Below, piece after piece: positions 1-64,000 of a stretch of 64,000 nt of DNA. The DNA is from Faecalibacter rhinopitheci. Its GTDB lineage: Bacteria > Bacteroidota > Bacteroidia > Flavobacteriales > Weeksellaceae. Where the stretch lies: assembly GCF_015234135.1 (NCBI RefSeq), contig NZ_JADGIK010000003.1, positions 248,001 through 312,000 on the forward strand, written 5' to 3'. Both the position numbers and the translations under genes were made by a program. Below the pieces are notes generated by a model, which saw only the letters and a program-made list of their open reading frames with translations, was not told where the DNA came from and searched no databases. Position 1 is the first letter of the stretch. Every line of letters starts with the position of its first letter.

Positions 1-340
1 TTAATAAATCATGATCTGATCCATACAATTCTTCCATATTAACATCTGCAGAAATAATAAACTTTTTTGCTTCAGGTAATTTATATACAATTCCGCCCCA
101 ATTCCCTTCATTTGCTGGGTCTGCAATAAGCTGGGCAGATAAATTTCCATCAGAATATTTATTATTTGAAACATTTGCATAACCTTCCGTTATGTATCCA
201 TAACTTTCCCATGTATTCTGACCAACTAAATATCCTGTTGAATATCCTTCTGTTTCTTCAAAAGAAATATTTTTTTCTTGTGCACTTACTTGATTGAAAA
301 TTAATGCAAATAGGGATAATGTAAATAATTTTTTTCTCAT
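1..340 (-). CDS. Secreted protein, N-terminal part only (runs off window start)
   Basis: An ATG at 340 on the minus strand opens a frame that stays open to the window edge, giving about 113 residues. It begins with a clear Sec signal peptide, MRKKLFTLSLFALIFNQVSA, with likely cleavage before QEKN. The mature part starts with a motif of the type FEETEGY..G...GQNTW, followed by beta-rich sequence with NWGGIVYKL. I know similar openings from flavobacterial secreted proteins that end in a type IX sorting domain, but the C-terminus lies outside the window, so that is an inference. No enzyme family is recognised. Confidence 0.75.
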   Translation of the reverse strand, partial: MRKKLFTLSLFALIFNQVSAQEKNISFEETEGYSTGYLVGQNTWESYGYITEGYANVSNNKYSDGNLSAQLIADPANEGNWGGIVYKLPEAKKFIISADVNMEELYGSDHDLL

Positions 341-503
341 CAATGTTAATTCATAGTATTATTGCTATAAATCTATAACGCTAATTTTATTTAATACACA
401 TTTTATGTATTTTTTTTATTTAGGGTATAATAATTGGTAAGATTATGTTATTTAAGTAGAATACTTTTACTTTGTATAAAAATTTAGAAATCTATAATTT
501 TTA

Positions 504-1739
504 ATGTTAGAGAAAAAAGAAATAAATTACGAAAAAGTAGTTTTGATTGGGTTGGTTACACAAAAGCAATCTGAAGAGAAGCTAACTGAATATATGGATG
601 AATTAGAGTTTTTAACTTTTACAGCAGGTGCTGAAGTTTCTGCTCGATTCACTCAAAAGGTCGATAAACCAGATCCTAAAACATTTGTGGGAAGTGGAAA
701 ATTAAATGAAATCTTAGATTATGTTGTTGAAAATAACATCGATACATTAATCTTTGATGATGAATTAACACCATCACAATTAAAAAATATAGAGAAAGTT
801 GTAGAAAGAAAGGTTATTGATCGTACACAATTAATCTTAGATATTTTTGCACAAAGAGCGCAATCCTCTTACGCTCGCACTCAGGTAGAATTGGCACAAT
901 ATGTTTATTTATTACCACGATTAACTCGTATGTGGACTCACTTAGAGCGTCAGCGAGGTGGAATCGGAATGAGAGGTCCTGGTGAAACTGAAATTGAAAC
1001 GGATAGACGTATTATACGTGACCGAATTACTTTATTAAGAGAAAAACTGAAAACAGTTGACAGACAAATGGCAACTCAACGTAAAAATCGTGGACAATTA
1101 GTTCGTGTTGCGTTAGTGGGTTACACCAATGTTGGTAAGTCTACGTTGATGAATGTTTTATCAAAATCAGATGTTTTTGCAGAAGATAAATTGTTTGCAA
1201 CATTAGATACAACTGTACGTAAAGTTGTAATTAGTAATTTACCATTTTTATTAACTGATACAGTTGGGTTTATTCGTAAGTTACCGACCCAATTAATTGA
1301 GTCATTCAAATCTACTTTAGACGAAGTTAGAGAGGCTGATTTATTGGTTCATGTGGTAGATATTTCTCATTCAAGTTTTGAAGATCACGTAAACTCTGTG
1401 AATGAAATTTTGTCTGATATAGGATCTAAGGATAAACCAACAATTATGGTTTTCAACAAAATCGATAATTTTTCTTATGTCAAAAAGGATGAAGATGATT
1501 TAACTGAAATGACTTTTGAAAATTATTCTTTAGATGATTGGAAACGTACATGGATGTCAAAAAATGAAAATCAGACTTTATTTATTTCTGCTACAGAAAA
1601 AGATAATTTAGAAGAATTAAGAAAAACGATTTATGAAACAGTAAAATCGATTCATATGGAACGTTTTCCGTACAATAATTTCTTGTTTCAATATTATGAA
1701 GAGGAAGAAATAAATGAATCTGAAGAATCTGAAGATTAA
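504..1739 (+). CDS. hflX: GTPase HflX
   Basis: Ribosome-associated GTPase of the OBG/HflX class, which in other bacteria splits stalled or stressed 70S ribosomes in the cytoplasm. The 411-residue protein has the HflX N-terminal domain with FVGSGKL near residue 70, the linker RGGIGMRGPGETEIETDRR near residue 150, and a G domain with P-loop GYTNVGKST near residue 207, G3 DTVGF and G4 NKID. Length is typical for the family. The ATG at 504 is the first in frame. It appears monocistronic and is followed by a strong hairpin terminator. The C-terminal tail is acidic and rich in Glu and Ser, which is common in Bacteroidota copies. Confidence 0.96.
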   Translation: MLEKKEINYEKVVLIGLVTQKQSEEKLTEYMDELEFLTFTAGAEVSARFTQKVDKPDPKTFVGSGKLNEILDYVVENNIDTLIFDDELTPSQLKNIEKVVERKVIDRTQLILDIFAQRAQSSYARTQVELAQYVYLLPRLTRMWTHLERQRGGIGMRGPGETEIETDRRIIRDRITLLREKLKTVDRQMATQRKNRGQLVRVALVGYTNVGKSTLMNVLSKSDVFAEDKLFATLDTTVRKVVISNLPFLLTDTVGFIRKLPTQLIESFKSTLDEVREADLLVHVVDISHSSFEDHVNSVNEILSDIGSKDKPTIMVFNKIDNFSYVKKDEDDLTEMTFENYSLDDWKRTWMSKNENQTLFISATEKDNLEELRKTIYETVKSIHMERFPYNNFLFQYYEEEEINESEESED

Positions 1740-1751
1740 TAATTAAAAAAA

Positions 1752-1779
1752 AGAGTTCATTTTATGAACTCTTTTTTTT
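1752..1779 (+). terminator. Rho-independent terminator of hflX
   Basis: The stem AAGAGTTCAT pairs perfectly with ATGAACTCTT across a 3-base loop, with an A tract before it and a T tract after it, so it could act on both strands. It lies 12 bases after the hflX stop. Confidence 0.85.
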
Positions 1780-1781
1780 GG

Positions 1782-1834
1782 ATCTATATTTAATGATTAT
1801 CATTAAATATAGATAATCTTTTATATAAAAGATT
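1782..1834. repeat. Two adjacent perfect palindromes between convergent genes
   Basis: A 14-bp perfect inverted repeat (1782-1795 with 1801-1814, loop ATTAT) is followed directly by the 20-bp perfect palindrome at 1815-1834. Together with the terminator at 1752 this makes three hairpins in a row between hflX and the convergent hydrolase gene. The second and third may serve as terminator for the minus-strand gene, although the T run on that strand is poor. Confidence 0.6.
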
Positions 1835-1846
1835 ATTTTCTCATGA

Positions 1847-2596
1847 CTAGATAAACATTGCGACAGTATCTATAAATTGTTTTTTCTTTTCTAGAAATGC
1901 AACATGACCACAATCTAAACGTACTATTTTTATATTGGCTTTTTCTGGAATCACAGTTTCAAATAAATCCACGTTAATCGTTCTATCTTTAGTTCCATTA
2001 ATTACAAGAATTGGAATGTCTAAATCATACAAAACAAAAGTCCGATCTGGGCGATCGCGCATTCCTTTTAGTGAAGCTTCAATTCCTTCAATAGAAGTTT
2101 CTAGAGCTATTTCCTTTAAATAATTCATTTCCTCTTGCAAATTGCTTTTTTCTTCATCATTAAAAAGCATCGGTATACTTAACCTTACAAACAAAGGAAA
2201 ATTACGTTGCACAGTAGGAATAACTTTTAGGCGTTGTTCTCTCTTTTCATAAGAATCTGGTAAGGAAGTTGAGTTTACTAAAATTATTTTTTCTACTAAC
2301 TGAGGATATATTTCTCCAATAGCTAAACTTACATAACCACCCATAGAATGTCCAATGAAAGAAGCTTTTTTTATCTCTAGAAAACGAAGTATTCCAACTA
2401 TATTATCAGCTAAACTTTCCATATAGTTAATTTCATCAATTTGTCTACTTTTTCCATGTCCAGGCAAATCAATCATAATAAGTTGATGTGTCTTCGAAAA
2501 ATGTAAAACAAAATCATTCCAAATTCTACTATTTTCCATAAATCCATGGAGTAAAACAATTGCTTTTCCTTGTCCTATAACTTGATGATATAACAT
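1847..2596 (-). CDS. Alpha/beta hydrolase fold protein
   Basis: Predicted soluble serine hydrolase of about 249 residues. The oxyanion segment LLHGFMENSRIW, the nucleophile elbow GHSMGGY (Ser), a later Asp in NGTKDRT and the His in CGHVAF form the expected catalytic triad. An in-frame ATG exists 27 bases upstream at 2623, but the extra residues MYFYLKLSS add no recognisable element, and family members usually start about seven residues before the first strand, so the ATG at 2596 is preferred. The substrate cannot be predicted; esterase, lipase and C-C hydrolase activities all occur in this fold. Confidence 0.85.
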   Translation of the reverse strand: MLYHQVIGQGKAIVLLHGFMENSRIWNDFVLHFSKTHQLIMIDLPGHGKSRQIDEINYMESLADNIVGILRFLEIKKASFIGHSMGGYVSLAIGEIYPQLVEKIILVNSTSLPDSYEKREQRLKVIPTVQRNFPLFVRLSIPMLFNDEEKSNLQEEMNYLKEIALETSIEGIEASLKGMRDRPDRTFVLYDLDIPILVINGTKDRTINVDLFETVIPEKANIKIVRLDCGHVAFLEKKKQFIDTVAMFI

Positions 2597-2669
2597 ACTT
2601 GAAAGTTTGAGATAAAAATACATTCAAAAAACTTAAAAGGAAACTTCAATTTCACCTCTTCAATTTTTG

Positions 2670-2677
2670 TATTTTTG
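2670..2677 (+). promoter_or_regulatory. -7 promoter box for leucyl aminopeptidase
   Basis: TATTTTTG matches the Bacteroidota -7 consensus TAnnTTTG and lies 22 bases before the ATG at 2700. No convincing TTG is seen at -33. Confidence 0.5.
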
Positions 2678-2699
2678 AAATCATAAATTTTAGAAAAAA

Positions 2700-4097
2700 A
2701 TGATTACTACAATACAATCCTATAATTTAAATCAAGATAATGTTGTCTTTTTGTTAGATAAAAAATCTGATTTTAAAATAGAGAATAATGAATTAATTCA
2801 AAACTTAATTGAAGAATTTAAGCAAGGAGATTTAAAATTTGATTATATTAAATTAGGAAAGCAAATTATTGCTTTAGTGGACGATAATCAAGATTTAGAA
2901 TCATTACGTGTAAATGGGTTCAATGTTCGTCAGCAACTAAATAAAAATGCTGAAGCAATTACATTAATAGGTAGTGGCGACAAAGTTTTAGCTTTAGCAG
3001 AAGGATTAGAACTTTCTAATTATCAATTTTTAAAATATTTTAAAGATTCTAAGGATAAACAAAATGCATTAAAAACGATTGTAATCTTAGGAAATGTGCT
3101 TATAAAAGACATTGAACAATTAAATAATATAAACAAAGCAGTTTGTTGGGGGAGAGACATTGTAAATGAGCCAAATTCTTTTCTTACAGCTTCTCAATTA
3201 GCTACAGAATTACAACAAATAGGTTTAGAATCATCTTTAAAGGTAAAAGTTTTTCATAAAAATGAAATTGAAGAATTAAAGATGGGAGGTTTATTAGCTG
3301 TAAACAAAGGATCTGTTCAGCCACCTACATTTACTATTTTAGAATATAAACCAGATAACGCGCGTAACCAAAAACCTATTGTTTTAGTAGGTAAAGGAGT
3401 TGTATACGATACGGGAGGTCTAAGTTTAAAACCAACTCCAAACTCAATGGATCTTATGAAATCTGACATGGGAGGTGCGGCTTGTATGGCAGGAACAATT
3501 TATGCTGCGGCATTAAATAAATTAGATTTACATATTATAACCTTAATTCCTGCAACTGATAATCGTCCGGGAGGTGATGCTTATGCACCAGGTGATGTAG
3601 TTACTATGTATGATGGTACTACAGTAGAAGTTTTAAATACAGATGCAGAAGGTAGAATGATTTTGGCAGATGCAATAGCGTATGCAAATCAGTACGAACC
3701 ATCATTAATCATTGATGCAGCTACTTTAACAGGTGCAGCTTTAGTAGCAGCAGGGGTAAGAGCTTCTTGTATGATGAGTAATGCGGGAGAAGAAGTTAAT
3801 AACCAACTAAAAAATGCAGGTAATGAAGTGTATGAACGTTTAGTTGAGTTGCCTTTGTGGGATGATTATAAAGAGCAAATTAAGTCATCTATCGCAGATT
3901 TAAAAAATATAGGGGGAAGTTATGCAGGTACAATTACAGCAGGTAAATTCTTAGAACATTTTACAACTTATCCTTTTGTTCACTTAGATATTGCGGGACC
4001 AGCCTTTACGACAGCAGTAGAAAATTACAAAGGATTAGGAGGAACTGGAGTTGGAATCCGATTACTAAATCAATTTTTTAAAAATTATAAAGCATAA
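2700..4097 (+). CDS. pepA: Leucyl aminopeptidase, M17 family
   Basis: Cytoplasmic dinuclear metal aminopeptidase that removes N-terminal residues from peptides. The C-terminal catalytic domain shows VGKGVVYDTGGLSLKP, KSDMGGAA and the family signature NTDAEGRMILADA, which carry the metal ligands (Lys, Asp, Asp, Glu) and the catalytic Arg. The N-terminal third is the variable M17 domain. At 465 residues it is close to the usual 480-500. It has its own -7 box upstream and its own terminator downstream and appears monocistronic. I use the symbol pepA in the broad M17 sense; no DNA-binding role is implied. Confidence 0.93.
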   Translation: MITTIQSYNLNQDNVVFLLDKKSDFKIENNELIQNLIEEFKQGDLKFDYIKLGKQIIALVDDNQDLESLRVNGFNVRQQLNKNAEAITLIGSGDKVLALAEGLELSNYQFLKYFKDSKDKQNALKTIVILGNVLIKDIEQLNNINKAVCWGRDIVNEPNSFLTASQLATELQQIGLESSLKVKVFHKNEIEELKMGGLLAVNKGSVQPPTFTILEYKPDNARNQKPIVLVGKGVVYDTGGLSLKPTPNSMDLMKSDMGGAACMAGTIYAAALNKLDLHIITLIPATDNRPGGDAYAPGDVVTMYDGTTVEVLNTDAEGRMILADAIAYANQYEPSLIIDAATLTGAALVAAGVRASCMMSNAGEEVNNQLKNAGNEVYERLVELPLWDDYKEQIKSSIADLKNIGGSYAGTITAGKFLEHFTTYPFVHLDIAGPAFTTAVENYKGLGGTGVGIRLLNQFFKNYKA

Positions 4098-4120
4098 TTC
4101 GGTAAAAAAAAACATAAAAT

Positions 4121-4154
4121 AAAAACGCCTTGGATTTACCAAGGCGTTTTTTTT
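4121..4154 (+). terminator. Terminator of pepA
   Basis: AACGCCTTGG pairs with CCAAGGCGTT across the loop ATTTA and is followed by eight T residues. An A tract precedes it, so it may be bidirectional. Confidence 0.85.
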
Positions 4155-4162
4155 ATAAAAAG

Positions 4163-4190
4163 AAATAGCCTCACAATTAAGAGGCTATTT
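4163..4190 (-). terminator. Terminator of the Crp/Fnr gene
   Basis: AAATAGCCTC pairs with GAGGCTATTT across an 8-base loop. Read on the minus strand it is followed by a T-rich run, 22 bases after the regulator's stop codon. Confidence 0.7.
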
Positions 4191-4211
4191 AGAATATTAT
4201 GAATTTTATAG

Positions 4212-4919
4212 TTATAAAATCACGTGGCCTAATTTTGTTAATTTATGGTGATCTAAAATTTTGATTTTACGTCCTTCCACTTCAATTAATCCATCGGTCT
4301 TAAATTCTGATATTAATCGGATAGCTGATTCTGTTGCAGTTCCGATTAAATTTGCCATTTCTTCTCTCGTTAAAGAGATATTAATGAAATCATCCTTGTC
4401 AGTTCCTAATTTACCTTCTAAAAGTAATAATACTTCTGCAAGACGCTCACGAACTGTTTTTTGAGCCAAATAAGTAATTGTACGTGCGTATTCTCCTAAA
4501 TCCTTAGCAATACGTTGTAAAATATCAAATGCTAATTTAGGATTATGTTCAAGTAATCTTAAAAAGAATTTTTCTGGAATGTAATAAATCTCAATAGGAG
4601 TCATTGCAGTTGAAGAAGCTCCAAAAACTTCTTGACTCAAAATTGATCTATACCCGATAATATCTCCAGCATTTGCAAATCTTAAAATTTGCTCTTTTCC
4701 ATTAAATCCAATTTTAAATAATTTAGCTGTACCTTTAACTAAACAGTAAATCCCTTTTGGTGTGGCCCCTTCTTGGATGATCTCGTCACCCTTTTTCAAT
4801 GTTAGAACTTTTTTTTCTTGTTCAAACTCTATTAATTCCTCTTTAGTAAAATTATCAAAACTACTTGGGTTATCAAATAATCTTTTGATAGTTTCTACGT
4901 TTTCATTAAATTCTGACAT
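4212..4919 (-). CDS. Crp/Fnr-family transcriptional regulator
   Basis: 235 residues with an N-terminal cyclic-nucleotide-binding-type beta roll (LKKGDEIIQEGATPKGIYCLVKG), a long dimerisation helix and a C-terminal winged helix (LTREEMANLIGTATESAIRLI). The recognition helix has Glu and Arg four residues apart, as in FNR, which suits a TTGA-type half-site. The N-terminal cysteine cluster that binds the Fe-S centre in FNR is absent: only one Cys is seen, within the beta roll. It is divergent from ccoI with only a short gap, which suggests a role in controlling the cbb3 oxidase genes, but the effector is unknown. Two perfect TTGAT-N4-ATCAA sites exist elsewhere in this window, none next to this gene. 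Confidence 0.9.
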   Translation of the reverse strand: MSEFNENVETIKRLFDNPSSFDNFTKEELIEFEQEKKVLTLKKGDEIIQEGATPKGIYCLVKGTAKLFKIGFNGKEQILRFANAGDIIGYRSILSQEVFGASSTAMTPIEIYYIPEKFFLRLLEHNPKLAFDILQRIAKDLGEYARTITYLAQKTVRERLAEVLLLLEGKLGTDKDDFINISLTREEMANLIGTATESAIRLISEFKTDGLIEVEGRKIKILDHHKLTKLGHVIL

Positions 4920-4945
4920 TGCTATTCGTTATGACTTATCTCATA

Positions 4946-4953
4946 CAAAGTTA
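4946..4953 (-). promoter_or_regulatory. -7 box for the Crp/Fnr gene
   Basis: On the minus strand the sequence reads TAACTTTG, matching TAnnTTTG, 26 bases before the start codon at 4919. Confidence 0.5.
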
Positions 4954-4977
4954 AGGTTAATTCTGATAAAAGGAAAG

Positions 4978-4985
4978 TAATTTTG
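4978..4985 (+). promoter_or_regulatory. Possible -7 box very close to ccoI start
   Basis: TAATTTTG matches TAnnTTTG and ends nine bases before the ATG at 4995. If used, the mRNA would have almost no 5' leader. The in-frame TTG at 4983 lies inside this box, which argues against it as the start codon. Confidence 0.4.
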
Positions 4986-4994
4986 CAAAAGAAT

Positions 4995-7388
4995 ATGGCA
5001 GATAATTGTTTTCATTGTGGGCAAGAAATTGAAGAAGAGAGAATTCAATTCGATCAAAAAGAATTTTGTTGCCAAGGTTGTAAGACTGTCTATGAAGTCT
5101 TAAACGTTAATAATTTAAGTGAATATTATAACTTAAATCATAATGCTGGCGTACGTCCAGATGCGAGAGGAGATCATCAATTTGATTTTCTTAACACCAA
5201 AGAAATCTTCGATAAAGTAGTGGATTTCTCTGATGATGGGATTACTGTGGTTACATTTGAGGTGCCAGTTATACATTGTACATCGTGTATCTGGTTATTA
5301 GAAAGTTTAGAAACGATTAATCAATCTGTTATTTCTTCAAATGTAAATTTCACTAAAAAAACGGTTCAAATTACATTTCGTGATGAAGAAATTACATTAG
5401 GAGATGTAGCTAGATTAATGACTAATCTTGGTTATAAGCCAGCAATTAGTCTTAAATCTATTGATAAAAAAGAGAAACCAAAAGCAGATCGTGCATTAGT
5501 TAGTAAACTTGTAATTGCAGGATTTTGTTTCGGAAATATCATGCTTTTATCTTTTCCAGAATACGTAGAAGTTTTTGGAGAAGTTAAAGAACAATGGCTT
5601 GAGGAGAATAAAGGGTTCTTTCGATGGGCAATGTTTTTCCTATCATTGCCAGTATTTTTCTACTCTTCCACAGATTACTTCCAATCTGCGTGGCAAGGTT
5701 TAAAAAATAAATACATTAATCTTGATATACCTATTGCCTTAGGAATTATTGTGATTTTCTTTAAATCTACCTATGATATTATTTTAGATATTTCACCAGG
5801 TTATTTCGATACGTTAGCTGCTTTATTATTTCTTATGTTAACAGGAAAATGGTTTCAGCAACAGACAGTTAAATCTTTAGCGTTTGATAGAGATTATAAA
5901 TCTTTTTATCCTGTTGCAGTTGCTCGTCTGGAAAAGGAAATTGAAACTCCAATATTACTTTCAGAGTTAAAAAAAGGAGATCGTATTTTGGTTCGTAACG
6001 AAGAAATTATCCCAGCTGACGCGATTTTAATCAAAGGTGAAGCTATGATAGATAATTCATTTGTAACGGGTGAATCTCGCTTAATTCCAAAGAAATCAGG
6101 TGATAAGATTTTTGCAGGAGGGAAACAATCTGGCCATGCTATTGAACTAGAGATTATTTCTGAAGTAAATCAAAGTTATTTAACGCAATTATGGAATAAT
6201 GATGCATTTAGTAAACAAGAGTCTGAATTGAATGCTTTAACTAATCACATTAGTCATTATTTTACAATTATTATTTTAGGGATAACTTTAATTTCTGCAA
6301 TTACTTGGTGGATAATTGACCCATCATTAATTCTTAAAGTAGTAACTTCCATATTAATTATTGCTTGTCCTTGTGCCTTAGGGTTATCCTCACCTTTTAT
6401 TTTAGGAAATATTATGCGTGTTTTTGGAAATAAGAGATTTTACATCAAAAATACTTCTACAATTGAAAATTTGGCAAAAATAACAGATGTTGTTTTTGAT
6501 AAAACAGGAACTATTACAGAAAGTGATGATTCAAACATATCATATGAAGGAAAAGTATTATCTTCAGAAAATCAAGTTGTTGTAAGAAGTTTATTACGTA
6601 ATTCGAACCATCCGTTGAGTAGGACATTACATAGAAAATTAAATGTGAATGACCAATTACATGTGGATGATTATAAAGAAATTATAGGTAAAGGTCAGCA
6701 AGGATTTGTGGAAGGTAAACTTGTAAAAGTTGGGTCACGAAGTTTTGTAAATGCGGAAGGAAAAAGTTCTATTAATCAGACTGAAGTTTATATTTCAATT
6801 GATAATGTAGTGTACGGAAAATACGTATACAAAAATAGATATAGAAAAGGCCTGAATGAATTGATCAATCAGTTATCAAATTATAAATTACATATTTTAT
6901 CTGGAGATAATGATTCAGAACGTGATTTCCTTTTATCTATATTTCCAGAGAATGCCACGCTAAAATTTAATCAATCTCCGGCAGATAAACTAGATTATAT
7001 TAAGAATATGGAGGCTGATGGCAAAAAAGTTTTGATGTTAGGTGATGGTTTAAATGATGCAGGAGCTTTAAAACAAAGTACAGTCGGAATTTCTATTTCG
7101 GATGATATGAATAGTTTTTCACCCTCATGCGATGGGATTTTAGATGCAAGGAATTTTAAATTAATTCCAGATTTTTTAAGTTTATCAAAAACATCTATGC
7201 GTCTAATAATCATGGCATTTATCATTAGTTTTGGATATAATATTATTGGATTAGCTTTTGCAGTGACAGGATATTTAGAACCTGTAGTAGCGGCTATTTT
7301 GATGCCAATAAGTTCGGTATCTGTGTTGTTATTTGCTACGGCTACAACTCGAATATCAGATTATATACATAAATGGAATTTAGAATGA
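4995..7388 (+). CDS. ccoI: Copper-type heavy-metal P-type ATPase CcoI/FixI
   Basis: Inner-membrane P1B ATPase that in the cbb3 pathway moves copper for oxidase assembly. About 797 residues. The N-terminus has a cysteine-rich metal-binding segment (CFHCG then FCCQGC) followed by a heavy-metal-associated domain with HCTSC. Membrane helices follow, then the actuator motif TGES, the metal-site motif CPC in IACPCALGLSSP, the phosphorylation site DKTGTITE and the hinge GDGLNDAGALK. The first ATG (4995) gives MADNCFHCG and is preferred over the upstream TTG. ccoS follows after a short gap, then ccoNO, the classic cbb3 assembly and structural order. Confidence 0.94.
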   Translation: MADNCFHCGQEIEEERIQFDQKEFCCQGCKTVYEVLNVNNLSEYYNLNHNAGVRPDARGDHQFDFLNTKEIFDKVVDFSDDGITVVTFEVPVIHCTSCIWLLESLETINQSVISSNVNFTKKTVQITFRDEEITLGDVARLMTNLGYKPAISLKSIDKKEKPKADRALVSKLVIAGFCFGNIMLLSFPEYVEVFGEVKEQWLEENKGFFRWAMFFLSLPVFFYSSTDYFQSAWQGLKNKYINLDIPIALGIIVIFFKSTYDIILDISPGYFDTLAALLFLMLTGKWFQQQTVKSLAFDRDYKSFYPVAVARLEKEIETPILLSELKKGDRILVRNEEIIPADAILIKGEAMIDNSFVTGESRLIPKKSGDKIFAGGKQSGHAIELEIISEVNQSYLTQLWNNDAFSKQESELNALTNHISHYFTIIILGITLISAITWWIIDPSLILKVVTSILIIACPCALGLSSPFILGNIMRVFGNKRFYIKNTSTIENLAKITDVVFDKTGTITESDDSNISYEGKVLSSENQVVVRSLLRNSNHPLSRTLHRKLNVNDQLHVDDYKEIIGKGQQGFVEGKLVKVGSRSFVNAEGKSSINQTEVYISIDNVVYGKYVYKNRYRKGLNELINQLSNYKLHILSGDNDSERDFLLSIFPENATLKFNQSPADKLDYIKNMEADGKKVLMLGDGLNDAGALKQSTVGISISDDMNSFSPSCDGILDARNFKLIPDFLSLSKTSMRLIIMAFIISFGYNIIGLAFAVTGYLEPVVAAILMPISSVSVLLFATATTRISDYIHKWNLE

Positions 7389-7452
7389 GTTTAAATTAAG
7401 TAACTACATTGGCCTCTGACCAAAATCATTGTGATAAGAAGTTGAGGCTTCG

Positions 7453-7460
7453 TAATTTTG
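7453..7460 (+). promoter_or_regulatory. Possible -7 box immediately before ccoS
   Basis: TAATTTTG, identical to the box before ccoI and at nearly the same distance (eight bases) from an ATG. It may be a chance match in AT-rich sequence. Confidence 0.25.
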
Positions 7461-7468
7461 TAAATGAT

Positions 7469-7633
7469 ATGGGGATATTATTATTAATGATTATGGTTAG
7501 TGTATCGCTAGGTATAATGTTTCTTATATTCTTTTTTGTAGGGTATAAGAAAGGACAATTTGATGATGATGAATCACCAGCAGTAAGAATGTTAAAAGAA
7601 GATAAAAAAACTAAGGATAAAATCGACTCATAA
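7469..7633 (+). CDS. ccoS: Cbb3-type oxidase assembly protein CcoS
   Basis: Small single-pass membrane protein of about 54 residues needed for cofactor insertion into cbb3 oxidase in other bacteria. One hydrophobic helix (GILLLMIMVSVSLGIMFLIF) is followed by the family hallmark K.GQFDDDESPAVRML. A longer frame opens at a TTG at 7409, but CcoS proteins normally start right at the helix, so the ATG at 7469 is preferred. The stop overlaps the ccoNO start as TAATG, which implies translational coupling. Confidence 0.88.
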   Translation: MGILLLMIMVSVSLGIMFLIFFFVGYKKGQFDDDESPAVRMLKEDKKTKDKIDS

Positions 7634-9909
7634 TGCAAATGCAGACTTTTAGTTACGACAATAAGATCGTAAAGTATTTCGTTTATGCCACATTATTTTG
7701 GGCAGTTATGGCATTTTTCTTTGGAGTTTTAGTGGCGACATTGCTTTTCTTTCCAACATTACCAGAGATGATTTTTGGTAGTGATGATGCAACAGTAGGT
7801 GGATCAGGAGCAGGAATTCAAGGTCTTGTTAATTCTCAAGGGGTGCTAGGTTATGGTAGGCTACGTATGATACATACCACTTTTGCGATTTTCGCATTCG
7901 TTGGTAATAGTTTCTTCATGGGAGCGTACTATTCAATTCAAAGATTGTTAAAAACTAGAATGTACAGCGATGTTTTAAGCTGGACAATTTTCTGGGGATG
8001 GCAATTATTTATTGTATCGTCATTTGTAACATTCATTTTAGGTTTTAATACTTCTAAAGAGTATGCTGAACATGAATGGCCAATTGACATACTAATCGCA
8101 GTAGTTTGGGTTCTATTTGGAACACAGATGTTCTTAACTATTGCAAACCGTCGTGTACGTCACTTATACGTAGCGATTTGGTTTTTTATTGGTACTTGGG
8201 CTGGTATCACAATGTTACACATCTTTAATAACTTAGAGTTACCTGTAACATTCAGCTTATCATCGCCAAAATCTTATTCAGTTTATTCAGGAGTACAAGA
8301 TGCCTTAGTACAATGGTGGTATGGACACAATGCAGTAGCATTCTTCTTAACAACACCAATTCTAGGTTTAATGTATTACTACGTACCTAAAGCTGCTAAT
8401 AGACCTGTATTCTCATACAAGTTATCAATTATCCACTTTTGGTCTTTAATCTTTATTTATATTTGGGCAGGACCTCACCACTTACTATACACAGCGTTAC
8501 CAGGTTGGGCGCAAGCTGTAGGGACAGGTTTCTCAATTATGTTGATCGCTCCATCTTGGGGAGGTATGTTAAATGGTTTATTAACATTACGTGGATCATG
8601 GGATAAAGTTAGAGAAAATCCAGTATTAAAATTCTTCGTTGTAGCATTAACATGTTACGGTATGGCAACTTTCGAAGGGCCTTTATTAGCAACAAAAACA
8701 TTAAATAAAATTGGTCACTTTACTGACTGGGTTCCTGCTCACGTACACGTTGGTACGTTAGGATGGAACGGATTTATGGCGTTTGGTGTTGTTTATTATT
8801 TAGTACCTAAATTATTTAATACAAAATTAGCATCTAACAAGCTTGCAAATGCACACTTCTGGATTGGTACATTTGGTATTTTATTTTGGGTAATTCCAAT
8901 GTACGTTGCTGGTTGGACACAAGGTTTAATGTGGAAACAATTTGCAGAAGACGGAACTTTAGCATATGGTAACTTCTTACAAACAGTTACAATTTTAAAA
9001 CAATACTTATACCCATTACGTGCATTAGGAGGAACTTTCTATTTAATAGGAGCTATCTTAATGATTATTAACGTAATTAAAACAGTTAAACAAGGTTATT
9101 TTATTGCAAACGAAGAAGTATCTGCGCCTGCATTAGCACCTAAAACATCTGCTCGTGCTGAAGGTGAAACTGTTCATACTTGGATTGAGCGTATGCCAAT
9201 CGTATTAACAATTGGAGCTTTCTTAACATTAGCAATTGGTGGTTTAGTAGAAATTGTACCTACATTAACTGTAAAATCAAATATCCCTACTATTTCTAGT
9301 GTAAAACCTTACACTCCTTTAGAATTAGAAGGACGTGACTTATATATCCGTGAAGGATGTAATGCTTGTCACACGCAAATGGTTCGTCCATTCCGTGATG
9401 AAGTAAAACGTTACGGTGAATACTCTAAAGCTGGAGAATTTGTATATGATCACCCATTCTTATGGGGATCTAAACGTACAGGTCCAGATTTACACCGTGA
9501 AGGAGGTAAAAACCCAGATGCTTGGCATTATAAACATATGTGGAATCCACGTGAAACATCAGATGGATCTATCATGCCACGTTACCCTTGGTTAGCAGAA
9601 AACACATTAAAAGATGAGCTAACAAAGGATAAAATGAAAGCTATGGTTTCTTTAGGTGTTCCTTACGAACAAGAAGATTTTGATAGTATGAGAGTTTCTA
9701 TGGATCGTCAAGCCTTAGCAATTGAAACTAGTATCTTTAAAGATGCACCAGATTTAAAAGAATTCTGGACTGCTAAAGAAGCAGAGGCAAAAGCTGAAGG
9801 TAAAGAATTTGCGCCTTTACGTAAACGTGAAATTACAGCCCTAATTGCTTATTTACAGCGCTTAGGAACGGATATCAAAGCAGATCAAGTAGAAACAGCA
9901 AGTAATTAA
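7633..9909 (+). CDS. ccoNO: Fused cbb3 cytochrome c oxidase subunits I and II (CcoN-CcoO)
   Basis: Catalytic haem-copper oxidase of the high-affinity terminal respiratory complex in the inner membrane. Residues 1 to about 490 are CcoN with about 12 helices and conserved ligand segments RMIHTTFA, WWYGHNAVAFF, WAGPHHLLYTALPGW and HVHVGTLGW. A linker near residues 490-520 leads to one more helix and the CcoO domain with haem c motif CNACH (in REGCNACHTQMVRPF) and the Met ligand segment IMPRYPWL. Proteobacteria carry these as two genes; the single 758-residue fusion is the usual Bacteroidota form. ccoQ follows with a one-base overlap. Confidence 0.96.
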   Translation: MQMQTFSYDNKIVKYFVYATLFWAVMAFFFGVLVATLLFFPTLPEMIFGSDDATVGGSGAGIQGLVNSQGVLGYGRLRMIHTTFAIFAFVGNSFFMGAYYSIQRLLKTRMYSDVLSWTIFWGWQLFIVSSFVTFILGFNTSKEYAEHEWPIDILIAVVWVLFGTQMFLTIANRRVRHLYVAIWFFIGTWAGITMLHIFNNLELPVTFSLSSPKSYSVYSGVQDALVQWWYGHNAVAFFLTTPILGLMYYYVPKAANRPVFSYKLSIIHFWSLIFIYIWAGPHHLLYTALPGWAQAVGTGFSIMLIAPSWGGMLNGLLTLRGSWDKVRENPVLKFFVVALTCYGMATFEGPLLATKTLNKIGHFTDWVPAHVHVGTLGWNGFMAFGVVYYLVPKLFNTKLASNKLANAHFWIGTFGILFWVIPMYVAGWTQGLMWKQFAEDGTLAYGNFLQTVTILKQYLYPLRALGGTFYLIGAILMIINVIKTVKQGYFIANEEVSAPALAPKTSARAEGETVHTWIERMPIVLTIGAFLTLAIGGLVEIVPTLTVKSNIPTISSVKPYTPLELEGRDLYIREGCNACHTQMVRPFRDEVKRYGEYSKAGEFVYDHPFLWGSKRTGPDLHREGGKNPDAWHYKHMWNPRETSDGSIMPRYPWLAENTLKDELTKDKMKAMVSLGVPYEQEDFDSMRVSMDRQALAIETSIFKDAPDLKEFWTAKEAEAKAEGKEFAPLRKREITALIAYLQRLGTDIKADQVETASN

Positions 9910-10115
9910 TGTTAAAATATTACAAAGATTTTTTCTCTAATTATGAAAATGCAAGTTTAATACAAACTTTAATCCTTTTGGCTTTCATCATATTTTTTGT
10001 AGCATTATTCTACATTGTATGGAAGAAACCAAAAGGGTATTATAAAGAGCAGGAAAGTGCTGCTCTAGACATTGACGTAGAAGAGGAGGAAAATGAAAAA
10101 AATACTATAAAATGA
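9909..10115 (+). CDS. ccoQ: Cbb3 oxidase small subunit CcoQ
   Basis: 68-residue single-pass membrane protein with one helix (LIQTLILLAFIIFFVALFYI) followed by WKKPKGYY and a very acidic tail. It sits between ccoNO and ccoP, overlapping both (TAATG with ccoNO, four bases ATGA with ccoP), so identification rests on context, size and topology. CcoQ stabilises the oxidase complex in other bacteria. Confidence 0.85.
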   Translation: MLKYYKDFFSNYENASLIQTLILLAFIIFFVALFYIVWKKPKGYYKEQESAALDIDVEEEENEKNTIK

Positions 10116-11062
10116 GACAACGTACCCCGGCTTATATATTTATCCCATTAACAATGATCGCTGTTATTTTAGCGTTCACAATGGTAACGCCAGTTGATGT
10201 AGTTGCTGAACCAGGATTCAATGGAATGGTTAACAACTTAATTACTCATCTGTCACATGTAATTCAACAAGGAATAGTTTGGGCTGTTATTGCTATTGCT
10301 TTAGTAATGTTATTAATCATTAATGCATTAAACAGAGTAGTAGAAGCACAAAAGTTCAAACAATTAAGTGAAGAAGAAAAACAACAATATTTAGAAGATT
10401 CTAAAATTGGATTTTTTAATCGTCTATTTAGTAGTGCTTCTAAAAAGCAAACTGCTGAAGAAGAAGAAGCTATTATTATTGATCACGGATTCGATGGAAT
10501 TAAAGAGTTAGATAACGCTTTACCACAATGGTGGTTATCATTATTCTACTTTGGTGTAGTTTTTTGTATCACTTACGTATTATCTTATGCATTTACAGAT
10601 TTCGCTCATCCAGTTTCTGAATTTGAAGCTGAAATGGCTTACTTAGATGAAAGAGATATGAAGTGGGCAGAAGCTAACGATATTACTATCGAAGGTGCTG
10701 TTAATAAGTCTAACGATCCTGCAATTGTGGAAGAAGGTGGAAAAATCTTCAAACAAAATTGTGTACAATGTCACTTAGAAGGTGGACGTGGTGGTATTGG
10801 ACCAAACTTAACAGATGATTACTGGATCAATCATGAGCAAAACGATAGCTTATTCTTGAATATCTATGATATCGTTTACAATGGTGCTCCTCACAATCCT
10901 CAGATGAGACCTTTTGGACAACGTAAAGAATTATCTGGATTAGCGATTGAGAAAGTTGCATCTTACGTATATCACATCAATCAAGTTGAGAAATCTTTAA
11001 CTGAGGCAGATGGAGCTGCTGCTCCTCAAGGAGACTTAGTTGAAAAATGGAAACAAAAATAG
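10112..11062 (+). CDS. ccoP: Cbb3 oxidase subunit III (CcoP), mono-haem form
   Basis: Membrane-anchored cytochrome c of 316 residues that passes electrons to the catalytic subunit. Three hydrophobic segments are seen: one at the N-terminus, one near residue 55, and the conserved CcoP N-domain helix after LDNALPQWW near residue 145. The periplasmic domain carries one haem c motif, NCVQCH, with GGRGGIGPNL following. Typical proteobacterial CcoP has two CxxCH motifs; only one is visible here. Last gene before a strong terminator. Confidence 0.93.
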   Translation: MRQRTPAYIFIPLTMIAVILAFTMVTPVDVVAEPGFNGMVNNLITHLSHVIQQGIVWAVIAIALVMLLIINALNRVVEAQKFKQLSEEEKQQYLEDSKIGFFNRLFSSASKKQTAEEEEAIIIDHGFDGIKELDNALPQWWLSLFYFGVVFCITYVLSYAFTDFAHPVSEFEAEMAYLDERDMKWAEANDITIEGAVNKSNDPAIVEEGGKIFKQNCVQCHLEGGRGGIGPNLTDDYWINHEQNDSLFLNIYDIVYNGAPHNPQMRPFGQRKELSGLAIEKVASYVYHINQVEKSLTEADGAAAPQGDLVEKWKQK

Positions 11063-11090
11063 ATGTTGCTAAACAAATAAATATCATTAA

Positions 11091-11127
11091 CAAAGAGAGC
11101 TTATTATAAGCTCTCTTTGTTTTTTTA
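11091..11127 (+). terminator. Terminator after ccoP
   Basis: Thirteen-base perfect stem, CAAAGAGAGCTTA with TAAGCTCTCTTTG, loop of three, followed by a T run. It separates the structural oxidase operon from ccoG. Confidence 0.88.
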
Positions 11128-11130
11128 TCG

Positions 11131-11138
11131 TAAATTTG
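11131..11138 (+). promoter_or_regulatory. -7 box for ccoG
   Basis: TAAATTTG matches TAnnTTTG, 23 bases before the ATG at 11162 and immediately after the ccoP terminator. Confidence 0.5.
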
Positions 11139-11161
11139 TTATAAACACAATAGTTTGAAAA

Positions 11162-12643
11162 ATGAGTACATCAGAACAAGATAATAAAGATGAAATTCAA
11201 TTAGACGTATATTCCGATCCTCAAGATTTGATGACTGAAGATGTACGTAATTCTATTGGAACAATGGAGAAATCCGGAAAAAGAAAATGGATTTATCCTA
11301 GAAAGCCAAAAGGAAATTATACTACAAAACGAACGTATGTTAGTTATATTTTATTAGCTATTTTATTTATCACACCCTTTATTACTTTACCAAATGGTAA
11401 TCCAATTTTAAAGTTTGATGTTTTAAGTAGAGAATTTATTATTCTAGGTTATCCCTTTTTCACATCAGATTTTTTCTTACTAGCCATAGGAGGTATAGCA
11501 ACATTTATATTTATTATTCTTTTTACAATGGCCTACGGAAGGTTATTTTGTGGATGGGTATGTCCGCAAACTATTTTCTTAGAAATGGTATTTAGAAGGA
11601 TAGAATATGCTATTGAAGGTGATAGAGCTAAACAGATGCGTTTAGATAGACAAGAATGGGATGAAGAAAAAATAAGAAAGAAATTACTTAAATGGTCAAT
11701 TTTTGCACTTATATCATTTTTTATTTCAAACGTTTTTTTAGCTTATATAGTTGGTAAAGAAACTTTGATCGAATTAGTGAAAAATGGGCCAATCGAAAAT
11801 TTCAGTACATTTTTTACACTTATTTTATTTACACTTGTCTTCTATTTTATATTTGCTTGGTTTCGTGAACAAGCATGTACATTGGTATGTCCTTACGGTA
11901 GAATGCAAGGGGTATTAATAGATTCACAAACCATAAGTGTAAGTTATGATTATAAAAGAGGAGAAAGAACTGCTGGTCGTGCTCCTTTCAAGAAGAATGA
12001 AGATCGTAAAGCCGTAGGTAAAGGAGATTGTATAGAGTGTGGACAATGTGTTGCAGTATGTCCTACAGGTATTGATATTAGAAATGGTATACAACTAGAA
12101 TGTGTGAACTGTACTGCTTGTATAGATGCTTGTGATGAAGTAATGCTAAAAGTTGGTTTACCTACAGGACTTATACGCTATGCTTCTGAAGATAATATTA
12201 AAAATGGTGAGAAATTTAAATTCACTAAGCGTCTTGGCTTTTTTACTTTTGCTTTAGTTGCTCTTATTGGTGTAATGTCAGCCTTTATGTTTAATCGATC
12301 AGATGTTGAATCTAAATTTTTAAAAGTACCAGGGTCTGGATTTACAACACAAGGAGAATACTATGTTAATCAGTTTGAATATACATTGTATAATAAAACG
12401 ACAGAAGATCAATTCGTGAAAATCAAATTATTATCTCATAAGAATACTAAAATTGAAATGTTTGCTGGGGATAATAATTTAGCGTTAAATAAAGGTGAAA
12501 TTATTCAAGGAAAATTCTATATCAAAATTCCTAAAAATGAAGTGAAATCTTACAAAGAATTAATTGTTGTAGGGTTAGTAAACGAAAAAGGAAAAGTAAT
12601 TGATAAATATAAAACAAGTTTCTCTTCACCATATAAATATTAA
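11162..12643 (+). CDS. ccoG: Cbb3 oxidase accessory protein CcoG (FixG/RdxA)
   Basis: Polytopic membrane Fe-S protein of 493 residues; in other bacteria CcoG reduces copper during cbb3 assembly. The N-terminal helices include the NapH-like segment GRLFCGWVCPQTIF and a second ACTLVCPYGRMQG. A dicluster ferredoxin domain follows near residues 285-330 with CIECGQC..VCP and CVNCTACIDAC. A further helix near residue 360 leads to the periplasmic FixG C-terminal Ig-like domain. fixH starts four bases after the stop. Confidence 0.94.
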   Translation: MSTSEQDNKDEIQLDVYSDPQDLMTEDVRNSIGTMEKSGKRKWIYPRKPKGNYTTKRTYVSYILLAILFITPFITLPNGNPILKFDVLSREFIILGYPFFTSDFFLLAIGGIATFIFIILFTMAYGRLFCGWVCPQTIFLEMVFRRIEYAIEGDRAKQMRLDRQEWDEEKIRKKLLKWSIFALISFFISNVFLAYIVGKETLIELVKNGPIENFSTFFTLILFTLVFYFIFAWFREQACTLVCPYGRMQGVLIDSQTISVSYDYKRGERTAGRAPFKKNEDRKAVGKGDCIECGQCVAVCPTGIDIRNGIQLECVNCTACIDACDEVMLKVGLPTGLIRYASEDNIKNGEKFKFTKRLGFFTFALVALIGVMSAFMFNRSDVESKFLKVPGSGFTTQGEYYVNQFEYTLYNKTTEDQFVKIKLLSHKNTKIEMFAGDNNLALNKGEIIQGKFYIKIPKNEVKSYKELIVVGLVNEKGKVIDKYKTSFSSPYKY

Positions 12644-12646
12644 ATT

Positions 12647-13090
12647 ATGAAATTAAATTGGGGGCATTATATTGCCATAGCATTAGGATGTTTTATGATT
12701 TTTATCTTATCACTGTTGTTTTCTTCAGGAGATTCTGGTCATGCAATGGTAACAGAAGATTATTACGAAAAGGAACTATACTTTCAAGATGAAATTAATT
12801 CTGAAAAAAATGCCAATGCGTTAGCTGAAAAGCCTGAAATTAATATACAAGCTAATGGTTTTGTTTTAACTTTTCCAGAGGCCTTAAAGGATTCTAAAGG
12901 TGAAGTATATTTGATGCGAAATAATAATGAATTACAAGATGTTCGTTTACCGCTAAAAATTGATAGTAAAGGAAGAATGCTTATCTCATCTGCTAAGTTA
13001 GTAGAAGGAGAGTATGAATTGTTTCTAAAATTTAAAAATCAAGATCAAGATTATCTGATTAAAAAATCCATTAAATGGATTTCACAATAA
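12647..13090 (+). CDS. fixH: FixH family protein
   Basis: 147-residue protein with one N-terminal membrane helix (HYIAIALGCFMIFILSLLF) and the family segment VTEDYYEKELYFQDEI, followed by a beta-rich extracytoplasmic domain. FixH belongs to the fixGHIS set required for cbb3 assembly; its exact action is unclear. It lies between ccoG and the SafE-type gene, overlapping the latter by 16 bases, which implies co-translation. Confidence 0.88.
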   Translation: MKLNWGHYIAIALGCFMIFILSLLFSSGDSGHAMVTEDYYEKELYFQDEINSEKNANALAEKPEINIQANGFVLTFPEALKDSKGEVYLMRNNNELQDVRLPLKIDSKGRMLISSAKLVEGEYELFLKFKNQDQDYLIKKSIKWISQ

Positions 13091-13791
13091 TAATATTAGC
13101 TTTAACAATAGGACTTACTTCATCTCTACACTGTGTAGGGATGTGTGGTCCTATTGCTTTATCATTAGGTTTGAATGCTGAAAATAGACTTAAGTTTTCA
13201 ATACGTAATCTTACCTATCAACTAGGTCGTGTAACGACTTATACAATACTCGGGGCGTTTTTAGGAATTATAGGCGAATCATTTTCATTCGCTGGTTTAC
13301 AAAACTTTTTGAGTATAGGAATCGGAATTTTAATGATTGTTATGGTCATGATTCCTAAATTCTACGAAAATGGTGCAACTTCATTAAAGCCTATCAATTT
13401 TATTATGATAAGAGTAAAAATGATGTTAGGAAAACACCTTATAAAAAAAGATTCTTCGTCTCTTTACATAATAGGAATCTTAAATGGACTTTTACCATGT
13501 GGAGCTGTTTATGCAACATTAACTGCTGCTGTAGCTATGGGATCTATATTTAAAAGTGCAACATTTATGTTTTTCTTCGGGTTGGGGACATTACCATTAA
13601 TGTTTGCAACACTATTGTTTGGTAACTTCTTATCTGCCAAACAGAGACAAAATATCCTTAAAATTTTACCAATTATTACTCTAATATTAGGCGTCTTATT
13701 TATTCTAAGAGGTCTTGAATTGAATATTCCATTTATATCACCATCATCCGAAGCTCTTCAATTAAACGGGATGGAAGATCACTCTATGTAA
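13075..13791 (+). CDS. Sulfite exporter TauE/SafE-type membrane protein of the cbb3 cluster
   Basis: 238-residue polytopic membrane protein with about six helices. The start TSSLHCVGMCGPIALSLG carries the HC.GMCGP motif typical of the DsbD/SafE-like proteins found beside fixGHIS genes, and a second NGLLPCGAVYATLTAA matches the repeat half. By context it probably takes part in metal or thiol handling for cytochrome oxidase biogenesis; sulfite export is only the family name. Its start overlaps fixH. It is the last gene of this operon. Confidence 0.85.
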   Translation: MDFTIIILALTIGLTSSLHCVGMCGPIALSLGLNAENRLKFSIRNLTYQLGRVTTYTILGAFLGIIGESFSFAGLQNFLSIGIGILMIVMVMIPKFYENGATSLKPINFIMIRVKMMLGKHLIKKDSSSLYIIGILNGLLPCGAVYATLTAAVAMGSIFKSATFMFFFGLGTLPLMFATLLFGNFLSAKQRQNILKILPIITLILGVLFILRGLELNIPFISPSSEALQLNGMEDHSM

Positions 13792-13793
13792 AT

Positions 13794-13829
13794 CTTAAAC
13801 ATTAACTAAAAAAAAGTTAATATGTTTAA
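13794..13829. terminator. Weak hairpin after the SafE-type gene
   Basis: TTAAACATTAACT can pair with AGTTAATATGTTTAA with a 2-base bulge and an A-rich loop. The T run is poor, so it is a doubtful terminator. Confidence 0.35.
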
Positions 13830-13837
13830 ATAAATTG

Positions 13838-13845
13838 TATTTTTG
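13838..13845 (+). promoter_or_regulatory. -7 box for ruvA-sprA
   Basis: TATTTTTG matches TAnnTTTG, 41 bases before the ruvA ATG. Confidence 0.45.
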
Positions 13846-13886
13846 ACTTTGTTGTAAAAAACTTAATAAGAATATAATACATAGAA

Positions 13887-14468
13887 ATGATAACACAATT
13901 AAGAGGAAAGTTAGTAGAAGTTAATCCTACTAATGCTGTAATAGATTGTAATGGAGTTGGATATTGGGTTAATATTTCTTTAAATACATATTCAGCCTTA
14001 GAGTTAGAAGAATTAATCACACTTTACACACAGTTAATTGTTAGAGAAGATGCGCATATACTTTATGGTTTTGCTACAAAATCTGAACGCGAAATTTTCT
14101 TAAAATTAATCAGCGTTAATGGCGTTGGTCCAGCTTCTGGTATGATGATGATATCAACATTATCTGCGCAAGAAATTGCAAATGCAATTGCAAATGATCA
14201 AGTTGGAGTACTACAAAGTGTAAAAGGTATTGGAGCTAAAACTGCACAAAGAATCATCATTGATTTGAAAGATAAATTAGATCCAACTTTAATTCTTAAT
14301 GTTAATTCAGGGCCAGACAAAAATAAATCTAAAAATGAAGCGTTATCTGCTTTAGAAGTTTTAGGAATTCCTAAAAAATCAGCAGAAAAAGTAATGGATA
14401 AGATTCTTTCTACTTTTCCAGATGCTGATGTGGAATTTTTAGTTAAAGAAACCTTGAAGAAAATTTAA
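13887..14468 (+). CDS. ruvA: Holliday junction branch migration protein RuvA
   Basis: 193-residue DNA-binding subunit of the RuvAB complex. The OB-fold start MITQLRGKLVEV is followed by helix-hairpin-helix segments around VNGVGPASGMMM and VKGIGAKTAQRIIIDLKDKL, and the C-terminal domain III that contacts RuvB. The stop overlaps the start of sprA (TAATG), so the two are probably co-translated; ruvA next to sprA is an arrangement I know from flavobacteria. Confidence 0.95.
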   Translation: MITQLRGKLVEVNPTNAVIDCNGVGYWVNISLNTYSALELEELITLYTQLIVREDAHILYGFATKSEREIFLKLISVNGVGPASGMMMISTLSAQEIANAIANDQVGVLQSVKGIGAKTAQRIIIDLKDKLDPTLILNVNSGPDKNKSKNEALSALEVLGIPKKSAEKVMDKILSTFPDADVEFLVKETLKKI

Positions 14469-17400
14469 TGAAGTTAGATCGAAAGAAAAAGTCTAATCAG
14501 TATCGTAAATCTACGATTGCATCGTTGTGCCTATTATTTGCGATAGGGGCATCTACAACTGCAATTGCACAAGACGCTACTGATACCATCAAATTTCCTA
14601 TTCGCAACCAAACCGGAGGATTATTTTTAGACAACCAAATTACTTATGAGATAACGTATGATCCTATTTTTATGCAATACAGTATTGTACCTAAAATTGG
14701 AAATACATTAGCTGGTGATCCAATTATTTTGTCTCGAAAAGAATATTTAGAATTGGTTCAGAACGAGGATATGAATTCATATTATCGTACAAAGTCAAGA
14801 ACGAATGATCAATATTATCGAGAACAACAATTCGGAGATAAAGTAAAAGACAAAGAAGGTAGTATTTTACCTAGTTTCAAAGTAAAATCAAAAGCTTTTG
14901 AAACAATATTTGGTGGGTCAGAAATAAAATTAATTCCTCAAGGATATGCAAATTTAGATTTAGGCGTTTATCTTCAAAAGATCGACAACCCATTATTATT
15001 ACCCCAAAATAGACAAACCCTAACTATGGATTTGCAACAGCGTATGCAAATGAGTGTTTTGGGTAAAGTCGGGGAAAATTTACAATTAAAAGTTAACTAC
15101 GATACTCAAGCTGGTTTTGGTTTTGAAAACCAAATGAAATTACAGTGGAGAAAAGCACTAGGGAATAAGTTAGATCCATTCGGTGGAGAAGATGATATTC
15201 TTCAAAACATCGAAGTTGGTAATATAAGTATGCCCCTAAGTACTTCATTAATTAGTGGAGCACAATCTCTTTTTGGAGTGCGTGCAGACATGCGTTTTGG
15301 GCGTACAAATGTAACAACTGTATTTTCTGAACAACGTTCTGAAGCGAGAAATATTAGTGTGCAAGGAGGAGGAGTGATGTCCAATTTTAAGATTCCTGCA
15401 GAAAAATATGAATACAATCGACACTTTTTTGTAGGTCATTATTTTCGTGACCAATATGATCGTGCATTAGCCAACTATCCAACCATAAATAGTAAAATTA
15501 ATATTACTAGAATGGAGGTTTGGAAAGTGGATAGATCAGGAGGAAATCAGGAAAATAGACGTTCTATTATTGCCATTCGTGACGTTGGTGAAAATGGAAA
15601 TACCTACCCAGATCGTGATAATGATCAATTATATAACTCGATTAATAGTATCGGGAATATTCGTAATCTTAGTACAGCTAGAACTGTATTAAATGGATAT
15701 GCTAGTGGTAATGAAACTTTCAGAGATGGAGAGCATTATTTAGTTAATGAAAATGTTAGAAAATTAGATCCTTCTGAATTTTCATTTGATGCTCAATTGG
15801 GATATATTACATTAAATTCTCCCTTAGTAGATGGGGAAGATTTACTAGCTGTATCTTTTCAGTATACTTTAAGTGATAATCCAACTAAGGTGTATAAAGT
15901 TGGGGAAATGTCGGATGAATATGATAAGACATTAATTACAAAATTAGTAAAGCCAAATTCAGCGGTAAATTTAGCGTCTCCAATGTGGGATTTGATGATG
16001 AAGAATATTTATTCATTAGAAGCTTATGGAGTAGATCCACAAGATTTTACAATGAATGTAACCTTCAAGGATAATTCAGAAAATTCTTCAGGAACTATAA
16101 ACTATTTACCTAATACACCAACAGATAATCGTCCATTAATTCAGGTTCTGAATATGGATAGATTAAATCAGAATGGTCAACCAAGTGAGGATCCAAATGG
16201 AAATACAGGAGATGGTATTTTCGATTTTGTGCCTGGTATTACAATTGACACTCAGCGAGGATCAATTATTTTCACGTCAGTAGAACCTTTTGGTTCTTAT
16301 TTGAACAGAAAATTACAAGGTCAAAATCCAGAATATGTATTTAATGAAATTTACCGTAAGCTTCCGAATGTATTAACTGCAGAGAAGTTAGCTAATCGTT
16401 ACCATTTAGAAGGTCGTTACAAAGGTACTGTAGGAGATGGAATTTCACTAGGCGCATTTAATGTTCCACAAGGTTCGGTAAAGGTTACTGCAAATGGGGT
16501 CACATTAGTTGAAGGAGCAGACTATACGGTAGATTATCAATTAGGACGTGTAAAAATATTAAATGAACAATTAAAAAATTCTGGAACACCAATTAATATA
16601 AGCCTAGAAAATCAATCTACATTTAATCTTCAGAAAAAACGTTTCATGGGAGTTAATGTGGAACATAGATTTTCTGATAAATTTATGGTTGGTGGTACAA
16701 TAATTAATTACCAAGAAAGACCGATTACTCAAAAAACTCAATTTGGCTCTGAGCCTGTAAACAATACAGTTTTTGGTGTTAATACGCAATATAATTCACA
16801 ATCAGAATTCTTAACTCGTATTACAAATAAAATTCCTGGAATTAAAACAGACGAAGTTTCGAATATCAATTTCCAAGCAGAAGGGGCTTATTTATTACCA
16901 GGAATTAATAAAACAACAAGTGGATTTTCTTACATAGATGATTTTGAAGATGCACAATCTCGAATCAATTTATTAGATGTAGCCTCATGGAAATTTGGTT
17001 CTACTCCAGGACGTCCTGCAGGTTATAACCAGCAAAGTTTCCACCCTTATTTCCCGAACGGAACTGCAGACAATAGTTTAACGTACAATAATGGACGTAA
17101 AATGATGTCGTGGTATTCGATAGATCCTAGATTCTATGGATTAGGAGGAAGTTCTCCAGTTTCTGATGCTGCAATTTCTAACCATAAATCTCGTCGAGTA
17201 TTATTACGTGAACTTTTTGATCAGCGTGATGTTATGGCAGGTACCAACTCTTATATTAATACAATGGATATTACATTTTATCCAGAAGAAAGAGGTGCTT
17301 ATAACGTAAATCCAAATGCCAATGATACAAAATCATGGGCAGCTATGATGCGACCAATTAATGTTTCTAACTTCCGTGATTCTAATGTGGAATATATTGA

Positions 17401-20400
17401 ATTTTGGATGATGGATCCTTATGCTGATGGAAATGGTGGTGAAGGTGAATTATTAATCCATTTAGGTAACGTATCTGAAGATATCCTAAAGGATGGTGAA
17501 ATGTCTTACGAGAATGGATTGCCATATGCAGGAAGCGAAACACAAACAACAGAAACTAATTGGGGGAAACAACCCGCTATTAATCCTGTTTTATATGCTT
17601 TTGGAACTGAAGGTGAAAATAGAAAACAACAAGATTTAGGATTTAATGGTATAAATGATGAAGAAGAGGCCGTTAAATATGGATTTACTTCTAATAATAC
17701 TATTACAGGAGATTTAGACCCTGCTAATGATAATTATCTTTTTTATCTGGATCAACGTTACAACTCACATCCTTTAGGAGATAACATCCCTGATAGATAT
17801 AGATTTTTTAGAAATCCACAAGGAAATAGTTCAACTGAAGACCCATTAGCAGCATCAAGTTTAATTCCTGATGTTGAGGATATAAATGGAGATTATAATT
17901 TAGACCAAACTGAAAATTATAATCAATATTCCTTAAAAATTACTCGTCAAGATTTAGAAAATACCGAAAACAAATTTATAGTTGCGAGAAAAGAATCTCC
18001 TGTAGAATTTGCAAATGGACAAAAGTCAACTGTAAAATGGTACCAAGTACGTATCCCAGTAGATGGTTATGATTTAGATATTGATGGAGATGGAGTAGAA
18101 GAATTAAACAATGAACAATCTATTGCTCAGGCAGAAAGTGTATTATCATCTGCACGTTTTATGCGTATGGTAATGCGTGGATTCGACGAGCAAACTACGA
18201 TACGTTTAGGTTCGTTCGACTTAGTTCGATCAGAATGGAGACGTTATCCAAAAAATATTTTCCCTTATATTATTAATAATGAAGAAGGGGCGCAAGAAGA
18301 TCGTAACATTGGAGATTTAGAAATTGGAGAAGTTAATATTGAACAAAATTCAACAAATAGACCTCCTTACAAAATTCCTCCTGGAGTTTACCGTGAGCAA
18401 ACACAAGGAGCAACAGGTTACCAAAGTCAGAATGAGTCATCTTTAACATTAAAGGCAAAATTTAAAGGAGGAAGTACATCTAAAGCAATTTTCAAAAATG
18501 TTAATTTAGATTTACGCCGTTATAAAAAATTAGAAATGTTTGTCTCTGCACAAGATTTAATTAATCGTGCAAATGCAAATTTAGACCCAGATACAAAGTT
18601 ATTTATTCGTGTAGGTAGTGATTATACAGATAATTACTATGAATATGAAATGCCATTAAAATATACAGCAATCTCAGCAATGAGTGAAAATGATATTTGG
18701 CCACAAGAAAATAAAATAGAATTAAACACAGATTTATTCACGGATGCGAAAAAGCTAAGAGATTCAGAAAATTTCAGTACAAGAAATCGTTTTGCATTTC
18801 CTATTGATGAAGCAAACCCGTTGAAGTCTGTATATGTAAAAGGTCGTCCAACGTTAGGGAATGTTTCTTCTTTAATGATCGGTATTCGTAACACAGGTGG
18901 ATCATCAGATAAAGAAGTTTTACTTTGGGTAAATGAATTACGCTTAAGTGAAATTGATAATGAAGGTGGATATGCTGGTGCTGCAAGTTTACAATTTAAC
19001 TTAGGTGATTTTGCAAACGTACAATTATCTGGTAGCACAAGTTCGGTAGGTTTTGGTGCAATAGATCAAGGGCCAGCAAACCGTAACCAAGATGAGACAA
19101 CAGAATATGCACTGAATGCGGAAGTTAAATTAGATAAATTTTTACCAAAAAAATGGGGAGTAGAAATTCCATTTAATTTCACAATGCAAGAACGTTTTGT
19201 AGATCCAAAATACAATCCGTTGGACAACGATATTGAGTTTGATGAAGCTCCTAACAAAGAAGAATTAAAAGAAATTGTTAGAACATACACGCAATATAAA
19301 AGTTTTGCCTTTAATAATATTCGTAAGATAAGAGCATCAAAGAAAACACCTCGTTTTTATGATGTGTCTAATTTCTCATTGTCTATGATGTATGCCAACA
19401 ATTACTACCGTGATATATATACAGAATATATGGTAGATCAGCAATTGCGCGCATCACTTAACTATAATTATCAATTTAAAAATAAACCTTTTGAGCCTTT
19501 CAAAAAATGGAAAGCAGCTCAACAGTCAGAACCGTCTGGAAAATATTTACAATTCGCTAAAGAATTTAATATAAATCCGATTCCGACAAGATTTTCTTTC
19601 AGAACAGAAGTTGCGCGTACATATAGCGAAAGACAATACCGCGATCTTAATCAATATTTAGGAGGGTCTAGTGCATATATGGCGCCATATTTCAGTAATA
19701 ATTTCTTGTTTTCGTGGCAATATAATTTAGGATTTGATTTAACGAAATCATTACGTTTAGATTTAACAGCATCTACAACTACGCTAAATGATGGAGAAAT
19801 GTTTTATAAAGCAGATCAATCTTTAATTTGGCAAAATTTATTAAAAGTTGGTCGTCCAGTAAATTATGATCAGCAAGTACAATTAAATTATAAATTACCA
19901 TTAAAGTTCTTTCCATATCTTAATTGGGTAAATATGGAACTTGCTTATACAGCTAATTATAACTGGCAAGCAAATTCATTAGCAACTCGTAGTTATAAAG
20001 AATATGATAACAATGGAACTATTATTAGAACGCATAATTTAGGAGATGGATTTGCTCAGAATTCTAATTCAATTAGTTTAATTGGAGATATGGATTTCTC
20101 GCGTTTTTATCCAGAATTTAAAGGATATAAAAAGTTTGATTCAATCTTAAAAGGGCGTCGTGCAGAAATAGATTCTTTAAATACTGTATACTCTGAATTT
20201 GCTTTGAAGAAAAATAAACGTAAGTCTAAAAACGATTATAAATTCAAAAATAAATTTAGAGGAAAAGATTACGGATGGATGGTGTTGTCTTCTATCAAAC
20301 GAATTAACTTTAACTATAACCAGACGAACGGAGCTGTAATTCCAGGATTATTTTCGGAGCCAGGATTCTTCGGAACAAATAGTAAAGGTGCGCCAACATT

Positions 20401-21670
20401 AGGATTCATTTATGGATCACAGTTCGATATCAAAGCTCGTTTAGTAGAAAGAGGATTAGTTTCGGATAGTGATTTAATGACAGATCCATATCAAATTAAT
20501 AAAGGAAGTAACTTTAATGCAAATGCATTAATTGAACCAATTCCAAATTTGAGAATTGATTTAAATGCAAAACGTACAAAAGATAATAGATTATATCATA
20601 CCGGATTTAATACTTTTGAGTGGATTGAGGATCCAATTACAGGAGAATCTGTAAGAGGAAATTATCGTCCAAATCCATACATAGATCAATTAGGAAACTT
20701 AAATGTTTCTAACATTAATATTGCAACGGCTTTTTCTGATCGTGATCAAATATTTTCTCAATTCTTAACAAATGCGAAAGTAATTTCACAACGACTAGGT
20801 GGTCAATTAGCAAGTCAAGGTGACTTTGTAGATGGATATAGCATTACCAACCCAGATGTAGCATTACCAGCTTTTGTCTCTGCGGTTGAAGGAAAAGATG
20901 CAAGTGGTGCAAACTTAGGATACAATAAGAAAATTCCTTTACCAAACTGGCGAGTGGCGTATAATGGACTAAAAAGTATACCTATTATTAATAAATATGT
21001 AGACCAGATTGAAGTTTCGCATGCTTATAATTCTAGTTATACAGTAAGTAATATACAATCAAACCCTAATTATTATTTTAGAGATAATCCTAACGTAATA
21101 GGGAAAGATATTACAGGAAATTATTATTCTCAAAACCTATTTGGTACTGTAGCAATGATTGAGTCATTTTCTCCATTAGTAGGAGTAGATGTTACGTTCC
21201 GTAATAGTATGCAAGTTCGTGCACAATACAACAGAGACCGTATGTTGTCTTTAAGCTTAAGTAACTATACTTTATCAGAAGATTATGGGTCTGAGTTTAT
21301 TGTAGGATTTGGGTATATTTTCAAAGATTTTAAAGTGAAATTACGTTACCAAGGTCAACAAAAAACGGTAAAAGGAGATTTAAATATTCGTGGAGATTTA
21401 TCTGTTCGTGATAATGAAACAAGAATCAGAAGATATGGTGAGATGTTCGCTTCTAGTACAATAGATCCTAATATTACAGAGGATTATTCACAAATTACTG
21501 GAGGACAAAGAATAATGTCATTCAAATTATCAGCAGATTATAATATTAGCCAAAGTCTGAATTTAAGATTTTATTGGGATCAAATGATGAGTGAATATAA
21601 AATTTCTACAGCATTCCCAATTTCTCAAATTCGTGCCGGATTTAGTGCTACATTTACATTCGGAAATTAA
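14468..21670 (+). CDS. sprA: Type IX secretion / gliding protein SprA
   Basis: Very large outer-membrane protein of 2400 residues forming the translocation barrel of the type IX secretion system. A charged N-terminus precedes a hydrophobic signal stretch (IASLCLLFAIGASTTAIA, cleavage near AQD). The N-terminal part has GGLFLDNQI and the segments LQQRMQMSVLGKVGENLQL and VNYDTQAGFGFENQMKL typical of SprA; repeats of long beta strands run to the C-terminus ending IRAGFSATFTFGN. Length matches known SprA (about 2300-2400). No frameshift was noticed. Flanked by ruvA and gcvH. Confidence 0.95.
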   Translation: MKLDRKKKSNQYRKSTIASLCLLFAIGASTTAIAQDATDTIKFPIRNQTGGLFLDNQITYEITYDPIFMQYSIVPKIGNTLAGDPIILSRKEYLELVQNEDMNSYYRTKSRTNDQYYREQQFGDKVKDKEGSILPSFKVKSKAFETIFGGSEIKLIPQGYANLDLGVYLQKIDNPLLLPQNRQTLTMDLQQRMQMSVLGKVGENLQLKVNYDTQAGFGFENQMKLQWRKALGNKLDPFGGEDDILQNIEVGNISMPLSTSLISGAQSLFGVRADMRFGRTNVTTVFSEQRSEARNISVQGGGVMSNFKIPAEKYEYNRHFFVGHYFRDQYDRALANYPTINSKINITRMEVWKVDRSGGNQENRRSIIAIRDVGENGNTYPDRDNDQLYNSINSIGNIRNLSTARTVLNGYASGNETFRDGEHYLVNENVRKLDPSEFSFDAQLGYITLNSPLVDGEDLLAVSFQYTLSDNPTKVYKVGEMSDEYDKTLITKLVKPNSAVNLASPMWDLMMKNIYSLEAYGVDPQDFTMNVTFKDNSENSSGTINYLPNTPTDNRPLIQVLNMDRLNQNGQPSEDPNGNTGDGIFDFVPGITIDTQRGSIIFTSVEPFGSYLNRKLQGQNPEYVFNEIYRKLPNVLTAEKLANRYHLEGRYKGTVGDGISLGAFNVPQGSVKVTANGVTLVEGADYTVDYQLGRVKILNEQLKNSGTPINISLENQSTFNLQKKRFMGVNVEHRFSDKFMVGGTIINYQERPITQKTQFGSEPVNNTVFGVNTQYNSQSEFLTRITNKIPGIKTDEVSNINFQAEGAYLLPGINKTTSGFSYIDDFEDAQSRINLLDVASWKFGSTPGRPAGYNQQSFHPYFPNGTADNSLTYNNGRKMMSWYSIDPRFYGLGGSSPVSDAAISNHKSRRVLLRELFDQRDVMAGTNSYINTMDITFYPEERGAYNVNPNANDTKSWAAMMRPINVSNFRDSNVEYIEFWMMDPYADGNGGEGELLIHLGNVSEDILKDGEMSYENGLPYAGSETQTTETNWGKQPAINPVLYAFGTEGENRKQQDLGFNGINDEEEAVKYGFTSNNTITGDLDPANDNYLFYLDQRYNSHPLGDNIPDRYRFFRNPQGNSSTEDPLAASSLIPDVEDINGDYNLDQTENYNQYSLKITRQDLENTENKFIVARKESPVEFANGQKSTVKWYQVRIPVDGYDLDIDGDGVEELNNEQSIAQAESVLSSARFMRMVMRGFDEQTTIRLGSFDLVRSEWRRYPKNIFPYIINNEEGAQEDRNIGDLEIGEVNIEQNSTNRPPYKIPPGVYREQTQGATGYQSQNESSLTLKAKFKGGSTSKAIFKNVNLDLRRYKKLEMFVSAQDLINRANANLDPDTKLFIRVGSDYTDNYYEYEMPLKYTAISAMSENDIWPQENKIELNTDLFTDAKKLRDSENFSTRNRFAFPIDEANPLKSVYVKGRPTLGNVSSLMIGIRNTGGSSDKEVLLWVNELRLSEIDNEGGYAGAASLQFNLGDFANVQLSGSTSSVGFGAIDQGPANRNQDETTEYALNAEVKLDKFLPKKWGVEIPFNFTMQERFVDPKYNPLDNDIEFDEAPNKEELKEIVRTYTQYKSFAFNNIRKIRASKKTPRFYDVSNFSLSMMYANNYYRDIYTEYMVDQQLRASLNYNYQFKNKPFEPFKKWKAAQQSEPSGKYLQFAKEFNINPIPTRFSFRTEVARTYSERQYRDLNQYLGGSSAYMAPYFSNNFLFSWQYNLGFDLTKSLRLDLTASTTTLNDGEMFYKADQSLIWQNLLKVGRPVNYDQQVQLNYKLPLKFFPYLNWVNMELAYTANYNWQANSLATRSYKEYDNNGTIIRTHNLGDGFAQNSNSISLIGDMDFSRFYPEFKGYKKFDSILKGRRAEIDSLNTVYSEFALKKNKRKSKNDYKFKNKFRGKDYGWMVLSSIKRINFNYNQTNGAVIPGLFSEPGFFGTNSKGAPTLGFIYGSQFDIKARLVERGLVSDSDLMTDPYQINKGSNFNANALIEPIPNLRIDLNAKRTKDNRLYHTGFNTFEWIEDPITGESVRGNYRPNPYIDQLGNLNVSNINIATAFSDRDQIFSQFLTNAKVISQRLGGQLASQGDFVDGYSITNPDVALPAFVSAVEGKDASGANLGYNKKIPLPNWRVAYNGLKSIPIINKYVDQIEVSHAYNSSYTVSNIQSNPNYYFRDNPNVIGKDITGNYYSQNLFGTVAMIESFSPLVGVDVTFRNSMQVRAQYNRDRMLSLSLSNYTLSEDYGSEFIVGFGYIFKDFKVKLRYQGQQKTVKGDLNIRGDLSVRDNETRIRRYGEMFASSTIDPNITEDYSQITGGQRIMSFKLSADYNISQSLNLRFYWDQMMSEYKISTAFPISQIRAGFSATFTFGN

Positions 21671-21691
21671 TAAAACAATAAACAGACAATT

Positions 21692-22072
21692 ATGAGCATT
21701 CCAAACAATTTAAAGTACAGCAAAGATCACGAGTGGATTTCAGTAGAAGGAGATGTTGCAACGATCGGGATTACTGCTTTTGCGCAAGGAGAATTAGGAG
21801 ACATCGTTTATGTTGATGTAGAAACAGAAGGAGAAACTCTTGGACAAGAAGAGGTTTTTGGAACTGTGGAAGCTGTAAAAACAGTTTCTGACTTATTCAT
21901 GCCAATTTCAGGTGAAATCACAGAATTCAATGCAGAATTAGAATCTCAACCAGAATTAATCAATACTGATCCTTATGGAGCAGGATGGATTATTAAAGTG
22001 AAGATTGAAAACATTGCTGAATTAGATTCTTTATTAGATTCTTCAGTATATGCAGATTTAATCGGTGCATAA
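21692..22072 (+). CDS. gcvH: Glycine cleavage system H protein
   Basis: 126-residue lipoyl carrier that shuttles the aminomethyl group between the P, T and L proteins. It shows the family start [20 protein letters not shown], the [10 protein letters not shown] strand and the lipoylation hairpin [11 protein letters not shown] with the modified Lys, then [11 protein letters not shown]. The P, T and L genes are not in the window. The next gene starts inside its last codons. Confidence 0.96.
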
Positions 22073-22436
22073 TACTTTTAAAAAAATAATTTTTTATAGC
22101 TATTTGGCATCAGTTTTATATGCAACACTGATGCCTGGTAGCAATCTAAAATCAATGGATCATATTGGTTTTAGTAATTTGCTTAAGTTTGATAATTCAG
22201 ATAAAGTAGTACATGCTTGTATGTTTTTTGGATTAGCTTTTCTAATTCAATCCACATTTAAATTATCAATTAAGAAATACATTTTAATTCCATTTTTGAT
22301 CAGTTTTATGATTGAGATTTTACAAGGAATTATGCCTTATGGAAGAACATTTGATTGGTACGATTTGCTCGCTAATACTTTTGGAATTTTACTGGCAACT
22401 GGATTGGTACAATCCATAAAAAAAGCGAAGAGTTAA
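22065..22436 (+). CDS. VanZ-like membrane protein
   Basis: 123 residues with about four membrane helices and the VanZ-like pattern: a first helix, [23 protein letters not shown], then [29 protein letters not shown]. The start is a GTG at 22065 that overlaps gcvH by eight bases. VanZ in enterococci affects teicoplanin sensitivity, but the role of these widespread homologues is unknown. A gcvH-vanZ order is common in flavobacteria as far as I know. Confidence 0.82.
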
Positions 22437-22452
22437 CTCTTCGCTTTTTTTT
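22421..22452. terminator. Bidirectional terminator between VanZ-like gene and nadE
   Basis: Perfect palindrome GCGAAGAGTTAACTCTTCGC flanked by A and T tracts. It overlaps the last codons of the VanZ-like gene and serves the convergent nadE as well. Confidence 0.82.
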
Positions 22453-23246
22453 TAATCTTTATATTCTTCAGGAATTTTACACAGGGGAATAGGAATCATC
22501 TTATGCTGGTTGATTCGATTCAGTCGACTATAAATTTCAAAAACTACTTTTTGTCTTCCTTCAAATTCGTCTAAATCATGACCTTCTTCTTTCATTTGCA
22601 TAGCCCATTCAAGTTCATCATACGATGCGCCTAATTGATCTTCGTCTGAACGATCATCACCAAATAAACCATCTGTAGGTTTAGCTTTTTGTATAGCTGT
22701 ATTTATACCTAAGTATTTAGCAATAGTATATACTTCTGATTTCATTAAATCGGCAATAGGACTTAAATCTACCCCACCATCACCATATTTTGTATAAAAC
22801 CCTACTCCAAAATCTTCTACTTTATTTCCTGTACCAGCAACCAAATAATTGTTTAATCCAGCAAAATAGTATAAAGTAGTCATTCGTAATCTTGCACGCG
22901 TATTTGCTAAAGCTAAGTTAACTTTATCTGTTTTTTCGATTGTTGGCAAAGCACTTACTAAATCATCAAAAGTTGAGGTTAAATCCACTTCAATTGAATC
23001 TATAGGTGAATTAAAATTATCCTTTAACCACTCAATATGCTTTTTAGCACGGTCAGCTTGGTTTGCTTCCTGATGAATGGGCATCTCAAGATTTAATAAA
23101 GGATAACCAGTCATTGCACATAGAGTAGAAGTTACCGCAGAATCAATCCCTCCAGAAATCCCAATGACAAAACCTTTTTGATGAGAAGTTTCAATATAGT
23201 CTTTAAGCCATGAAACAATATGTTGAATTATTTTTTCAGTTTGCAT
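22452..23246 (-). CDS. nadE: NAD(+) synthase, ammonia-dependent form
   Basis: 264-residue cytoplasmic enzyme that converts deamido-NAD to NAD using ATP. The ATP pyrophosphatase loop GISGGIDSAVTSTL is near residue 28. Further conserved parts are NTRARLRMTTLYYFAG, GTGNKVEDFGVGFYTKYGDGG and the C-terminal KPTDGLFGDDRSDEDQLG. No glutaminase domain is present, so it should use ammonia directly. It is divergent from gldB, an order (nadE, gldB, gldC) I know from gliding flavobacteria. Confidence 0.94.
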   Translation of the reverse strand: MQTEKIIQHIVSWLKDYIETSHQKGFVIGISGGIDSAVTSTLCAMTGYPLLNLEMPIHQEANQADRAKKHIEWLKDNFNSPIDSIEVDLTSTFDDLVSALPTIEKTDKVNLALANTRARLRMTTLYYFAGLNNYLVAGTGNKVEDFGVGFYTKYGDGGVDLSPIADLMKSEVYTIAKYLGINTAIQKAKPTDGLFGDDRSDEDQLGASYDELEWAMQMKEEGHDLDEFEGRQKVVFEIYSRLNRINQHKMIPIPLCKIPEEYKD

Positions 23247-23328
23247 TTCAAAATAGTTTAATAATCAAATATAAGAAATGAAAGTGTGTAATCTTATAGA
23301 ATTAAGATTTCATTTCAGTATTAATTAT

Positions 23329-23336
23329 TATTTTTG
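23329..23336 (+). promoter_or_regulatory. -7 box for gldBC
   Basis: TATTTTTG matches TAnnTTTG, 20 bases before the gldB ATG. Confidence 0.5.
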
Positions 23337-23356
23337 TTAGCTAAACAAGAAACACA

Positions 23357-24409
23357 ATGAGGATATTTTATAGCATTGCAATTATTTTTATATTGATGCT
23401 AAGTTCTTGCAAAAAAGAGCATACATGGGATGTTGATTCTTCAGGGATTGATGTTAATTTAGTAATACATGATATTAGTAAAAATTTCTTTAATGATAGT
23501 ATTCCATTAAGTAAACTAAAGACTGATTATCCTTTCTTTTTTGACAACTCTTCTGATAGTATATGGGACGCACAACGCTTAGATCCTAAAGAAAAATTGA
23601 TTTATAATGAATCGCTAAAGCAATTTGGAGATTTTAAGAAATTAGATAATGAATTGATTCCTATTTTTCAAAAATATAAATATTATTTTCCTGAACATGA
23701 AACGCCTACAGTGTTCTTATACTCTTCTGGTTTGCAGAGTTTAGATTATCCAGTAATATACAGCGCACAAGATAAATTGATGTTTATTGCGATGGATGCT
23801 TTTTTAGGGGAAAAGAATAAATTTTATGATAGTATGCGTGTAGAGAATTATTTACGTAGAAATATGTATGTAGAAAGAGTTCCTGCTCAAGTGGTTAGCG
23901 CAATTGCTGAAAATATTGTAACTTATTCACCAAGACAACAAAAATTCTTAGATTTAGTTTTATACGAAGGGAAAAAGCTAATTTTGCAAGATGCTTTGTT
24001 AACTGATACACCAGATGAATATAAGATTGGCTATACACCAGAACAAATGGCATGGTGTGTTGAAAATGAAGGAAATATTTGGAACTTTTTTGTAGAACAA
24101 AATTACGTTTTTAGTGACGATCGCACGTTAGAAAAACGCTTCTTAATAGTTGCTCCTTTCTCAAAATTTAATAATGAAGTAGAACAACAATCACCAGGTA
24201 AAATTGGTGCTTGGATTGGATGGCAAATAATACGAAAATATATACAAGAAAATCCTGATGTTAAGTTACAAGACTTACTATTAGATATGGATAGTCAGAA
24301 AATTTTGCAAGCTTCTAAATACAAGCCGGAAGTTAATGGAAATTCTACAACAAAATATCAGAAAAAGAAAAAAGAAGGTGTAGATGAGTTGTATCACTAC
24401 GCAGAATAA
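23357..24409 (+). CDS. gldB: Gliding motility lipoprotein GldB
   Basis: 350 residues with a lipoprotein signal MRIFYSIAIIFILMLSSC (lipid Cys at 18). The body shows VNLVIHDISKNFF, FLYSSGLQSLDYPVIY, MFIAMDAFLGEKNKFYD and IGYTPEQMAWCVENEGNIW, which agree with the GldB family and with the zinc-peptidase-like fold noted for it. GldB is essential for gliding in Flavobacterium johnsoniae, though its biochemical role is unclear. The tail is Lys-rich. gldC follows after 17 bases. Confidence 0.9.
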   Translation: MRIFYSIAIIFILMLSSCKKEHTWDVDSSGIDVNLVIHDISKNFFNDSIPLSKLKTDYPFFFDNSSDSIWDAQRLDPKEKLIYNESLKQFGDFKKLDNELIPIFQKYKYYFPEHETPTVFLYSSGLQSLDYPVIYSAQDKLMFIAMDAFLGEKNKFYDSMRVENYLRRNMYVERVPAQVVSAIAENIVTYSPRQQKFLDLVLYEGKKLILQDALLTDTPDEYKIGYTPEQMAWCVENEGNIWNFFVEQNYVFSDDRTLEKRFLIVAPFSKFNNEVEQQSPGKIGAWIGWQIIRKYIQENPDVKLQDLLLDMDSQKILQASKYKPEVNGNSTTKYQKKKKEGVDELYHYAE

Positions 24410-24426
24410 TATAGATACAAATAATT

Positions 24427-24753
24427 ATGAGAAAAACAAATATTGCAATCGAGATTGAATTAGACGAAAATCACGTTCCAGAAAAAATGAATTGGAATGC
24501 TCCAGATGGAGGTGTTAATAATGAGGAAACTAAGGCAATGTTACTTTCTGTATGGGATGATAAAGCGAAAGAAGCCTTAAGAATTGATTTATGGACAAAA
24601 GATATGACGCAGGATGATATGAAACGTTTCTTTCACCAAATCTTTATTTCAATGTCATCTTCTTATCAAAGAGCAACAGACGAAGAAGAAGTTGCACAAA
24701 AAATTGCAGCTTTTGCAGAAGAATTTGCATATGCAGCTAAAATTAAAGGATAA
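24427..24753 (+). CDS. gldC: Gliding motility protein GldC
   Basis: 108 residues, cytoplasmic by lack of signal, beginning MRKTNIAIEIELDENHVPEKM and containing NWNAPDGG and LRIDLWTKDMTQDDMKRFF. These segments and the position directly after gldB identify GldC. In F. johnsoniae it stimulates gliding but is not a known enzyme. Confidence 0.92.
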   Translation: MRKTNIAIEIELDENHVPEKMNWNAPDGGVNNEETKAMLLSVWDDKAKEALRIDLWTKDMTQDDMKRFFHQIFISMSSSYQRATDEEEVAQKIAAFAEEFAYAAKIKG

Positions 24754-24775
24754 GAAATAATCTTTTTCAAAAATA

Positions 24776-24821
24776 AAGTCGAATTTCGTAACAAATGTGT
24801 TAGAAGTTCGACTTATTTTTT
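24776..24821 (+). terminator. Probable terminator of gldBC
   Basis: AAGTCGAA pairs with TTCGACTT across a 23-base loop and is followed by ATTTTTT. The long loop makes it less certain. Confidence 0.5.
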
Positions 24822-24844
24822 ACATTTAAATTATAATCAGAAAT

Positions 24845-26161
24845 ATGAAGAAAATTATTCTTGCAATTACCATAGGATTTAGTTCATTTTTATCAGCTCA
24901 ACAAAGTTGGAGTATTATGGAGTGTATTGAGTATGCTGCAAAGAATAATCTAACCATTCAACAAAATGAGTTAAATGTAAAATTAGCTGAAAAGAATCTT
25001 GAACAAGCTAATAATAATTGGTTACCTACAGTTTCGGGATATTTTGATAATAATATTAATATAGGTTCATATCATCCCGTTATAGAGAAAGGTTATTATC
25101 AATTTTCTAATTCCTTTGGTGTGCAATCCCAAGTCAACTTATATAGTGGAGGAATCGTAAAATTACAAAAAGAAAAATCGACTTTAGATTTAGAAGCTTC
25201 AAAAATAGAAACGCTAACAACTCTAAATGATATCTCTCTACAAGTAGCTAATTACTATTTGGCTATTCTTCTTAATAGAGAACTAAAAAGTGTAGCGGAA
25301 GGAAATTTAGATATTGCAAAACAATTGTTAGACCAAGCTCGGAAAAAATTTAATGCTGGGACTATAGCGAGAGCCGAATTAGTTCAAGCAGAAGCAGAAG
25401 TAGCATCTAATATAAAAAACATTACCGATGCACAGATTGAAATAGATCGCTCTTTATTTAATTTAGCAATGTTATTACAATTGCAAGATTACCGTGATTT
25501 TAATATTAAAAATGTAAGTTTACCAGATACCATAGAGAAAGATTTGTACAACTTAGAGGATATCTTAAATAATGCATATGCTACACAACCTGTCATAAAA
25601 TTAGCAGAAGTAAATATAGAATCAGCCAAAAAAGCTACTAAAATTTCTGAAACATATCTCAAACCAAGGGTTACTGGGAACTATAGTTTAGGAACAAATT
25701 ACATGGATTATTTTAATAAAGGGCTAAATCAAGTTGCTTGGTTAAGCCAATGGAGAGAAAATATTGTCAACGTAATTGGTGTTTCTATCTCATTTCCGAT
25801 TTGGAATCAATATTCTAACAGAATCAATATCCAAAAATCATTAATTAATGAAGATATAGCCCTTAATAATTTCTCTATTCAAAAGCAACAAGTTTTACAA
25901 AATGTACAGTCTGCATATTTCGAAGTAAACTCATCTTTTGCATCTTTCGAGTCGGCGAGAGAAGCAGTTCGTTATGCGGAGATTTCATTTGATTTTGCAC
26001 AAAAATCATATAATGCAGGTATTATTAATTTATATGACTTTAACAGATCTAGAAATGATTTATTGATTGCAAGATCTCAAATGTTGCAAGCAAAATATAA
26101 TTTTATATTTAAAACGAAAGTTTTAGATTTCTACGCTGGTATTCCAATAATCTTACAATAA
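24845..26161 (+). CDS. TolC-family outer membrane efflux protein
   Basis: 438 residues with signal peptide MKKIILAITIGFSSFLSA and mature start QQSWSIMECIEYAAKNNLTIQQNEL. Two outer-membrane-efflux repeats are visible, each with long coiled helices (KKFNAGTIARAELVQAEAEVA in the first half, SYNAGIINLYDFNRSRNDLL in the second). It should form the outer-membrane channel of a tripartite pump or type I exporter, but no membrane-fusion or inner-membrane pump gene is adjacent: the next gene is tsaB. Partner and substrate are therefore unknown. Confidence 0.88.
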   Translation: MKKIILAITIGFSSFLSAQQSWSIMECIEYAAKNNLTIQQNELNVKLAEKNLEQANNNWLPTVSGYFDNNINIGSYHPVIEKGYYQFSNSFGVQSQVNLYSGGIVKLQKEKSTLDLEASKIETLTTLNDISLQVANYYLAILLNRELKSVAEGNLDIAKQLLDQARKKFNAGTIARAELVQAEAEVASNIKNITDAQIEIDRSLFNLAMLLQLQDYRDFNIKNVSLPDTIEKDLYNLEDILNNAYATQPVIKLAEVNIESAKKATKISETYLKPRVTGNYSLGTNYMDYFNKGLNQVAWLSQWRENIVNVIGVSISFPIWNQYSNRINIQKSLINEDIALNNFSIQKQQVLQNVQSAYFEVNSSFASFESAREAVRYAEISFDFAQKSYNAGIINLYDFNRSRNDLLIARSQMLQAKYNFIFKTKVLDFYAGIPIILQ

Positions 26162-26199
26162 TCATAGATAAGATCTTTAAGATCTAACAATCTTTATTT

Positions 26200-26207
26200 T
26201 ATCTTTG
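26200..26207 (+). promoter_or_regulatory. -7 box four bases from the tsaB start codon
   Basis: TATCTTTG matches TAnnTTTG and is followed by CACT and the ATG. A start site at the usual spacing would fall on or next to the start codon, so the mRNA may be leaderless. Confidence 0.5.
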
Positions 26208-26211
26208 CACT

Positions 26212-26886
26212 ATGGCAACAATTTTAAATTTAGAAACTTCGACAAAAAATTGTTCAGTTTCCATTGCTAAAGACGGTAAGCTTTTATGCGTAGTAGAAGA
26301 AGCAAATGAAGGGTTTGAACATGGTGAAAAACTGCATCAATTTATTGATTGGTGTGTAGAAGGAGCAGGAATCCAGTTAGCTAATGTAGATGCAATATGT
26401 GTATCCAAAGGCCCAGGATCTTATACAGGTTTACGAATTGGTGTTTCATCTGCCAAAGGGTTGGCTTACGGATTAGATAAAAAATTATTATCTATTAACT
26501 CATTAGAAATTTTAGTCCAAACTCAGTTAAATAAAGGATACGATTTAATAATTCCAATGATAGATGCGCGTCGTATGGAAGTATATACAGCTTTATATGA
26601 TGGTGCTGGAAATAAATTAACTGAAACTGAAGCTAAGGTAATTGATGAAACTTCATTTGAAGAATTAAAAGGTAAAAAAATTGTTTTCGTAGGGGATGGT
26701 GCAGAAAAATGTGCAGAAATTTTATCTTTTTTAGATGCTGATTTTATTCAAATTTTTCCATCTTCAAAAGATATGATTCATATATCTAATGAAAAATTTA
26801 GTACATTACAATTTGAAGATGTTGCATATTTTGAACCCTTTTATTTAAAAGATTTTATTGCAGGGAAAAACAAAACTGAAAAATAA
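26212..26886 (+). CDS. tsaB: tRNA t6A biosynthesis protein TsaB
   Basis: 224-residue partner of TsaD and TsaE in making threonylcarbamoyl-adenosine on ANN-decoding tRNAs. The ASKHA-type start ILNLETSTKNCSVSIAKDGKLL is followed by HGEKLHQFID, VDAICVSKGPGSYTGLRIGVSSAKGLAYG and IPMIDARRMEVYTALYD, all hallmarks of TsaB. The size is usual. A DUF423 gene follows six bases downstream. Confidence 0.94.
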   Translation: MATILNLETSTKNCSVSIAKDGKLLCVVEEANEGFEHGEKLHQFIDWCVEGAGIQLANVDAICVSKGPGSYTGLRIGVSSAKGLAYGLDKKLLSINSLEILVQTQLNKGYDLIIPMIDARRMEVYTALYDGAGNKLTETEAKVIDETSFEELKGKKIVFVGDGAEKCAEILSFLDADFIQIFPSSKDMIHISNEKFSTLQFEDVAYFEPFYLKDFIAGKNKTEK

Positions 26887-26892
26887 GTCAAA

Positions 26893-27282
26893 ATGAAAAA
26901 TATTGTATTAACAGTTGCTGCTTTTTATGGTATGACAGCTGTAATTTTAGGAGCTTTCGGAGCGCATGCCTTTAAAAAGATTTTGGCAGTAGAAAAGTTA
27001 TCAAGCTTTGAAGTTGGAGTTCGTTACCAAATGTATCATGCACTTGCTTTGTTAGTAATTGGGATGTTCTTTCAGTTCTCTAATGGGATGGAACGTTCTG
27101 CCGCATGGTTATTAATGGCAGGAACACTTGTATTTTCTGTAAGTATTTATTTACTCTCTTTTGCTGATTATTGGGGAGTAAATCTTAAATTCTTAGGTCC
27201 TATTACACCGCTAGGAGGTTTATTAATGCTAGCCGGTTGGGGAGTATTAATGGTGTACTTTATGAAAACAAAATTCAGTTAA
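26893..27282 (+). CDS. DUF423 family small membrane protein
   Basis: 129 residues with four membrane helices and the family start FYGMTAVILGAFGAHAFKKIL followed by YQMYHALALLVIG. The later LKFLGPITPLGGLLMLAGW matches the C-terminal conserved part. Function is unknown. It lies six bases after tsaB and is probably co-transcribed with it. Confidence 0.88.
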   Translation: MKNIVLTVAAFYGMTAVILGAFGAHAFKKILAVEKLSSFEVGVRYQMYHALALLVIGMFFQFSNGMERSAAWLLMAGTLVFSVSIYLLSFADYWGVNLKFLGPITPLGGLLMLAGWGVLMVYFMKTKFS

Positions 27283-27301
27283 AATAATATTATAATTATA
27301 T

Positions 27302-27337
27302 AAAAAAAGGTCTTGTGCTACACAAGACCTTTTTTTA
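27302..27337. terminator. Terminator after the DUF423 gene
   Basis: A tract plus GGTCTTGTG pairs with CACAAGACC plus T tract across CTA. The symmetry lets it also serve the convergent gene ending at 27368. Confidence 0.86.
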
Positions 27338-27367
27338 TATGTGGAGAATTAAATCCTTCTCAATTAA

Positions 27368-27868
27368 TTATTCGAAATCATCATCGGTAAATTCAAACTC
27401 TTCGAAAGTACATTTTATTTCAAAAGGTAGATCATCAGATGATTCTTCTGTAAAATCTTGTACTTTTCCTTGCCAAGTTAAAGAAAGAACACCTGCATCT
27501 GTCATAGAAAAATTAAGCGTATTATCTACTGTTTCATAATCCTCATTAGCTGTAGTAAGAGAGGTGTAGTACACTTCATGTAAGTCACCATCTTCATCTT
27601 CAATTTCTACAAATCCATGAGGTATAGAAACAGTTTTACCATGCAACTCTTTAGCAGAGGTAACATCAATAGGAAAATCATCAATAAATAAAGATAACTG
27701 AGGAAATTCATTTTGAAGTGAGTCTACTTCAACATGTTCAAGATCGTCATTAGAGTGGATCTCAATTAAAAGAACTTGTTTGTCTCCTTGATAAACAACC
27801 TTACAAAGGCTTTTTTCGATGTGATAATTAAATGTTTCTTCTTGATGGAAGAATTTAATCGTTTTCAT
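27368..27868 (-). CDS. Uncharacterised acidic cytoplasmic protein
   Basis: 166 residues, no signal peptide or membrane helix, strongly acidic, with the C-terminus ending in a run of Glu, Phe and Asp (EFEFTDDDFE). It starts MKTIKFFHQEETFNYHIE. Alternating hydrophobic residues suggest a beta-rich fold. I do not recognise the family. It stands alone between two terminators. The coding frame is well supported by length and by the terminator positions. Confidence 0.72.
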   Translation of the reverse strand: MKTIKFFHQEETFNYHIEKSLCKVVYQGDKQVLLIEIHSNDDLEHVEVDSLQNEFPQLSLFIDDFPIDVTSAKELHGKTVSIPHGFVEIEDEDGDLHEVYYTSLTTANEDYETVDNTLNFSMTDAGVLSLTWQGKVQDFTEESSDDLPFEIKCTFEEFEFTDDDFE

Positions 27869-27980
27869 TGTTAATATTTCTGAAATAAAATTTATGGTAC
27901 GAAGATATTAATTATCAAACACAAATAATTCATCTTTAGGTATTTTTTTTTAGCTTATATTTGATGTTCAGATAATTATA

Positions 27981-28020
27981 AAAAAAGAGCTACTTAATTT
28001 AATAAGAAGCTCTTTTTTTT
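27981..28020 (-). terminator. Terminator of the YceI-like gene
   Basis: AAAAAAGAGCT pairs with AGCTCTTTTTT across a 16-base loop. On the minus strand it lies 23 bases after the stop of the gene at 28044 and is followed by a T run. Confidence 0.75.
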
Positions 28021-28043
28021 GTTTTAATTATTTTAAAAATAGA

Positions 28044-28703
28044 TTAGTTCGCTTTTGCAGAAAAATCTACTTGTAATAATACTTCATCTTTAATGATAGA
28101 TCCACCACCACCTGTGAAAGTGATTCCGAAATCTTTACGATTAATTCCGAATTCTTCAGATTTAATAGTAATAACATCATCTGCTACAGCTACATTAGCT
28201 TTAAAAGTGATATTTTTAGGAACACCACGGAAATCGAAGTTTCCAGAGATTTCTGTATTGTAATCACCGCCTTCTAATGCTTTAACTCCTGTAATTTCAA
28301 AACTAGCTGTTGAGAATTTTTCAACGTCTAAAAAATCAGCAGATTTTAAATGACCATCTAATTTTGCTTTTGTTTCAGGATCTGCGTCTAAATCTTTAGA
28401 TTCAAAAGTTGCAAAATCAGCTACAAATTTCCCTGACTCTAACACTCCATTATTAGCAGTAACATTACCTTCTTTTAACTTTACTACTCCCCAGTGTCCT
28501 TCCTCTGGCTTAGTGATATCATCAAAAGTTTTTCCTCCTTTCCAGTTTATTACAGCTGTAGAGTCTGCTACATAAGACACTGCACCTTCAGTAGAATTTG
28601 CTGTCTCTTGAGCATCCGAAGTTGCAACAGTATCTGTATTTCCTCCACAAGAAGTTAATGCAACAGCTGAAACTAATGTTAAGCTTAATAATAATTTTTT
28701 CAT
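28044..28703 (-). CDS. YceI-like lipoprotein
   Basis: 219 residues with lipoprotein signal MKKLLLSLTLVSAVALTSC, a short Thr/Ala/Ser-rich linker, and a YceI domain (a lipocalin-like barrel that binds isoprenoid-type molecules in studied members) from about residue 42. Visible motifs are INWKGGKTF, GVLESGKFVADFATFESKDL, LKSADFLDVEKFSTASFEI, GNFDFRGVPKNITFKA and FGINRKDFGITF. It is probably anchored in an envelope membrane. It is divergent from the ABC ATPase at 28843, and the shared gap contains a perfect FNR-type palindrome. Confidence 0.9.
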   Translation of the reverse strand: MKKLLLSLTLVSAVALTSCGGNTDTVATSDAQETANSTEGAVSYVADSTAVINWKGGKTFDDITKPEEGHWGVVKLKEGNVTANNGVLESGKFVADFATFESKDLDADPETKAKLDGHLKSADFLDVEKFSTASFEITGVKALEGGDYNTEISGNFDFRGVPKNITFKANVAVADDVITIKSEEFGINRKDFGITFTGGGGSIIKDEVLLQVDFSAKAN

Positions 28704-28754
28704 GTTGATTGATTTAAATTTTTACGAAATTATTGGATTCATTTATAATTTACA

Positions 28755-28768
28755 TTGATATATATCAA
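28755..28768. promoter_or_regulatory. Perfect FNR-type palindrome
   Basis: TTGATATATATCAA matches TTGAT-N4-ATCAA exactly, and the palindrome extends one base each side. It overlaps the -33 position of the ABC ATPase promoter and lies 52 bases upstream of the YceI-like start, so a Crp/Fnr protein bound here could act on both genes. Confidence 0.55.
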
Positions 28769-28785
28769 TATTGATTATAAATTTG
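28755..28785 (+). promoter_or_regulatory. Promoter of the ABC ATPase gene
   Basis: TTG at 28755 and TAAATTTG at 28778, separated by 20 bases, match the Bacteroidota consensus TTG-N17-23-TAnnTTTG. The start codon is 57 bases downstream of the -7 box. Confidence 0.6.
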
Positions 28786-28842
28786 CTGTTAAATTTAATA
28801 ATTCTAAATTAAATCATCAAATTTATAATCTAAATTAGACCA

Positions 28843-29829
28843 ATGTTACAAATAGCCAATCTTAATTTTAAATATGAACCAGCAAATGCCTTTGCTCTTC
28901 AAAATATTTCGTTCCAAGTAAAAAAAGGGGAGGTAATAAGTGTGATAGGCGAAAGTGGAAGTGGTAAATCGACATTACTCCGTTTATTATATGGTTTAGA
29001 AGATTACGATGAGGGTGAAATTGAATGGAATAATAAAAAATTAAAAGGTCCATCGTTTAATATTATTCCAGGTCACAAAATGATGAAATATGTAGCGCAA
29101 GATTATGATTTATTAGACTTTGTGACTGTTGGAGAAAATGTAGGTAAATTCTTAAGCAACTTTGACCTTAAAACAAAGCAAAAACAAATTGATGAAGCTT
29201 TGAAAATTGTTGATCTTTTAGATTTAAAAGATTATTTTCCTAATAAGCTAAGTGGAGGTCAAAGGCAACGTGTTGCAATTGCACGAGCTTTGGCACAAAA
29301 GCCAGAAATACTATTGTTAGATGAACCATTTTCTAATTTAGATCAATCGCTTAAATTATCTATCCGAGAAAAAATTATAGATTGGTGCAAAGAAAACCAG
29401 ATTACAGTAATCTTCACAACGCACGATTTAAATGATGCATTCTATACCTCTGATCGAATTCTGGTATTACAAAAAGGTGAAATACTTCAGTATGGAGATG
29501 TAGAAAGAGTAAGAGAAAGCCCTACAAATAGTTATGTAGCAAAATTATTTGGCTATATCAATTTAGTAGAAGTAGGAGTGTTTAATAAAATGAAATTAAG
29601 CGATATAGATCATTATAACTATTATCAATTAGTTTATCCAGAGGAACTTTGGTTGAATGATGATGGGGAGTTTATAGGCGAAATAATAAATTCTAGTTTT
29701 CAAGGAAGAGATTATTTAATTAAATTAAAATATCTGGATTTTGAGCTTTTTACCTACTATCCATACAAGTTGAAAAAAGGACTCCAAATTAAATTCTCTA
29801 TTCCTAATAATAGAATTATAAAATCATAA
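28843..29829 (+). CDS. ABC transporter ATP-binding protein without adjacent permease
   Basis: 328-residue ATPase with Walker A GESGSGKST near residue 37, Q-loop AQDYDLL, signature LSGGQRQR, Walker B EILLLDEPFSNLD and switch TTHDLND. The order and length resemble the FbpC/PotA/CysA importer ATPases, with a C-terminal accessory region after residue 235 that may be a degenerate TOBE domain. No permease or binding protein lies nearby, so the transported substrate cannot be inferred. It may serve a permease encoded elsewhere. Confidence 0.88.
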   Translation: MLQIANLNFKYEPANAFALQNISFQVKKGEVISVIGESGSGKSTLLRLLYGLEDYDEGEIEWNNKKLKGPSFNIIPGHKMMKYVAQDYDLLDFVTVGENVGKFLSNFDLKTKQKQIDEALKIVDLLDLKDYFPNKLSGGQRQRVAIARALAQKPEILLLDEPFSNLDQSLKLSIREKIIDWCKENQITVIFTTHDLNDAFYTSDRILVLQKGEILQYGDVERVRESPTNSYVAKLFGYINLVEVGVFNKMKLSDIDHYNYYQLVYPEELWLNDDGEFIGEIINSSFQGRDYLIKLKYLDFELFTYYPYKLKKGLQIKFSIPNNRIIKS

Positions 29830-29830
29830 A

Positions 29831-29873
29831 ATCATAAAAAAATCCGAACTGTACGTTCGGATTTTTTTATGAT
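29831..29873. terminator. Bidirectional terminator with 19-bp perfect stem
   Basis: Arms 29831-29849 and 29855-29873 are fully complementary around TGTAC, with A and T tracts inside the stem. It separates the ABC ATPase gene from the convergent hydrolase ending at 29877. Confidence 0.87.
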
Positions 29874-29876
29874 TTA

Positions 29877-30650
29877 TTAAATAAGAAATGTTAGAATAGT
29901 ACTTATAAAATCTTTTGGATTTTCTGCATGTAGCCAATGTCCAGCATTTGCAATTGTTTTTATTGCAGAATTTGGAAAACGTTTCTTTATTATGAATTCA
30001 TCTTCTGGCATAATGTAATTAGATTTTTCACCTTTTAGGAAAAGCGTAGGGCCATTAAATATGCCATCTAATAAATTTTGTCCCACCAAATCAGAATAAC
30101 TTTGATGTAAAACGGGTAAATTAAATCGGAAAGCATATTGTCCGTCCTCGGCATGGTATACATTTTTTAATAAAAACTGGCGTACACCAATTTCAGGGAT
30201 GTATTGTGCTAAAATTTCTTCCACATCTTTACGTGAAGTTACTTGGGAAAAATCAACAGAAGATAAAGCTTTGAATATTGCATTATGATGAGGTTCATAT
30301 GCTTTTGGCGCCATATCGGCTACGACCAAATGATTTAATTTATCTGGATATAACATGGCGAAATCCATTACAATTCGCCCGCCTAATGAGTGTCCAATTA
30401 AATGCGCTTTATCAATTTGATGAAAATTCATATAATTTAGTACATCTTCTGCCATTACTCTAATTGTAGAAAAATCCGAATGGAAACTGCGCCCATGATT
30501 TCTTAAATCTACAATATGAGTAGTATAAATTTCTCCAAATTGGCGTGCATGTGTATTCCAATTATCTAGCTGCCCGAAAAGTCCATGTAAAATAATCAGA
30601 TGTTCTGTTCCCGATCCAATAATTTTACTATGTATAATATCTTGTTCCAT
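29877..30650 (-). CDS. Alpha/beta hydrolase, YbfF-like esterase
   Basis: 257 residues with IIGSGTEHLIILHGLFGQLDNW, the DLRNHGRS segment typical of the YbfF/epoxide-hydrolase-like group, the nucleophile GHSLGGR (Ser), and a C-terminal His in NAGHWLHAENP. The acid residue probably lies in the PTLFLKGEKSNYI region. Substrate unknown. The start codon lies one base after the stop of pdxJ, so it is the last gene of an mscS-pdxJ-hydrolase operon. Confidence 0.88.
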   Translation of the reverse strand: MEQDIIHSKIIGSGTEHLIILHGLFGQLDNWNTHARQFGEIYTTHIVDLRNHGRSFHSDFSTIRVMAEDVLNYMNFHQIDKAHLIGHSLGGRIVMDFAMLYPDKLNHLVVADMAPKAYEPHHNAIFKALSSVDFSQVTSRKDVEEILAQYIPEIGVRQFLLKNVYHAEDGQYAFRFNLPVLHQSYSDLVGQNLLDGIFNGPTLFLKGEKSNYIMPEDEFIIKKRFPNSAIKTIANAGHWLHAENPKDFISTILTFLI

Positions 30651-30651
30651 A

Positions 30652-31380
30652 TTATTTTAGATTAGCAACTTCAATTTTTCTTAAATAAGATTGAATTGTA
30701 TTTTCTAATCCCATGTACAATGCTTCAGAAATTAAAGCGTGACCAATCGAAACTTCTGCAATTTGAGGAATTTCTTCAATAAAATATTGGATATTATCTA
30801 AGCTTAGATCGTGTCCAGCATTTACTCCTAATCCATTTTCTATGGCTAATAATGCTGTTTCTTTATAAGGTTTAATGGCAGCTAAATTCCCTAATCCGTA
30901 TTGGGTAGCAAATTCTTCAGTATATAATTCAATACGATCAGCACCAGTCTTTGCTGCAGCTTCTACTAAAGCAGGATTTGGATCTAAAAAAATAGAAGTT
31001 CTAATTCCAGCTTCTTTAAAGATTTTAATTACGTCTGTTAAATAATCAAAATGCTTTACCGTATCCCAACCTGCATTAGATGTAATTGCATTTTCAGCAT
31101 CCGGTACTAATGTCACTTGCTCCGGTTTATTAGCAAGCACTAATTCCATAAAGCTCTCTACAGGTTTCCCCTCGATGTTAAATTCTGTTTTAACTACAGG
31201 CTTTAAATCGTATACATCTTGGTAGCGTATATGACGTTCGTCTGGACGTGGGTGAATAGTAATTCCTTGCGCTCCAAATTGTTCAATTTTAATTGCAGCT
31301 TCTACAAGGTTTGGAGTGTTTCCTCCACGTGCATTACGAATAGTTGCAATTTTATTTATATTAACACTTAATTTAGTCAT
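30652..31380 (-). CDS. pdxJ: Pyridoxine 5'-phosphate synthase
   Basis: 242-residue TIM barrel that condenses 3-amino-1-hydroxyacetone phosphate with deoxyxylulose phosphate, the last ring-forming step of DXP-dependent vitamin B6 synthesis. Visible features are LSVNINKIATIRNARGG, ITIHPRPDERHIRYQDV with the conserved Asp, Glu, Arg and His, GIRTSIFLDP, GADRIELYTEEFA and the C-terminal VNAGHDLSLDN and EVSIGHALI. Other B6 genes are not in the window. It lies between mscS and a hydrolase with 10- and 1-base gaps. Confidence 0.95.
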   Translation of the reverse strand: MTKLSVNINKIATIRNARGGNTPNLVEAAIKIEQFGAQGITIHPRPDERHIRYQDVYDLKPVVKTEFNIEGKPVESFMELVLANKPEQVTLVPDAENAITSNAGWDTVKHFDYLTDVIKIFKEAGIRTSIFLDPNPALVEAAAKTGADRIELYTEEFATQYGLGNLAAIKPYKETALLAIENGLGVNAGHDLSLDNIQYFIEEIPQIAEVSIGHALISEALYMGLENTIQSYLRKIEVANLK

Positions 31381-31390
31381 CTTTATAATA

Positions 31391-32650
31391 TTATTTTTCT
31401 TTTAAATCTGTTATAGTAATGGACTGCATAATTTGTAAATCAAATTTACGACTAGCAGTCAGTAAATGGTCAAATATATCCGATTGAATACGTTCAAATT
31501 CTGAATTATTACTTGATTTTGCAAAACAGTTAATTTCGATTGGCATACCTTCCATTGTAACAGGAAGCTGTTTTACAATAATAGGATCGTATGTTGATAT
31601 AGTAGAAATCTTCTTTAAATAACTTTCTACATAAATTCTAAAAACACCAATATTTGTTAATTGTTGTCCATTTATATCAATATCAGCATGTGCAATATTT
31701 TTATTGTAATCATTTATTTGTTTCCTTTTATTGATAATATAATTTTGGATTAAATTATAATTTTCATATTTATTCAGCATTTCTTCAGAACAGAATTGAA
31801 AAGAATTTACATTAAATGATATTGCTCTTTTTATTTGTCGGGTTCCACTAGCCATCATAGGCATATGATTCGTTACTTGTGAAGTAACAACATCTACTGT
31901 AGGGATTGTTGCAATAGTTTTATCAAACTTTTCTATTCGCACTAAATTGATGTTAATTTCCCTTACAATTCCTTCAACATTTCCCTTTGATAAAGTTACC
32001 CAATCTCCTATTTTAATAACCTTAGAATAGGCAATTTGTAATCCTGATACAAATCCAAAAATAGCATCTCTAAATATTAATAAAACAGCAGCTGTCATGG
32101 CTCCTAAAACCGTAATAATTGTAGCAGGATTTACAGTGAACAAAATCATTACTCCAGACAATATAGCAAAAAATGTTATTACAAATTTCATCATTTGTCC
32201 AAAGGTTCTTACTCCAACAGTCGTGTAACTATTCTCTTCATTGTAAACATCTATAATTGTATTAATGATCCGAAAGACCAATTGTGTCAATACAATTAAC
32301 AAAGCTAATTCCGTTGAACGTTGAATTAAGTAATAGATAGGTCCTTCACCTTTAAAAAGGATAGGATTCATTTTTGAAGCAAAACTTAGTGGCAGTATAT
32401 GTATAATGGCTACAAAAGCATCATTTCTATAAAAACTCTTTAACCAAATAATATTTGTTCGGTTTACAATTTTTCTGATTATTGAAATCAACACTTTTCG
32501 GATTACAAAATCAATTATAAAAAGAATAGAAATCCAGGAAATAACTTCCAAAGCTGTAAAAAGATTTCCAGAGATATCAATTTTTAACTGTTCATTAAAA
32601 AATATTTTTACGCCGTCAGCAAATTCTTGGTAAAATGATTTATCTTGCAT
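31391..32650 (-). CDS. Mechanosensitive channel, MscS family
   Basis: 419-residue inner-membrane channel. Several N-terminal helices are followed by the pore-lining helix and the beta domain (TAAVLLIFRDAIFGFVSGLQIAYSKVIKIGDWVTLSKGNVEGIVREININLVRI is read across residues of about 190-245, with the key FRDAIFGFVSG and GDWVTL segments). The C-terminal cytoplasmic part is longer than in E. coli MscS and resembles the YbdG-type branch. First gene of an operon with pdxJ and a hydrolase. Confidence 0.9.
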   Translation of the reverse strand: MQDKSFYQEFADGVKIFFNEQLKIDISGNLFTALEVISWISILFIIDFVIRKVLISIIRKIVNRTNIIWLKSFYRNDAFVAIIHILPLSFASKMNPILFKGEGPIYYLIQRSTELALLIVLTQLVFRIINTIIDVYNEENSYTTVGVRTFGQMMKFVITFFAILSGVMILFTVNPATIITVLGAMTAAVLLIFRDAIFGFVSGLQIAYSKVIKIGDWVTLSKGNVEGIVREININLVRIEKFDKTIATIPTVDVVTSQVTNHMPMMASGTRQIKRAISFNVNSFQFCSEEMLNKYENYNLIQNYIINKRKQINDYNKNIAHADIDINGQQLTNIGVFRIYVESYLKKISTISTYDPIIVKQLPVTMEGMPIEINCFAKSSNNSEFERIQSDIFDHLLTASRKFDLQIMQSITITDLKEK

Positions 32651-32687
32651 TGTAAACTTTGTTTATTGAGATTTTATAACCGTAGCA

Positions 32688-32695
32688 CAAAGGTA
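32688..32695 (-). promoter_or_regulatory. -7 box for mscS-pdxJ-hydrolase
   Basis: On the minus strand TACCTTTG matches TAnnTTTG, 37 bases before the mscS start codon. Confidence 0.5.
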
Positions 32696-32734
32696 CATTT
32701 TGTAGTTTAGCTTAAAGATAAATAAATTATAAAT

Positions 32735-33223
32735 ATGGAAGATTTTATCATCAATATAATTGCAGCTATATTAATATTTGTAGGGATAATAGGAACTGTA
32801 TTGCCTGCAATTCCTGGCGCTCCATTGGCATTAGCAGGACTATTAGTTTTTAAACTTTTTAGTGGAGATGCAGGATTTGGGTGGGAGGTTATCATTATTG
32901 GAGGAATTTTTGTTATCATAGGCTCCATTTTAGATTATTTACTTCCAGTGGCATTAACCAAAAAATTTGGAGGATCTAAATACGGAATCTGGGGATCAAT
33001 CGTAGGACTAATCATAGGGCTTTTTATTCCACCTTTTGGATTTATTATAGGACCATTTATCGGAGCTTTCTTAGCAGAATTAATATTTGCTTCTAAAGAT
33101 GTAAAATCAGCAATTAAATCGGCCTTCGGTTCGTTCGTTGGTTTTTTGTTAACCACAGGATATGATTTTATATTATGTTTAATCTTCGCAGGAATATTAA
33201 TCTACGATGTATTTATCAGTTAA
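32735..33223 (+). CDS. DUF456 family membrane protein
   Basis: 162 residues, almost entirely hydrophobic with about five helices and many Gly residues. The pattern FVGIIGTVLPAIPGAPLALAG near the start and GLFIPPFGFIIGPFIGAFLAEL in the middle, with a Gly-rich repeat typical of glycine-zipper-like proteins, matches DUF456. Function unknown. Divergent from mscS and followed by the rimP leader. Confidence 0.85.
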   Translation: MEDFIINIIAAILIFVGIIGTVLPAIPGAPLALAGLLVFKLFSGDAGFGWEVIIIGGIFVIIGSILDYLLPVALTKKFGGSKYGIWGSIVGLIIGLFIPPFGFIIGPFIGAFLAELIFASKDVKSAIKSAFGSFVGFLLTTGYDFILCLIFAGILIYDVFIS

Positions 33224-33293
33224 ATAATTACATAAATTAAAATCTTTTGTTCAGATAAATACATTTCTTATAGTGTTTTTAAAAAATAATGAT

Positions 33294-33301
33294 TAAATTT
33301 G
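33294..33301 (+). promoter_or_regulatory. -7 box for rimP-nusA-infB
   Basis: TAAATTTG matches TAnnTTTG, 61 bases before the rimP ATG. It would give a leader of about 55 nucleotides that contains the hairpin and mini-ORF described next. Confidence 0.5.
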
Positions 33302-33323
33302 CATAGAATTTTAGAATATCTAA

Positions 33324-33344
33324 ATGGGGGAGGGCTGGTCATAG
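33324..33344 (+). other. Six-codon leader ORF (MGEGWS)
   Basis: ATG at 33324 followed by five sense codons and TAG reads MGEGWS. It lies entirely within the 5' leader and overlaps the hairpin at 33327-33352, so its translation would open the stem. Whether it is translated is not known. Confidence 0.35.
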
Positions 33345-33355
33345 CTCTCTTTTTC
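33327..33355 (+). promoter_or_regulatory. Terminator-like hairpin (putative attenuator) in the rimP leader
   Basis: GAGGGCT pairs with AGCTCTC (one G-U pair) around a 6-base loop, can be extended by G-U pairs, and is followed by TTTTT. It ends eight bases before the rimP ATG. In other bacteria this operon is feedback-controlled through NusA, so an attenuator here would make sense; that link is inference. Confidence 0.5.
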
Positions 33356-33362
33356 GTTGTAT

Positions 33363-33824
33363 ATGGATTCAGATAAAGTAAAACAAATAGTAGAAGAAGC
33401 GATCGCTGCAAATCCAGCATTGTTTCTTGTAGACTGGAAAATTTCATCAGATGACAAAATTTCAATCCTAGCAGATGGAGATGAAGGTTTATCAGTAGAA
33501 GAAATTGTTCGTATCAGTCGATATGTAGAACATAACCTCGATCGTGAGGAATGTGATTTTGCATTAGAGGTCTCTTCTCCTGGAGTTGGAATTCCATTAG
33601 TTATGCCACGTCAATATAAGAAAAATATCGGAAGAATATTAGAAGTTACATTAGATAACACTGTCTTAGAGGGTGAAATTGTAGAAGCTGATGACGAAGG
33701 TGTTACCTTATGGTGGGAAACTAGAGAACCAAAACAACTAGGTAAAGGGAAAGTTACTGTAGAAAAAGAAGAAAAAGTAAATTACACTGAGATCAAAAAA
33801 GCGATCATCAAAATTACCTTTTAA
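33363..33824 (+). CDS. rimP: Ribosome maturation factor RimP
   Basis: 153-residue 30S assembly factor. The N-terminal alpha/beta domain includes FLVDWKISSDDKISILADGDEG and ISRYVEHNLDREECDFALEVSSPGVG, followed by the C-terminal SH3-like barrel around LEVTLDNTVLEGEIVEADDEGVTLWW. The ATG at 33363 is preferred over an in-frame TTG two codons upstream. It is the first gene of rimP-nusA-infB, the standard order. Confidence 0.94.
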   Translation: MDSDKVKQIVEEAIAANPALFLVDWKISSDDKISILADGDEGLSVEEIVRISRYVEHNLDREECDFALEVSSPGVGIPLVMPRQYKKNIGRILEVTLDNTVLEGEIVEADDEGVTLWWETREPKQLGKGKVTVEKEEKVNYTEIKKAIIKITF

Positions 33825-33839
33825 AAAAATAAATGTAAA

Positions 33840-35075
33840 ATGGACAATCTTGCATTAATTGAATCTTTCGGAGATTTTAAAGAAGATAAAAATATTGACC
33901 GTATTACGCTAATGAAGATTTTGGAAGAAACTCTTCAAAGTGTATTGAGAAAAAAATACGGATCAGATGATAATTTCGACATTATCGTAAATCCTGATAA
34001 AGGAGATTTAGAAATTTGGCACAACCGTATCGTTGTTGCTGATGGATTTTCTGAAGACGATGCCTTAGAAATTGAATTAGCAGAAGCTCGTAAAATTGAG
34101 CCTGATTTTGAAATTGGAGAAGAAGTATCTGAGAAAATTCCAATCGAAGCATTAGGACGTCGTGCAATTCTAACTTTACGTCAAACTTTATTGGCTAAAG
34201 TAATGGAGCACGATAACTCTAACTTATACGAGAAATTCAAAGGAATTATTGGAGATATTGTTTCAGGTGAAATTCACCATGTACGTCACAAACATGTAAT
34301 TATCATGGATGATGAGCAAAATGAAATGATTTTACCAAAAGAAAATCAAATTCCAGCTGATTTCTTCCGTAAGGGAGACACATTACGTGCAATTGTAGAA
34401 GACGTAAAATTAAGAGGTTCTAAACCTCAAATTATTTTATCTCGTACTTCTCCAAAGTTCTTAGAGAAATTATTTGAACAAGAAATTCCTGAAATTTATG
34501 ACGGTTTAATTACGATTAAAAACGTTGTACGTATGCCAGGAGACAAAGCAAAAGTAACAGTAGAGTCTTACGATGATCGTATCGATCCTGTAGGAGCTTG
34601 TGTAGGAATGAAAGGATCTCGTATCCATTCAATTGTACGCGAATTACGCAATGAAAATATTGATGTAATTAACTACACAAACAACATGAGTTTATTAATT
34701 ACAAGAGCTTTAAATCCAGCGAAAATTTCAAATATTGAAATTGACGAAGAAAAAAATAAAGCACTAGTTTATGTAGCCGCTGAAGAAGTTTCTAAAGCAA
34801 TTGGTAAAGGAGGATATAACGTTCGTTTAGCTTCTAAATTAGTTGGAATGGAAATTGATATTTTCAGAGAAGGAGTACAAGACGAAGATGTTGAGTTAAC
34901 TGAATTTACAGACGAAATTGATGACTGGGTTATTGAAGCATTCAAAGCAATTGGACTAGATACTGCAAAAAGTATTTTAGAGCAAGATATGGATGATTTA
35001 GTGAAGAGAACGGATCTTGAAGAGGAAACGATTCAAGACGTAATTAACATCTTAAAGTCAGAGTTTGAAGATTAA
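33840..35075 (+). CDS. nusA: Transcription termination/antitermination factor NusA
   Basis: 411-residue RNA polymerase-binding factor for pausing, termination and antitermination. The N-terminal domain (LIESFGDFKEDKNID, LEETLQSVLRKKYG) is followed by an S1 domain (GDIVSGEIHHVRHKHVII) and two KH domains with GACVGMKGSRIHSIVREL and AIGKGGYNVRLASKL. It lacks the extra C-terminal acidic repeats of E. coli NusA, as is usual outside gammaproteobacteria. 15 bases after rimP. Confidence 0.96.
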   Translation: MDNLALIESFGDFKEDKNIDRITLMKILEETLQSVLRKKYGSDDNFDIIVNPDKGDLEIWHNRIVVADGFSEDDALEIELAEARKIEPDFEIGEEVSEKIPIEALGRRAILTLRQTLLAKVMEHDNSNLYEKFKGIIGDIVSGEIHHVRHKHVIIMDDEQNEMILPKENQIPADFFRKGDTLRAIVEDVKLRGSKPQIILSRTSPKFLEKLFEQEIPEIYDGLITIKNVVRMPGDKAKVTVESYDDRIDPVGACVGMKGSRIHSIVRELRNENIDVINYTNNMSLLITRALNPAKISNIEIDEEKNKALVYVAAEEVSKAIGKGGYNVRLASKLVGMEIDIFREGVQDEDVELTEFTDEIDDWVIEAFKAIGLDTAKSILEQDMDDLVKRTDLEEETIQDVINILKSEFED

Positions 35076-35100
35076 TAGTCTTTAAATCATAAACAATTTG

Positions 35101-35108
35101 TAAATTTG
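35101..35108 (+). promoter_or_regulatory. Possible internal -7 box for infB
   Basis: TAAATTTG matches TAnnTTTG in the 60-base gap between nusA and infB, 27 bases before the infB ATG. It could give infB extra transcription. Confidence 0.4.
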
Positions 35109-35135
35109 CAAAAATAATATAAACGATTAGCATAT

Positions 35136-38100
35136 ATGCCGGAAACAATTAGATTAAGTAAAGTATTAAAGGAGTTAAACATATCTATAGATCGTGCTGT
35201 TGATTTTTTAGAAAATAAGGGTACTGCAGTAGACAAGAACCCTAACGCTAAAATTGATATGCCTACTTATGATATTTTAGTTAATGAGTTCCGTTCAGAT
35301 GCTAAACAAAAGCAAGCTTCCGGAGAAATAGTCATTAACAAATTATCAGGAATTAAAGCTGCTGAGAAAAAAGAAGCTGAAGCAAAAGCTGCTACAGCTA
35401 AACCAGTTGTGGAAAAACCCGAAGTTGTCACTACGACTAGAGTTGAGTTACAAGGTCCTAAAATATCAGGTAAGATAGATTTAGATACGTTGAAGCCAGC
35501 AAAGAAGGAAGAAAAAGTTGTTGAAAAACAAGAAGAAAAAGTAATCGAGGTAGAAGCTCCTAAAGTTCAACCTGTGAAGGAAGAACCTAAAAAAGAAGTT
35601 GAAGCTCCAGTGAAGGATGAACAATCTCATCCAAGAGTAATTGGTAAAATCGATCTAGATAAATTAAATAATACAGGTAAAACTAAGAAAGAGGAAGCTC
35701 CTAAACCCAAAAAAGAAAATGTGGTTAAAGAGCAGCCTGCTGCCAAAGCACCTAAGGCTGTAGTGACCAAAGATGAGCCGAAACAAGAAGCAGTGGTTAG
35801 TAAACCTGAAATAAAATCGGAAGCGAAGCCTGAAGTGAAGAAAGAAGAAAAAGAAGTAGCAGCAGCTCCTCAGAAAATTGAGACTGTTTATACAAAATTG
35901 GATGGACCAAATTTTACAGGTGCAAAAATCGATTTATCGAAATTTGCTAAAGCACCTAAAAAAGCGGACGACAAGAAAGGATCAAACAATCCAGCAGATA
36001 AGAAAAAACGTAAACGTATTCATAAAGGGGTAAAACCTGAAGACGTAAAACCAGGTGACAATAATTCGAATAACTCGAATAATAACCGTCCAACAGGAAC
36101 AGGTGGTCAAAACCGTCCAACAGGAACAGGTGGTCAAAACCGTCCAACAGGAACTGGAGGACAAAATCGTCCAGGAGGACAAGGTGGTCAAAACCGTCCA
36201 GGTGGACAAGGAGGACAAAACCGTCCAGGAGGTCCAGGTCAATATCGTCCAGGTGGACAAGGCGGTAATCGTTTTGGAAATAACAATAATCGTGGACCGA
36301 GAGTTCCTCAAGCTGAATTAAGCGACGATGACGTTAAGAAACAAATTAAAGATACTTTAGATAAATTAACTTCTAAAGGTCAAAATAAAAAATCTGCGAA
36401 ACACAGAAAAGACAAACGTAATGAGCGTAGATACCAAGCCGAAATGGAACAAGAGGCTATGGATCAAGACAAAACTTTACAAGTAACGGAATTCGTTACA
36501 GTAAATGAGTTAGCGTCATTAATGGATGTTTCTGTAACAGAAGTTATTTCAGCTTGTATGTCGTTAGGTATCATGGTAACAATGAACCAACGTTTAGAAG
36601 CAGATACAATTCAATTAGTAGCAGATGATTTTGGATATGAAGTACAATTCTCTTCAGCTGAAGATGAATCTACAGAAATTGAAGAAGTTGATAGCGAAGA
36701 AGATTTATTAGAAAGAGCTCCAATTGTAACAGTAATGGGACACGTGGATCACGGTAAAACTTCGTTATTAGATTATATCCGTAAAGCAAACGTAATTGCA
36801 GGTGAATCTGGAGGAATTACTCAACATATCGGTGCATACAATGTAACGTTAGCTAATGGTAAACGTGTAGCATTCTTAGATACTCCTGGTCACGAAGCCT
36901 TTACAGCAATGCGTGCTCGTGGTGCTCAGGTAACTGATATAGCTATTATCGTAATTGCAGCGGATGACCAAATCATGCCACAAACTCGTGAAGCAATTTC
37001 TCACGCACAAGCGGCTGATGTAAAAATGATCTTTGCAATTAATAAAATTGATAAGCCAGGTGCTAATCCAGAAAAAGTAAAAGAGCAATTAGCTCAAATG
37101 AATATCTTAGTTGAAGACTGGGGTGGTACTTATCAATCTCAAGAAATTGCAGCTAAATCTGGGTTAAATGTTGACTTATTATTAGAAAAAGTATTATTAG
37201 AAGCTGAAGTATTAGACTTAAAAGCTAATCCAAATCGTAAATCTGTAGGTACAGTTGTTGAAGCTGCTTTAGATAAAGGACGTGGATATGTTTCTACAGT
37301 TTTAGTTCAGAATGGTACTTTAGAAATTGGAGATTATATCTTAGCAGGATCTCACCATGGTAAAGTTCGTGCAATGTTAGACGAACGTGGTAAGCCAGTG
37401 AAGAAAGCAGGTCCATCTACTCCAGTTACAGTATTAGGTTTAGACGGTGCTCCAACAGCAGGGGATAAATTCAAAGTTTACGAAGACGAGCGTGAAGCAA
37501 AACAAATTGCATCTCGTAGAGAACAATTACAACGTGAGCAAACTATTCGTACGCAGAAACACATTACATTAGACGAGATTGGTCGTCGTTTAGCTTTAGG
37601 AGACTTCAAAGAGTTAAATATTATCTTAAAAGGAGATGTGGATGGTTCTGTAGAAGCTTTAACAGATTCATTACAAAAATTATCAACTGACGAAATCATC
37701 GTTAATATCTTACATAAAGGTGTTGGACAAATTACAGAATCTGACGTATTATTAGCTTCTGCTTCTGATGCGGTTATCTTAGGATTCAACGTTCGTCCTG
37801 GTACAAACGCTCGTGATTTAGCAGTAAAAGAAGAAATCGAAATCCGTGCTTACTCTATCATCTATGATGCAATTAATGACATCAAAGAAGCAATGGAAGG
37901 TATGTTATCTCCAGAGTTGAAAGAGCAAGTAACTGGTAACATTGAGATTCGTGAAACTTTCAAAGTATCTAAAGTTGGTACAATTGCAGGTTGTATGGTA
38001 ATCGATGGTAAAGTTTTCAGAACTTCTAAAATCCGTATTATCCGTGATGGTGTTGTTGTTCACGAAGGTGAATTAGCTTCATTAAAACGTTTCAAAGACG

Positions 38101-38222
38101 ATGTAAAAGAAGTTGCTAAAGGATATGAGTGTGGTTTAAATATTAAAAACTACAACGATATTCAAGTAAACGATATTATCGAAGCTTACGAAACTGTAGA
38201 GGTTAAAAAGAAATTAAAATAA
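35136..38222 (+). CDS. infB: Translation initiation factor IF-2
   Basis: 1028-residue GTPase that places initiator tRNA on the 30S subunit. The N-terminal IF2_N-type domain ([20 protein letters not shown]) is followed by a long low-complexity region rich in Lys, Glu, Ala and Pro, then a Gly/Arg/Pro/Gln repeat tract (nine-residue units), a second IF2_N ([17 protein letters not shown]), and the G domain with [30 protein letters not shown] and [14 protein letters not shown]-terminal domains II to IV are complete. Length is typical of Bacteroidota. Confidence 0.97.
36084..36266 (+). repeat. In-frame tandem repeats inside infB
   Basis: A 27-base unit encoding NRPTGTGGQ is repeated three times nearly identically, then drifts into NRPGGQGGQ units and RPGG variants. 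The unit keeps the reading frame, so copy number can change without breaking IF-2. Confidence 0.85.
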
Positions 38223-38240
38223 TTTCAACATAATAATTTA

Positions 38241-38272
38241 AAAGGCGATTCATTTAGAATCGCCTTTTTTTA
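38241..38272 (+). terminator. Terminator of rimP-nusA-infB
   Basis: AAAGGCGATTC pairs with GAATCGCCTTT across ATTTA, followed by a T run. Confidence 0.87.
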
Positions 38273-38293
38273 TGTTTAAAAATTGGAATAGTT

Positions 38294-38301
38294 TACATTT
38301 G
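38294..38301 (+). promoter_or_regulatory. -7 box for ggt
   Basis: TACATTTG matches TAnnTTTG. Its last base is the first base of an in-frame GTG codon, which therefore is unlikely to be the translation start. Confidence 0.5.
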
Positions 38302-38318
38302 TGATAAATACACATGAA

Positions 38319-39986
38319 ATGAAAAGAGTAAACTTTCTACTATTATTTATTCTGACAGCAATCCAAAGTATTGCACAACAAAATTTTAAAAACGGAGTGG
38401 TGGTATCTGCTCACCCCGAAGCATCAAAGGTTGGTGTGGATATTCTTAAAAAAGGAGGAAATGCAATTGATGCTTCTGTTGCCGTACAATTTGCCTTAGC
38501 CGTAGTTTATCCTAATGCAGGAAACATTGGTGGAGGTGGATTTTTAGTCTATCGCGATGCGAAAGGAAATGTAGACGCATTAGATTATCGTGAAAAAGCA
38601 CCTTTAGCTGCCAAGGAAGATATGTATTGGGGATCAGATGGAAATGCTATTACTGAGCTTAGTTTATATGGTCAATTAGCAGCTGGAGTTCCAGGTACAG
38701 TAGATGGGATGGTAAAAGCCTATCAGAAATATGGGAAATTAAGTTGGAATGAATTAATTCAACCAGCAATTGATTTAGCTGAAAAAGGTTTTCCAATTAC
38801 CCAAATGCAAGCGGATGAATTGAATGAGAAATTTTCAGAATTTAAAAAGTATAATCAATCTAAGAACCCTTTTACAACTAAAAATATTTGGGTAAATGGC
38901 GATTTGTTTGTTCAAAAAGATTTAGCCAATACCCTAAAATTAGTTCAACAAAAAGGACGAAAAGGTTTTTATGAAGGAAAAGTAGCAGATTTGATTGTGA
39001 AAGAAATGAAACGAGGTAATGGTATTATTTCTAAAAAAGATTTAAAAGAATATCAATCAGCGTGGAGAACGCCAGTTTCAGGAACATACAAAGGATTTAA
39101 AGTGATTTCAATGCCACCACCATCAAGTGGAGGAATTGCGTTAGTTTCATTATTTCAATCGGTAGAAAAATATCCATTAAAAGAATGGGGATTTCAATCA
39201 GAGAAGTCTATTCAGGTGATGGTAGAAGCAGAGCGTCGTGTTTATGCCGATCGTGCCGAGCATCTAGGTGATCCTGATTTTATCAAAGTGCCTCAAACGC
39301 AATTATTGAATAAAGCCTATAATGTAAATCGAATGAATGATTTCTCATTTGATCGTGCATCTAAAAGTTCCGAAATTAAAGCTGGTGAAATGATTGGAAA
39401 AGAATCAATGGAAACTACGCATTATTCAATTGTGGATAAAGAAGGAAATGCTGTTTCAGTGACAACCACATTGAACGGTTCTTATGGATCATTGGTTGTA
39501 GTTGATGGTGCTGGATTCTTATTGAATAACGAAATGGATGATTTCTCTGTAAAACCAGGAACGCCAAATTTATATGGATTAGTAGGAGGAAAAGCGAATG
39601 CGATTGCACCTTCTAAACGTATGTTAAGTTCAATGTCGCCATCAATTTTAGAAAAAGATGGAGAATTATACATGGTAGTCGGGACGCCTGGAGGTTCAAC
39701 GATTATTACATCTGTTTTTCAAACTATCTTAAATGTGATAGAATTTGGAATGACCATGCAAGAAGCAGTTGCTGCACCAAGATTCCATCACCAATGGTTA
39801 CCAGATCGCATCGATATCGAACCAAATGCTATTTCTACTGATGTTAGAACTTCTTTGATAAATAAAGGATATGAATTGAAAGAGCGTAAACCTTATGGTC
39901 GTGTAGAAGGAATTTTAGTTAATGCTGATGGAACATATCAATCTGGAGCTGATCCACGTGGAGATGACAAAGCTGAAGGATATTAA
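38319..39986 (+). CDS. ggt: Gamma-glutamyltransferase
   Basis: About 555-residue exported N-terminal nucleophile hydrolase that cleaves glutathione and other gamma-glutamyl compounds. Signal peptide MKRVNFLLLFILTAIQSIA, then VVSAHPEASKVGVDILKKGGNAIDA and NIGGGGFLVYRD. The precursor self-cleaves before the catalytic Thr in METTHYSIVDKEGNAVSVT; the small subunit continues with GAGFLLNNEMDDF, SSMSPSIL and VVGTPGGSTIITSV. The ATG at 38319 directly precedes the signal peptide, while an upstream GTG lies in the promoter box. Monocistronic, convergent with the dioxygenase gene. Confidence 0.94.
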   Translation: MKRVNFLLLFILTAIQSIAQQNFKNGVVVSAHPEASKVGVDILKKGGNAIDASVAVQFALAVVYPNAGNIGGGGFLVYRDAKGNVDALDYREKAPLAAKEDMYWGSDGNAITELSLYGQLAAGVPGTVDGMVKAYQKYGKLSWNELIQPAIDLAEKGFPITQMQADELNEKFSEFKKYNQSKNPFTTKNIWVNGDLFVQKDLANTLKLVQQKGRKGFYEGKVADLIVKEMKRGNGIISKKDLKEYQSAWRTPVSGTYKGFKVISMPPPSSGGIALVSLFQSVEKYPLKEWGFQSEKSIQVMVEAERRVYADRAEHLGDPDFIKVPQTQLLNKAYNVNRMNDFSFDRASKSSEIKAGEMIGKESMETTHYSIVDKEGNAVSVTTTLNGSYGSLVVVDGAGFLLNNEMDDFSVKPGTPNLYGLVGGKANAIAPSKRMLSSMSPSILEKDGELYMVVGTPGGSTIITSVFQTILNVIEFGMTMQEAVAAPRFHHQWLPDRIDIEPNAISTDVRTSLINKGYELKERKPYGRVEGILVNADGTYQSGADPRGDDKAEGY

Positions 39987-40033
39987 CTTGTTTATAAGGT
40001 AATATATACTTTAAAATTTAAAAAATAATTTAA

Positions 40034-40065
40034 AAAAGTCGAATAGCTTTAGCTATTCGACTTTT
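40034..40065. terminator. Bidirectional terminator between ggt and the dioxygenase gene
   Basis: AAAAGTCGAATAGCT pairs perfectly with AGCTATTCGACTTTT around TT. Confidence 0.82.
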
Positions 40066-40095
40066 AAGTTAACATCAATTAATGGATTAAAAGAA

Positions 40096-40986
40096 TCATA
40101 TATTTTTTCCGATATAGACCGATGTCATCGATAATGAACCAGCAACTGGCTCGTCGTTGAAAAATGCGATTTCGTCTTTGTTTCCTTGTAAAGCTAAGGC
40201 GTATAATAAAGGCAAATAATGTTCAGGTGTTGGAATAGCCAATTGAAATGCTTGTCCTTGCTCGAATGGATTCATCAACAATTGATGATTACGTTCCATA
40301 ATCGCAGTTTTAACCACATTGTTTGCTTCAAGCGCCCAATCAAATCCAAAGGTATCATTGATGCGATTCCAAGCGACAGCACGTAGGTTATGCACAATAT
40401 TTCCACTTCCAATAATTAAAACTCCTTTTTTACGTAAAGTCTTTAATTCTTCTGCCAATTGATAATGCTGTTCTGGAGTTTTTCTGTAATCCAAACTAAA
40501 TTCCACAATCGGAATATTCGCATCAGGATACATATGTTTTATCACCGTCCAAGCACCGTGATCCAATCCCCATTCGACATCCAATCCCACTTCTGTCGAT
40601 TGAACTAAATTTTTGATTTCTTGTGCCAAAGCAGGATTTCCAGCTGCTGGGTATTGTACATCAAATAAGGCTTGTGGAAATCCTCCAAAATCGTGAATGG
40701 TTGGAGGAGTTGTCATTGCAGTCACAAAAGTACCTCTCGTTTCCCAATGGGCCGAAACACAAAGAATGGCTTTTGGTGTAGGAATTTTTTGAACAATATC
40801 ACGGAAACCTTTTACGAATTGATTTTCTTCAATCGCAATCATTGGACTTCCGTGTCCTAAAAATAACACAGGCATTTCTTCCGATTCGCCTAACGTATCG
40901 GTAAATTTTCCTAATTCTTGAAGGCTCATCGCACTTCCTACTAATGGGGCTACTGCTAACAATTTTAAAAAGTTTTTTCTATCCAC
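40096..40986 (-). CDS. ygiD: LigB-type extradiol dioxygenase, YgiD (4,5-DOPA dioxygenase) family
   Basis: 296 residues. After an N-terminal stretch MDRKNFLKLLAVAPLVGSAMS, which looks like a weak signal or anchor, comes the family core MPVLFLGHGSPMIAIEEN, CVSAHWETRGTFVT, HDFGGFPQALFDVQYPAAG, GLDHGAWTVIKHMYP and VLIIGSGNIVHNLR. The conserved His residues in these motifs bind the metal. YgiD opens the ring of DOPA in E. coli; the natural substrate here is unknown. The N-terminal extension is absent from E. coli YgiD and suggests envelope location, which is an inference. Confidence 0.88.
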   Translation of the reverse strand: MDRKNFLKLLAVAPLVGSAMSLQELGKFTDTLGESEEMPVLFLGHGSPMIAIEENQFVKGFRDIVQKIPTPKAILCVSAHWETRGTFVTAMTTPPTIHDFGGFPQALFDVQYPAAGNPALAQEIKNLVQSTEVGLDVEWGLDHGAWTVIKHMYPDANIPIVEFSLDYRKTPEQHYQLAEELKTLRKKGVLIIGSGNIVHNLRAVAWNRINDTFGFDWALEANNVVKTAIMERNHQLLMNPFEQGQAFQLAIPTPEHYLPLLYALALQGNKDEIAFFNDEPVAGSLSMTSVYIGKNI

Positions 40987-41054
40987 ATTTCAAAAGTACA
41001 ACAACATGGGATGGATTGCATTGATATACGTTAAGAAACAAAAATAAGGCACAT

Positions 41055-41080
41055 AAAAAAAGCAATCCTAGTATTGCTTT
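41055..41080 (-). terminator. Terminator of metNIQ
   Basis: AAAGCAAT pairs with ATTGCTTT around a 6-base loop; on the minus strand a run of T follows. It lies 15 bases after the metQ stop. Confidence 0.7.
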
Positions 41081-41094
41081 CAATAGTATATGAA

Positions 41095-41907
41095 TTACCA
41101 TCCTTTGATGGCTCCATCTTTAAAAATTTCTTTTGCTTTTTGTTCAACTGCATCAGATTGGTACGCTTGTAAGAATTGTTTGATGCGAGGATCGTTTTTA
41201 TTTTCTTCTTTCGAAACCACTAAATTCATATAAGGCGATTCTTTATCTTCTGTAAATATCCCATCTTTTGTCGCATCTAACCCAGCTTGACCTGCAAAGT
41301 TATTATTGATTACAGCGATGACAACTTTTTCATCGTCCAAAACACGTGTTAATTGTGGTGCCTCTAATTCAATAATTTCTAATTTCTTTGGATTGGCAAC
41401 GATATCCGTTAATTTAGGGAATAAGCCAACTCCTTCTTTTAACTGAATTAAACCTAATTTGTTTAATAAAATTAATGAACGTCCACCGTTTGGCGCATCA
41501 TTCGGTATAGCAATCGTACTTCCATCCTTTAATTCATTTAACGATTTAATTTTCTTTGAATAGCCTACGATGGGATAAACAAAAGTATTTCCAATAGCTG
41601 CGAATTTATAACCACGTTGTTCAGATTGTGAATCGATAAATGGTTGCGTTTGGTATGCATTTGCATCAATATCTCCATTATTAAGCGCTTCGTTTGGTAC
41701 AATATAATCATTGAATGAAACCAATTCAACATCCAAATTATACTTTTCTTTCGCTACTTTTTGTGCAGTTTCCGCTAAGGCATATTCAGGTCCAGACATT
41801 ACACCAACTTTAAGCGCTCCTGTTCCATCATTCTTTTTTTCACCACAAGCAAAAATCGTTAAAAACGAAATTCCTGCTAAAACTGATTTTATGATTGACT
41901 TTTTCAT
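41095..41907 (-). CDS. metQ: Methionine-binding lipoprotein MetQ
   Basis: 270-residue substrate-binding lipoprotein of the MetNIQ importer. Signal KSVLAGISFLTIFAC supplies the lipid Cys at about residue 21. The NlpA-family body shows LKVGVMSGPEYALAETA, NDYIVPNEALNNGDIDANAYQTQPF, IAIPNDAPNGGRSLILL and VIAVINNNFAGQAGLD, which define the methionine-binding group. It is the third gene after metN and metI, 11 bases after metI. Confidence 0.94.
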   Translation of the reverse strand: MKKSIIKSVLAGISFLTIFACGEKKNDGTGALKVGVMSGPEYALAETAQKVAKEKYNLDVELVSFNDYIVPNEALNNGDIDANAYQTQPFIDSQSEQRGYKFAAIGNTFVYPIVGYSKKIKSLNELKDGSTIAIPNDAPNGGRSLILLNKLGLIQLKEGVGLFPKLTDIVANPKKLEIIELEAPQLTRVLDDEKVVIAVINNNFAGQAGLDATKDGIFTEDKESPYMNLVVSKEENKNDPRIKQFLQAYQSDAVEQKAKEIFKDGAIKGW

Positions 41908-41918
41908 TCGATATATTT

Positions 41919-42572
41919 TTATTTATGATTGAATTTTTTTGATAAGAAATCACCTGCAAATTGGATAATGAAAACGATGATGATTAATAAGATTAAGACA
42001 ACGTTCATAACTAAAGTATCATAACCCACATAACCGTATTGATAACCGATTTGTCCTAAACCTCCAGCACCAACTGCACCGCCCATGGCTGAATAACCCA
42101 CCAAAGTAATTAAAGTAATGGTTGCGGCATTGATTAAAGAGGGTAAAGCTTCAGGTAATAATACTTTCATAATAATTTGCATGGGTTTTGCTCCCATTGC
42201 GCGAGCGGCTTCAATTAATCCTTCAGGAATTTCCAATAAACTATTTTCTACCAATCGAGCGATAAATGGAGCTGCTCCGACACTTAATGGCACTAACGCA
42301 GCTGCCATTCCGATGGATGAACCGACAATAGCGCGTGTAAATGGAATCATCCAAACAATTAAGATAATAAACGGAATCGAACGGAAAACATTCACGAAAA
42401 ATGATAAGGCTTGATTCACGATTTTATTTTCTAAGAATTGTCCTTTACGTGTTAAAAACAAAATAATTCCTAAAGGTAAACCGATTACGAAACCGAAAAA
42501 TCCAGCGACAAACGTCATTACAATCGTTTCCCACGTTCCTTTCACTAAAAGATTAATGATTGATTCTGACAT
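41919..42572 (-). CDS. metI: Methionine ABC transporter permease MetI
   Basis: 217-residue inner-membrane permease with five helices. It begins with GTWETIVMTFVAGFFGFVIG and contains the binding-protein-dependent transport signature EAARAMGAKPMQIIMKVLLPEALP that contacts MetN, and ends with FAGDFLSKKFNHK. The start overlaps the end of metN by 20 bases. Confidence 0.94.
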   Translation of the reverse strand: MSESIINLLVKGTWETIVMTFVAGFFGFVIGLPLGIILFLTRKGQFLENKIVNQALSFFVNVFRSIPFIILIVWMIPFTRAIVGSSIGMAAALVPLSVGAAPFIARLVENSLLEIPEGLIEAARAMGAKPMQIIMKVLLPEALPSLINAATITLITLVGYSAMGGAVGAGGLGQIGYQYGYVGYDTLVMNVVLILLIIIVFIIQFAGDFLSKKFNHK

Positions 42573-43596
42573 AGCCTATTTTTTCGATGTTAAACTGATT
42601 GGAGATGAAATAATTTTCGATGTTCGTTTCTTGGTTAAAGAGCTGATCAATTTTTATAAATAATGTTCCATAATTGATACTTCCGGCATATTCGATACGT
42701 GAAGTGATCACTTCTGGCGTGAACTCAAACTGATTTTTAATTTCAGCAATAGCCGCGTTATAATGTGGTTGATTGCTAAAACTAATTTTATAAATCACAG
42801 CTGAATCGGATGTGGTATCACTTTCAAGTTTTGATTTAAAAACAGAAGGCAATTCTATATCCAACGATTTTTTGATGAAATCGTTGGTGATTTGTTCTTT
42901 TGGATTGGTGAAAATTGTTTCAACTGAACCATGTTCAACTACTTTTCCATTCTTCATTACCGCCACCTCATCACAAATGGCATTGATCACCTCCATTTCG
43001 TGGGTAATTAACACAATCGTAATATTTAAACGTTGATTGATTTCTTTCAATAAGTTTAAAATCGATTTTGTTGTGGATGGATCTAAAGCACTTGTCGCTT
43101 CGTCACATAATAAAACGGTCGGATTGCTTGCTAAAGCTCTAGCAATTGCAACGCGTTGTTTTTGGCCACCAGATAAATTTGCAGGATATTCGTTGGCTTT
43201 ATCTAAAATTCCAACCAAATCCAATAACTCATTTACTTTCGATTGAATTTCACTTTTCGAAGTACCTGTTAATTCCAACGGAAAAGCCACATTTTGAAAA
43301 ATGGTACGAGAGGATAATAAATTGAAATGCTGAAAAATCATTCCGATCTTTCTTCTTTCTAACGTTAATTTGGCTTGAGGCAAAGAAGTTAAATTAACTC
43401 CATTGATCCAAACTTCACCCGAATCAGGCATTTCTAAAAGATTGATGCAACGAATCAAAGTACTTTTACCCGCACCAGATTGTCCAATGACACCAAAAAT
43501 TTTTCCTTCATTAATTGTTAAAGAAACGTCATCCAATGCAGTAATTTCTTGTGACGATGTTTTAAATTTTTTATATATATTTTTTAATAGAATCAT
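42553..43596 (-). CDS. metN: Methionine ABC transporter ATP-binding protein MetN
   Basis: About 347 residues. The ATPase has Walker A GQSGAGKST, Q-loop FQHFNLL, signature LSGGQKQR, Walker B VLLCDEATSALDP and ITHEMEV. The C-terminal NIL domain (residues about 270-345, YKISFSNQPHYNAAIAEI) binds methionine and inhibits transport in E. coli MetN. The ATG at 43596 gives MILLKNIYKKF, the usual start; an upstream TTG adds eight residues of no known use. First gene of metNIQ, with a structured leader upstream. Confidence 0.94.
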   Translation of the reverse strand: MILLKNIYKKFKTSSQEITALDDVSLTINEGKIFGVIGQSGAGKSTLIRCINLLEMPDSGEVWINGVNLTSLPQAKLTLERRKIGMIFQHFNLLSSRTIFQNVAFPLELTGTSKSEIQSKVNELLDLVGILDKANEYPANLSGGQKQRVAIARALASNPTVLLCDEATSALDPSTTKSILNLLKEINQRLNITIVLITHEMEVINAICDEVAVMKNGKVVEHGSVETIFTNPKEQITNDFIKKSLDIELPSVFKSKLESDTTSDSAVIYKISFSNQPHYNAAIAEIKNQFEFTPEVITSRIEYAGSINYGTLFIKIDQLFNQETNIENYFISNQFNIEKIGYVRINH

Positions 43597-44194
43597 TATT
43601 GTTTTATGAAAACCTCTCAAAATATTGGTTAATGAAAGGTTATATTATAGGCTATAATTTTAGAAATATTTCCATCTTGTTAATTGATGAAGCGATGAGA
43701 TGGCACTAAAATTTCTTGGTTTATTTTTATATTTTTCTCATTAAATTCCCACCAAATTTATAGACTTATATTTTATTTATCAAAAAAATATCAACTTATG
43801 AAGCTATAATTATATTTTATAAATAATAATTTTCTGTTTAAATTGATTTAAAAGAATATTATTCTTTTTTATGAAAAAATACACTAACTCTGTTATTAGG
43901 TACTGTTAATATTCTTAATTAAGTTTTTTTCTATTGTTAAACAATAATTACCAAGCGGTTTTTAATTATTGTTCTATTTCATTCTTTTAATACGTTGTAA
44001 AATAAATCATATATAGTTAGTTTTGAAAAGGTTAAATATTTATATTACAATTAATTATGTTTTTGTTTTTCAGAATATTATTTCAGAATATTATTTCATG
44101 AGATTAATACTATTGAATTTCATGCATTTTATAATACATATCTTATAGGAGTATTGCTATTATCATTTTCTTTGAAAAAATTAAACATGAAAAA
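43597..44194. other. 598-base AT-rich intergenic region
   Basis: No gene is seen. It holds, from left to right, the metN leader with a two-part stem (43656-43713, minus strand), an 11-bp perfect hairpin (43940-43950 with 43963-43973) with a GC-richer loop, and a 13-base perfect tandem duplication TTTCAGAATATTA at 44068-44093. No clear TAnnTTTG promoter for the gene at 44195 was found. Confidence 0.6.
43656..43713 (-). promoter_or_regulatory. Structured element in the metN leader (possible cis-regulatory RNA)
   Basis: Outer arms AATTTTAG and CTAAAATT (43656-43663, 43706-43713) enclose inner arms CCATCT and AGATGG (43672-43677, 43698-43703). On the metN strand this folds into an interrupted hairpin 60 bases before the start codon. 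It does not show the S-box SAM-I core, so no riboswitch class is assigned. Confidence 0.3.
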
Positions 44195-46156
44195 ATGAAA
44201 ATGAAATCTACTTTGAAAACTTCTCTTGTGTGTATACTTCTATCGTCTGGATTATTTGCCCAAACTATGGAATTTCGTCCTTTAGATATTGCTTCTACAG
44301 GAGTAAGAGGATTGCTAAATAATGGAGATGCGTTATTAGCGGGATATACATACAATTATGAGACTGCGACCCTTACTCCAAAAGAAACAGGAATTGCTAC
44401 TTATTCAAATATAAATGCAAACGGGGATATGGTTGGAACTATAATAGTTGACGGAATAGTTCACCCCGCGTATAAACTAGTAAACGAATCAGCATGGACT
44501 ATAGCACCAGTCTTTTCAAATATGACTGCAAGTGATGGAGTTACAATGTATTCAATCAGTCAAAATGGACGTTATATAACAGGCCAAATGCAAGCAAAGC
44601 CTTTTGTATATGATATACAACCCCAAGAATTAACCAACTTACTTCCTTCAGACTATGTATACGGAGCAGGGTATAGTGTAAATAATGAAGGAACATCCGT
44701 TGGTTGGGTAGATGCTGCAGTTAGTGGTACTTTTCGCGAGTTAGGTGTGATGAATAAAAATTTACCATTCCGAAAAATTTTAACAGATTATGCTATTCCA
44801 GTTAACAATCATATTTGGCACATAGATGATAATGGATTGGTAGTGGGCGAAGTAAATTTAAAACCTTTTAGTTATAATTTAAATACAGACGAATTTAAAA
44901 TTTATGATTTACCTGCAGGTTATAGAACAGGTTCTTTTCAATCCTCTTCTAATGGAATAATTGTAGGGTATGTTCAAAATATGGTAACGGATCGTGATGC
45001 TATTATATACCATGAGTCATTTGGAGATCAGCCTAAGTTAATTAAAGATTTACTAATCGAACAAGGTATAGAAATTACAATCCCGGGAGGAAAATTAGGA
45101 GGCGCAAATTCTATTTCTGAAAATGGAGACTTTGTTGGTGGAAATGAAATAGGAAATGGAAACATTGCTCCAGGTTGGATCTTAAAATTAAATGGATACT
45201 TTAATGAACGTGAATGTCATATTAAAGTTCCTTCGGATATGGAGATACAAACTAATTTGGGTGATACTTCTGCAAATGTAACTTACGAGGTTACTTCAGA
45301 TTGTCCAGAAAATCAACTAGTAATGGTAAGTGGGATTGCATCAGGAGAAAATTTTCCTTTAGGAATTACTACTGTAGCCTACAATTCTATAGATAGTGAA
45401 GGAAATGTAGTAGCATCTGCTTCATTTAAGGTAAATGTAAAGGACTCATATTGTACACCTCGATTTACAGCAATTGTGGAGCCTATTACAAAAGTTGTTT
45501 TTGGAACAATTAATAACGAGTCATCTTCGTATGTTACGTCTTTAGAAAACGAATACTTTTTAAATCAATCAACAGATGTAGAAAAAGGGAAAACTTATAA
45601 TATTACTGTTTCTGGAAATACAAATGGGGTAGCAGAAACTAGTGAATTTACTGTTTTCTTTGACTTTAATCATGACGGGATTTTTAATTCAGATACGGAA
45701 GGATTCTATATCGGATCAATCACAGGATCTAATGGTGTAGATGGAAAATCTATTACTAAATCTATTGCAATTCCTACAGATGCATTAGATGGTAAAACAA
45801 GAATGCGTGTAATGAAATCGTATCGATTAGTACCTGAAAATCCATGTTCTTTAATATATGCGTATGGACAAAGTGAGGATTATATGATAAACGTAAAAGA
45901 GAATCTGAATACGAATGAGTGGTCTAATAAATTAAATAAAATCTATCCTAATCCTGTAAAAGATATATTACATATACAAACAAATAACGAAGTAAAAGCG
46001 ATTAAGATTTACAATTTGTCAGGACAAGAAATAATTAAATTAAATATTAATAAGGTTAATCCACAAATTAATATTTCAAATTTAAATAAAGGAATTTATA
46101 TAGTAGAAATTACAACTTATGATGGGATAATTACCCAAAAAATAATTAAAGATTAG
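44195..46156 (+). CDS. Secreted HAF-repeat protein with GEVED and type IX sorting domains
   Basis: 653 residues exported by Sec and probably then by the type IX system. Signal peptide up to SSGLFAQ. The N-terminal half has five HAF-like repeats of the pattern s.s.nG..vG (SISQNGRYITG, SVNNEGTSVGW, HIDDNGLVVGE, SSSNGIIVGY, SISENGDFVGG). A HYR-like segment (IKVPSDMEIQTNLGDTSANV) follows near residue 345, then a GEVED-type domain (FTVFFDFNHDGIFNSDTEGF) and a C-terminal sorting domain with KIYPNPVKDILHI, IYNLSGQEI and LNKGIYIVEI. Likely cell-surface or secreted; the ligand is unknown. Confidence 0.88.
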   Translation: MKMKSTLKTSLVCILLSSGLFAQTMEFRPLDIASTGVRGLLNNGDALLAGYTYNYETATLTPKETGIATYSNINANGDMVGTIIVDGIVHPAYKLVNESAWTIAPVFSNMTASDGVTMYSISQNGRYITGQMQAKPFVYDIQPQELTNLLPSDYVYGAGYSVNNEGTSVGWVDAAVSGTFRELGVMNKNLPFRKILTDYAIPVNNHIWHIDDNGLVVGEVNLKPFSYNLNTDEFKIYDLPAGYRTGSFQSSSNGIIVGYVQNMVTDRDAIIYHESFGDQPKLIKDLLIEQGIEITIPGGKLGGANSISENGDFVGGNEIGNGNIAPGWILKLNGYFNERECHIKVPSDMEIQTNLGDTSANVTYEVTSDCPENQLVMVSGIASGENFPLGITTVAYNSIDSEGNVVASASFKVNVKDSYCTPRFTAIVEPITKVVFGTINNESSSYVTSLENEYFLNQSTDVEKGKTYNITVSGNTNGVAETSEFTVFFDFNHDGIFNSDTEGFYIGSITGSNGVDGKSITKSIAIPTDALDGKTRMRVMKSYRLVPENPCSLIYAYGQSEDYMINVKENLNTNEWSNKLNKIYPNPVKDILHIQTNNEVKAIKIYNLSGQEIIKLNINKVNPQINISNLNKGIYIVEITTYDGIITQKIIKD

Positions 46157-46191
46157 AAAGTAATTTTCTAGCAGTAATGATTGATTAGTAT

Positions 46192-46222
46192 AAAAGGTAT
46201 AGAAATTTCTATACCTTTTTTT
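46192..46222. terminator. Terminator between the sorted protein and the GNAT gene
   Basis: Perfect 28-base palindrome with arms AAAAGGTATAGAAA and TTTCTATACCTTTT, followed by T residues; it can serve both convergent genes. Confidence 0.85.
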
Positions 46223-46224
46223 AT

Positions 46225-46506
46225 TTATGATAATACGTCTCTGAAATCTTCGTTTTTATCAAACTGCGCTTTAGCGAATGGGCACAAAGGAATAATTTTT
46301 ACATTATCTTTTCTTACCCAATCCAAGATGTTTTCTAAAATTTTTTTTCCAATACCTTGTCCACCATAAGCGTCATCTACGTGAGTATGATCAATGATAA
46401 TTTTATCATTACCAGCCCAAGTAAAAGTCATTGCGCCAGCTTCTGTAGAACCATCCATTGCCTGAACCATTCCTTTCTTTCCATCATCTGTTTTTATAAA
46501 TTCCAT
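46225..46506 (-). CDS. Small GNAT-type N-acetyltransferase
   Basis: 93-residue single-domain protein of the YjdJ/Gcn5-related short acetyltransferase group. The acetyl-CoA loop is seen as VDDAYGGQGIGKKIL, and the segment IIDHTHVDDAY and the end VKIIPLCPFAKAQFDKN match the family, including the conserved Cys-Pro. Substrate unknown. It lies 27 bases downstream of the pirin gene and may be co-transcribed with it. Confidence 0.87.
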   Translation of the reverse strand: MEFIKTDDGKKGMVQAMDGSTEAGAMTFTWAGNDKIIIDHTHVDDAYGGQGIGKKILENILDWVRKDNVKIIPLCPFAKAQFDKNEDFRDVLS

Positions 46507-46533
46507 AGTATTTTATTATTATTAATTTTCTGA

Positions 46534-47409
46534 TTAATCCTCTAATGTACCAAATTCACCTTTATTATAATCCTCGAAAGCTTCTCGAATTTCTTCTTGC
46601 GTATTCATTACAAATGGTCCATAAGAAGCAATTGGCTCATTTAATGGTTCTCCACTCAAAATTAATACCACAGTATTTTCTTCAGTGGCTTCGATAGAGA
46701 AGTTTTCACCTTTATTTTCAAATAAAACAAAATGATCTGTTTCTACAATCTGATTTCCATTTACTTTAATTTCACCTTCGATAACTAAAGCAATCGTATT
46801 ATAATTTGCTGGGAATTTGAAATCAGCTTTTCCAACAAGATTTAATTTAGCATTCAACATATGAACCGGAGAAAATGTGCTCGCACTTCCTTTTACACCA
46901 TTATATTCTCCTGCAATAACTTCTACAAAGCCATTTTCTACCTCAACAGTTGGTATATTTTGATGCTCGATGGCTTGGTATTTTGGTGCGCTCATTTTAT
47001 CCTTAGCAGGAAGATTTACCCATAATTGCACCATTTGAAAGATTCCACCTTTTTTGTAGAATTCTTCTGCGTGATACTCTTTGTGTAATACCCCAGAGGC
47101 AGCTGTCATCCATTGTACATCACCTTGATGAATTGTTCCACCACCGCCTGCACTATCGTGATGAGAAACACTTCCTTGATAAGCGATAGTTACAGTTTCA
47201 AAACCACGATGTGGATGTACACCAACACCTTTTGGAACATCAGTTGCAGGAAAGTTAAATTTAGAATTATAATCCATCATAATAAATGGATCCATTCTTC
47301 TCATGCTAAGGTTTGCGAAACTTGGTATAAAATTGTGAACTCTAAATCCATCTCCCACAAAATGAGGCTCTCTTGGTGCGATAACTGCTTCTATATTTTT
47401 TGTATTCAT
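46534..47409 (-). CDS. Pirin family protein
   Basis: 291 residues forming two cupin domains. N-terminal metal-site motifs are GVGVHPHRGFETVTIAYQG and SVSHHDSAGGGGTIHQGDVQWMTAASG, with His and Glu ligands, and HKEYHAEEF follows. The C-terminal cupin ends LILSGEPLNEPIASYGPFVMNT, typical of pirins. Bacterial pirins include quercetinases and redox-linked regulators; none can be chosen here. The upstream region holds a -7 box and, farther away, a perfect FNR-type palindrome. Confidence 0.92.
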   Translation of the reverse strand: MNTKNIEAVIAPREPHFVGDGFRVHNFIPSFANLSMRRMDPFIMMDYNSKFNFPATDVPKGVGVHPHRGFETVTIAYQGSVSHHDSAGGGGTIHQGDVQWMTAASGVLHKEYHAEEFYKKGGIFQMVQLWVNLPAKDKMSAPKYQAIEHQNIPTVEVENGFVEVIAGEYNGVKGSASTFSPVHMLNAKLNLVGKADFKFPANYNTIALVIEGEIKVNGNQIVETDHFVLFENKGENFSIEATEENTVVLILSGEPLNEPIASYGPFVMNTQEEIREAFEDYNKGEFGTLED

Positions 47410-47452
47410 CGTCTAATATTTTATGTTTAAAACTTTATTTCTTTTTGTTACA

Positions 47453-47460
47453 CAAATTTA
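47453..47460 (-). promoter_or_regulatory. -7 box for pirin
   Basis: On the minus strand TAAATTTG matches TAnnTTTG, 43 bases before the pirin start codon. Confidence 0.5.
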
Positions 47461-47515
47461 GCACCGCATTATATGTTTTATATTGATGTAAGATAAGAAG
47501 TTGTACTTGAATTAA

Positions 47516-47529
47516 TTGATCTAAATCAA
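47516..47529. promoter_or_regulatory. Perfect FNR-type palindrome upstream of pirin
   Basis: TTGATCTAAATCAA matches TTGAT-N4-ATCAA exactly. Its centre is about 66 bases upstream of the pirin -7 box, a position fitting an activator site. Confidence 0.5.
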
Positions 47530-47549
47530 TGGAATGGTAGATTTATATA

Positions 47550-47579
47550 ATGAGAAGCAGAAATAAAGTCAGCTTGACA
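47550..47579. repeat. Dispersed palindromic repeat family A, copy 1
   Basis: Begins ATGAGAAGC and ends CAGCTTGAC, like copies at 50241, 50338, 63465 and 63590. The inner arms in this copy are imperfect. Confidence 0.6.
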
Positions 47580-47645
47580 TTTCTGATTGTTAAGAATTGG
47601 CCTCTAAATCTATGACGTTAAGAAAATAATTTGAATAAAGGAAAA

Positions 47646-47685
47646 GAATGAATTAGTGAGCGAATGCGAATCATTTAATTCATTC
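47646..47685. repeat. Inverted repeat
   Basis: GAATGAATTA (47646-47655) is the exact complement of TAATTCATTC (47676-47685), separated by 20 bases. Confidence 0.5.
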
Positions 47686-47737
47686 CCGTAATGAAATTTA
47701 TTTTTAGTTTAATAGATTTAAAGCCTTGACTTTTTTG

Positions 47738-47767
47738 TTTCGTTTTTGTGTCAAGACAAAAATGAAA
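47738..47767. repeat. 12-bp hairpin with a competing outer pair
   Basis: TTTCGTTTTTGT pairs with ACAAAAATGAAA (one G-U) around GTCAAG. The loop GTCAAG is itself complementary to CTTGAC at 47725-47730, so two alternative folds are possible. Confidence 0.5.
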
Positions 47768-47784
47768 ATAGTATTCCTTTATAT

Positions 47785-47820
47785 AATAAATCCACTTCTC
47801 ATTAGAGTAGTGGATTTATT
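47785..47820. terminator. Hairpin after the small lipoprotein gene
   Basis: AATAAATCCACT pairs with AGTGGATTTATT, with CTC/GAG continuing past one mismatch. T residues follow on the plus strand; on the minus strand, where the gene lies, the T run is weak. Confidence 0.5.
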
Positions 47821-47821
47821 T

Positions 47822-48193
47822 TTATAATTCAGATTTTACTGTTCCATCAGGATGAAATGTTTTACCATCACATTCCCATTCATGAGAAATTATCGTATCA
47901 TTTTTATGAATATTAAATGTTAATTCACCTTTTCTTTTGATGATGGTATCGCCAATATTTATTTCTTTTCGATAATTAGCCCACCAACGATTTTGTTCAT
48001 TACATTCACATTTTTTTTGTGTAAAAGGATCAATACCTTCCATAGCTAAATTCCCTCTTGTTCCCCAATATTTTTTTTCAACTAAAAGAAAACATTCACT
48101 TTCTCTATAAAAATCGACAAAAGCATTACAATTAGGTGTTTGATTACAAGAGATTAATTGAACTAAAAAAGGTATTACAATTAATTTCTTCAT
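47822..48193 (-). CDS. Small cysteine-containing lipoprotein of unknown function
   Basis: 123 residues with signal MKKLIVIPFLVQLISC (lipid Cys at 16). The mature part has five further Cys residues (NC, EC, KC, EC, EC), WGTRGNLAMEG and a C-terminal WECDGKTFHPDGTVKSEL. I do not recognise the family; the ending resembles the Y-D-x-G toxin-repeat-like antitoxin style but too weakly to name. It starts two bases after the hutU stop, so it is probably read through from hutU, although a role in histidine use is not implied. Confidence 0.75.
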   Translation of the reverse strand: MKKLIVIPFLVQLISCNQTPNCNAFVDFYRESECFLLVEKKYWGTRGNLAMEGIDPFTQKKCECNEQNRWWANYRKEINIGDTIIKRKGELTFNIHKNDTIISHEWECDGKTFHPDGTVKSEL

Positions 48194-48195
48194 AT

Positions 48196-50175
48196 TTACA
48201 ATAATTCTTCATCTACCATATTCGGTAAAGTAACCTTTAATAAAGGTTCGTCTTCCATCGCACGTTTGATGGCAAAGATAGCTTCTTCGTTTCTTGCCCA
48301 TGAACGACGAGCGATTCCGTTATTCACATCCCAATGCAACATGGATTTTAATTTCGTTTCAGATTCAGTAGATCCGTCTAATAACATTCCGAATCCACCA
48401 TTAATGACTTCACCCCAACCAACGCCACCACCGTTGTGGATAGAAACCCAAGTAGCTCCTCTAAAACTATCCCCAATTACATTATGTATCGCCATATCTG
48501 CTGTGAATTTCGAACCATCGTAAATGTTAGACGTTTCACGGAAAGGAGAATCTGTTCCCGATACATCGTGATGATCGCGTCCTAAAACTACAGGTCCAAT
48601 TTCACCATTGGCAATCGCATCATTGAACGCTTTTGCAATTTTCATTCGACCTTCGGCATCGGCATATAATATACGCGCTTGCGATCCTACGACTAATTTA
48701 TTTTGTTGTGCGCCTTTAATCCAAGTGATGTTATCTTGCATCTGTTGTTGAATTTCTTCAGGTGAATGCTGCATGATTTCTTCTAAAACTTGACAAGCGA
48801 TTTCATCTGTTTTCTGTAAATCATCTGGTTTTCCAGAAGCACAAACCCAACGGAAAGGTCCAAATCCATAATCGAAACACATTGGTCCCATAATGTCTTG
48901 TACATAGGAAGGATATTTAAAATCGATACCGTTTTCTGCGATTACATCCGCTCCAGCGCGAGAAGCTTCCAACAAGAAAGCGTTTCCATAATCGAAGAAG
49001 TAGGTTCCTTTAGCGGTATGCTTATTCACTGCTTCAGCATGGCGACGTAATGATTCTTGTACTTTTTCTTTGAACAATTCTGGATTATTCGCCATCATTT
49101 CGTTTGCTTTTTCCAACGATAGTCCAGCAGGATAATAACCACCAGCCCAAGGATTATGTAAAGAAGTTTGATCGGATCCTAAATCGATGTATAAATTTTC
49201 TTCATCGAATTTTTCCCAAACCTCAACCACGTTTCCGTCATAAGCGATTGAAACTACTTCTTTATTTTCTTTAGCTTCGCGAACACGTTTTACCAATTCA
49301 TCTAAATCAGAAATCACTTCATCGACCCAACCTTGTTCATGGCGTTTCCAAGTTGCAGCAGGATTAACTTCAGCAGTTACTGAAACAACTCCTGCTATAT
49401 TTCCTGCTTTTGGTTGAGCACCTGACATTCCACCTAATCCAGCCGTTACAAATAATTTTCCAGCCGTTCCTTGATCATCAATTTTTCGACAACCGTTCAG
49501 AACTGTAATAGTTGTTCCGTGAACAATTCCTTGAGGCCCGATGTACATGTAACTTCCGGCTGTCATTTGTCCGTATTGTGAAACGCCTAAAGCATTCATT
49601 TTTTCCCAATCATCCGGTTTTGAATAATTCGGAATCACCATACCATTTGTAACCACTACACGAGGTGCATTTTTGTGGGATGGAAATAATCCCATCGGAT
49701 GACCCGAATACATCACTAAAGTTTGTTCATCAGTCATTTCTGACAAATACTTCATCGTTAATAAATATTGTGCCCAGTTTTGGAAAACGGCTCCATTTCC
49801 TCCGTAGGTAATTAATTCCTCCGGATGTTGAGCGACCACAGGGTCTAAATTATTCTGAATCATCAACATGATTGCTTTCGCTTGCTGAGAATTTCCAGGA
49901 TAATCTGTAATCGGACGAGCATAAATCTCATAATCAGGTTTGAAACGGTACATGTAAATGCGTCCGTATTGTTCTAATTCTGCTTTAAATTCAGGAATTA
50001 AAGTTGCATGATGTTGAGGTTCGAAATAACGTAAAGCATTTTTTAACGCTAATTTTTTCTCATCATCTGATAAGATTTCTTTGCGTTTAGGTGCGTGACT
50101 TACGTTTTCATTAACTATTTTTTTCGGTGGTAAAACCGATGGAATACCTTGTTTTATTTGTTCTTGAAATGTCAT
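48196..50175 (-). CDS. hutU: Urocanate hydratase
   Basis: 659-residue cytoplasmic enzyme that hydrates urocanate to imidazolonepropionate with tightly bound NAD. Family motifs seen are TYGGNGAVFQNWAQYLLTMKYL, SGHPMGLFPSHKNAPRVVVTNG, GGMSGAQPKAGNIAGVVS and GPMCFDYGFGPFRWVCASG with the active-site Cys. It is about 100 residues longer than the E. coli-type enzyme of about 560; I take this as the longer urocanase branch rather than a fusion. It follows hutH in the same direction after 247 bases that contain repeats, so the two may not share one transcript. Confidence 0.95.
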   Translation of the reverse strand: MTFQEQIKQGIPSVLPPKKIVNENVSHAPKRKEILSDDEKKLALKNALRYFEPQHHATLIPEFKAELEQYGRIYMYRFKPDYEIYARPITDYPGNSQQAKAIMLMIQNNLDPVVAQHPEELITYGGNGAVFQNWAQYLLTMKYLSEMTDEQTLVMYSGHPMGLFPSHKNAPRVVVTNGMVIPNYSKPDDWEKMNALGVSQYGQMTAGSYMYIGPQGIVHGTTITVLNGCRKIDDQGTAGKLFVTAGLGGMSGAQPKAGNIAGVVSVTAEVNPAATWKRHEQGWVDEVISDLDELVKRVREAKENKEVVSIAYDGNVVEVWEKFDEENLYIDLGSDQTSLHNPWAGGYYPAGLSLEKANEMMANNPELFKEKVQESLRRHAEAVNKHTAKGTYFFDYGNAFLLEASRAGADVIAENGIDFKYPSYVQDIMGPMCFDYGFGPFRWVCASGKPDDLQKTDEIACQVLEEIMQHSPEEIQQQMQDNITWIKGAQQNKLVVGSQARILYADAEGRMKIAKAFNDAIANGEIGPVVLGRDHHDVSGTDSPFRETSNIYDGSKFTADMAIHNVIGDSFRGATWVSIHNGGGVGWGEVINGGFGMLLDGSTESETKLKSMLHWDVNNGIARRSWARNEEAIFAIKRAMEDEPLLKVTLPNMVDEELL

Positions 50176-50240
50176 TTTTGTGTGTTTTATGAGTTTAAGC
50201 GTTTTGTATTTATTTTTTTATTGAAGAATACTAATCAGTT

Positions 50241-50270
50241 GATGAGAAGCTGAATTTACTTCAGCTTGAC
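50241..50270. repeat. Dispersed palindromic repeat family A, copy 2
   Basis: The inner arms AAGCTGAA and TTCAGCTT are exact complements. This copy is closest to the apparent consensus. Confidence 0.65.
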
Positions 50271-50291
50271 AAATATTATTTAATATAAAAT

Positions 50292-50315
50292 GTCATGCTA
50301 AACTGGTTTTAGAAT
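50292..50315. repeat. Dispersed palindromic repeat family B, copy 1
   Basis: GTCATGCTAAACTGG then TTTTAGAATC; arms CTAAA and TTTAG pair. Compared with copy 2 both arms changed together. Confidence 0.5.
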
Positions 50316-50337
50316 CGCATTAACTAATATTTAATCA

Positions 50338-50369
50338 TGATGAGAAACTAAAATAAATTCAGCTTGACG
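50338..50369. repeat. Dispersed palindromic repeat family A, copy 3
   Basis: Begins GATGAGAAACT and ends TTCAGCTTGAC. The left arm has drifted relative to copy 2. Confidence 0.55.
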
Positions 50370-50377
50370 ATTTAGAA

Positions 50378-50404
50378 GTCATCCTGAACTTGTTTCAGGA
50401 TCAC
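50378..50404. repeat. Dispersed palindromic repeat family B, copy 2
   Basis: Arms ATCCTGAA and TTTCAGGAT pair around CTTG. The form CTGAAC-TTG-TTTCAG is familiar from intergenic repeats of many Bacteroidota. Confidence 0.6.
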
Positions 50405-50422
50405 ATCCTATTTAAGTATACT

Positions 50423-51931
50423 TTAAAACTTCATAATTAATTCTTGAAACGATTCCGTTTGTAACAAGTCAATAATATTATTGATATCATCTCCAATCAA
50501 ACGATCGTCTTCCAGTTTTGGACAAACTTCACGCACTGCTGCAAACACTTGCTCTAAATATGGACTAGTTTGTTTTGGTCTTCTAAATTCTAGTCCTTGA
50601 CAAGCATACATGATTTCAATGGCTAAAATACGTTCGACATTATCTAAAACTTGATTGAATTTTCTTCCCGAAATACTTCCCATCGAAACGTGATCTTCCT
50701 GTCCTAACGAAGTAGGAATACTATCAGCAGAAGCAGGGAAACATAAGGTTTTATTTTCTGTACATAGCGCTGCTGAAGTGTATTGAGGAATCATAAATCC
50801 TGAATTTAAACCTGAACTTTCGGTTAATAATTTTGGTAATCCATATTTTCCTTCAATCAATAAATATTGACGACGATCTGAAATGTTTCCTAATTCAGAA
50901 GCGGCAACTGTAGCGTAATCTAACGCCATGGCTAAAGGTTGCCCATGAAAGTTTCCACCTGAAATGGCTTCTTCATCTGATACAACAATTGGATTATCGG
51001 TAACAGAATTTAATTCGATTTCGGCTAATTCTTGTAAATGGAAGAAAGCATTGCGAGATGCTCCGTGAACTTGAGGAATGCAACGTAAGGAATAAGGATC
51101 TTGTACGCGTCCACAATCGATATGCGAATGAGCGATTCCTGAATCTTCTAATAATTTTCGCATTCTTTCTGCGACTAAAACTGTTCCTTTGAATGGTCTA
51201 ATTTCATGTAATTCTGCTCTGAATGGACTTGGCGAACCTTCGTAAGCTTCTAATGATAATGCGCCTACGATATCAGCTAAGTTAAGTAAATATTCAAATT
51301 TCTTTAAACCGTGTAAAGCATGTGATAAAATGAATTGCGTCCCATTAATCAATCCTAAACCTTCTTTTGCCGATAAATGTAGCGGTTGTAAATTGTGTTT
51401 GGCTAAAGCATCTTTCGTCGAAATAATCTGATCACCTTCCCAAACTTTACCTTCCCCAATTAGAGGTAAGAATAAATGAGATAAAGGAGCTAAATCACCT
51501 GATGCACCAACCGATCCTTTCTCAGGAACAACTGGAATAATGTTTTTTTCAACCATCAACAGGATGCGTTCAACCACTTCTAATGTTACGCCGGAATAAC
51601 CTTTTGCTAATGCATGTGCTTTCGCAACTAGCATTGTTTTGGCCAATTCTTTTTTGATTGGATTTCCTACGCCAACAGCGTGGCTAATTAAAAGGTTGTG
51701 TTGTAACTGACGTGTTTGTTCTTCAGAAATTTTAGTATCACATAAAGGTCCAAATCCCGTATTTATTCCATAAACAGTTTGGCCTGATGCAACTATTTTT
51801 TGGACATTTTCTTTTGATTTTAGTAATTGATTTCTGCTTTCTGCTGTTAGTATAATTTGATTATTTCCAGCTTGAATAGCTTTAAAGTCTTCGAAAGAAA
51901 TATAATCTACTCCTAAAGTTTTCGTTTTCAT
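50423..51931 (-). CDS. hutH: Histidine ammonia-lyase
   Basis: About 502-residue cytoplasmic lyase that deaminates histidine to urocanate, the substrate of HutU encoded next. The MIO cofactor forms from Ala-Ser-Gly in KGSVGASGDLAPLSH. Other conserved parts are YGINTGFGPLCDT, LGLINGTQFILSHALHGLKK, DCGRVQDPYSLRCIPQVHGASRNAF, DNPIVVSDEEAISGGNFHGQPLA and QEDHVSMGSISGRK. The ATG at 51931 is preferred; a TTG seven codons upstream lies close to the promoter. The other hut genes are not in the window. Confidence 0.95.
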   Translation of the reverse strand: MKTKTLGVDYISFEDFKAIQAGNNQIILTAESRNQLLKSKENVQKIVASGQTVYGINTGFGPLCDTKISEEQTRQLQHNLLISHAVGVGNPIKKELAKTMLVAKAHALAKGYSGVTLEVVERILLMVEKNIIPVVPEKGSVGASGDLAPLSHLFLPLIGEGKVWEGDQIISTKDALAKHNLQPLHLSAKEGLGLINGTQFILSHALHGLKKFEYLLNLADIVGALSLEAYEGSPSPFRAELHEIRPFKGTVLVAERMRKLLEDSGIAHSHIDCGRVQDPYSLRCIPQVHGASRNAFFHLQELAEIELNSVTDNPIVVSDEEAISGGNFHGQPLAMALDYATVAASELGNISDRRQYLLIEGKYGLPKLLTESSGLNSGFMIPQYTSAALCTENKTLCFPASADSIPTSLGQEDHVSMGSISGRKFNQVLDNVERILAIEIMYACQGLEFRRPKQTSPYLEQVFAAVREVCPKLEDDRLIGDDINNIIDLLQTESFQELIMKF

Positions 51932-51954
51932 TTTTTTTGTTGTTTGCTTCAACT

Positions 51955-51962
51955 CAAAGATA
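51955..51962 (-). promoter_or_regulatory. -7 box for hutH
   Basis: On the minus strand TATCTTTG matches TAnnTTTG, 23 bases before the ATG at 51931. Confidence 0.5.
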
Positions 51963-52046
51963 AACTTTTCTCAGATTTAGGAAAATATACTATTGAATTC
52001 GAGTTAATAATTGATAATTGATAAGGTTTTATCTCACCAACTTTTA

Positions 52047-52054
52047 TAAATTTG
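52047..52054 (+). promoter_or_regulatory. -7 box for folE-cysS
   Basis: TAAATTTG matches TAnnTTTG, 16 bases before the folE ATG. Confidence 0.5.
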
Positions 52055-52070
52055 CTAAAATTTTAAAGTA

Positions 52071-52748
52071 ATGTGTGATAAACATCTTCATGACGAAATA
52101 GGAGACGACCACATGTCAGCGAACTTAGAGACACCTTTAAGAAACGATGCATTTGAGTTGTCAGTAGAAGAAAAAGTGGAAATGATTGAAGCGGATTTCC
52201 GTCATATCATGGAGACTTTAGGTTTAGATTTAACAGATGATAGTTTGAAAGGAACACCAAAGCGTGTAGCGAAAATGTTCGTGAAAGAAATCTTTGGAGG
52301 ATTATTACCAGAGTGTAAGCCAGGTATGTCAACTTTCGACAATAAATATAACTATAACCAAATGTTGGTTGAGAAGGATATCGTAGTTTATTCAACTTGC
52401 GAACATCATTTCTTACCAATTGTAGGTCGTGCTCACGTAGGTTACATCTCAAAAGGTAGAGTAATTGGATTATCTAAAATGAATCGTATTGTAGAATATT
52501 ATGCAAAACGTCCACAAGTACAAGAACGCCTAACAATGCAGATTGTTAAAGCAATGCAAGAAGCTTTAGGGACGGATGATGTAGCATGTATTATTGATGC
52601 AAAACATTTATGTGTAAATTCTCGTGGAATTAAAGATATCGAATCAAGTACAGTAACTGCTGAATTTGGTGGAGAATTTAAAGAAAATGAGCAATTAAGA
52701 AAAGAGTTTATTTCGTACATCGGGATGAAAACTCCTTTCCAAGTATAA
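52071..52748 (+). CDS. folE: GTP cyclohydrolase I
   Basis: 225-residue enzyme converting GTP to dihydroneopterin triphosphate, the first step of folate and pterin synthesis. Motifs include GDDSLKGTPKRVAKMF-like TDDSLKGTPKRVAKMFV, VYSTCEHHFLPIVGRAHVGYI with zinc-binding Cys and catalytic His residues, GLSKMNRIVEYYAKRPQVQERLT and HLCVNSRGIKD with the second zinc Cys region. The first 30 residues (rich in His, Asp and Asn) form the usual flexible arm. cysS follows after 25 bases. Confidence 0.95.
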   Translation: MCDKHLHDEIGDDHMSANLETPLRNDAFELSVEEKVEMIEADFRHIMETLGLDLTDDSLKGTPKRVAKMFVKEIFGGLLPECKPGMSTFDNKYNYNQMLVEKDIVVYSTCEHHFLPIVGRAHVGYISKGRVIGLSKMNRIVEYYAKRPQVQERLTMQIVKAMQEALGTDDVACIIDAKHLCVNSRGIKDIESSTVTAEFGGEFKENEQLRKEFISYIGMKTPFQV

Positions 52749-52773
52749 TACTAGCTAAATAAAATCGAAATAG

Positions 52774-54243
52774 ATGGTAAAAGAACATCAATTAAAAGTA
52801 CACAACTCCTTATCCGGACAAAAAGAAACATTCGAGCCAATCAACAAAGATTATGTTGGGATGTATGTTTGTGGACCTACAGTTTACAGTAATGTACACT
52901 TAGGAAACGTTCGTACTTTTATGTCTTTCGATATGATTTATCGTTATCTAAAATTTTTAGGATATAAAGTACGTTACGTCCGTAATATTACGGATGTAGG
53001 TCACTTATTAGACGATACTGATGAAGATAAAATCTCTAAAAAAGCACGTTTAGAGCAATTAGAACCAATGGAAATTGTACAGAAATATACAGTTGATTTC
53101 CACGAAGTTTTAAGAAAGTTCAATAATTTTCCGCCAAATGTTGAACCTACAGCTACCGGACATATCGTTGAGCAAATCGAAATTACGCAAGATTTAATTG
53201 CGAAAGGAATTGCATACGAATCAAACGGATCTGTTTATTTCGATGTAAAAAAATACAACGAAGAAGGTGGTGATTATGGTGTTTTATCCAACCGTAACAT
53301 TGACGAGTTATTTGCTAACACAAGAACTCTTGATGGGCAAGATGAAAAACATAATCCACAAGATTTTGCCTTATGGAAAAAAGCATTACCTGAACACATC
53401 ATGCGTTGGCCTTCGCCTTGGGGAGAAGGTTTCCCAGGTTGGCACTTAGAGTGTACAGTAATGTCAACAAAATATTTAGGAGAACAATTTGATATTCATG
53501 GAGGTGGAATGGATTTAAAATTTCCTCACCACGAATGTGAGATTGCTCAAGCCAAAGGAGCATATGGTCATTCCCCCGTTAAATATTGGTTACACGCTAA
53601 TATGTTAACATTGAATGGTCAGAAAATGTCAAAATCTACAGGAAATACGATTTTACCAAATGAGTTAATCACAGGTGATAATGAATTTTTTGAGAAAGGT
53701 TTCTCACCGATGGTCATTCGTTTCTTTATGATGCAAGCACATTATCGTTCGATGTTAGATTTTTCGAATGATGCTTTATTAGCTTCTGAGAAAGGTTACA
53801 GCCGTTTAATGGAAGCATTAAAAACAGTAGATAACTTAGCGACTTCTGAACAATCAACTGTTAATATCCAAGAATGGGCAGGTAAATTATTTGCAGCGAT
53901 GGATGATGATTTTAATACGCCTGTTTTAATTGCTCATTTATTTGATGGTGTTAAGATGATAAACTCTATTAAAGATGGTACAGAAACAATTACCAAGGAA
54001 GATTTAGAAATACTAGCAACAACAATCAAAGGATTTGTATTAGATGTATTAGGTATCCAAAATGAAGAAGGAGGAAATGCAGGTACGGAAAAATTAGATG
54101 GTGTTGTAAAAATGTTAATTGATATGCGTGTGCAAGCACGTACAGATAAAAACTGGGCATTGTCTGACCAAATACGTGATCAGTTAGCTGCGTTAGGAAT
54201 ACAGCTAAAAGACGGTAAAGAAGGAACAACTTATACGTTCTAA
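52774..54243 (+). CDS. cysS: Cysteine--tRNA ligase
   Basis: 489-residue class I aminoacyl-tRNA synthetase. The HIGH-type motif is in [19 protein letters not shown] (HLGN), the zinc site uses Cys in the first motif together with WHLECTVMS and [11 protein letters not shown], and the KMSKS loop is [10 protein letters not shown]. The anticodon-binding DALR-type domain forms the C-terminus. Length is slightly above the usual 460-480. Second gene of folE-cysS. Confidence 0.96.
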
Positions 54244-54270
54244 CTAAATAAAATTTAAATATTTAACTAA

Positions 54271-54298
54271 AAAGCGCCCAATTTGGGCGCTTTTTTTG
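54271..54298 (+). terminator. Terminator of folE-cysS
   Basis: AAAGCGCCCA pairs with TGGGCGCTTT around ATT, followed by seven T. It is the most GC-rich stem in the window. Confidence 0.88.
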
Positions 54299-54396
54299 TT
54301 AAAATGCTTAACTGTTATTGAAAATTTTAAGATAACATTTGCTAAAATCCTCATTTTGTTACATATTTGTTACAATTAGCACTAAAAAATTAACAC

Positions 54397-57300
54397 ATGA
54401 GGAAAAAATTTACGTCTTTAGGCGTGTTATCGTTATTCCTAATGGGAGGAATGGCTTACGCTCAAATTTCAGGAGTATTAAAAGACTCTAATGGATTCCC
54501 ACTTGAAGAAGCTGAAGTAATTGTTGAAAGAACAGGCGCTTCAGTAATGACTGATTTAGATGGAACATTTAATGTAGATGCTCAGGTGGGTGATACATTA
54601 AAAATCATTGATGCTTCAGGGGAAATCAGAACTATCAAAGTAACTTCAACAAAATTAGGAGAAATTAAGATAGCTCCAGTAAAATCAGATGAGATTAGTT
54701 TAGCAACTGTAAACTTAATTGGAGGTATTAAGATGGATGCTTCTCAAAAAGTAGGAGCATACGATATTATCAAGAAAGAAGATTTTGAATTAGCACCGAC
54801 TGCTTCTGTGGATGAGGTTTTAAATGGTCGTGTGGCTGGTTTAGTATTCTCTACTAACTCGGGAGATCCAGGTTCTGCAAACATTATTACAATCCGTGGT
54901 GTTGGATCTTTAGTAGGTACTACAAACCCATTGTATGTTATTGATGGTATTGTTGTAGGTAAAGGTTCTGATAATGCAGGGTTAATGGAATCTTGGAATC
55001 CTCTAGCAGCAATTGATCCAAATGCGATTGAAAATGTATCTGTTTTAAAAGATGCCTCAGCAACAGCTTTATATGGTGCTCGTGGTGCCAATGGAGTAAT
55101 TGTAATTACAACTAAAAAAGGTAAATATAATCAGAAAACAAGATTTAACTTATCTACAGATATGGCGGTTCAATCCGTTGCTTTTAACGAGCAAAATTGG
55201 ATGAATGCTAACGAATATGTGCAATGGGTTGGATTAGCTTATTATAATAGAGCAGATAATCAACATGCTTCAGTAGAAGCTGCTTCTAATTGGTTTGCAC
55301 AATCAATCAAGTGGGATGGAACTGACACAAACTGGCAAAAAGAAATTCAACGTTCTCAATCTGTAGTTAAAACATATAATTTCTCTGCAACAGGAGGTAG
55401 TGAAAATACATCATTCCGCGTAGGAGGATCTTACTATGAGAACTTACCACTAATTTTAAATTCTAAGTTTGATCGTTTAAGTGTTAACGCTGCAATTGAT
55501 CATAAAGTAAATGATAAGTTTGTATTAGGTTTTAACGGGAATTTTTCTAATGTAGCGAGAACTTCAACAAGTGATGGTGGAGCTTATCGTAACCCTTGGA
55601 ACGTGCGTTGGACTTCACCACCAGTATATAAAGTTTATAATGAGGACGGAAGTTATAACCAAACAAATTTAGGGCCTGGTAACGATAACTTTAATCCAAT
55701 TTCAATTTTAGAAAAAGATAAATTATCAGGTAATATTCAAACCTATTTATCATCGATAAATGGAGAATTACAATTTGCTAAAAACTTTTATCTATATTCA
55801 TTATTTGGAGTTCAATATCAAAACATAAGTGAAAAAGAATATTGGGATCCTTCAGGAGGGGATGGTTTTAACAATGGAGGGGTAGTACAAACTACAAGTA
55901 CATCTGCATTTGATTGGAACTGGCAAAATTCTGTAAGTTACAGAAATGTAATCGCAGATAGACATGATTTACAAGTCTTCGCGGGGGTTGAATACCAAGA
56001 ACATCAATATAAATTATTATATGGAACAGGAAGTCAGTTAACTGAGCCTAAACCATATTTAAATTATACTGATGCTACAACAAGAAATACAGGTGAAGAT
56101 TTCTTAAAATGGGCACAAATTTCTTATTTCGCACGTCTTAATTATGTGTTAGATACTAAATATACATTCTCAGGACAATTACGTCATGACTCTAATTCAA
56201 CGCTAGGTAAGAATGATAAGTCAGGATTATTTTGGTCTGTAGGAGGAAGCTGGAATGTTTACAAAGAAGGATTCTTAGATAATATCTTTAGTAGTTTAAA
56301 TGTACGTGCAAACTATGGTGAAATCGGAAATATTCCTTATGCAGACAACTGGGGACCACAGTATAATGCATTTTCTACTTATGGACTAAGTGTTTATGGA
56401 GATGATTCTCCTACCTATTACATTGATGGAGCAGGTGACCCAGATTTAGGTTGGGAAATTTCAAAACAATGGAATGTTGGAGCTGATTTCGGATTCTTTA
56501 AAGATCGTTTAACTTTTGGTATCGATGTGTATAATAAACGTACAGTAGATGCTATTATGCAAGCTAATATTGCAGGTTCTTTAGGATCACCATCATCAAA
56601 TTATACAAATATTGGAGAATTATCTAATAAAGGGGTTGAGTTAACATTAACTGCTCGTCCACTTACAGGGGAATTTAAATGGAGTATTTATGCAAATGCT
56701 GCTTATAATAAAAACCGTGTAGAAAAATTAGAAAATCCAGAAGATATTAATGATGCATCTTCTATGAGAGCATTAGCTGTAGGACATGAAGTAGGAGAGT
56801 ATTATACATATAACTGGGCTGGTGTAGATAAAGAAACTGGTGCTGGGTTATTCTATGTAGATGAAACTTTTACTACAACTACAACTGATAGAAGAGAGGC
56901 TAAAAGAACTTTCCAAGGAGTGTCACCATTTGCTAAATATACTGCTGGTTTTAAGAATGATTTCTTTTATAAAGGAATTCAGTTATCGATTTTCTTTACA
57001 GGACAGTTTGACTATGCAGTTCATAACAGATGGCAAAACTATGTAGCTTCTGATGGTAACTCTATTAATTATACACAGACTAAAGATATGTTGTATGATG
57101 TTTGGTCGCCTTCTAATACAAATGCGTCTAATCCAAAACCAATTCAAGGAGGAAATGATTACAGTATCTTACCTTCTACAAGATGGATGAGAAAAGGAGA
57201 TCACATACGTTTAAAAGAAGTTAAATTAGCATATACATTTAATGACTTATTTAAAAAGAGTACAGGGATAGATAATCTAACAATGTATGTAAAAGGAGTT

Positions 57301-57450
57301 AATCTATGGTTATGGGCATTTGATGATAAATTAACATTCGACCCAGAATCAAACTCTAATGCTTATGGAGGATGGGAAGGTAAAGGATTATATGATAATA
57401 CTTCACCAATTATGAAATCCATTTCATTAGGTATATCATTTGATTTTTAA
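54397..57450 (+). CDS. SusC/RagA-type TonB-dependent outer membrane receptor
   Basis: 1017-residue TonB-dependent channel. Signal peptide through GGMAYAQ, then a carboxypeptidase-D-like regulatory domain (ISGVLKDSNGFPLEEAEVIV), the SusC-type plug with LNGRVAGLVFSTNSGDPGS, TIRGVGS, PLYVIDG, SVLKDASATALYGARGANGVI, and a 22-strand barrel ending in SISLGISFDF. It pairs with the SusD-like gene 22 bases downstream. No glycoside hydrolase, peptidase or sigma/anti-sigma gene is adjacent, so the imported oligomer is unknown. The very short spacing points to one transcript. Confidence 0.94.
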   Translation: MRKKFTSLGVLSLFLMGGMAYAQISGVLKDSNGFPLEEAEVIVERTGASVMTDLDGTFNVDAQVGDTLKIIDASGEIRTIKVTSTKLGEIKIAPVKSDEISLATVNLIGGIKMDASQKVGAYDIIKKEDFELAPTASVDEVLNGRVAGLVFSTNSGDPGSANIITIRGVGSLVGTTNPLYVIDGIVVGKGSDNAGLMESWNPLAAIDPNAIENVSVLKDASATALYGARGANGVIVITTKKGKYNQKTRFNLSTDMAVQSVAFNEQNWMNANEYVQWVGLAYYNRADNQHASVEAASNWFAQSIKWDGTDTNWQKEIQRSQSVVKTYNFSATGGSENTSFRVGGSYYENLPLILNSKFDRLSVNAAIDHKVNDKFVLGFNGNFSNVARTSTSDGGAYRNPWNVRWTSPPVYKVYNEDGSYNQTNLGPGNDNFNPISILEKDKLSGNIQTYLSSINGELQFAKNFYLYSLFGVQYQNISEKEYWDPSGGDGFNNGGVVQTTSTSAFDWNWQNSVSYRNVIADRHDLQVFAGVEYQEHQYKLLYGTGSQLTEPKPYLNYTDATTRNTGEDFLKWAQISYFARLNYVLDTKYTFSGQLRHDSNSTLGKNDKSGLFWSVGGSWNVYKEGFLDNIFSSLNVRANYGEIGNIPYADNWGPQYNAFSTYGLSVYGDDSPTYYIDGAGDPDLGWEISKQWNVGADFGFFKDRLTFGIDVYNKRTVDAIMQANIAGSLGSPSSNYTNIGELSNKGVELTLTARPLTGEFKWSIYANAAYNKNRVEKLENPEDINDASSMRALAVGHEVGEYYTYNWAGVDKETGAGLFYVDETFTTTTTDRREAKRTFQGVSPFAKYTAGFKNDFFYKGIQLSIFFTGQFDYAVHNRWQNYVASDGNSINYTQTKDMLYDVWSPSNTNASNPKPIQGGNDYSILPSTRWMRKGDHIRLKEVKLAYTFNDLFKKSTGIDNLTMYVKGVNLWLWAFDDKLTFDPESNSNAYGGWEGKGLYDNTSPIMKSISLGISFDF

Positions 57451-57471
57451 TTATTTAAAAGAAGAATTAAT

Positions 57472-58929
57472 ATGAAAAAAAATATATTAAAAATAGCATT
57501 AATCGCCCTTTTTCCATTATTTGTAGCATGTGATGAAGATCGTTTAGATTTAACTCCAGAAATTGGAGATGTTTTTACAGGAGATTTAAAGAGTGAAGAG
57601 GAAATGGGTTACGCAGTGAACGCAATTTATAGTTCATTGGGTAGTTCTTCAGGATTTGGAGCTGATATCCTGATAGATGGAGATTTAATTTCTGACAATG
57701 TATTTGTAAGTACTACAAATGACGGATACCATTTAACGAAATCTAATATGGCATGGTCTGGTGTAAGTAATCCTTTTAGTGGAGAATGGAGAAGTTTATA
57801 TACTGTTGTTCAACGATCTAATATGGTAATCAATGAGCGTTCGTTAGAAAACACGGATAAGGTAAAAAGTTTAAAAGGAGAAGCAAAGATATCAAGAGGT
57901 CTTGCCTATTTTTACTTAGTTCAAATGTTTTCTGCTAATCCAACTTCAGGGTTAAACCAAGAGTATGGTGTACCATTAGTATTAGAATTATCTCCAGGTG
58001 GAGTAGATTTTACGACTAAAATGGATATTGCCCGCTCTACTGTTGATGAAGTTTATGCACAAATTATAAGTGATTTAGAACAAGGAATTTCAGAAATGTC
58101 TCCTACTCAAAGAACTTCTAAAACATTTTTATCACCAACAGCGGGAAGACATATCTTATCTAAAGTATATCTTACACGTGGTAAAGCAGGAGATTATGAG
58201 AAAGCTATTCAATTAGCAGATGAAGTTTTAACAAGTTCACCATCAAACTTTAAATTGATTGATAAAGCAAACTATGTAACATACTTTTCAAGTACTGATA
58301 TAACTAAATCTGAAGATCAAAACGAAACTATCTTTGAAATTGATCAAACAATAAAAAATACACTTGGAGTTAATTCTCATTTAGGTGCATTTTACTCAAA
58401 TACAGGAGCTCATAGAAGTCTTTTATTAAGAAGAACATTCTTTGATACGTTTGAAACTGCAGATATCCGAACAGGGTTAATGTCTACAGCAGGTACTCCA
58501 GTTACAGATAATCCATTAGGTGTTTGGTCTAAAAAATGGTCAAGAAATACTTCTCAAGGAAACTATACAGGTAACGTAAAAGTATTTAGAATGACAGAAG
58601 CTTTATTTGTTAAAATGGAAGCGCTTGCTAAACTTGGAAGAAGTGCAGAAGCTACAACATTATTAAATGAACTTGCTGTTTCTAGAAATGCAACGCCATA
58701 TACATCTGGAGATGTTTTACAAAATGTATTAATAGAAAAACGTAAAGAATTCTTTACAGAAGGTCATCGTTTCTTTGATTTAAAGAGAAACAACTTACCA
58801 ATTAATAAAGAAACAAACTGTACTACTTGCGATGTAAGTCCAGCAGATCGTTTATTTGTTTTTCCAGTAGATAGAGTAGAGTTAGGTAGAAATACGCTAA
58901 TGACACAATATCCTGGTTGGGATCAATAA
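57472..58929 (+). CDS. SusD/RagB-type nutrient-binding lipoprotein
   Basis: 485-residue surface lipoprotein that acts as lid of the SusC channel. Signal KIALIALFPLFVAC supplies the lipid Cys near residue 20. SusD features are NAIYSSLGSS, EARLSRGLAY-like KGEAKISRGLAYFYLVQMF, the TPR-like helices with AGRHILSKVYLTRGK, and the C-terminal signature LIEKRKEFFTEGHRFFDLKRNN and LFVFPVDRVELGRNTLMTQYPGWDQ. Followed by a terminator. Confidence 0.94.
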   Translation: MKKNILKIALIALFPLFVACDEDRLDLTPEIGDVFTGDLKSEEEMGYAVNAIYSSLGSSSGFGADILIDGDLISDNVFVSTTNDGYHLTKSNMAWSGVSNPFSGEWRSLYTVVQRSNMVINERSLENTDKVKSLKGEAKISRGLAYFYLVQMFSANPTSGLNQEYGVPLVLELSPGGVDFTTKMDIARSTVDEVYAQIISDLEQGISEMSPTQRTSKTFLSPTAGRHILSKVYLTRGKAGDYEKAIQLADEVLTSSPSNFKLIDKANYVTYFSSTDITKSEDQNETIFEIDQTIKNTLGVNSHLGAFYSNTGAHRSLLLRRTFFDTFETADIRTGLMSTAGTPVTDNPLGVWSKKWSRNTSQGNYTGNVKVFRMTEALFVKMEALAKLGRSAEATTLLNELAVSRNATPYTSGDVLQNVLIEKRKEFFTEGHRFFDLKRNNLPINKETNCTTCDVSPADRLFVFPVDRVELGRNTLMTQYPGWDQ

Positions 58930-58953
58930 TTACTAAATTTTATAACATTTTTA

Positions 58954-58979
58954 ACCCACTCCAAGCGAGTGGGTTTTTT
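58954..58979 (+). terminator. Terminator of the SusC/SusD operon
   Basis: ACCCACTC pairs with GAGTGGGT around CAAGC, followed by six T. The final TTG of this tract doubles as the -33 element of the next promoter. Confidence 0.85.
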
Positions 58980-59006
58980 GTTCTCTAATATTTTAGTTTA
59001 CTTTTG
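58978..59006 (+). promoter_or_regulatory. Promoter of the Porin_10 gene
   Basis: TTG at 58978 and TACTTTTG at 58999 with 18 bases between match TTG-N17-23-TAnnTTTG. The ATG at 59026 is 19 bases downstream. Confidence 0.6.
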
Positions 59007-59025
59007 TAGCTGTTATAATAATTTT

Positions 59026-60969
59026 ATGAAGAAAATTTTTTTCATCACCGCTTTAGGGATCGGATCTGCATGTTTCGCACAAGTAGATTCTCTAAATAAT
59101 TCTTTAGCGAAGAAACCATTGCGTGGGAATTCTACAAATGATTCTGTCGTAATTTTTAAAACTAAAATTGACGATTATAAATTTTGGACTGAAAATTCCA
59201 AGGTATCAGTAGTAGATACAACATTATCAATAAAAAATTATTACAACCAAAATTTTACGAAACAAGATTTATTCGGAAAAATGATTTTCCCGAACAGTGG
59301 TTCTGTGGTGATGGATTTAGAAATGCAAGACAAGCCATTTACCATTTCTATGTTGCCATTTGGTAAAAAATATAATTATTACGGAGTAGATGATGTACGC
59401 TATTTTGATGTAAAAACACCTTATACAGAATTTGTCTACGAAGCAGGAGTTAAAGAAGGAAACTTCTTATCCACTACATTTTCTCATAATTTTAACTCAA
59501 GAGTTAATTACACCTTACATTACCGCGGTTTAAACTCAGAAGGTAGATTTAAAAACGAAGGAAATAAAAACAATAGTTTTGTGATTTCATCCAATTATAA
59601 ATCTAAGAACGAACGTTTAAAAATTCAAGCACATTGGGCTGCTCAAAATTTTCAAACACAAGAAAATGGTGGTGTACAAGATATTTATGACTTCATTGAA
59701 AAAGATGACCGCAGGCTTACCAACGTAAGAAACATAAAAGTCAATCTACAAAATGCGCGATCAGAGTTTGATGCTCGTCGAATCCATTTAACAGGAACTT
59801 ATGGTATTCTAAAAAGAATAAACGAAGCAGATTCATCTGTTTATCATCCAATTCAGTTAAAAAATACTTTATCGTACGAGAAACAAAAGATGAGATTTGA
59901 GCAAGGATCTTCAGAATTTTATACTTCTCCTGTAATACCAGGAATTTTGAAAGATAAAAAATATGCAACAAATTTCAGTAATATAACTACAGCTGGTTTC
60001 CAATGGACAGATCGTCTAAAATTTGAGGCAGGTTTTAAGTTTCAGAATGTAAGCACATATGTAGATGATTCTTATAACAAACTAGTAACAAATTTTGTAG
60101 GAATTCCTGATAAATGGACAGAAAATTTAGTTGGAGCAGTAGCCAATTTAGATTTTGATTGGAATGAAAAGGTGAAACTTCGTGCAAATGGAGAACTATT
60201 ACAAGGAGGAAAATATAGTGGGTTATATAATTTAGACGCTGTTGTAGATATTACGCCTGTTAAGGGATATACATTGACGGCTGGTGTTTTAGCTCAATCT
60301 AATATTCCGTCTCTTAACTTACTTTACAATCAAAGTTTTTATACAGATTTTACATATTACAATAATTTCTCGAAAGAAAATACGCAGAAAATATATGGTA
60401 TTTTAAATTTTGAAAAAATAAATACATCTATTGAAGCAGCAGTATATAATATAGATAATTACGTTTTTGTAAATGCAGATTATAAACCAGAACAGTTAAA
60501 TGATAATATAAGTTACTTTAAATTTAAGTTTATTAATCATTTAAGATTTTGGAATAAATTTAATTTAGTTTCTACTTTACAATATCAAAATGTAACCAAT
60601 AATGAGGAGTATATGCCTTTACCCGATTTGTTATTAAGAGAAACATTGTATTGGCAAGGAAAAGTTTTTGATGGAAAAGCAGAACTTCAAATTGGTTTAA
60701 ACGGAACATATTTTTCTAAATATAACGCGTTTCAATATTTTCCAATCAACGGAGAAATGATGATGCAAAATGGAGATCAAATACAAGAAATTGGAGACTT
60801 TCCTATTATTGATGCTTTCTTGAATTTTAAAGTGCAGAATATGCGATTTTACATTAGAGGAGAACATCTAAATTCTGCCTTTGGAAAACCAACTTATTTT
60901 TCTGCACCAGGTGTACCTTACAGAGGATTTAAATTTCAGTTAGGTTTAAAGTGGAATATTTTCACATAA
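59026..60969 (+). CDS. Putative porin, Porin_10-like outer membrane beta barrel
   Basis: About 647 residues. Signal peptide MKKIFFITALGIGSACFA, then a short Ser/Asn-rich stretch, and the segment VDTTLSIKNYYNQNFTKQDLFGKM that I know from the Bacteroidota putative-porin family. Alternating hydrophobic and aromatic residues continue through the protein and the end FKFQLGLKWNIFT fits an outer-membrane barrel. No plug or carboxypeptidase-like domain is seen, so it is not a TonB receptor. An in-frame ATG at 58969 would start inside the terminator and is rejected. Cargo unknown. Confidence 0.85.
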   Translation: MKKIFFITALGIGSACFAQVDSLNNSLAKKPLRGNSTNDSVVIFKTKIDDYKFWTENSKVSVVDTTLSIKNYYNQNFTKQDLFGKMIFPNSGSVVMDLEMQDKPFTISMLPFGKKYNYYGVDDVRYFDVKTPYTEFVYEAGVKEGNFLSTTFSHNFNSRVNYTLHYRGLNSEGRFKNEGNKNNSFVISSNYKSKNERLKIQAHWAAQNFQTQENGGVQDIYDFIEKDDRRLTNVRNIKVNLQNARSEFDARRIHLTGTYGILKRINEADSSVYHPIQLKNTLSYEKQKMRFEQGSSEFYTSPVIPGILKDKKYATNFSNITTAGFQWTDRLKFEAGFKFQNVSTYVDDSYNKLVTNFVGIPDKWTENLVGAVANLDFDWNEKVKLRANGELLQGGKYSGLYNLDAVVDITPVKGYTLTAGVLAQSNIPSLNLLYNQSFYTDFTYYNNFSKENTQKIYGILNFEKINTSIEAAVYNIDNYVFVNADYKPEQLNDNISYFKFKFINHLRFWNKFNLVSTLQYQNVTNNEEYMPLPDLLLRETLYWQGKVFDGKAELQIGLNGTYFSKYNAFQYFPINGEMMMQNGDQIQEIGDFPIIDAFLNFKVQNMRFYIRGEHLNSAFGKPTYFSAPGVPYRGFKFQLGLKWNIFT

Positions 60970-61002
60970 AAAATAAAAGTACTCCGAGTATTCATAATAA
61001 TT

Positions 61003-61032
61003 AAAAACGACTTCTGATGAGGTCGTTTTTTT
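61003..61032 (+). terminator. Terminator of the porin gene
   Basis: AAAAACGAC pairs with GTCGTTTTT, with a TC/GA extension past a mismatch, followed by T residues. Confidence 0.8.
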
Positions 61033-61093
61033 ATGCCTAAAATCATTCTTTAGATTAGTTCTAAATAATTAAATTTAAAGAAAAATCAACGCT

Positions 61094-62119
61094 GTGAAAA
61101 AACTACTATATTTATTCATAATCTTCTTTTCTGCAAACCTATTTGCTCAAGAAAAAGTAGCAATTGGTGAAATACAAAAGATTCAATCGAATGTTTTGGG
61201 AACTGAAAGGGAAATTTGGATTAACCTGCCCGTATCTTATCGTAATTCTAAATTAGATCCTGCGAAATATCCAGTCATTTATGTTTTAGATGCTGAAGAT
61301 AATTTTACGTTTTTAACAGGAATTGTGAATAAATTTCAAAAAGGACATTACCAAGAAATGCCAGAATCGATTATAGTTGGGATTACCAATAAAAATGGCG
61401 ACCGAACAAAAGATTTTACACACGTAAATGATGCAAAGTTTTTGCAATTTATCCAAACCGAATTATTCCCGTTTATGGAGAAAAATTATCGTGTTGAAAA
61501 TTATCGCTTATTGCTTGGACATTCATTGGGCGGATATTTTGCCTTAAAAACATTATACAATCAACCAGAAATGTTTAATGGTTATGTGGCGCACGATCCA
61601 AGTATTTGGTTTAATGATTTTGAATTGAAAAAATTATATCAAAATGTAAAATTGAACGATTTTAAAAATCGATTATTAATGATTACACAAGTGGGCGAAC
61701 GTCAAAATTTTGGACATTTGCAAGATCATTATGGTGGAATAAAAGCGGTTCATTCATTGATTAATGAAGCAAAAAATCAATCGTTAAATTATACTTACCG
61801 TCAATACGCAGACGAAGAACACGGATCGGTACCAATGATTGGAAACATTGATTTTATGCGTTGGATGTTCGACGGCTATCGCATCAACATTAAAGATGTT
61901 CCTAATCAACCAAATTTAATAGAAGGTTCGTTTAAAGCATTTTCATCGAAAAGAAATTTTACATTTCAACCCCAAGAAACATATATTCATTTGGTGGCAA
62001 CTTATTTAGTCAAACAAAAGAAATTTGATTTAGCAAAAAAGTATTTTGAATATAATGTGAATCATTTTCCGCAAAGTGAACAAGCAAAAGAAGCTTTGAA
62101 AAATTTTAAAGTAGAATAG
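61094..62119 (+). CDS. Secreted alpha/beta hydrolase, esterase-D-like (ferric-siderophore esterase type)
   Basis: 341 residues starting at a GTG that directly precedes a signal peptide (MKKLLYLFIIFFSANLFAQ). The body has IQSNVLGTEREIWINLPVSYR, YPVIYVLDAEDNF, RTKDFTH, the nucleophile elbow LLGHSLGGYFALK (Ser), and a late EEHGSVPMIG with the His. This fits the esterase D / Fes-IroE-like putative esterase family. The last 45 residues form a TPR-like helix pair. No siderophore genes are near, so substrate is open. Confidence 0.87.
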   Translation: MKKLLYLFIIFFSANLFAQEKVAIGEIQKIQSNVLGTEREIWINLPVSYRNSKLDPAKYPVIYVLDAEDNFTFLTGIVNKFQKGHYQEMPESIIVGITNKNGDRTKDFTHVNDAKFLQFIQTELFPFMEKNYRVENYRLLLGHSLGGYFALKTLYNQPEMFNGYVAHDPSIWFNDFELKKLYQNVKLNDFKNRLLMITQVGERQNFGHLQDHYGGIKAVHSLINEAKNQSLNYTYRQYADEEHGSVPMIGNIDFMRWMFDGYRINIKDVPNQPNLIEGSFKAFSSKRNFTFQPQETYIHLVATYLVKQKKFDLAKKYFEYNVNHFPQSEQAKEALKNFKVE

Positions 62120-62126
62120 TTATTTT

Positions 62127-62145
62127 GATCTTGTTTCAGAATCAT
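62127..62145. repeat. Fragment of repeat family B
   Basis: ATCTTGTTTCAGAATCAT resembles the right half of the family B copy at 50378. Confidence 0.35.
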
Positions 62146-62165
62146 TTTAAGTTAATATAGAAGAT

Positions 62166-62221
62166 AATTCGTCTACGTTCTCGATATAAAAATCAAAGAT
62201 TTTCACTCGAACTGACGAATT
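62166..62221. repeat. Palindromic repeat family C, copy 1
   Basis: Outer arms AATTCGTC and GACGAATT pair exactly. Inside lies TCTACGTTCTCGATAT, which recurs with one change at 63568-63583. Confidence 0.5.
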
Positions 62222-62237
62222 ACTAATCAATGGTAAA

Positions 62238-62245
62238 TGTCATTC
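62238..62245. other. Left half of the IS110 target site
   Basis: TGTCATTC, ending in the 5-base core CATTC shared with the right end. Joined to the right flank it restores GTCATTCCGAGCTTGTC, a form of palindromic repeat I know to be common in Bacteroidota. Confidence 0.6.
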
Positions 62246-62253
62246 TATGTTTG
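62246..62253 (+). promoter_or_regulatory. -7 box at the first bases of the IS110 left end
   Basis: TATGTTTG matches TAnnTTTG. In the circular form of the element it would be preceded at 20 bases by the TTG at 63405-63407 of the right end, giving a full promoter directed at the bridge RNA region. In the integrated state no TTG lies at that distance. Confidence 0.6.
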
Positions 62254-62289
62254 TAAAAGTTTAAATTAGAAGATAAAACATAGAAGAAA

Positions 62290-62435
62290 AGACCAGGGTA
62301 AAGAAAAAAACTATAGCTTGTCATTTGTCGTTGTAGACCGTTCGGGATGTTAGTTCCTTTACCCTTCCTACAAAAATTTGAACAGAACATTAGGTTATAA
62401 ATCCTGTATTTAGAATAGATAAATTAATGTAGAGA
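62290..62435 (+). ncRNA. Predicted bridge RNA of the IS110 element
   Basis: Two stem-loops by eye. Target loop: AGGGTAAAG (62295-62303) with CTTTACCCT (62357-62365), AACTA (62309-62313) with TAGTT (62351-62355), and a distal GTC/GAC hairpin (62327-62338). On either side of the distal hairpin lie UGUCAUUU (62319-62326), matching the left target TGTCATTC, and UUCGGGAUG (62341-62349), pairing with right target CATTCCGAG using two G-U pairs. Donor loop: CTACA (62368-62372) with TGTAG (62428-62432), AATTT (62375-62379) with AAATT (62421-62425); it holds ACAGAACATT (62382-62391), identical to the right end at 63417-63426, and TAGAAT (62411-62416), complementary to ATTCTA at the left end. Confidence 0.75.
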
Positions 62436-62458
62436 TCTTTTCGATTAAAACATTTGTT

Positions 62459-63414
62459 ATGAGTAAAATTATAGGAATTGACATTAGTAAACAAACATTT
62501 GATGTAAGTTTTCTTGAAAATGAGAAGTGGCAACACCTAATTTTTGATAATAATCAAAAGGTTTTAAAGCGTTAAACCGATTGATTAATCAAGATGATTG
62601 GGTGGTGATGGAAGCCTCTCGCACCTATTATTTTGCGCTAGCAAGTTATCTATTTCAAAAGCATATTCAAGTTTGCGTAGAAAATCCATTGGTGATCAAA
62701 CGTTTCAGTCAGATGATGCTTTATCGAGCTAAAACAGACAAAAAAGATTCCAAAATGATCGCTGAATATGGAATGAAAAACGATTTGAAATTATGGAAAT
62801 TAGAAAGTGAAAATAATATAAAACTTCGACAGCTTTATACGCGATTAGAGCTTATAAACAAGCAAATTCATCAGAATAGCCATCAGTTGGAGTCTTATGT
62901 TAGCAGTGGATGTTTAGATTCATTTTTAGAAAAAGAACTTAAAAAAGATATATGTTATTTAGAAAAATCAAAAGTAAAAATAGAGCAACAAATGCATTTA
63001 TTATCTAAAGCTGAATATGGCGAAACATTAGCCCATTTAGAATCTATTCCAGGAGTTGGTCCCAAAACAGCTATGATGATGGCTTTAATCACAGATAATT
63101 TCAAAAAGTTTGATAATTATAAACAACTCATCGCCTATATCGGATTTAGTCCACGGATCTATCAAAGTGGGAGCAGCGTTCGAGGGAAAGGACATATTTG
63201 TAAAATGGGTAAAGCTCAACTTAGAAAATTACTTTATTTATGCAGTTGGTCAGCCAAATACTGTAATAAATCTTGCAAAGAAATGTACGATCGATTAAAA
63301 GCGAAAGGTAAACCTGAACGAGTAATAAAAGTTGCAATAGCAAATAAACTTATCAAACAGATTTTTGCTATTGGAAAATCTAATCAAAATTATAACGAAA
63401 ATATTTGTTTATAA
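62459..63414 (+). pseudogene. IS110-family transposase, split by a -1 frameshift
   Basis: The first frame runs from ATG 62459 to TAA 62573-62575 and encodes MSKIIGIDISKQTFDVSF and so on (38 residues). The rest, about 280 residues, is in the -1 frame through 63414. Together they give a full DEDD transposase: the first Asp in GIDIS, Glu in DDWVVMEAS, two Asp in RAKTDKKDSKMIAEYG, then the Transposase_20 domain with LESIPGVGPKTAMMMAL and the catalytic Ser in YQSGSSVRGKGH. The frames meet at TTTAAAG (62563-62569). Either one G was lost from an ancestral AAGGGTTTT, or a -1 slip restores the protein. Confidence 0.85.
63405..63407 (+). promoter_or_regulatory. -33 TTG at the IS110 right end
   Basis: TTG lies 20 bases before the end of the CATTC core. 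It forms the upstream half of the promoter that appears when the two ends of the element are joined. Confidence 0.5.
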
Positions 63415-63422
63415 ACACAGAA

Positions 63423-63445
63423 CATTCCGAGCTTGTCAAGGAATC
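63423..63445. repeat. Right part of the host palindromic repeat targeted by IS110
   Basis: CATTCCGAGCTTGTCAAGG then AATC; arms ATTCC and GGAAT pair. The left part of the repeat (TGTCATTC) is found at the other end of the insertion. Confidence 0.6.
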
Positions 63446-63464
63446 TTTTATAAGTTGAATAGGT

Positions 63465-63494
63465 GATGAGAAGTTGAACTAAATTCAGCTTGAT
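63465..63494. repeat. Dispersed palindromic repeat family A, copy 4
   Basis: Arms AAGTTGAA and TTCAGCTT pair with one G-U. Confidence 0.6.
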
Positions 63495-63567
63495 ATTTCC
63501 GTCATATCGAGTGAATTTTAGGAATGAAATGAATAAAATTAGTATCGAGAAATAAGACGGAAATTGG

Positions 63568-63583
63568 TCTAAGTTCTCGATAT
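63568..63583. repeat. Repeat family C, copy 2
   Basis: TCTAAGTTCTCGATAT differs by one base from 62172-62187. An ATATCGAG at 63504-63511 may be its partner arm. Confidence 0.45.
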
Positions 63584-63589
63584 GAATAG

Positions 63590-63621
63590 TTGCTGAGAAG
63601 CTATTTAAATTTAGCTTGATA
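63590..63621. repeat. Dispersed palindromic repeat family A, copy 5
   Basis: Arms AAGCTA and TAGCTT pair exactly, with both sides changed relative to copy 2. Confidence 0.6.
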
Positions 63622-63655
63622 GAATAATTTGCTTAGTTTAGTAAAAACATTCCCA

Positions 63656-64000
63656 ATGAAACAATTTCTTTTCGTGACTACATTATGTGCTTCGACCGCT
63701 TTTGCACAAGAATTGAAAATAGAACAAGCACAAAAGATTTTCGATTTACCGACGCATTGCATCACGATAGAATATCCCAACAAATTAGGAAATGTTTTAG
63801 GTAGTGATGCGGATTTGAAAACGCCAAAGCAATTGCGTCCTATTTTTTACGGCTGTTTTGATTGGCATTCTTCGGTACACGGATTTTGGTCGATTGTAAA
63901 GTTGATGAAAGATTTTCCGGAATTGGATAAAAATGGTGAAGTGCGCCAACAATTAAATGCATTAATCACAGCTGAAAATGTTGCTATCGAAAAAGCATTT
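63656..64000 (+). CDS. DUF2891 family secreted protein, N-terminal part (runs off window end)
   Basis: ATG at 63656 opens 115 codons to the window edge. Signal peptide MKQFLFVTTLCASTAFA, then QELKIEQAQKIFDLPTHCI and the segment LRPIFYGCFDWHSSVHGFW, which is the hallmark of DUF2891 (buried Cys, Asp, Trp and His). The family is of unknown function, with a predicted alpha-barrel-like fold. The frame is intact as far as visible. Confidence 0.82.
   Translation, partial: MKQFLFVTTLCASTAFAQELKIEQAQKIFDLPTHCITIEYPNKLGNVLGSDADLKTPKQLRPIFYGCFDWHSSVHGFWSIVKLMKDFPELDKNGEVRQQLNALITAENVAIEKAF

Follow-up and report, generated by a model that had tools for sequence, protein, structure and literature searches.

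Positions 62290-62435 of the window (by which we mean the whole 64,000-nucleotide stretch of Faecalibacter rhinopitheci DNA that we analysed) almost certainly hold the bridge RNA gene of a Bacteroidota IS110-group element. This assessment covers the proposal as a whole, including a promoter at the junction of the excised ends, pairing by two loops, joining at an AT core, and a copy that is probably immobile. Loop 1 fits its own target and loop 2 its own element ends, in each case on both strands, and both loops covary with the DNA that they fit. The sequence-only reading, which had interpreted the segment as the bridge RNA of an IS110 element, is supported by the structure, by this covariation, and by a fixed insertion target. 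We computed the structure, the covariation of guides with DNA, the target repeat, and the promoter spacing; from IS621 we infer that the RNA would be expressed and bound by the protein, and that the top strand would be cleaved and exchanged at the core.

We propose the following mechanism. In the excised circle, the two ends would abut and form a promoter from TTTG of the right end and TAnnTTTG of the left end. By analogy, this junction promoter would drive transcription of the bridge RNA, followed by that of the transposase. In the RNA, the first loop would pair with the REP-like target, its left guide with the bottom strand and its right guide with the top strand, and the second loop would pair likewise with the two ends of the element where they abut. 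By analogy with IS621, the transposase may then join target and donor at their common AT core, which would put the element within the repeat, after TGTCAT.

The element, its guides, and the state of this copy

The span 62238-63432 reads TGTCAT, then the element with its terminus ACAGAACAT, then TCCGAG (Table 1). The core AT was deduced from the overlap of the left flank with the right end. The coding part 62581-63414 scores above the cut-off for both Pfam domains of the IS110 group, DEDD_Tnp_IS110 (PF01548, the DEDD RuvC-like domain) and Transposase_20 (PF02371, the Tnp domain), and it reaches 160.5 bits with the NCBIfam model for IS110 family RNA-guided transposases (cut-off 140). The closest solved structures are IS621 (E = 7.5e-25) and ISCro4 (PDB 9t56, E = 1.2e-24; this sequence likeness covers the protein alone). 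We rejected TIGR-Tas as a class because NCBIfam TIGR_Tas_endo gave only 22.5 bits (cut-off 100). The closest named relative of the element is a copy in Faecalibacter macacae (L005), with 94% identity across a 277-residue part of the transposase. No other close copies were found in the element's own assembly, and a distant blastn search of a plasmid collection gave no match.

Table 1. Features of the element and of its predicted bridge RNA (positions in the window)
Feature	Position	Strand	Remarks
Left target TGTCAT	62238..62243	+	last two bases (62242-62243) are the presumed core AT
IS110-group element, left to right end	62244..63425	+	1182 bp, one core AT counted; boundaries from conserved ends of relatives and length
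TATGTTTG, left terminus	62246..62253	+	TAnnTTTG -7 box of the proposed junction promoter; overlaps the right donor
Predicted bridge RNA core (target hairpin and donor hairpin)	62290..62435	+	putative RNA start near 62258
Target-binding hairpin	62296..62364	+	stem 62296-62303/62357-62364; inner stem 62309-62312/62352-62355; distal hairpin 62327-62329/62336-62338
Left target guide	62319..62325	+	letters equal left target top strand
Right target guide	62340..62349	+	pairs with right target top strand
Donor-binding hairpin	62368..62432	+	outer stem 62368-62372/62428-62432; stem 62376-62380/62420-62424; distal hairpin 62392-62395/62402-62405
Left donor guide	62382..62391	+	letters equal the element's right end
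Right donor guide	62411..62416	+	complement of ATTCTA at the left junction
Start of transposase reading frame	62459..62575	+	stop after 38 codons (62573-62575)
Remaining IS110 transposase	62581..63414	+	open, in another frame than the start; the ORF list assigns TTG as start codon by a mechanical rule
TTTG, right end	63404..63407	+	proposed upstream promoter box, 20 bases from TATGTTTG once the ends abut
Presumed right core AT copy (63424-63425), then right target TCCGAGC	63424..63432	+

Two smaller pieces of related sequence lie in the same genome. A second IS110 transposase (L004, G000:C8:1-288) is a fragment at a contig start with 49% identity, and its right end is ACACAGTTCATGTTAGC, like that of the L059-L063 group. 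About 14 kb downstream of the element is a 46-base relic of its left end (L002, G000:C23:324770-324815) with 87% identity and no detectable bridge RNA.

The four guide matches that had been read by eye from the window alone are present. First, TGTCATT at 62238-62244 equals the left target guide across 7 nt (8 if a final G-U is counted). Second, the flank CATTCCGAGC (63423-63432) does pair with the right target guide GTTCGGGATG, with two G-U pairs, but over 10 positions rather than the nine that had been counted. Third, the left donor guide ACAGAACATT is identical over ten bases to the right end (63417-63426). Finally, the right donor guide TAGAAT is complementary to ATTCTA at 62242-62247. In 5000 dinucleotide shuffles of the 146 bases of 62290-62435, the left-target match was attained 618 times, the right-target match 58 times, the left-donor match once, the right-donor match 2075 times, and all four together never, so in the window by itself just two of the four matches are improbable by chance. 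The left-target and right-donor matches mean little alone because they are common in shuffles and because the right donor has a second 6-base complement at 62369. The stability of the single-sequence fold was ordinary relative to shuffles (z of -0.30 and -0.36), and an Rfam 15 scan of 62000-64000 with E up to 10 returned no bridge-RNA match (there were four weak matches, all under the gathering score). With two matches at chance level and an ordinary fold, the window alone is at best suggestive, so the case rests on the relatives.

The transposase of this copy is broken, which the sequence-only reading did not mention. The recombinase frame is open in L005 and other relatives and interrupted in the window, where the first catalytic D falls within the separate N-terminal piece. 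(The residues D, E, D, D, and S are visible in the alignment of the relatives; their catalytic role is assigned via alignment to IS621.) Also, the window copy has EASR where the 25 other aligned rows have EASG or EATG. This position aligns with E60-A61-T62-G63 of IS621, in which G63 is described as contacting the core T (PMC11208158). Because its frame is broken, the window copy is probably unable to move by itself. In L005 the frame is open, yet the left donor guide has two mismatches.

We therefore have to consider that the RNA gene of the window copy is a fossil without present function, as part of a decayed remnant. We lean towards this explanation, which is compatible with a bridge RNA at the level of the family, given the broken frame, EASR where EASG is expected, and the single bridge-RNA match in the element's own genome. 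Against it, the guides of the window still fit the target and both ends, and guide TAGAAT and end ATTCTA depart in step from the commoner TAGGAT/ATCCTA, a change that is common to L005. A related transposase could also act in trans, but there is no close one in the assembly, and the sole other match is the fragment L004. The mechanism of the family is well supported, and the copy in the window is probably a relic of recent origin.

Structure and covariation in the relatives

We aligned 29 non-redundant left ends (the window and 28 loci, drawn from 43 loci and 29 further ones). Loci whose RNA duplicates or nearly duplicates that of another row were omitted (L010, L011, L013, L014, L020, L022, L024, L028-L030, L034, L036-L044, L048, L050, and L051), as were L046 and L047, whose left ends are incomplete, and 19 distant loci (L058-L076). 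The RNAalifold consensus has 24 pairs, which form a two-part target hairpin and a donor hairpin, each with a distal hairpin. In 19 of these pairs there is a compensatory change (at least one sequence altered on both sides). Of the cells in paired columns, 98.1% pair, versus 35.1 to 52.6% if the partner columns are slid, and the covariation score is 0.421, versus at most 0.140 when slid and a shuffled mean of 0.202. The number of further pair types does not discriminate (30 versus 28.0; 88 of 500 shuffles attain it). The outer donor stem is blurred in the alignment, and its own-partner fit of 206 exceeds the maximum of 179 in 10,000 permutations. So, the two stem-loops that had been drawn by eye are conserved with compensation.

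With stricter filters, a covariance model detected the RNA in 19 of the 320 family genomes and in 7 of 395 genomes sampled from the order, a sample that also contains own and family genomes. The predicted length is about 175 nt (from near 62258 to near 62432), and the bridge RNA of IS621 is given as 177 nt (PMC11208160). Some matches to the model are short: L130 has 34 bits, and L127 and three matches in G173 stop at contig ends. At L123 (G133:C1:2832956-2836100), a full-length bridge RNA of 128.7 bits precedes a transposase start, and the frame opened there ends early.

Next, each guide was scored against the DNA of its own copy and against that of the other copies, with core letters excluded and with 20,000 permutations that ignore kinship. 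Rows without the flank in the contig were skipped, leaving 26 to 28 of the 29. (For L035 the register of the alignment was used, and because the left guide of this locus is offset by one position, its score comes out lower.) The right target guide fits its own DNA at 5.56 of 6 letters versus 4.24 for others (n = 27), the left donor guide at 6.89 of 7 versus 6.24 (n = 28), and the right donor guide at 3.68 of 4 versus 3.23 (n = 28); none of the 20,000 permutations reached any of these values. For the left target guide the statistic is weaker (3.77 versus 3.43, n = 26, P = 0.010) because GTCAT is nearly invariant among the copies. Not every guide is perfect: the left donor guide has mismatches in L005, L017, and L019, and the right donor guide of L008 fits at 2 of 4 letters.

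The changes on the two sides can be read directly. For the right donor, the guide and end are TAGGAT/ATCCTA in most relatives, TAGAAT/ATTCTA in the window and L005, TACGAT/ATCGTA in Sphingobacterium, and TAAGAT/ATCTTA in Rhodocytophaga (L045). The right target guides end in CTGGATG, CTGAATG, or CCGGAATG opposite CATCCAG, CATTCAG, or CATTCCGG, respectively. In L035 and L045 the left targets differ and so do the left guides. These two loci (a Bacteroidetes MAG and Rhodocytophaga aerolata) are naturally retargeted, with left guides CGCCGT and GGCTCAT and right targets CATTGTTGG and CATTCTCTA, respectively. Thus, with left ends aligned to their own flanks, the loops vary with the target between species.

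A more distant set (14 of 19 loci, with 29-38% identity to the window protein; L058, L064, L073, L074, and L076 were left out because their end patterns are missing or ambiguous) behaves similarly. Ignoring kinship, both donor sides were reached in 0 of 20,000 permutations, the left target had P = 0.00015 over 10 letters and 0.032 over 8 letters, and the right target had P = 0.013 with G-U pairs and 0.051 without them.

Another possibility is that the two hairpins act as a leader controlling transposase translation and that they match flanks and ends only by coincidence. The segment does directly precede the transposase start and two of its four matches are common in shuffles, but in the relatives each copy's loops change together with its own flanks and ends, which makes a leader very improbable. 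Least probable of all, to the point of being negligible, is an IS1111-type element with a guide RNA in its right end: the recombinase superfamily is the same, but the RNA lies in the left non-coding end, which has 215 bases (62244-62458) versus 11 on the right (63415-63425), so that the longer end is upstream of the recombinase, as in the IS110 group.

The insertion target and known systems

The rejoined flanks read TGTCATTCCGAGCTTGTCAAGGAATC, an inverted repeat (ATTCCGAG / C-AGGAAT) that is a REP-like palindrome of the genus. With up to three mismatches allowed, 23 of 320 family genomes and 12 of 14 genus genomes contain the rejoined target (a control with the pattern backwards gave 0), and five genomes of the genus have copies with one mismatch. 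The element's own genome has two matches, namely one GTTATT... copy and the right junction of the element, and the exact intact target 11-mer GTCATTCCGAG does not occur there (0 matches; control 0). A looser REP pattern matched 14 of 14 genomes of the genus but was discarded as unspecific in the element's own genome (17 matches versus 12 for the control). We also do not claim GCAAATACNTTGTTAGC as an abundant second repeat targeted by the L059-L063 group, as it is in just 2 of 14 genomes of the genus.

At all of the insertions that we examined in Polaribacter Hel1_85 (7/7) and Sphingobacterium CZ-2 (11/11), GTCAT precedes the element and CATTNCGA follows it; the guide mismatches the N of CATTNCGA at 4 of the 7 Polaribacter sites. 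Near-identical elements at different sites thus keep their guides and share one type of target. In 9 of 11 loci examined in the genus, the element is missing between the same two neighbor genes, which lie close together. (The other two loci had no downstream match within the stretch examined.) The intergenic flanks (62166-62232 and 63497-63582) are themselves dispersed repeats of the genus. In G211, the repeats of these flanks form tandem-like arrays with a regular spacing of about 144 bases (near C1:1814400-1815500). In Polaribacter, one copy (L012) has inserted into the bridge RNA gene of another copy, within its donor hairpin, with the left flank ...CTTGAACAGATCATTAGACAT.

Two-armed guide RNAs of this type entered the literature in 2024. 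One paper predicts bridge RNAs for 85.7% of IS110s and also states that IS110s insert into REP elements (PMC11208160). As the principle, the four-guide logic, the location in the left end, and the REP targets are published (PMC11208160, PMC11208158, PMC11187229), we regard the element as a well-supported new example and not as a new system. The earlier claim of an undescribed member with a flavobacterial target holds as to the example and overstated its novelty. The main text of PMC11208160 contains neither Bacteroid nor Flavobact, and no paper in the open literature that we searched contains both "bridge RNA" and "Flavobacteri".

The predicted RNA resembles the one described for IS621 (PMC11208160, PMC11208158) in several ways: it lies in the left end, ahead of the gene for a homologous recombinase; a target loop is followed by a donor loop; the left guide has the letters of the top strand and the right guide pairs with it; a small hairpin separates the guides of each loop; T is second in the core; a putative promoter would span the abutted ends, as the one of IS621 does; and the target is of REP type. 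The differences are an AT core as deduced here versus CT in IS621, about 9-10 pairs versus 4 for the right target guide, 6 contiguous pairs versus 2+4 for the right donor guide, a putative junction promoter of Bacteroidota type versus one of sigma-70 type, and a target that, unlike that of IS621, is a flavobacterial REP-like palindrome. The seekRNA of ISEc21, of IS110 type, is alike by description rather than by sequence: the guide RNA comes from the upstream non-coding region and matches both target strands, and there is a circular intermediate with a junction promoter (PMC11187229).

These comparisons extend the four-guide reading to a Bacteroidota group, on sequence evidence, and the predicted guide pairing explains why these elements are present in flavobacterial REP-like repeats. 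L035, L045, and the L059-L075 groups provide examples of natural retargeting. These natural sets of guides, targets, and donors, in which the core is AT or GT and the right target guide is long, would be useful for choosing bridge recombinases.

The proposed promoter at the circle junction

Promoters of Bacteroidota type have an upstream TTG or TTTG box. The flavobacterial sigma-A -7 box is TAnnTTTG, at -12 to -5 (PMC9723704). With right and left ends abutted, 39 of 41 distinct junctions have TTG at a spacing of exactly 20 bases upstream of the terminal TAnnTTTG (by row count, 29 of the 39 have TTTG); the two that lack TTG are both from Polaribacter. In integrated copies, TTG is at the corresponding position of the left flank in 4 of 61 distinct cases. 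The junctions were located with search patterns containing TATGTTT or TAAGTTT and thus most of the -7 box, which leaves the distance to TTG as the sole independent test of the promoter. We propose that the junction forms a putative promoter of Bacteroidota type, which gives a testable candidate. It is already known that abutted IS110 ends form a promoter (PMC11208160, PMC11187229); the Bacteroidota form of it was not found in the open literature that we searched.

A broader reading, which we favor somewhat, is that this Bacteroidota branch of IS110 has an excision switch inside the recombination site. TAnnTTTG would be both the -7 box and part of the right donor, with the TTG box in the opposite end, so that guide RNA and transposase would be made only from the circle, and the guides would change along with the REP-like repeats of each host. 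If so, the DNA of the left donor guide, which is identical to the right end, could act as a false end and leave mini-elements without a transposase, as in L124.

A search of 320 genomes for mini-elements that end at the left donor guide gave two exact matches, L124 and one in G094 that we rejected (it has coding-like sequence and 10.2 bits with the model). L124 (G286:C57:80686-80811) has no transposase and consists of the left end and the target hairpin up to the left donor guide. In this one case, ACAGATCAT of the guide meets TGCGAGG at the core, as though the DNA encoding the guide had been used as the right end, and a deletion between two copies of ACAGATCAT would explain it equally well.
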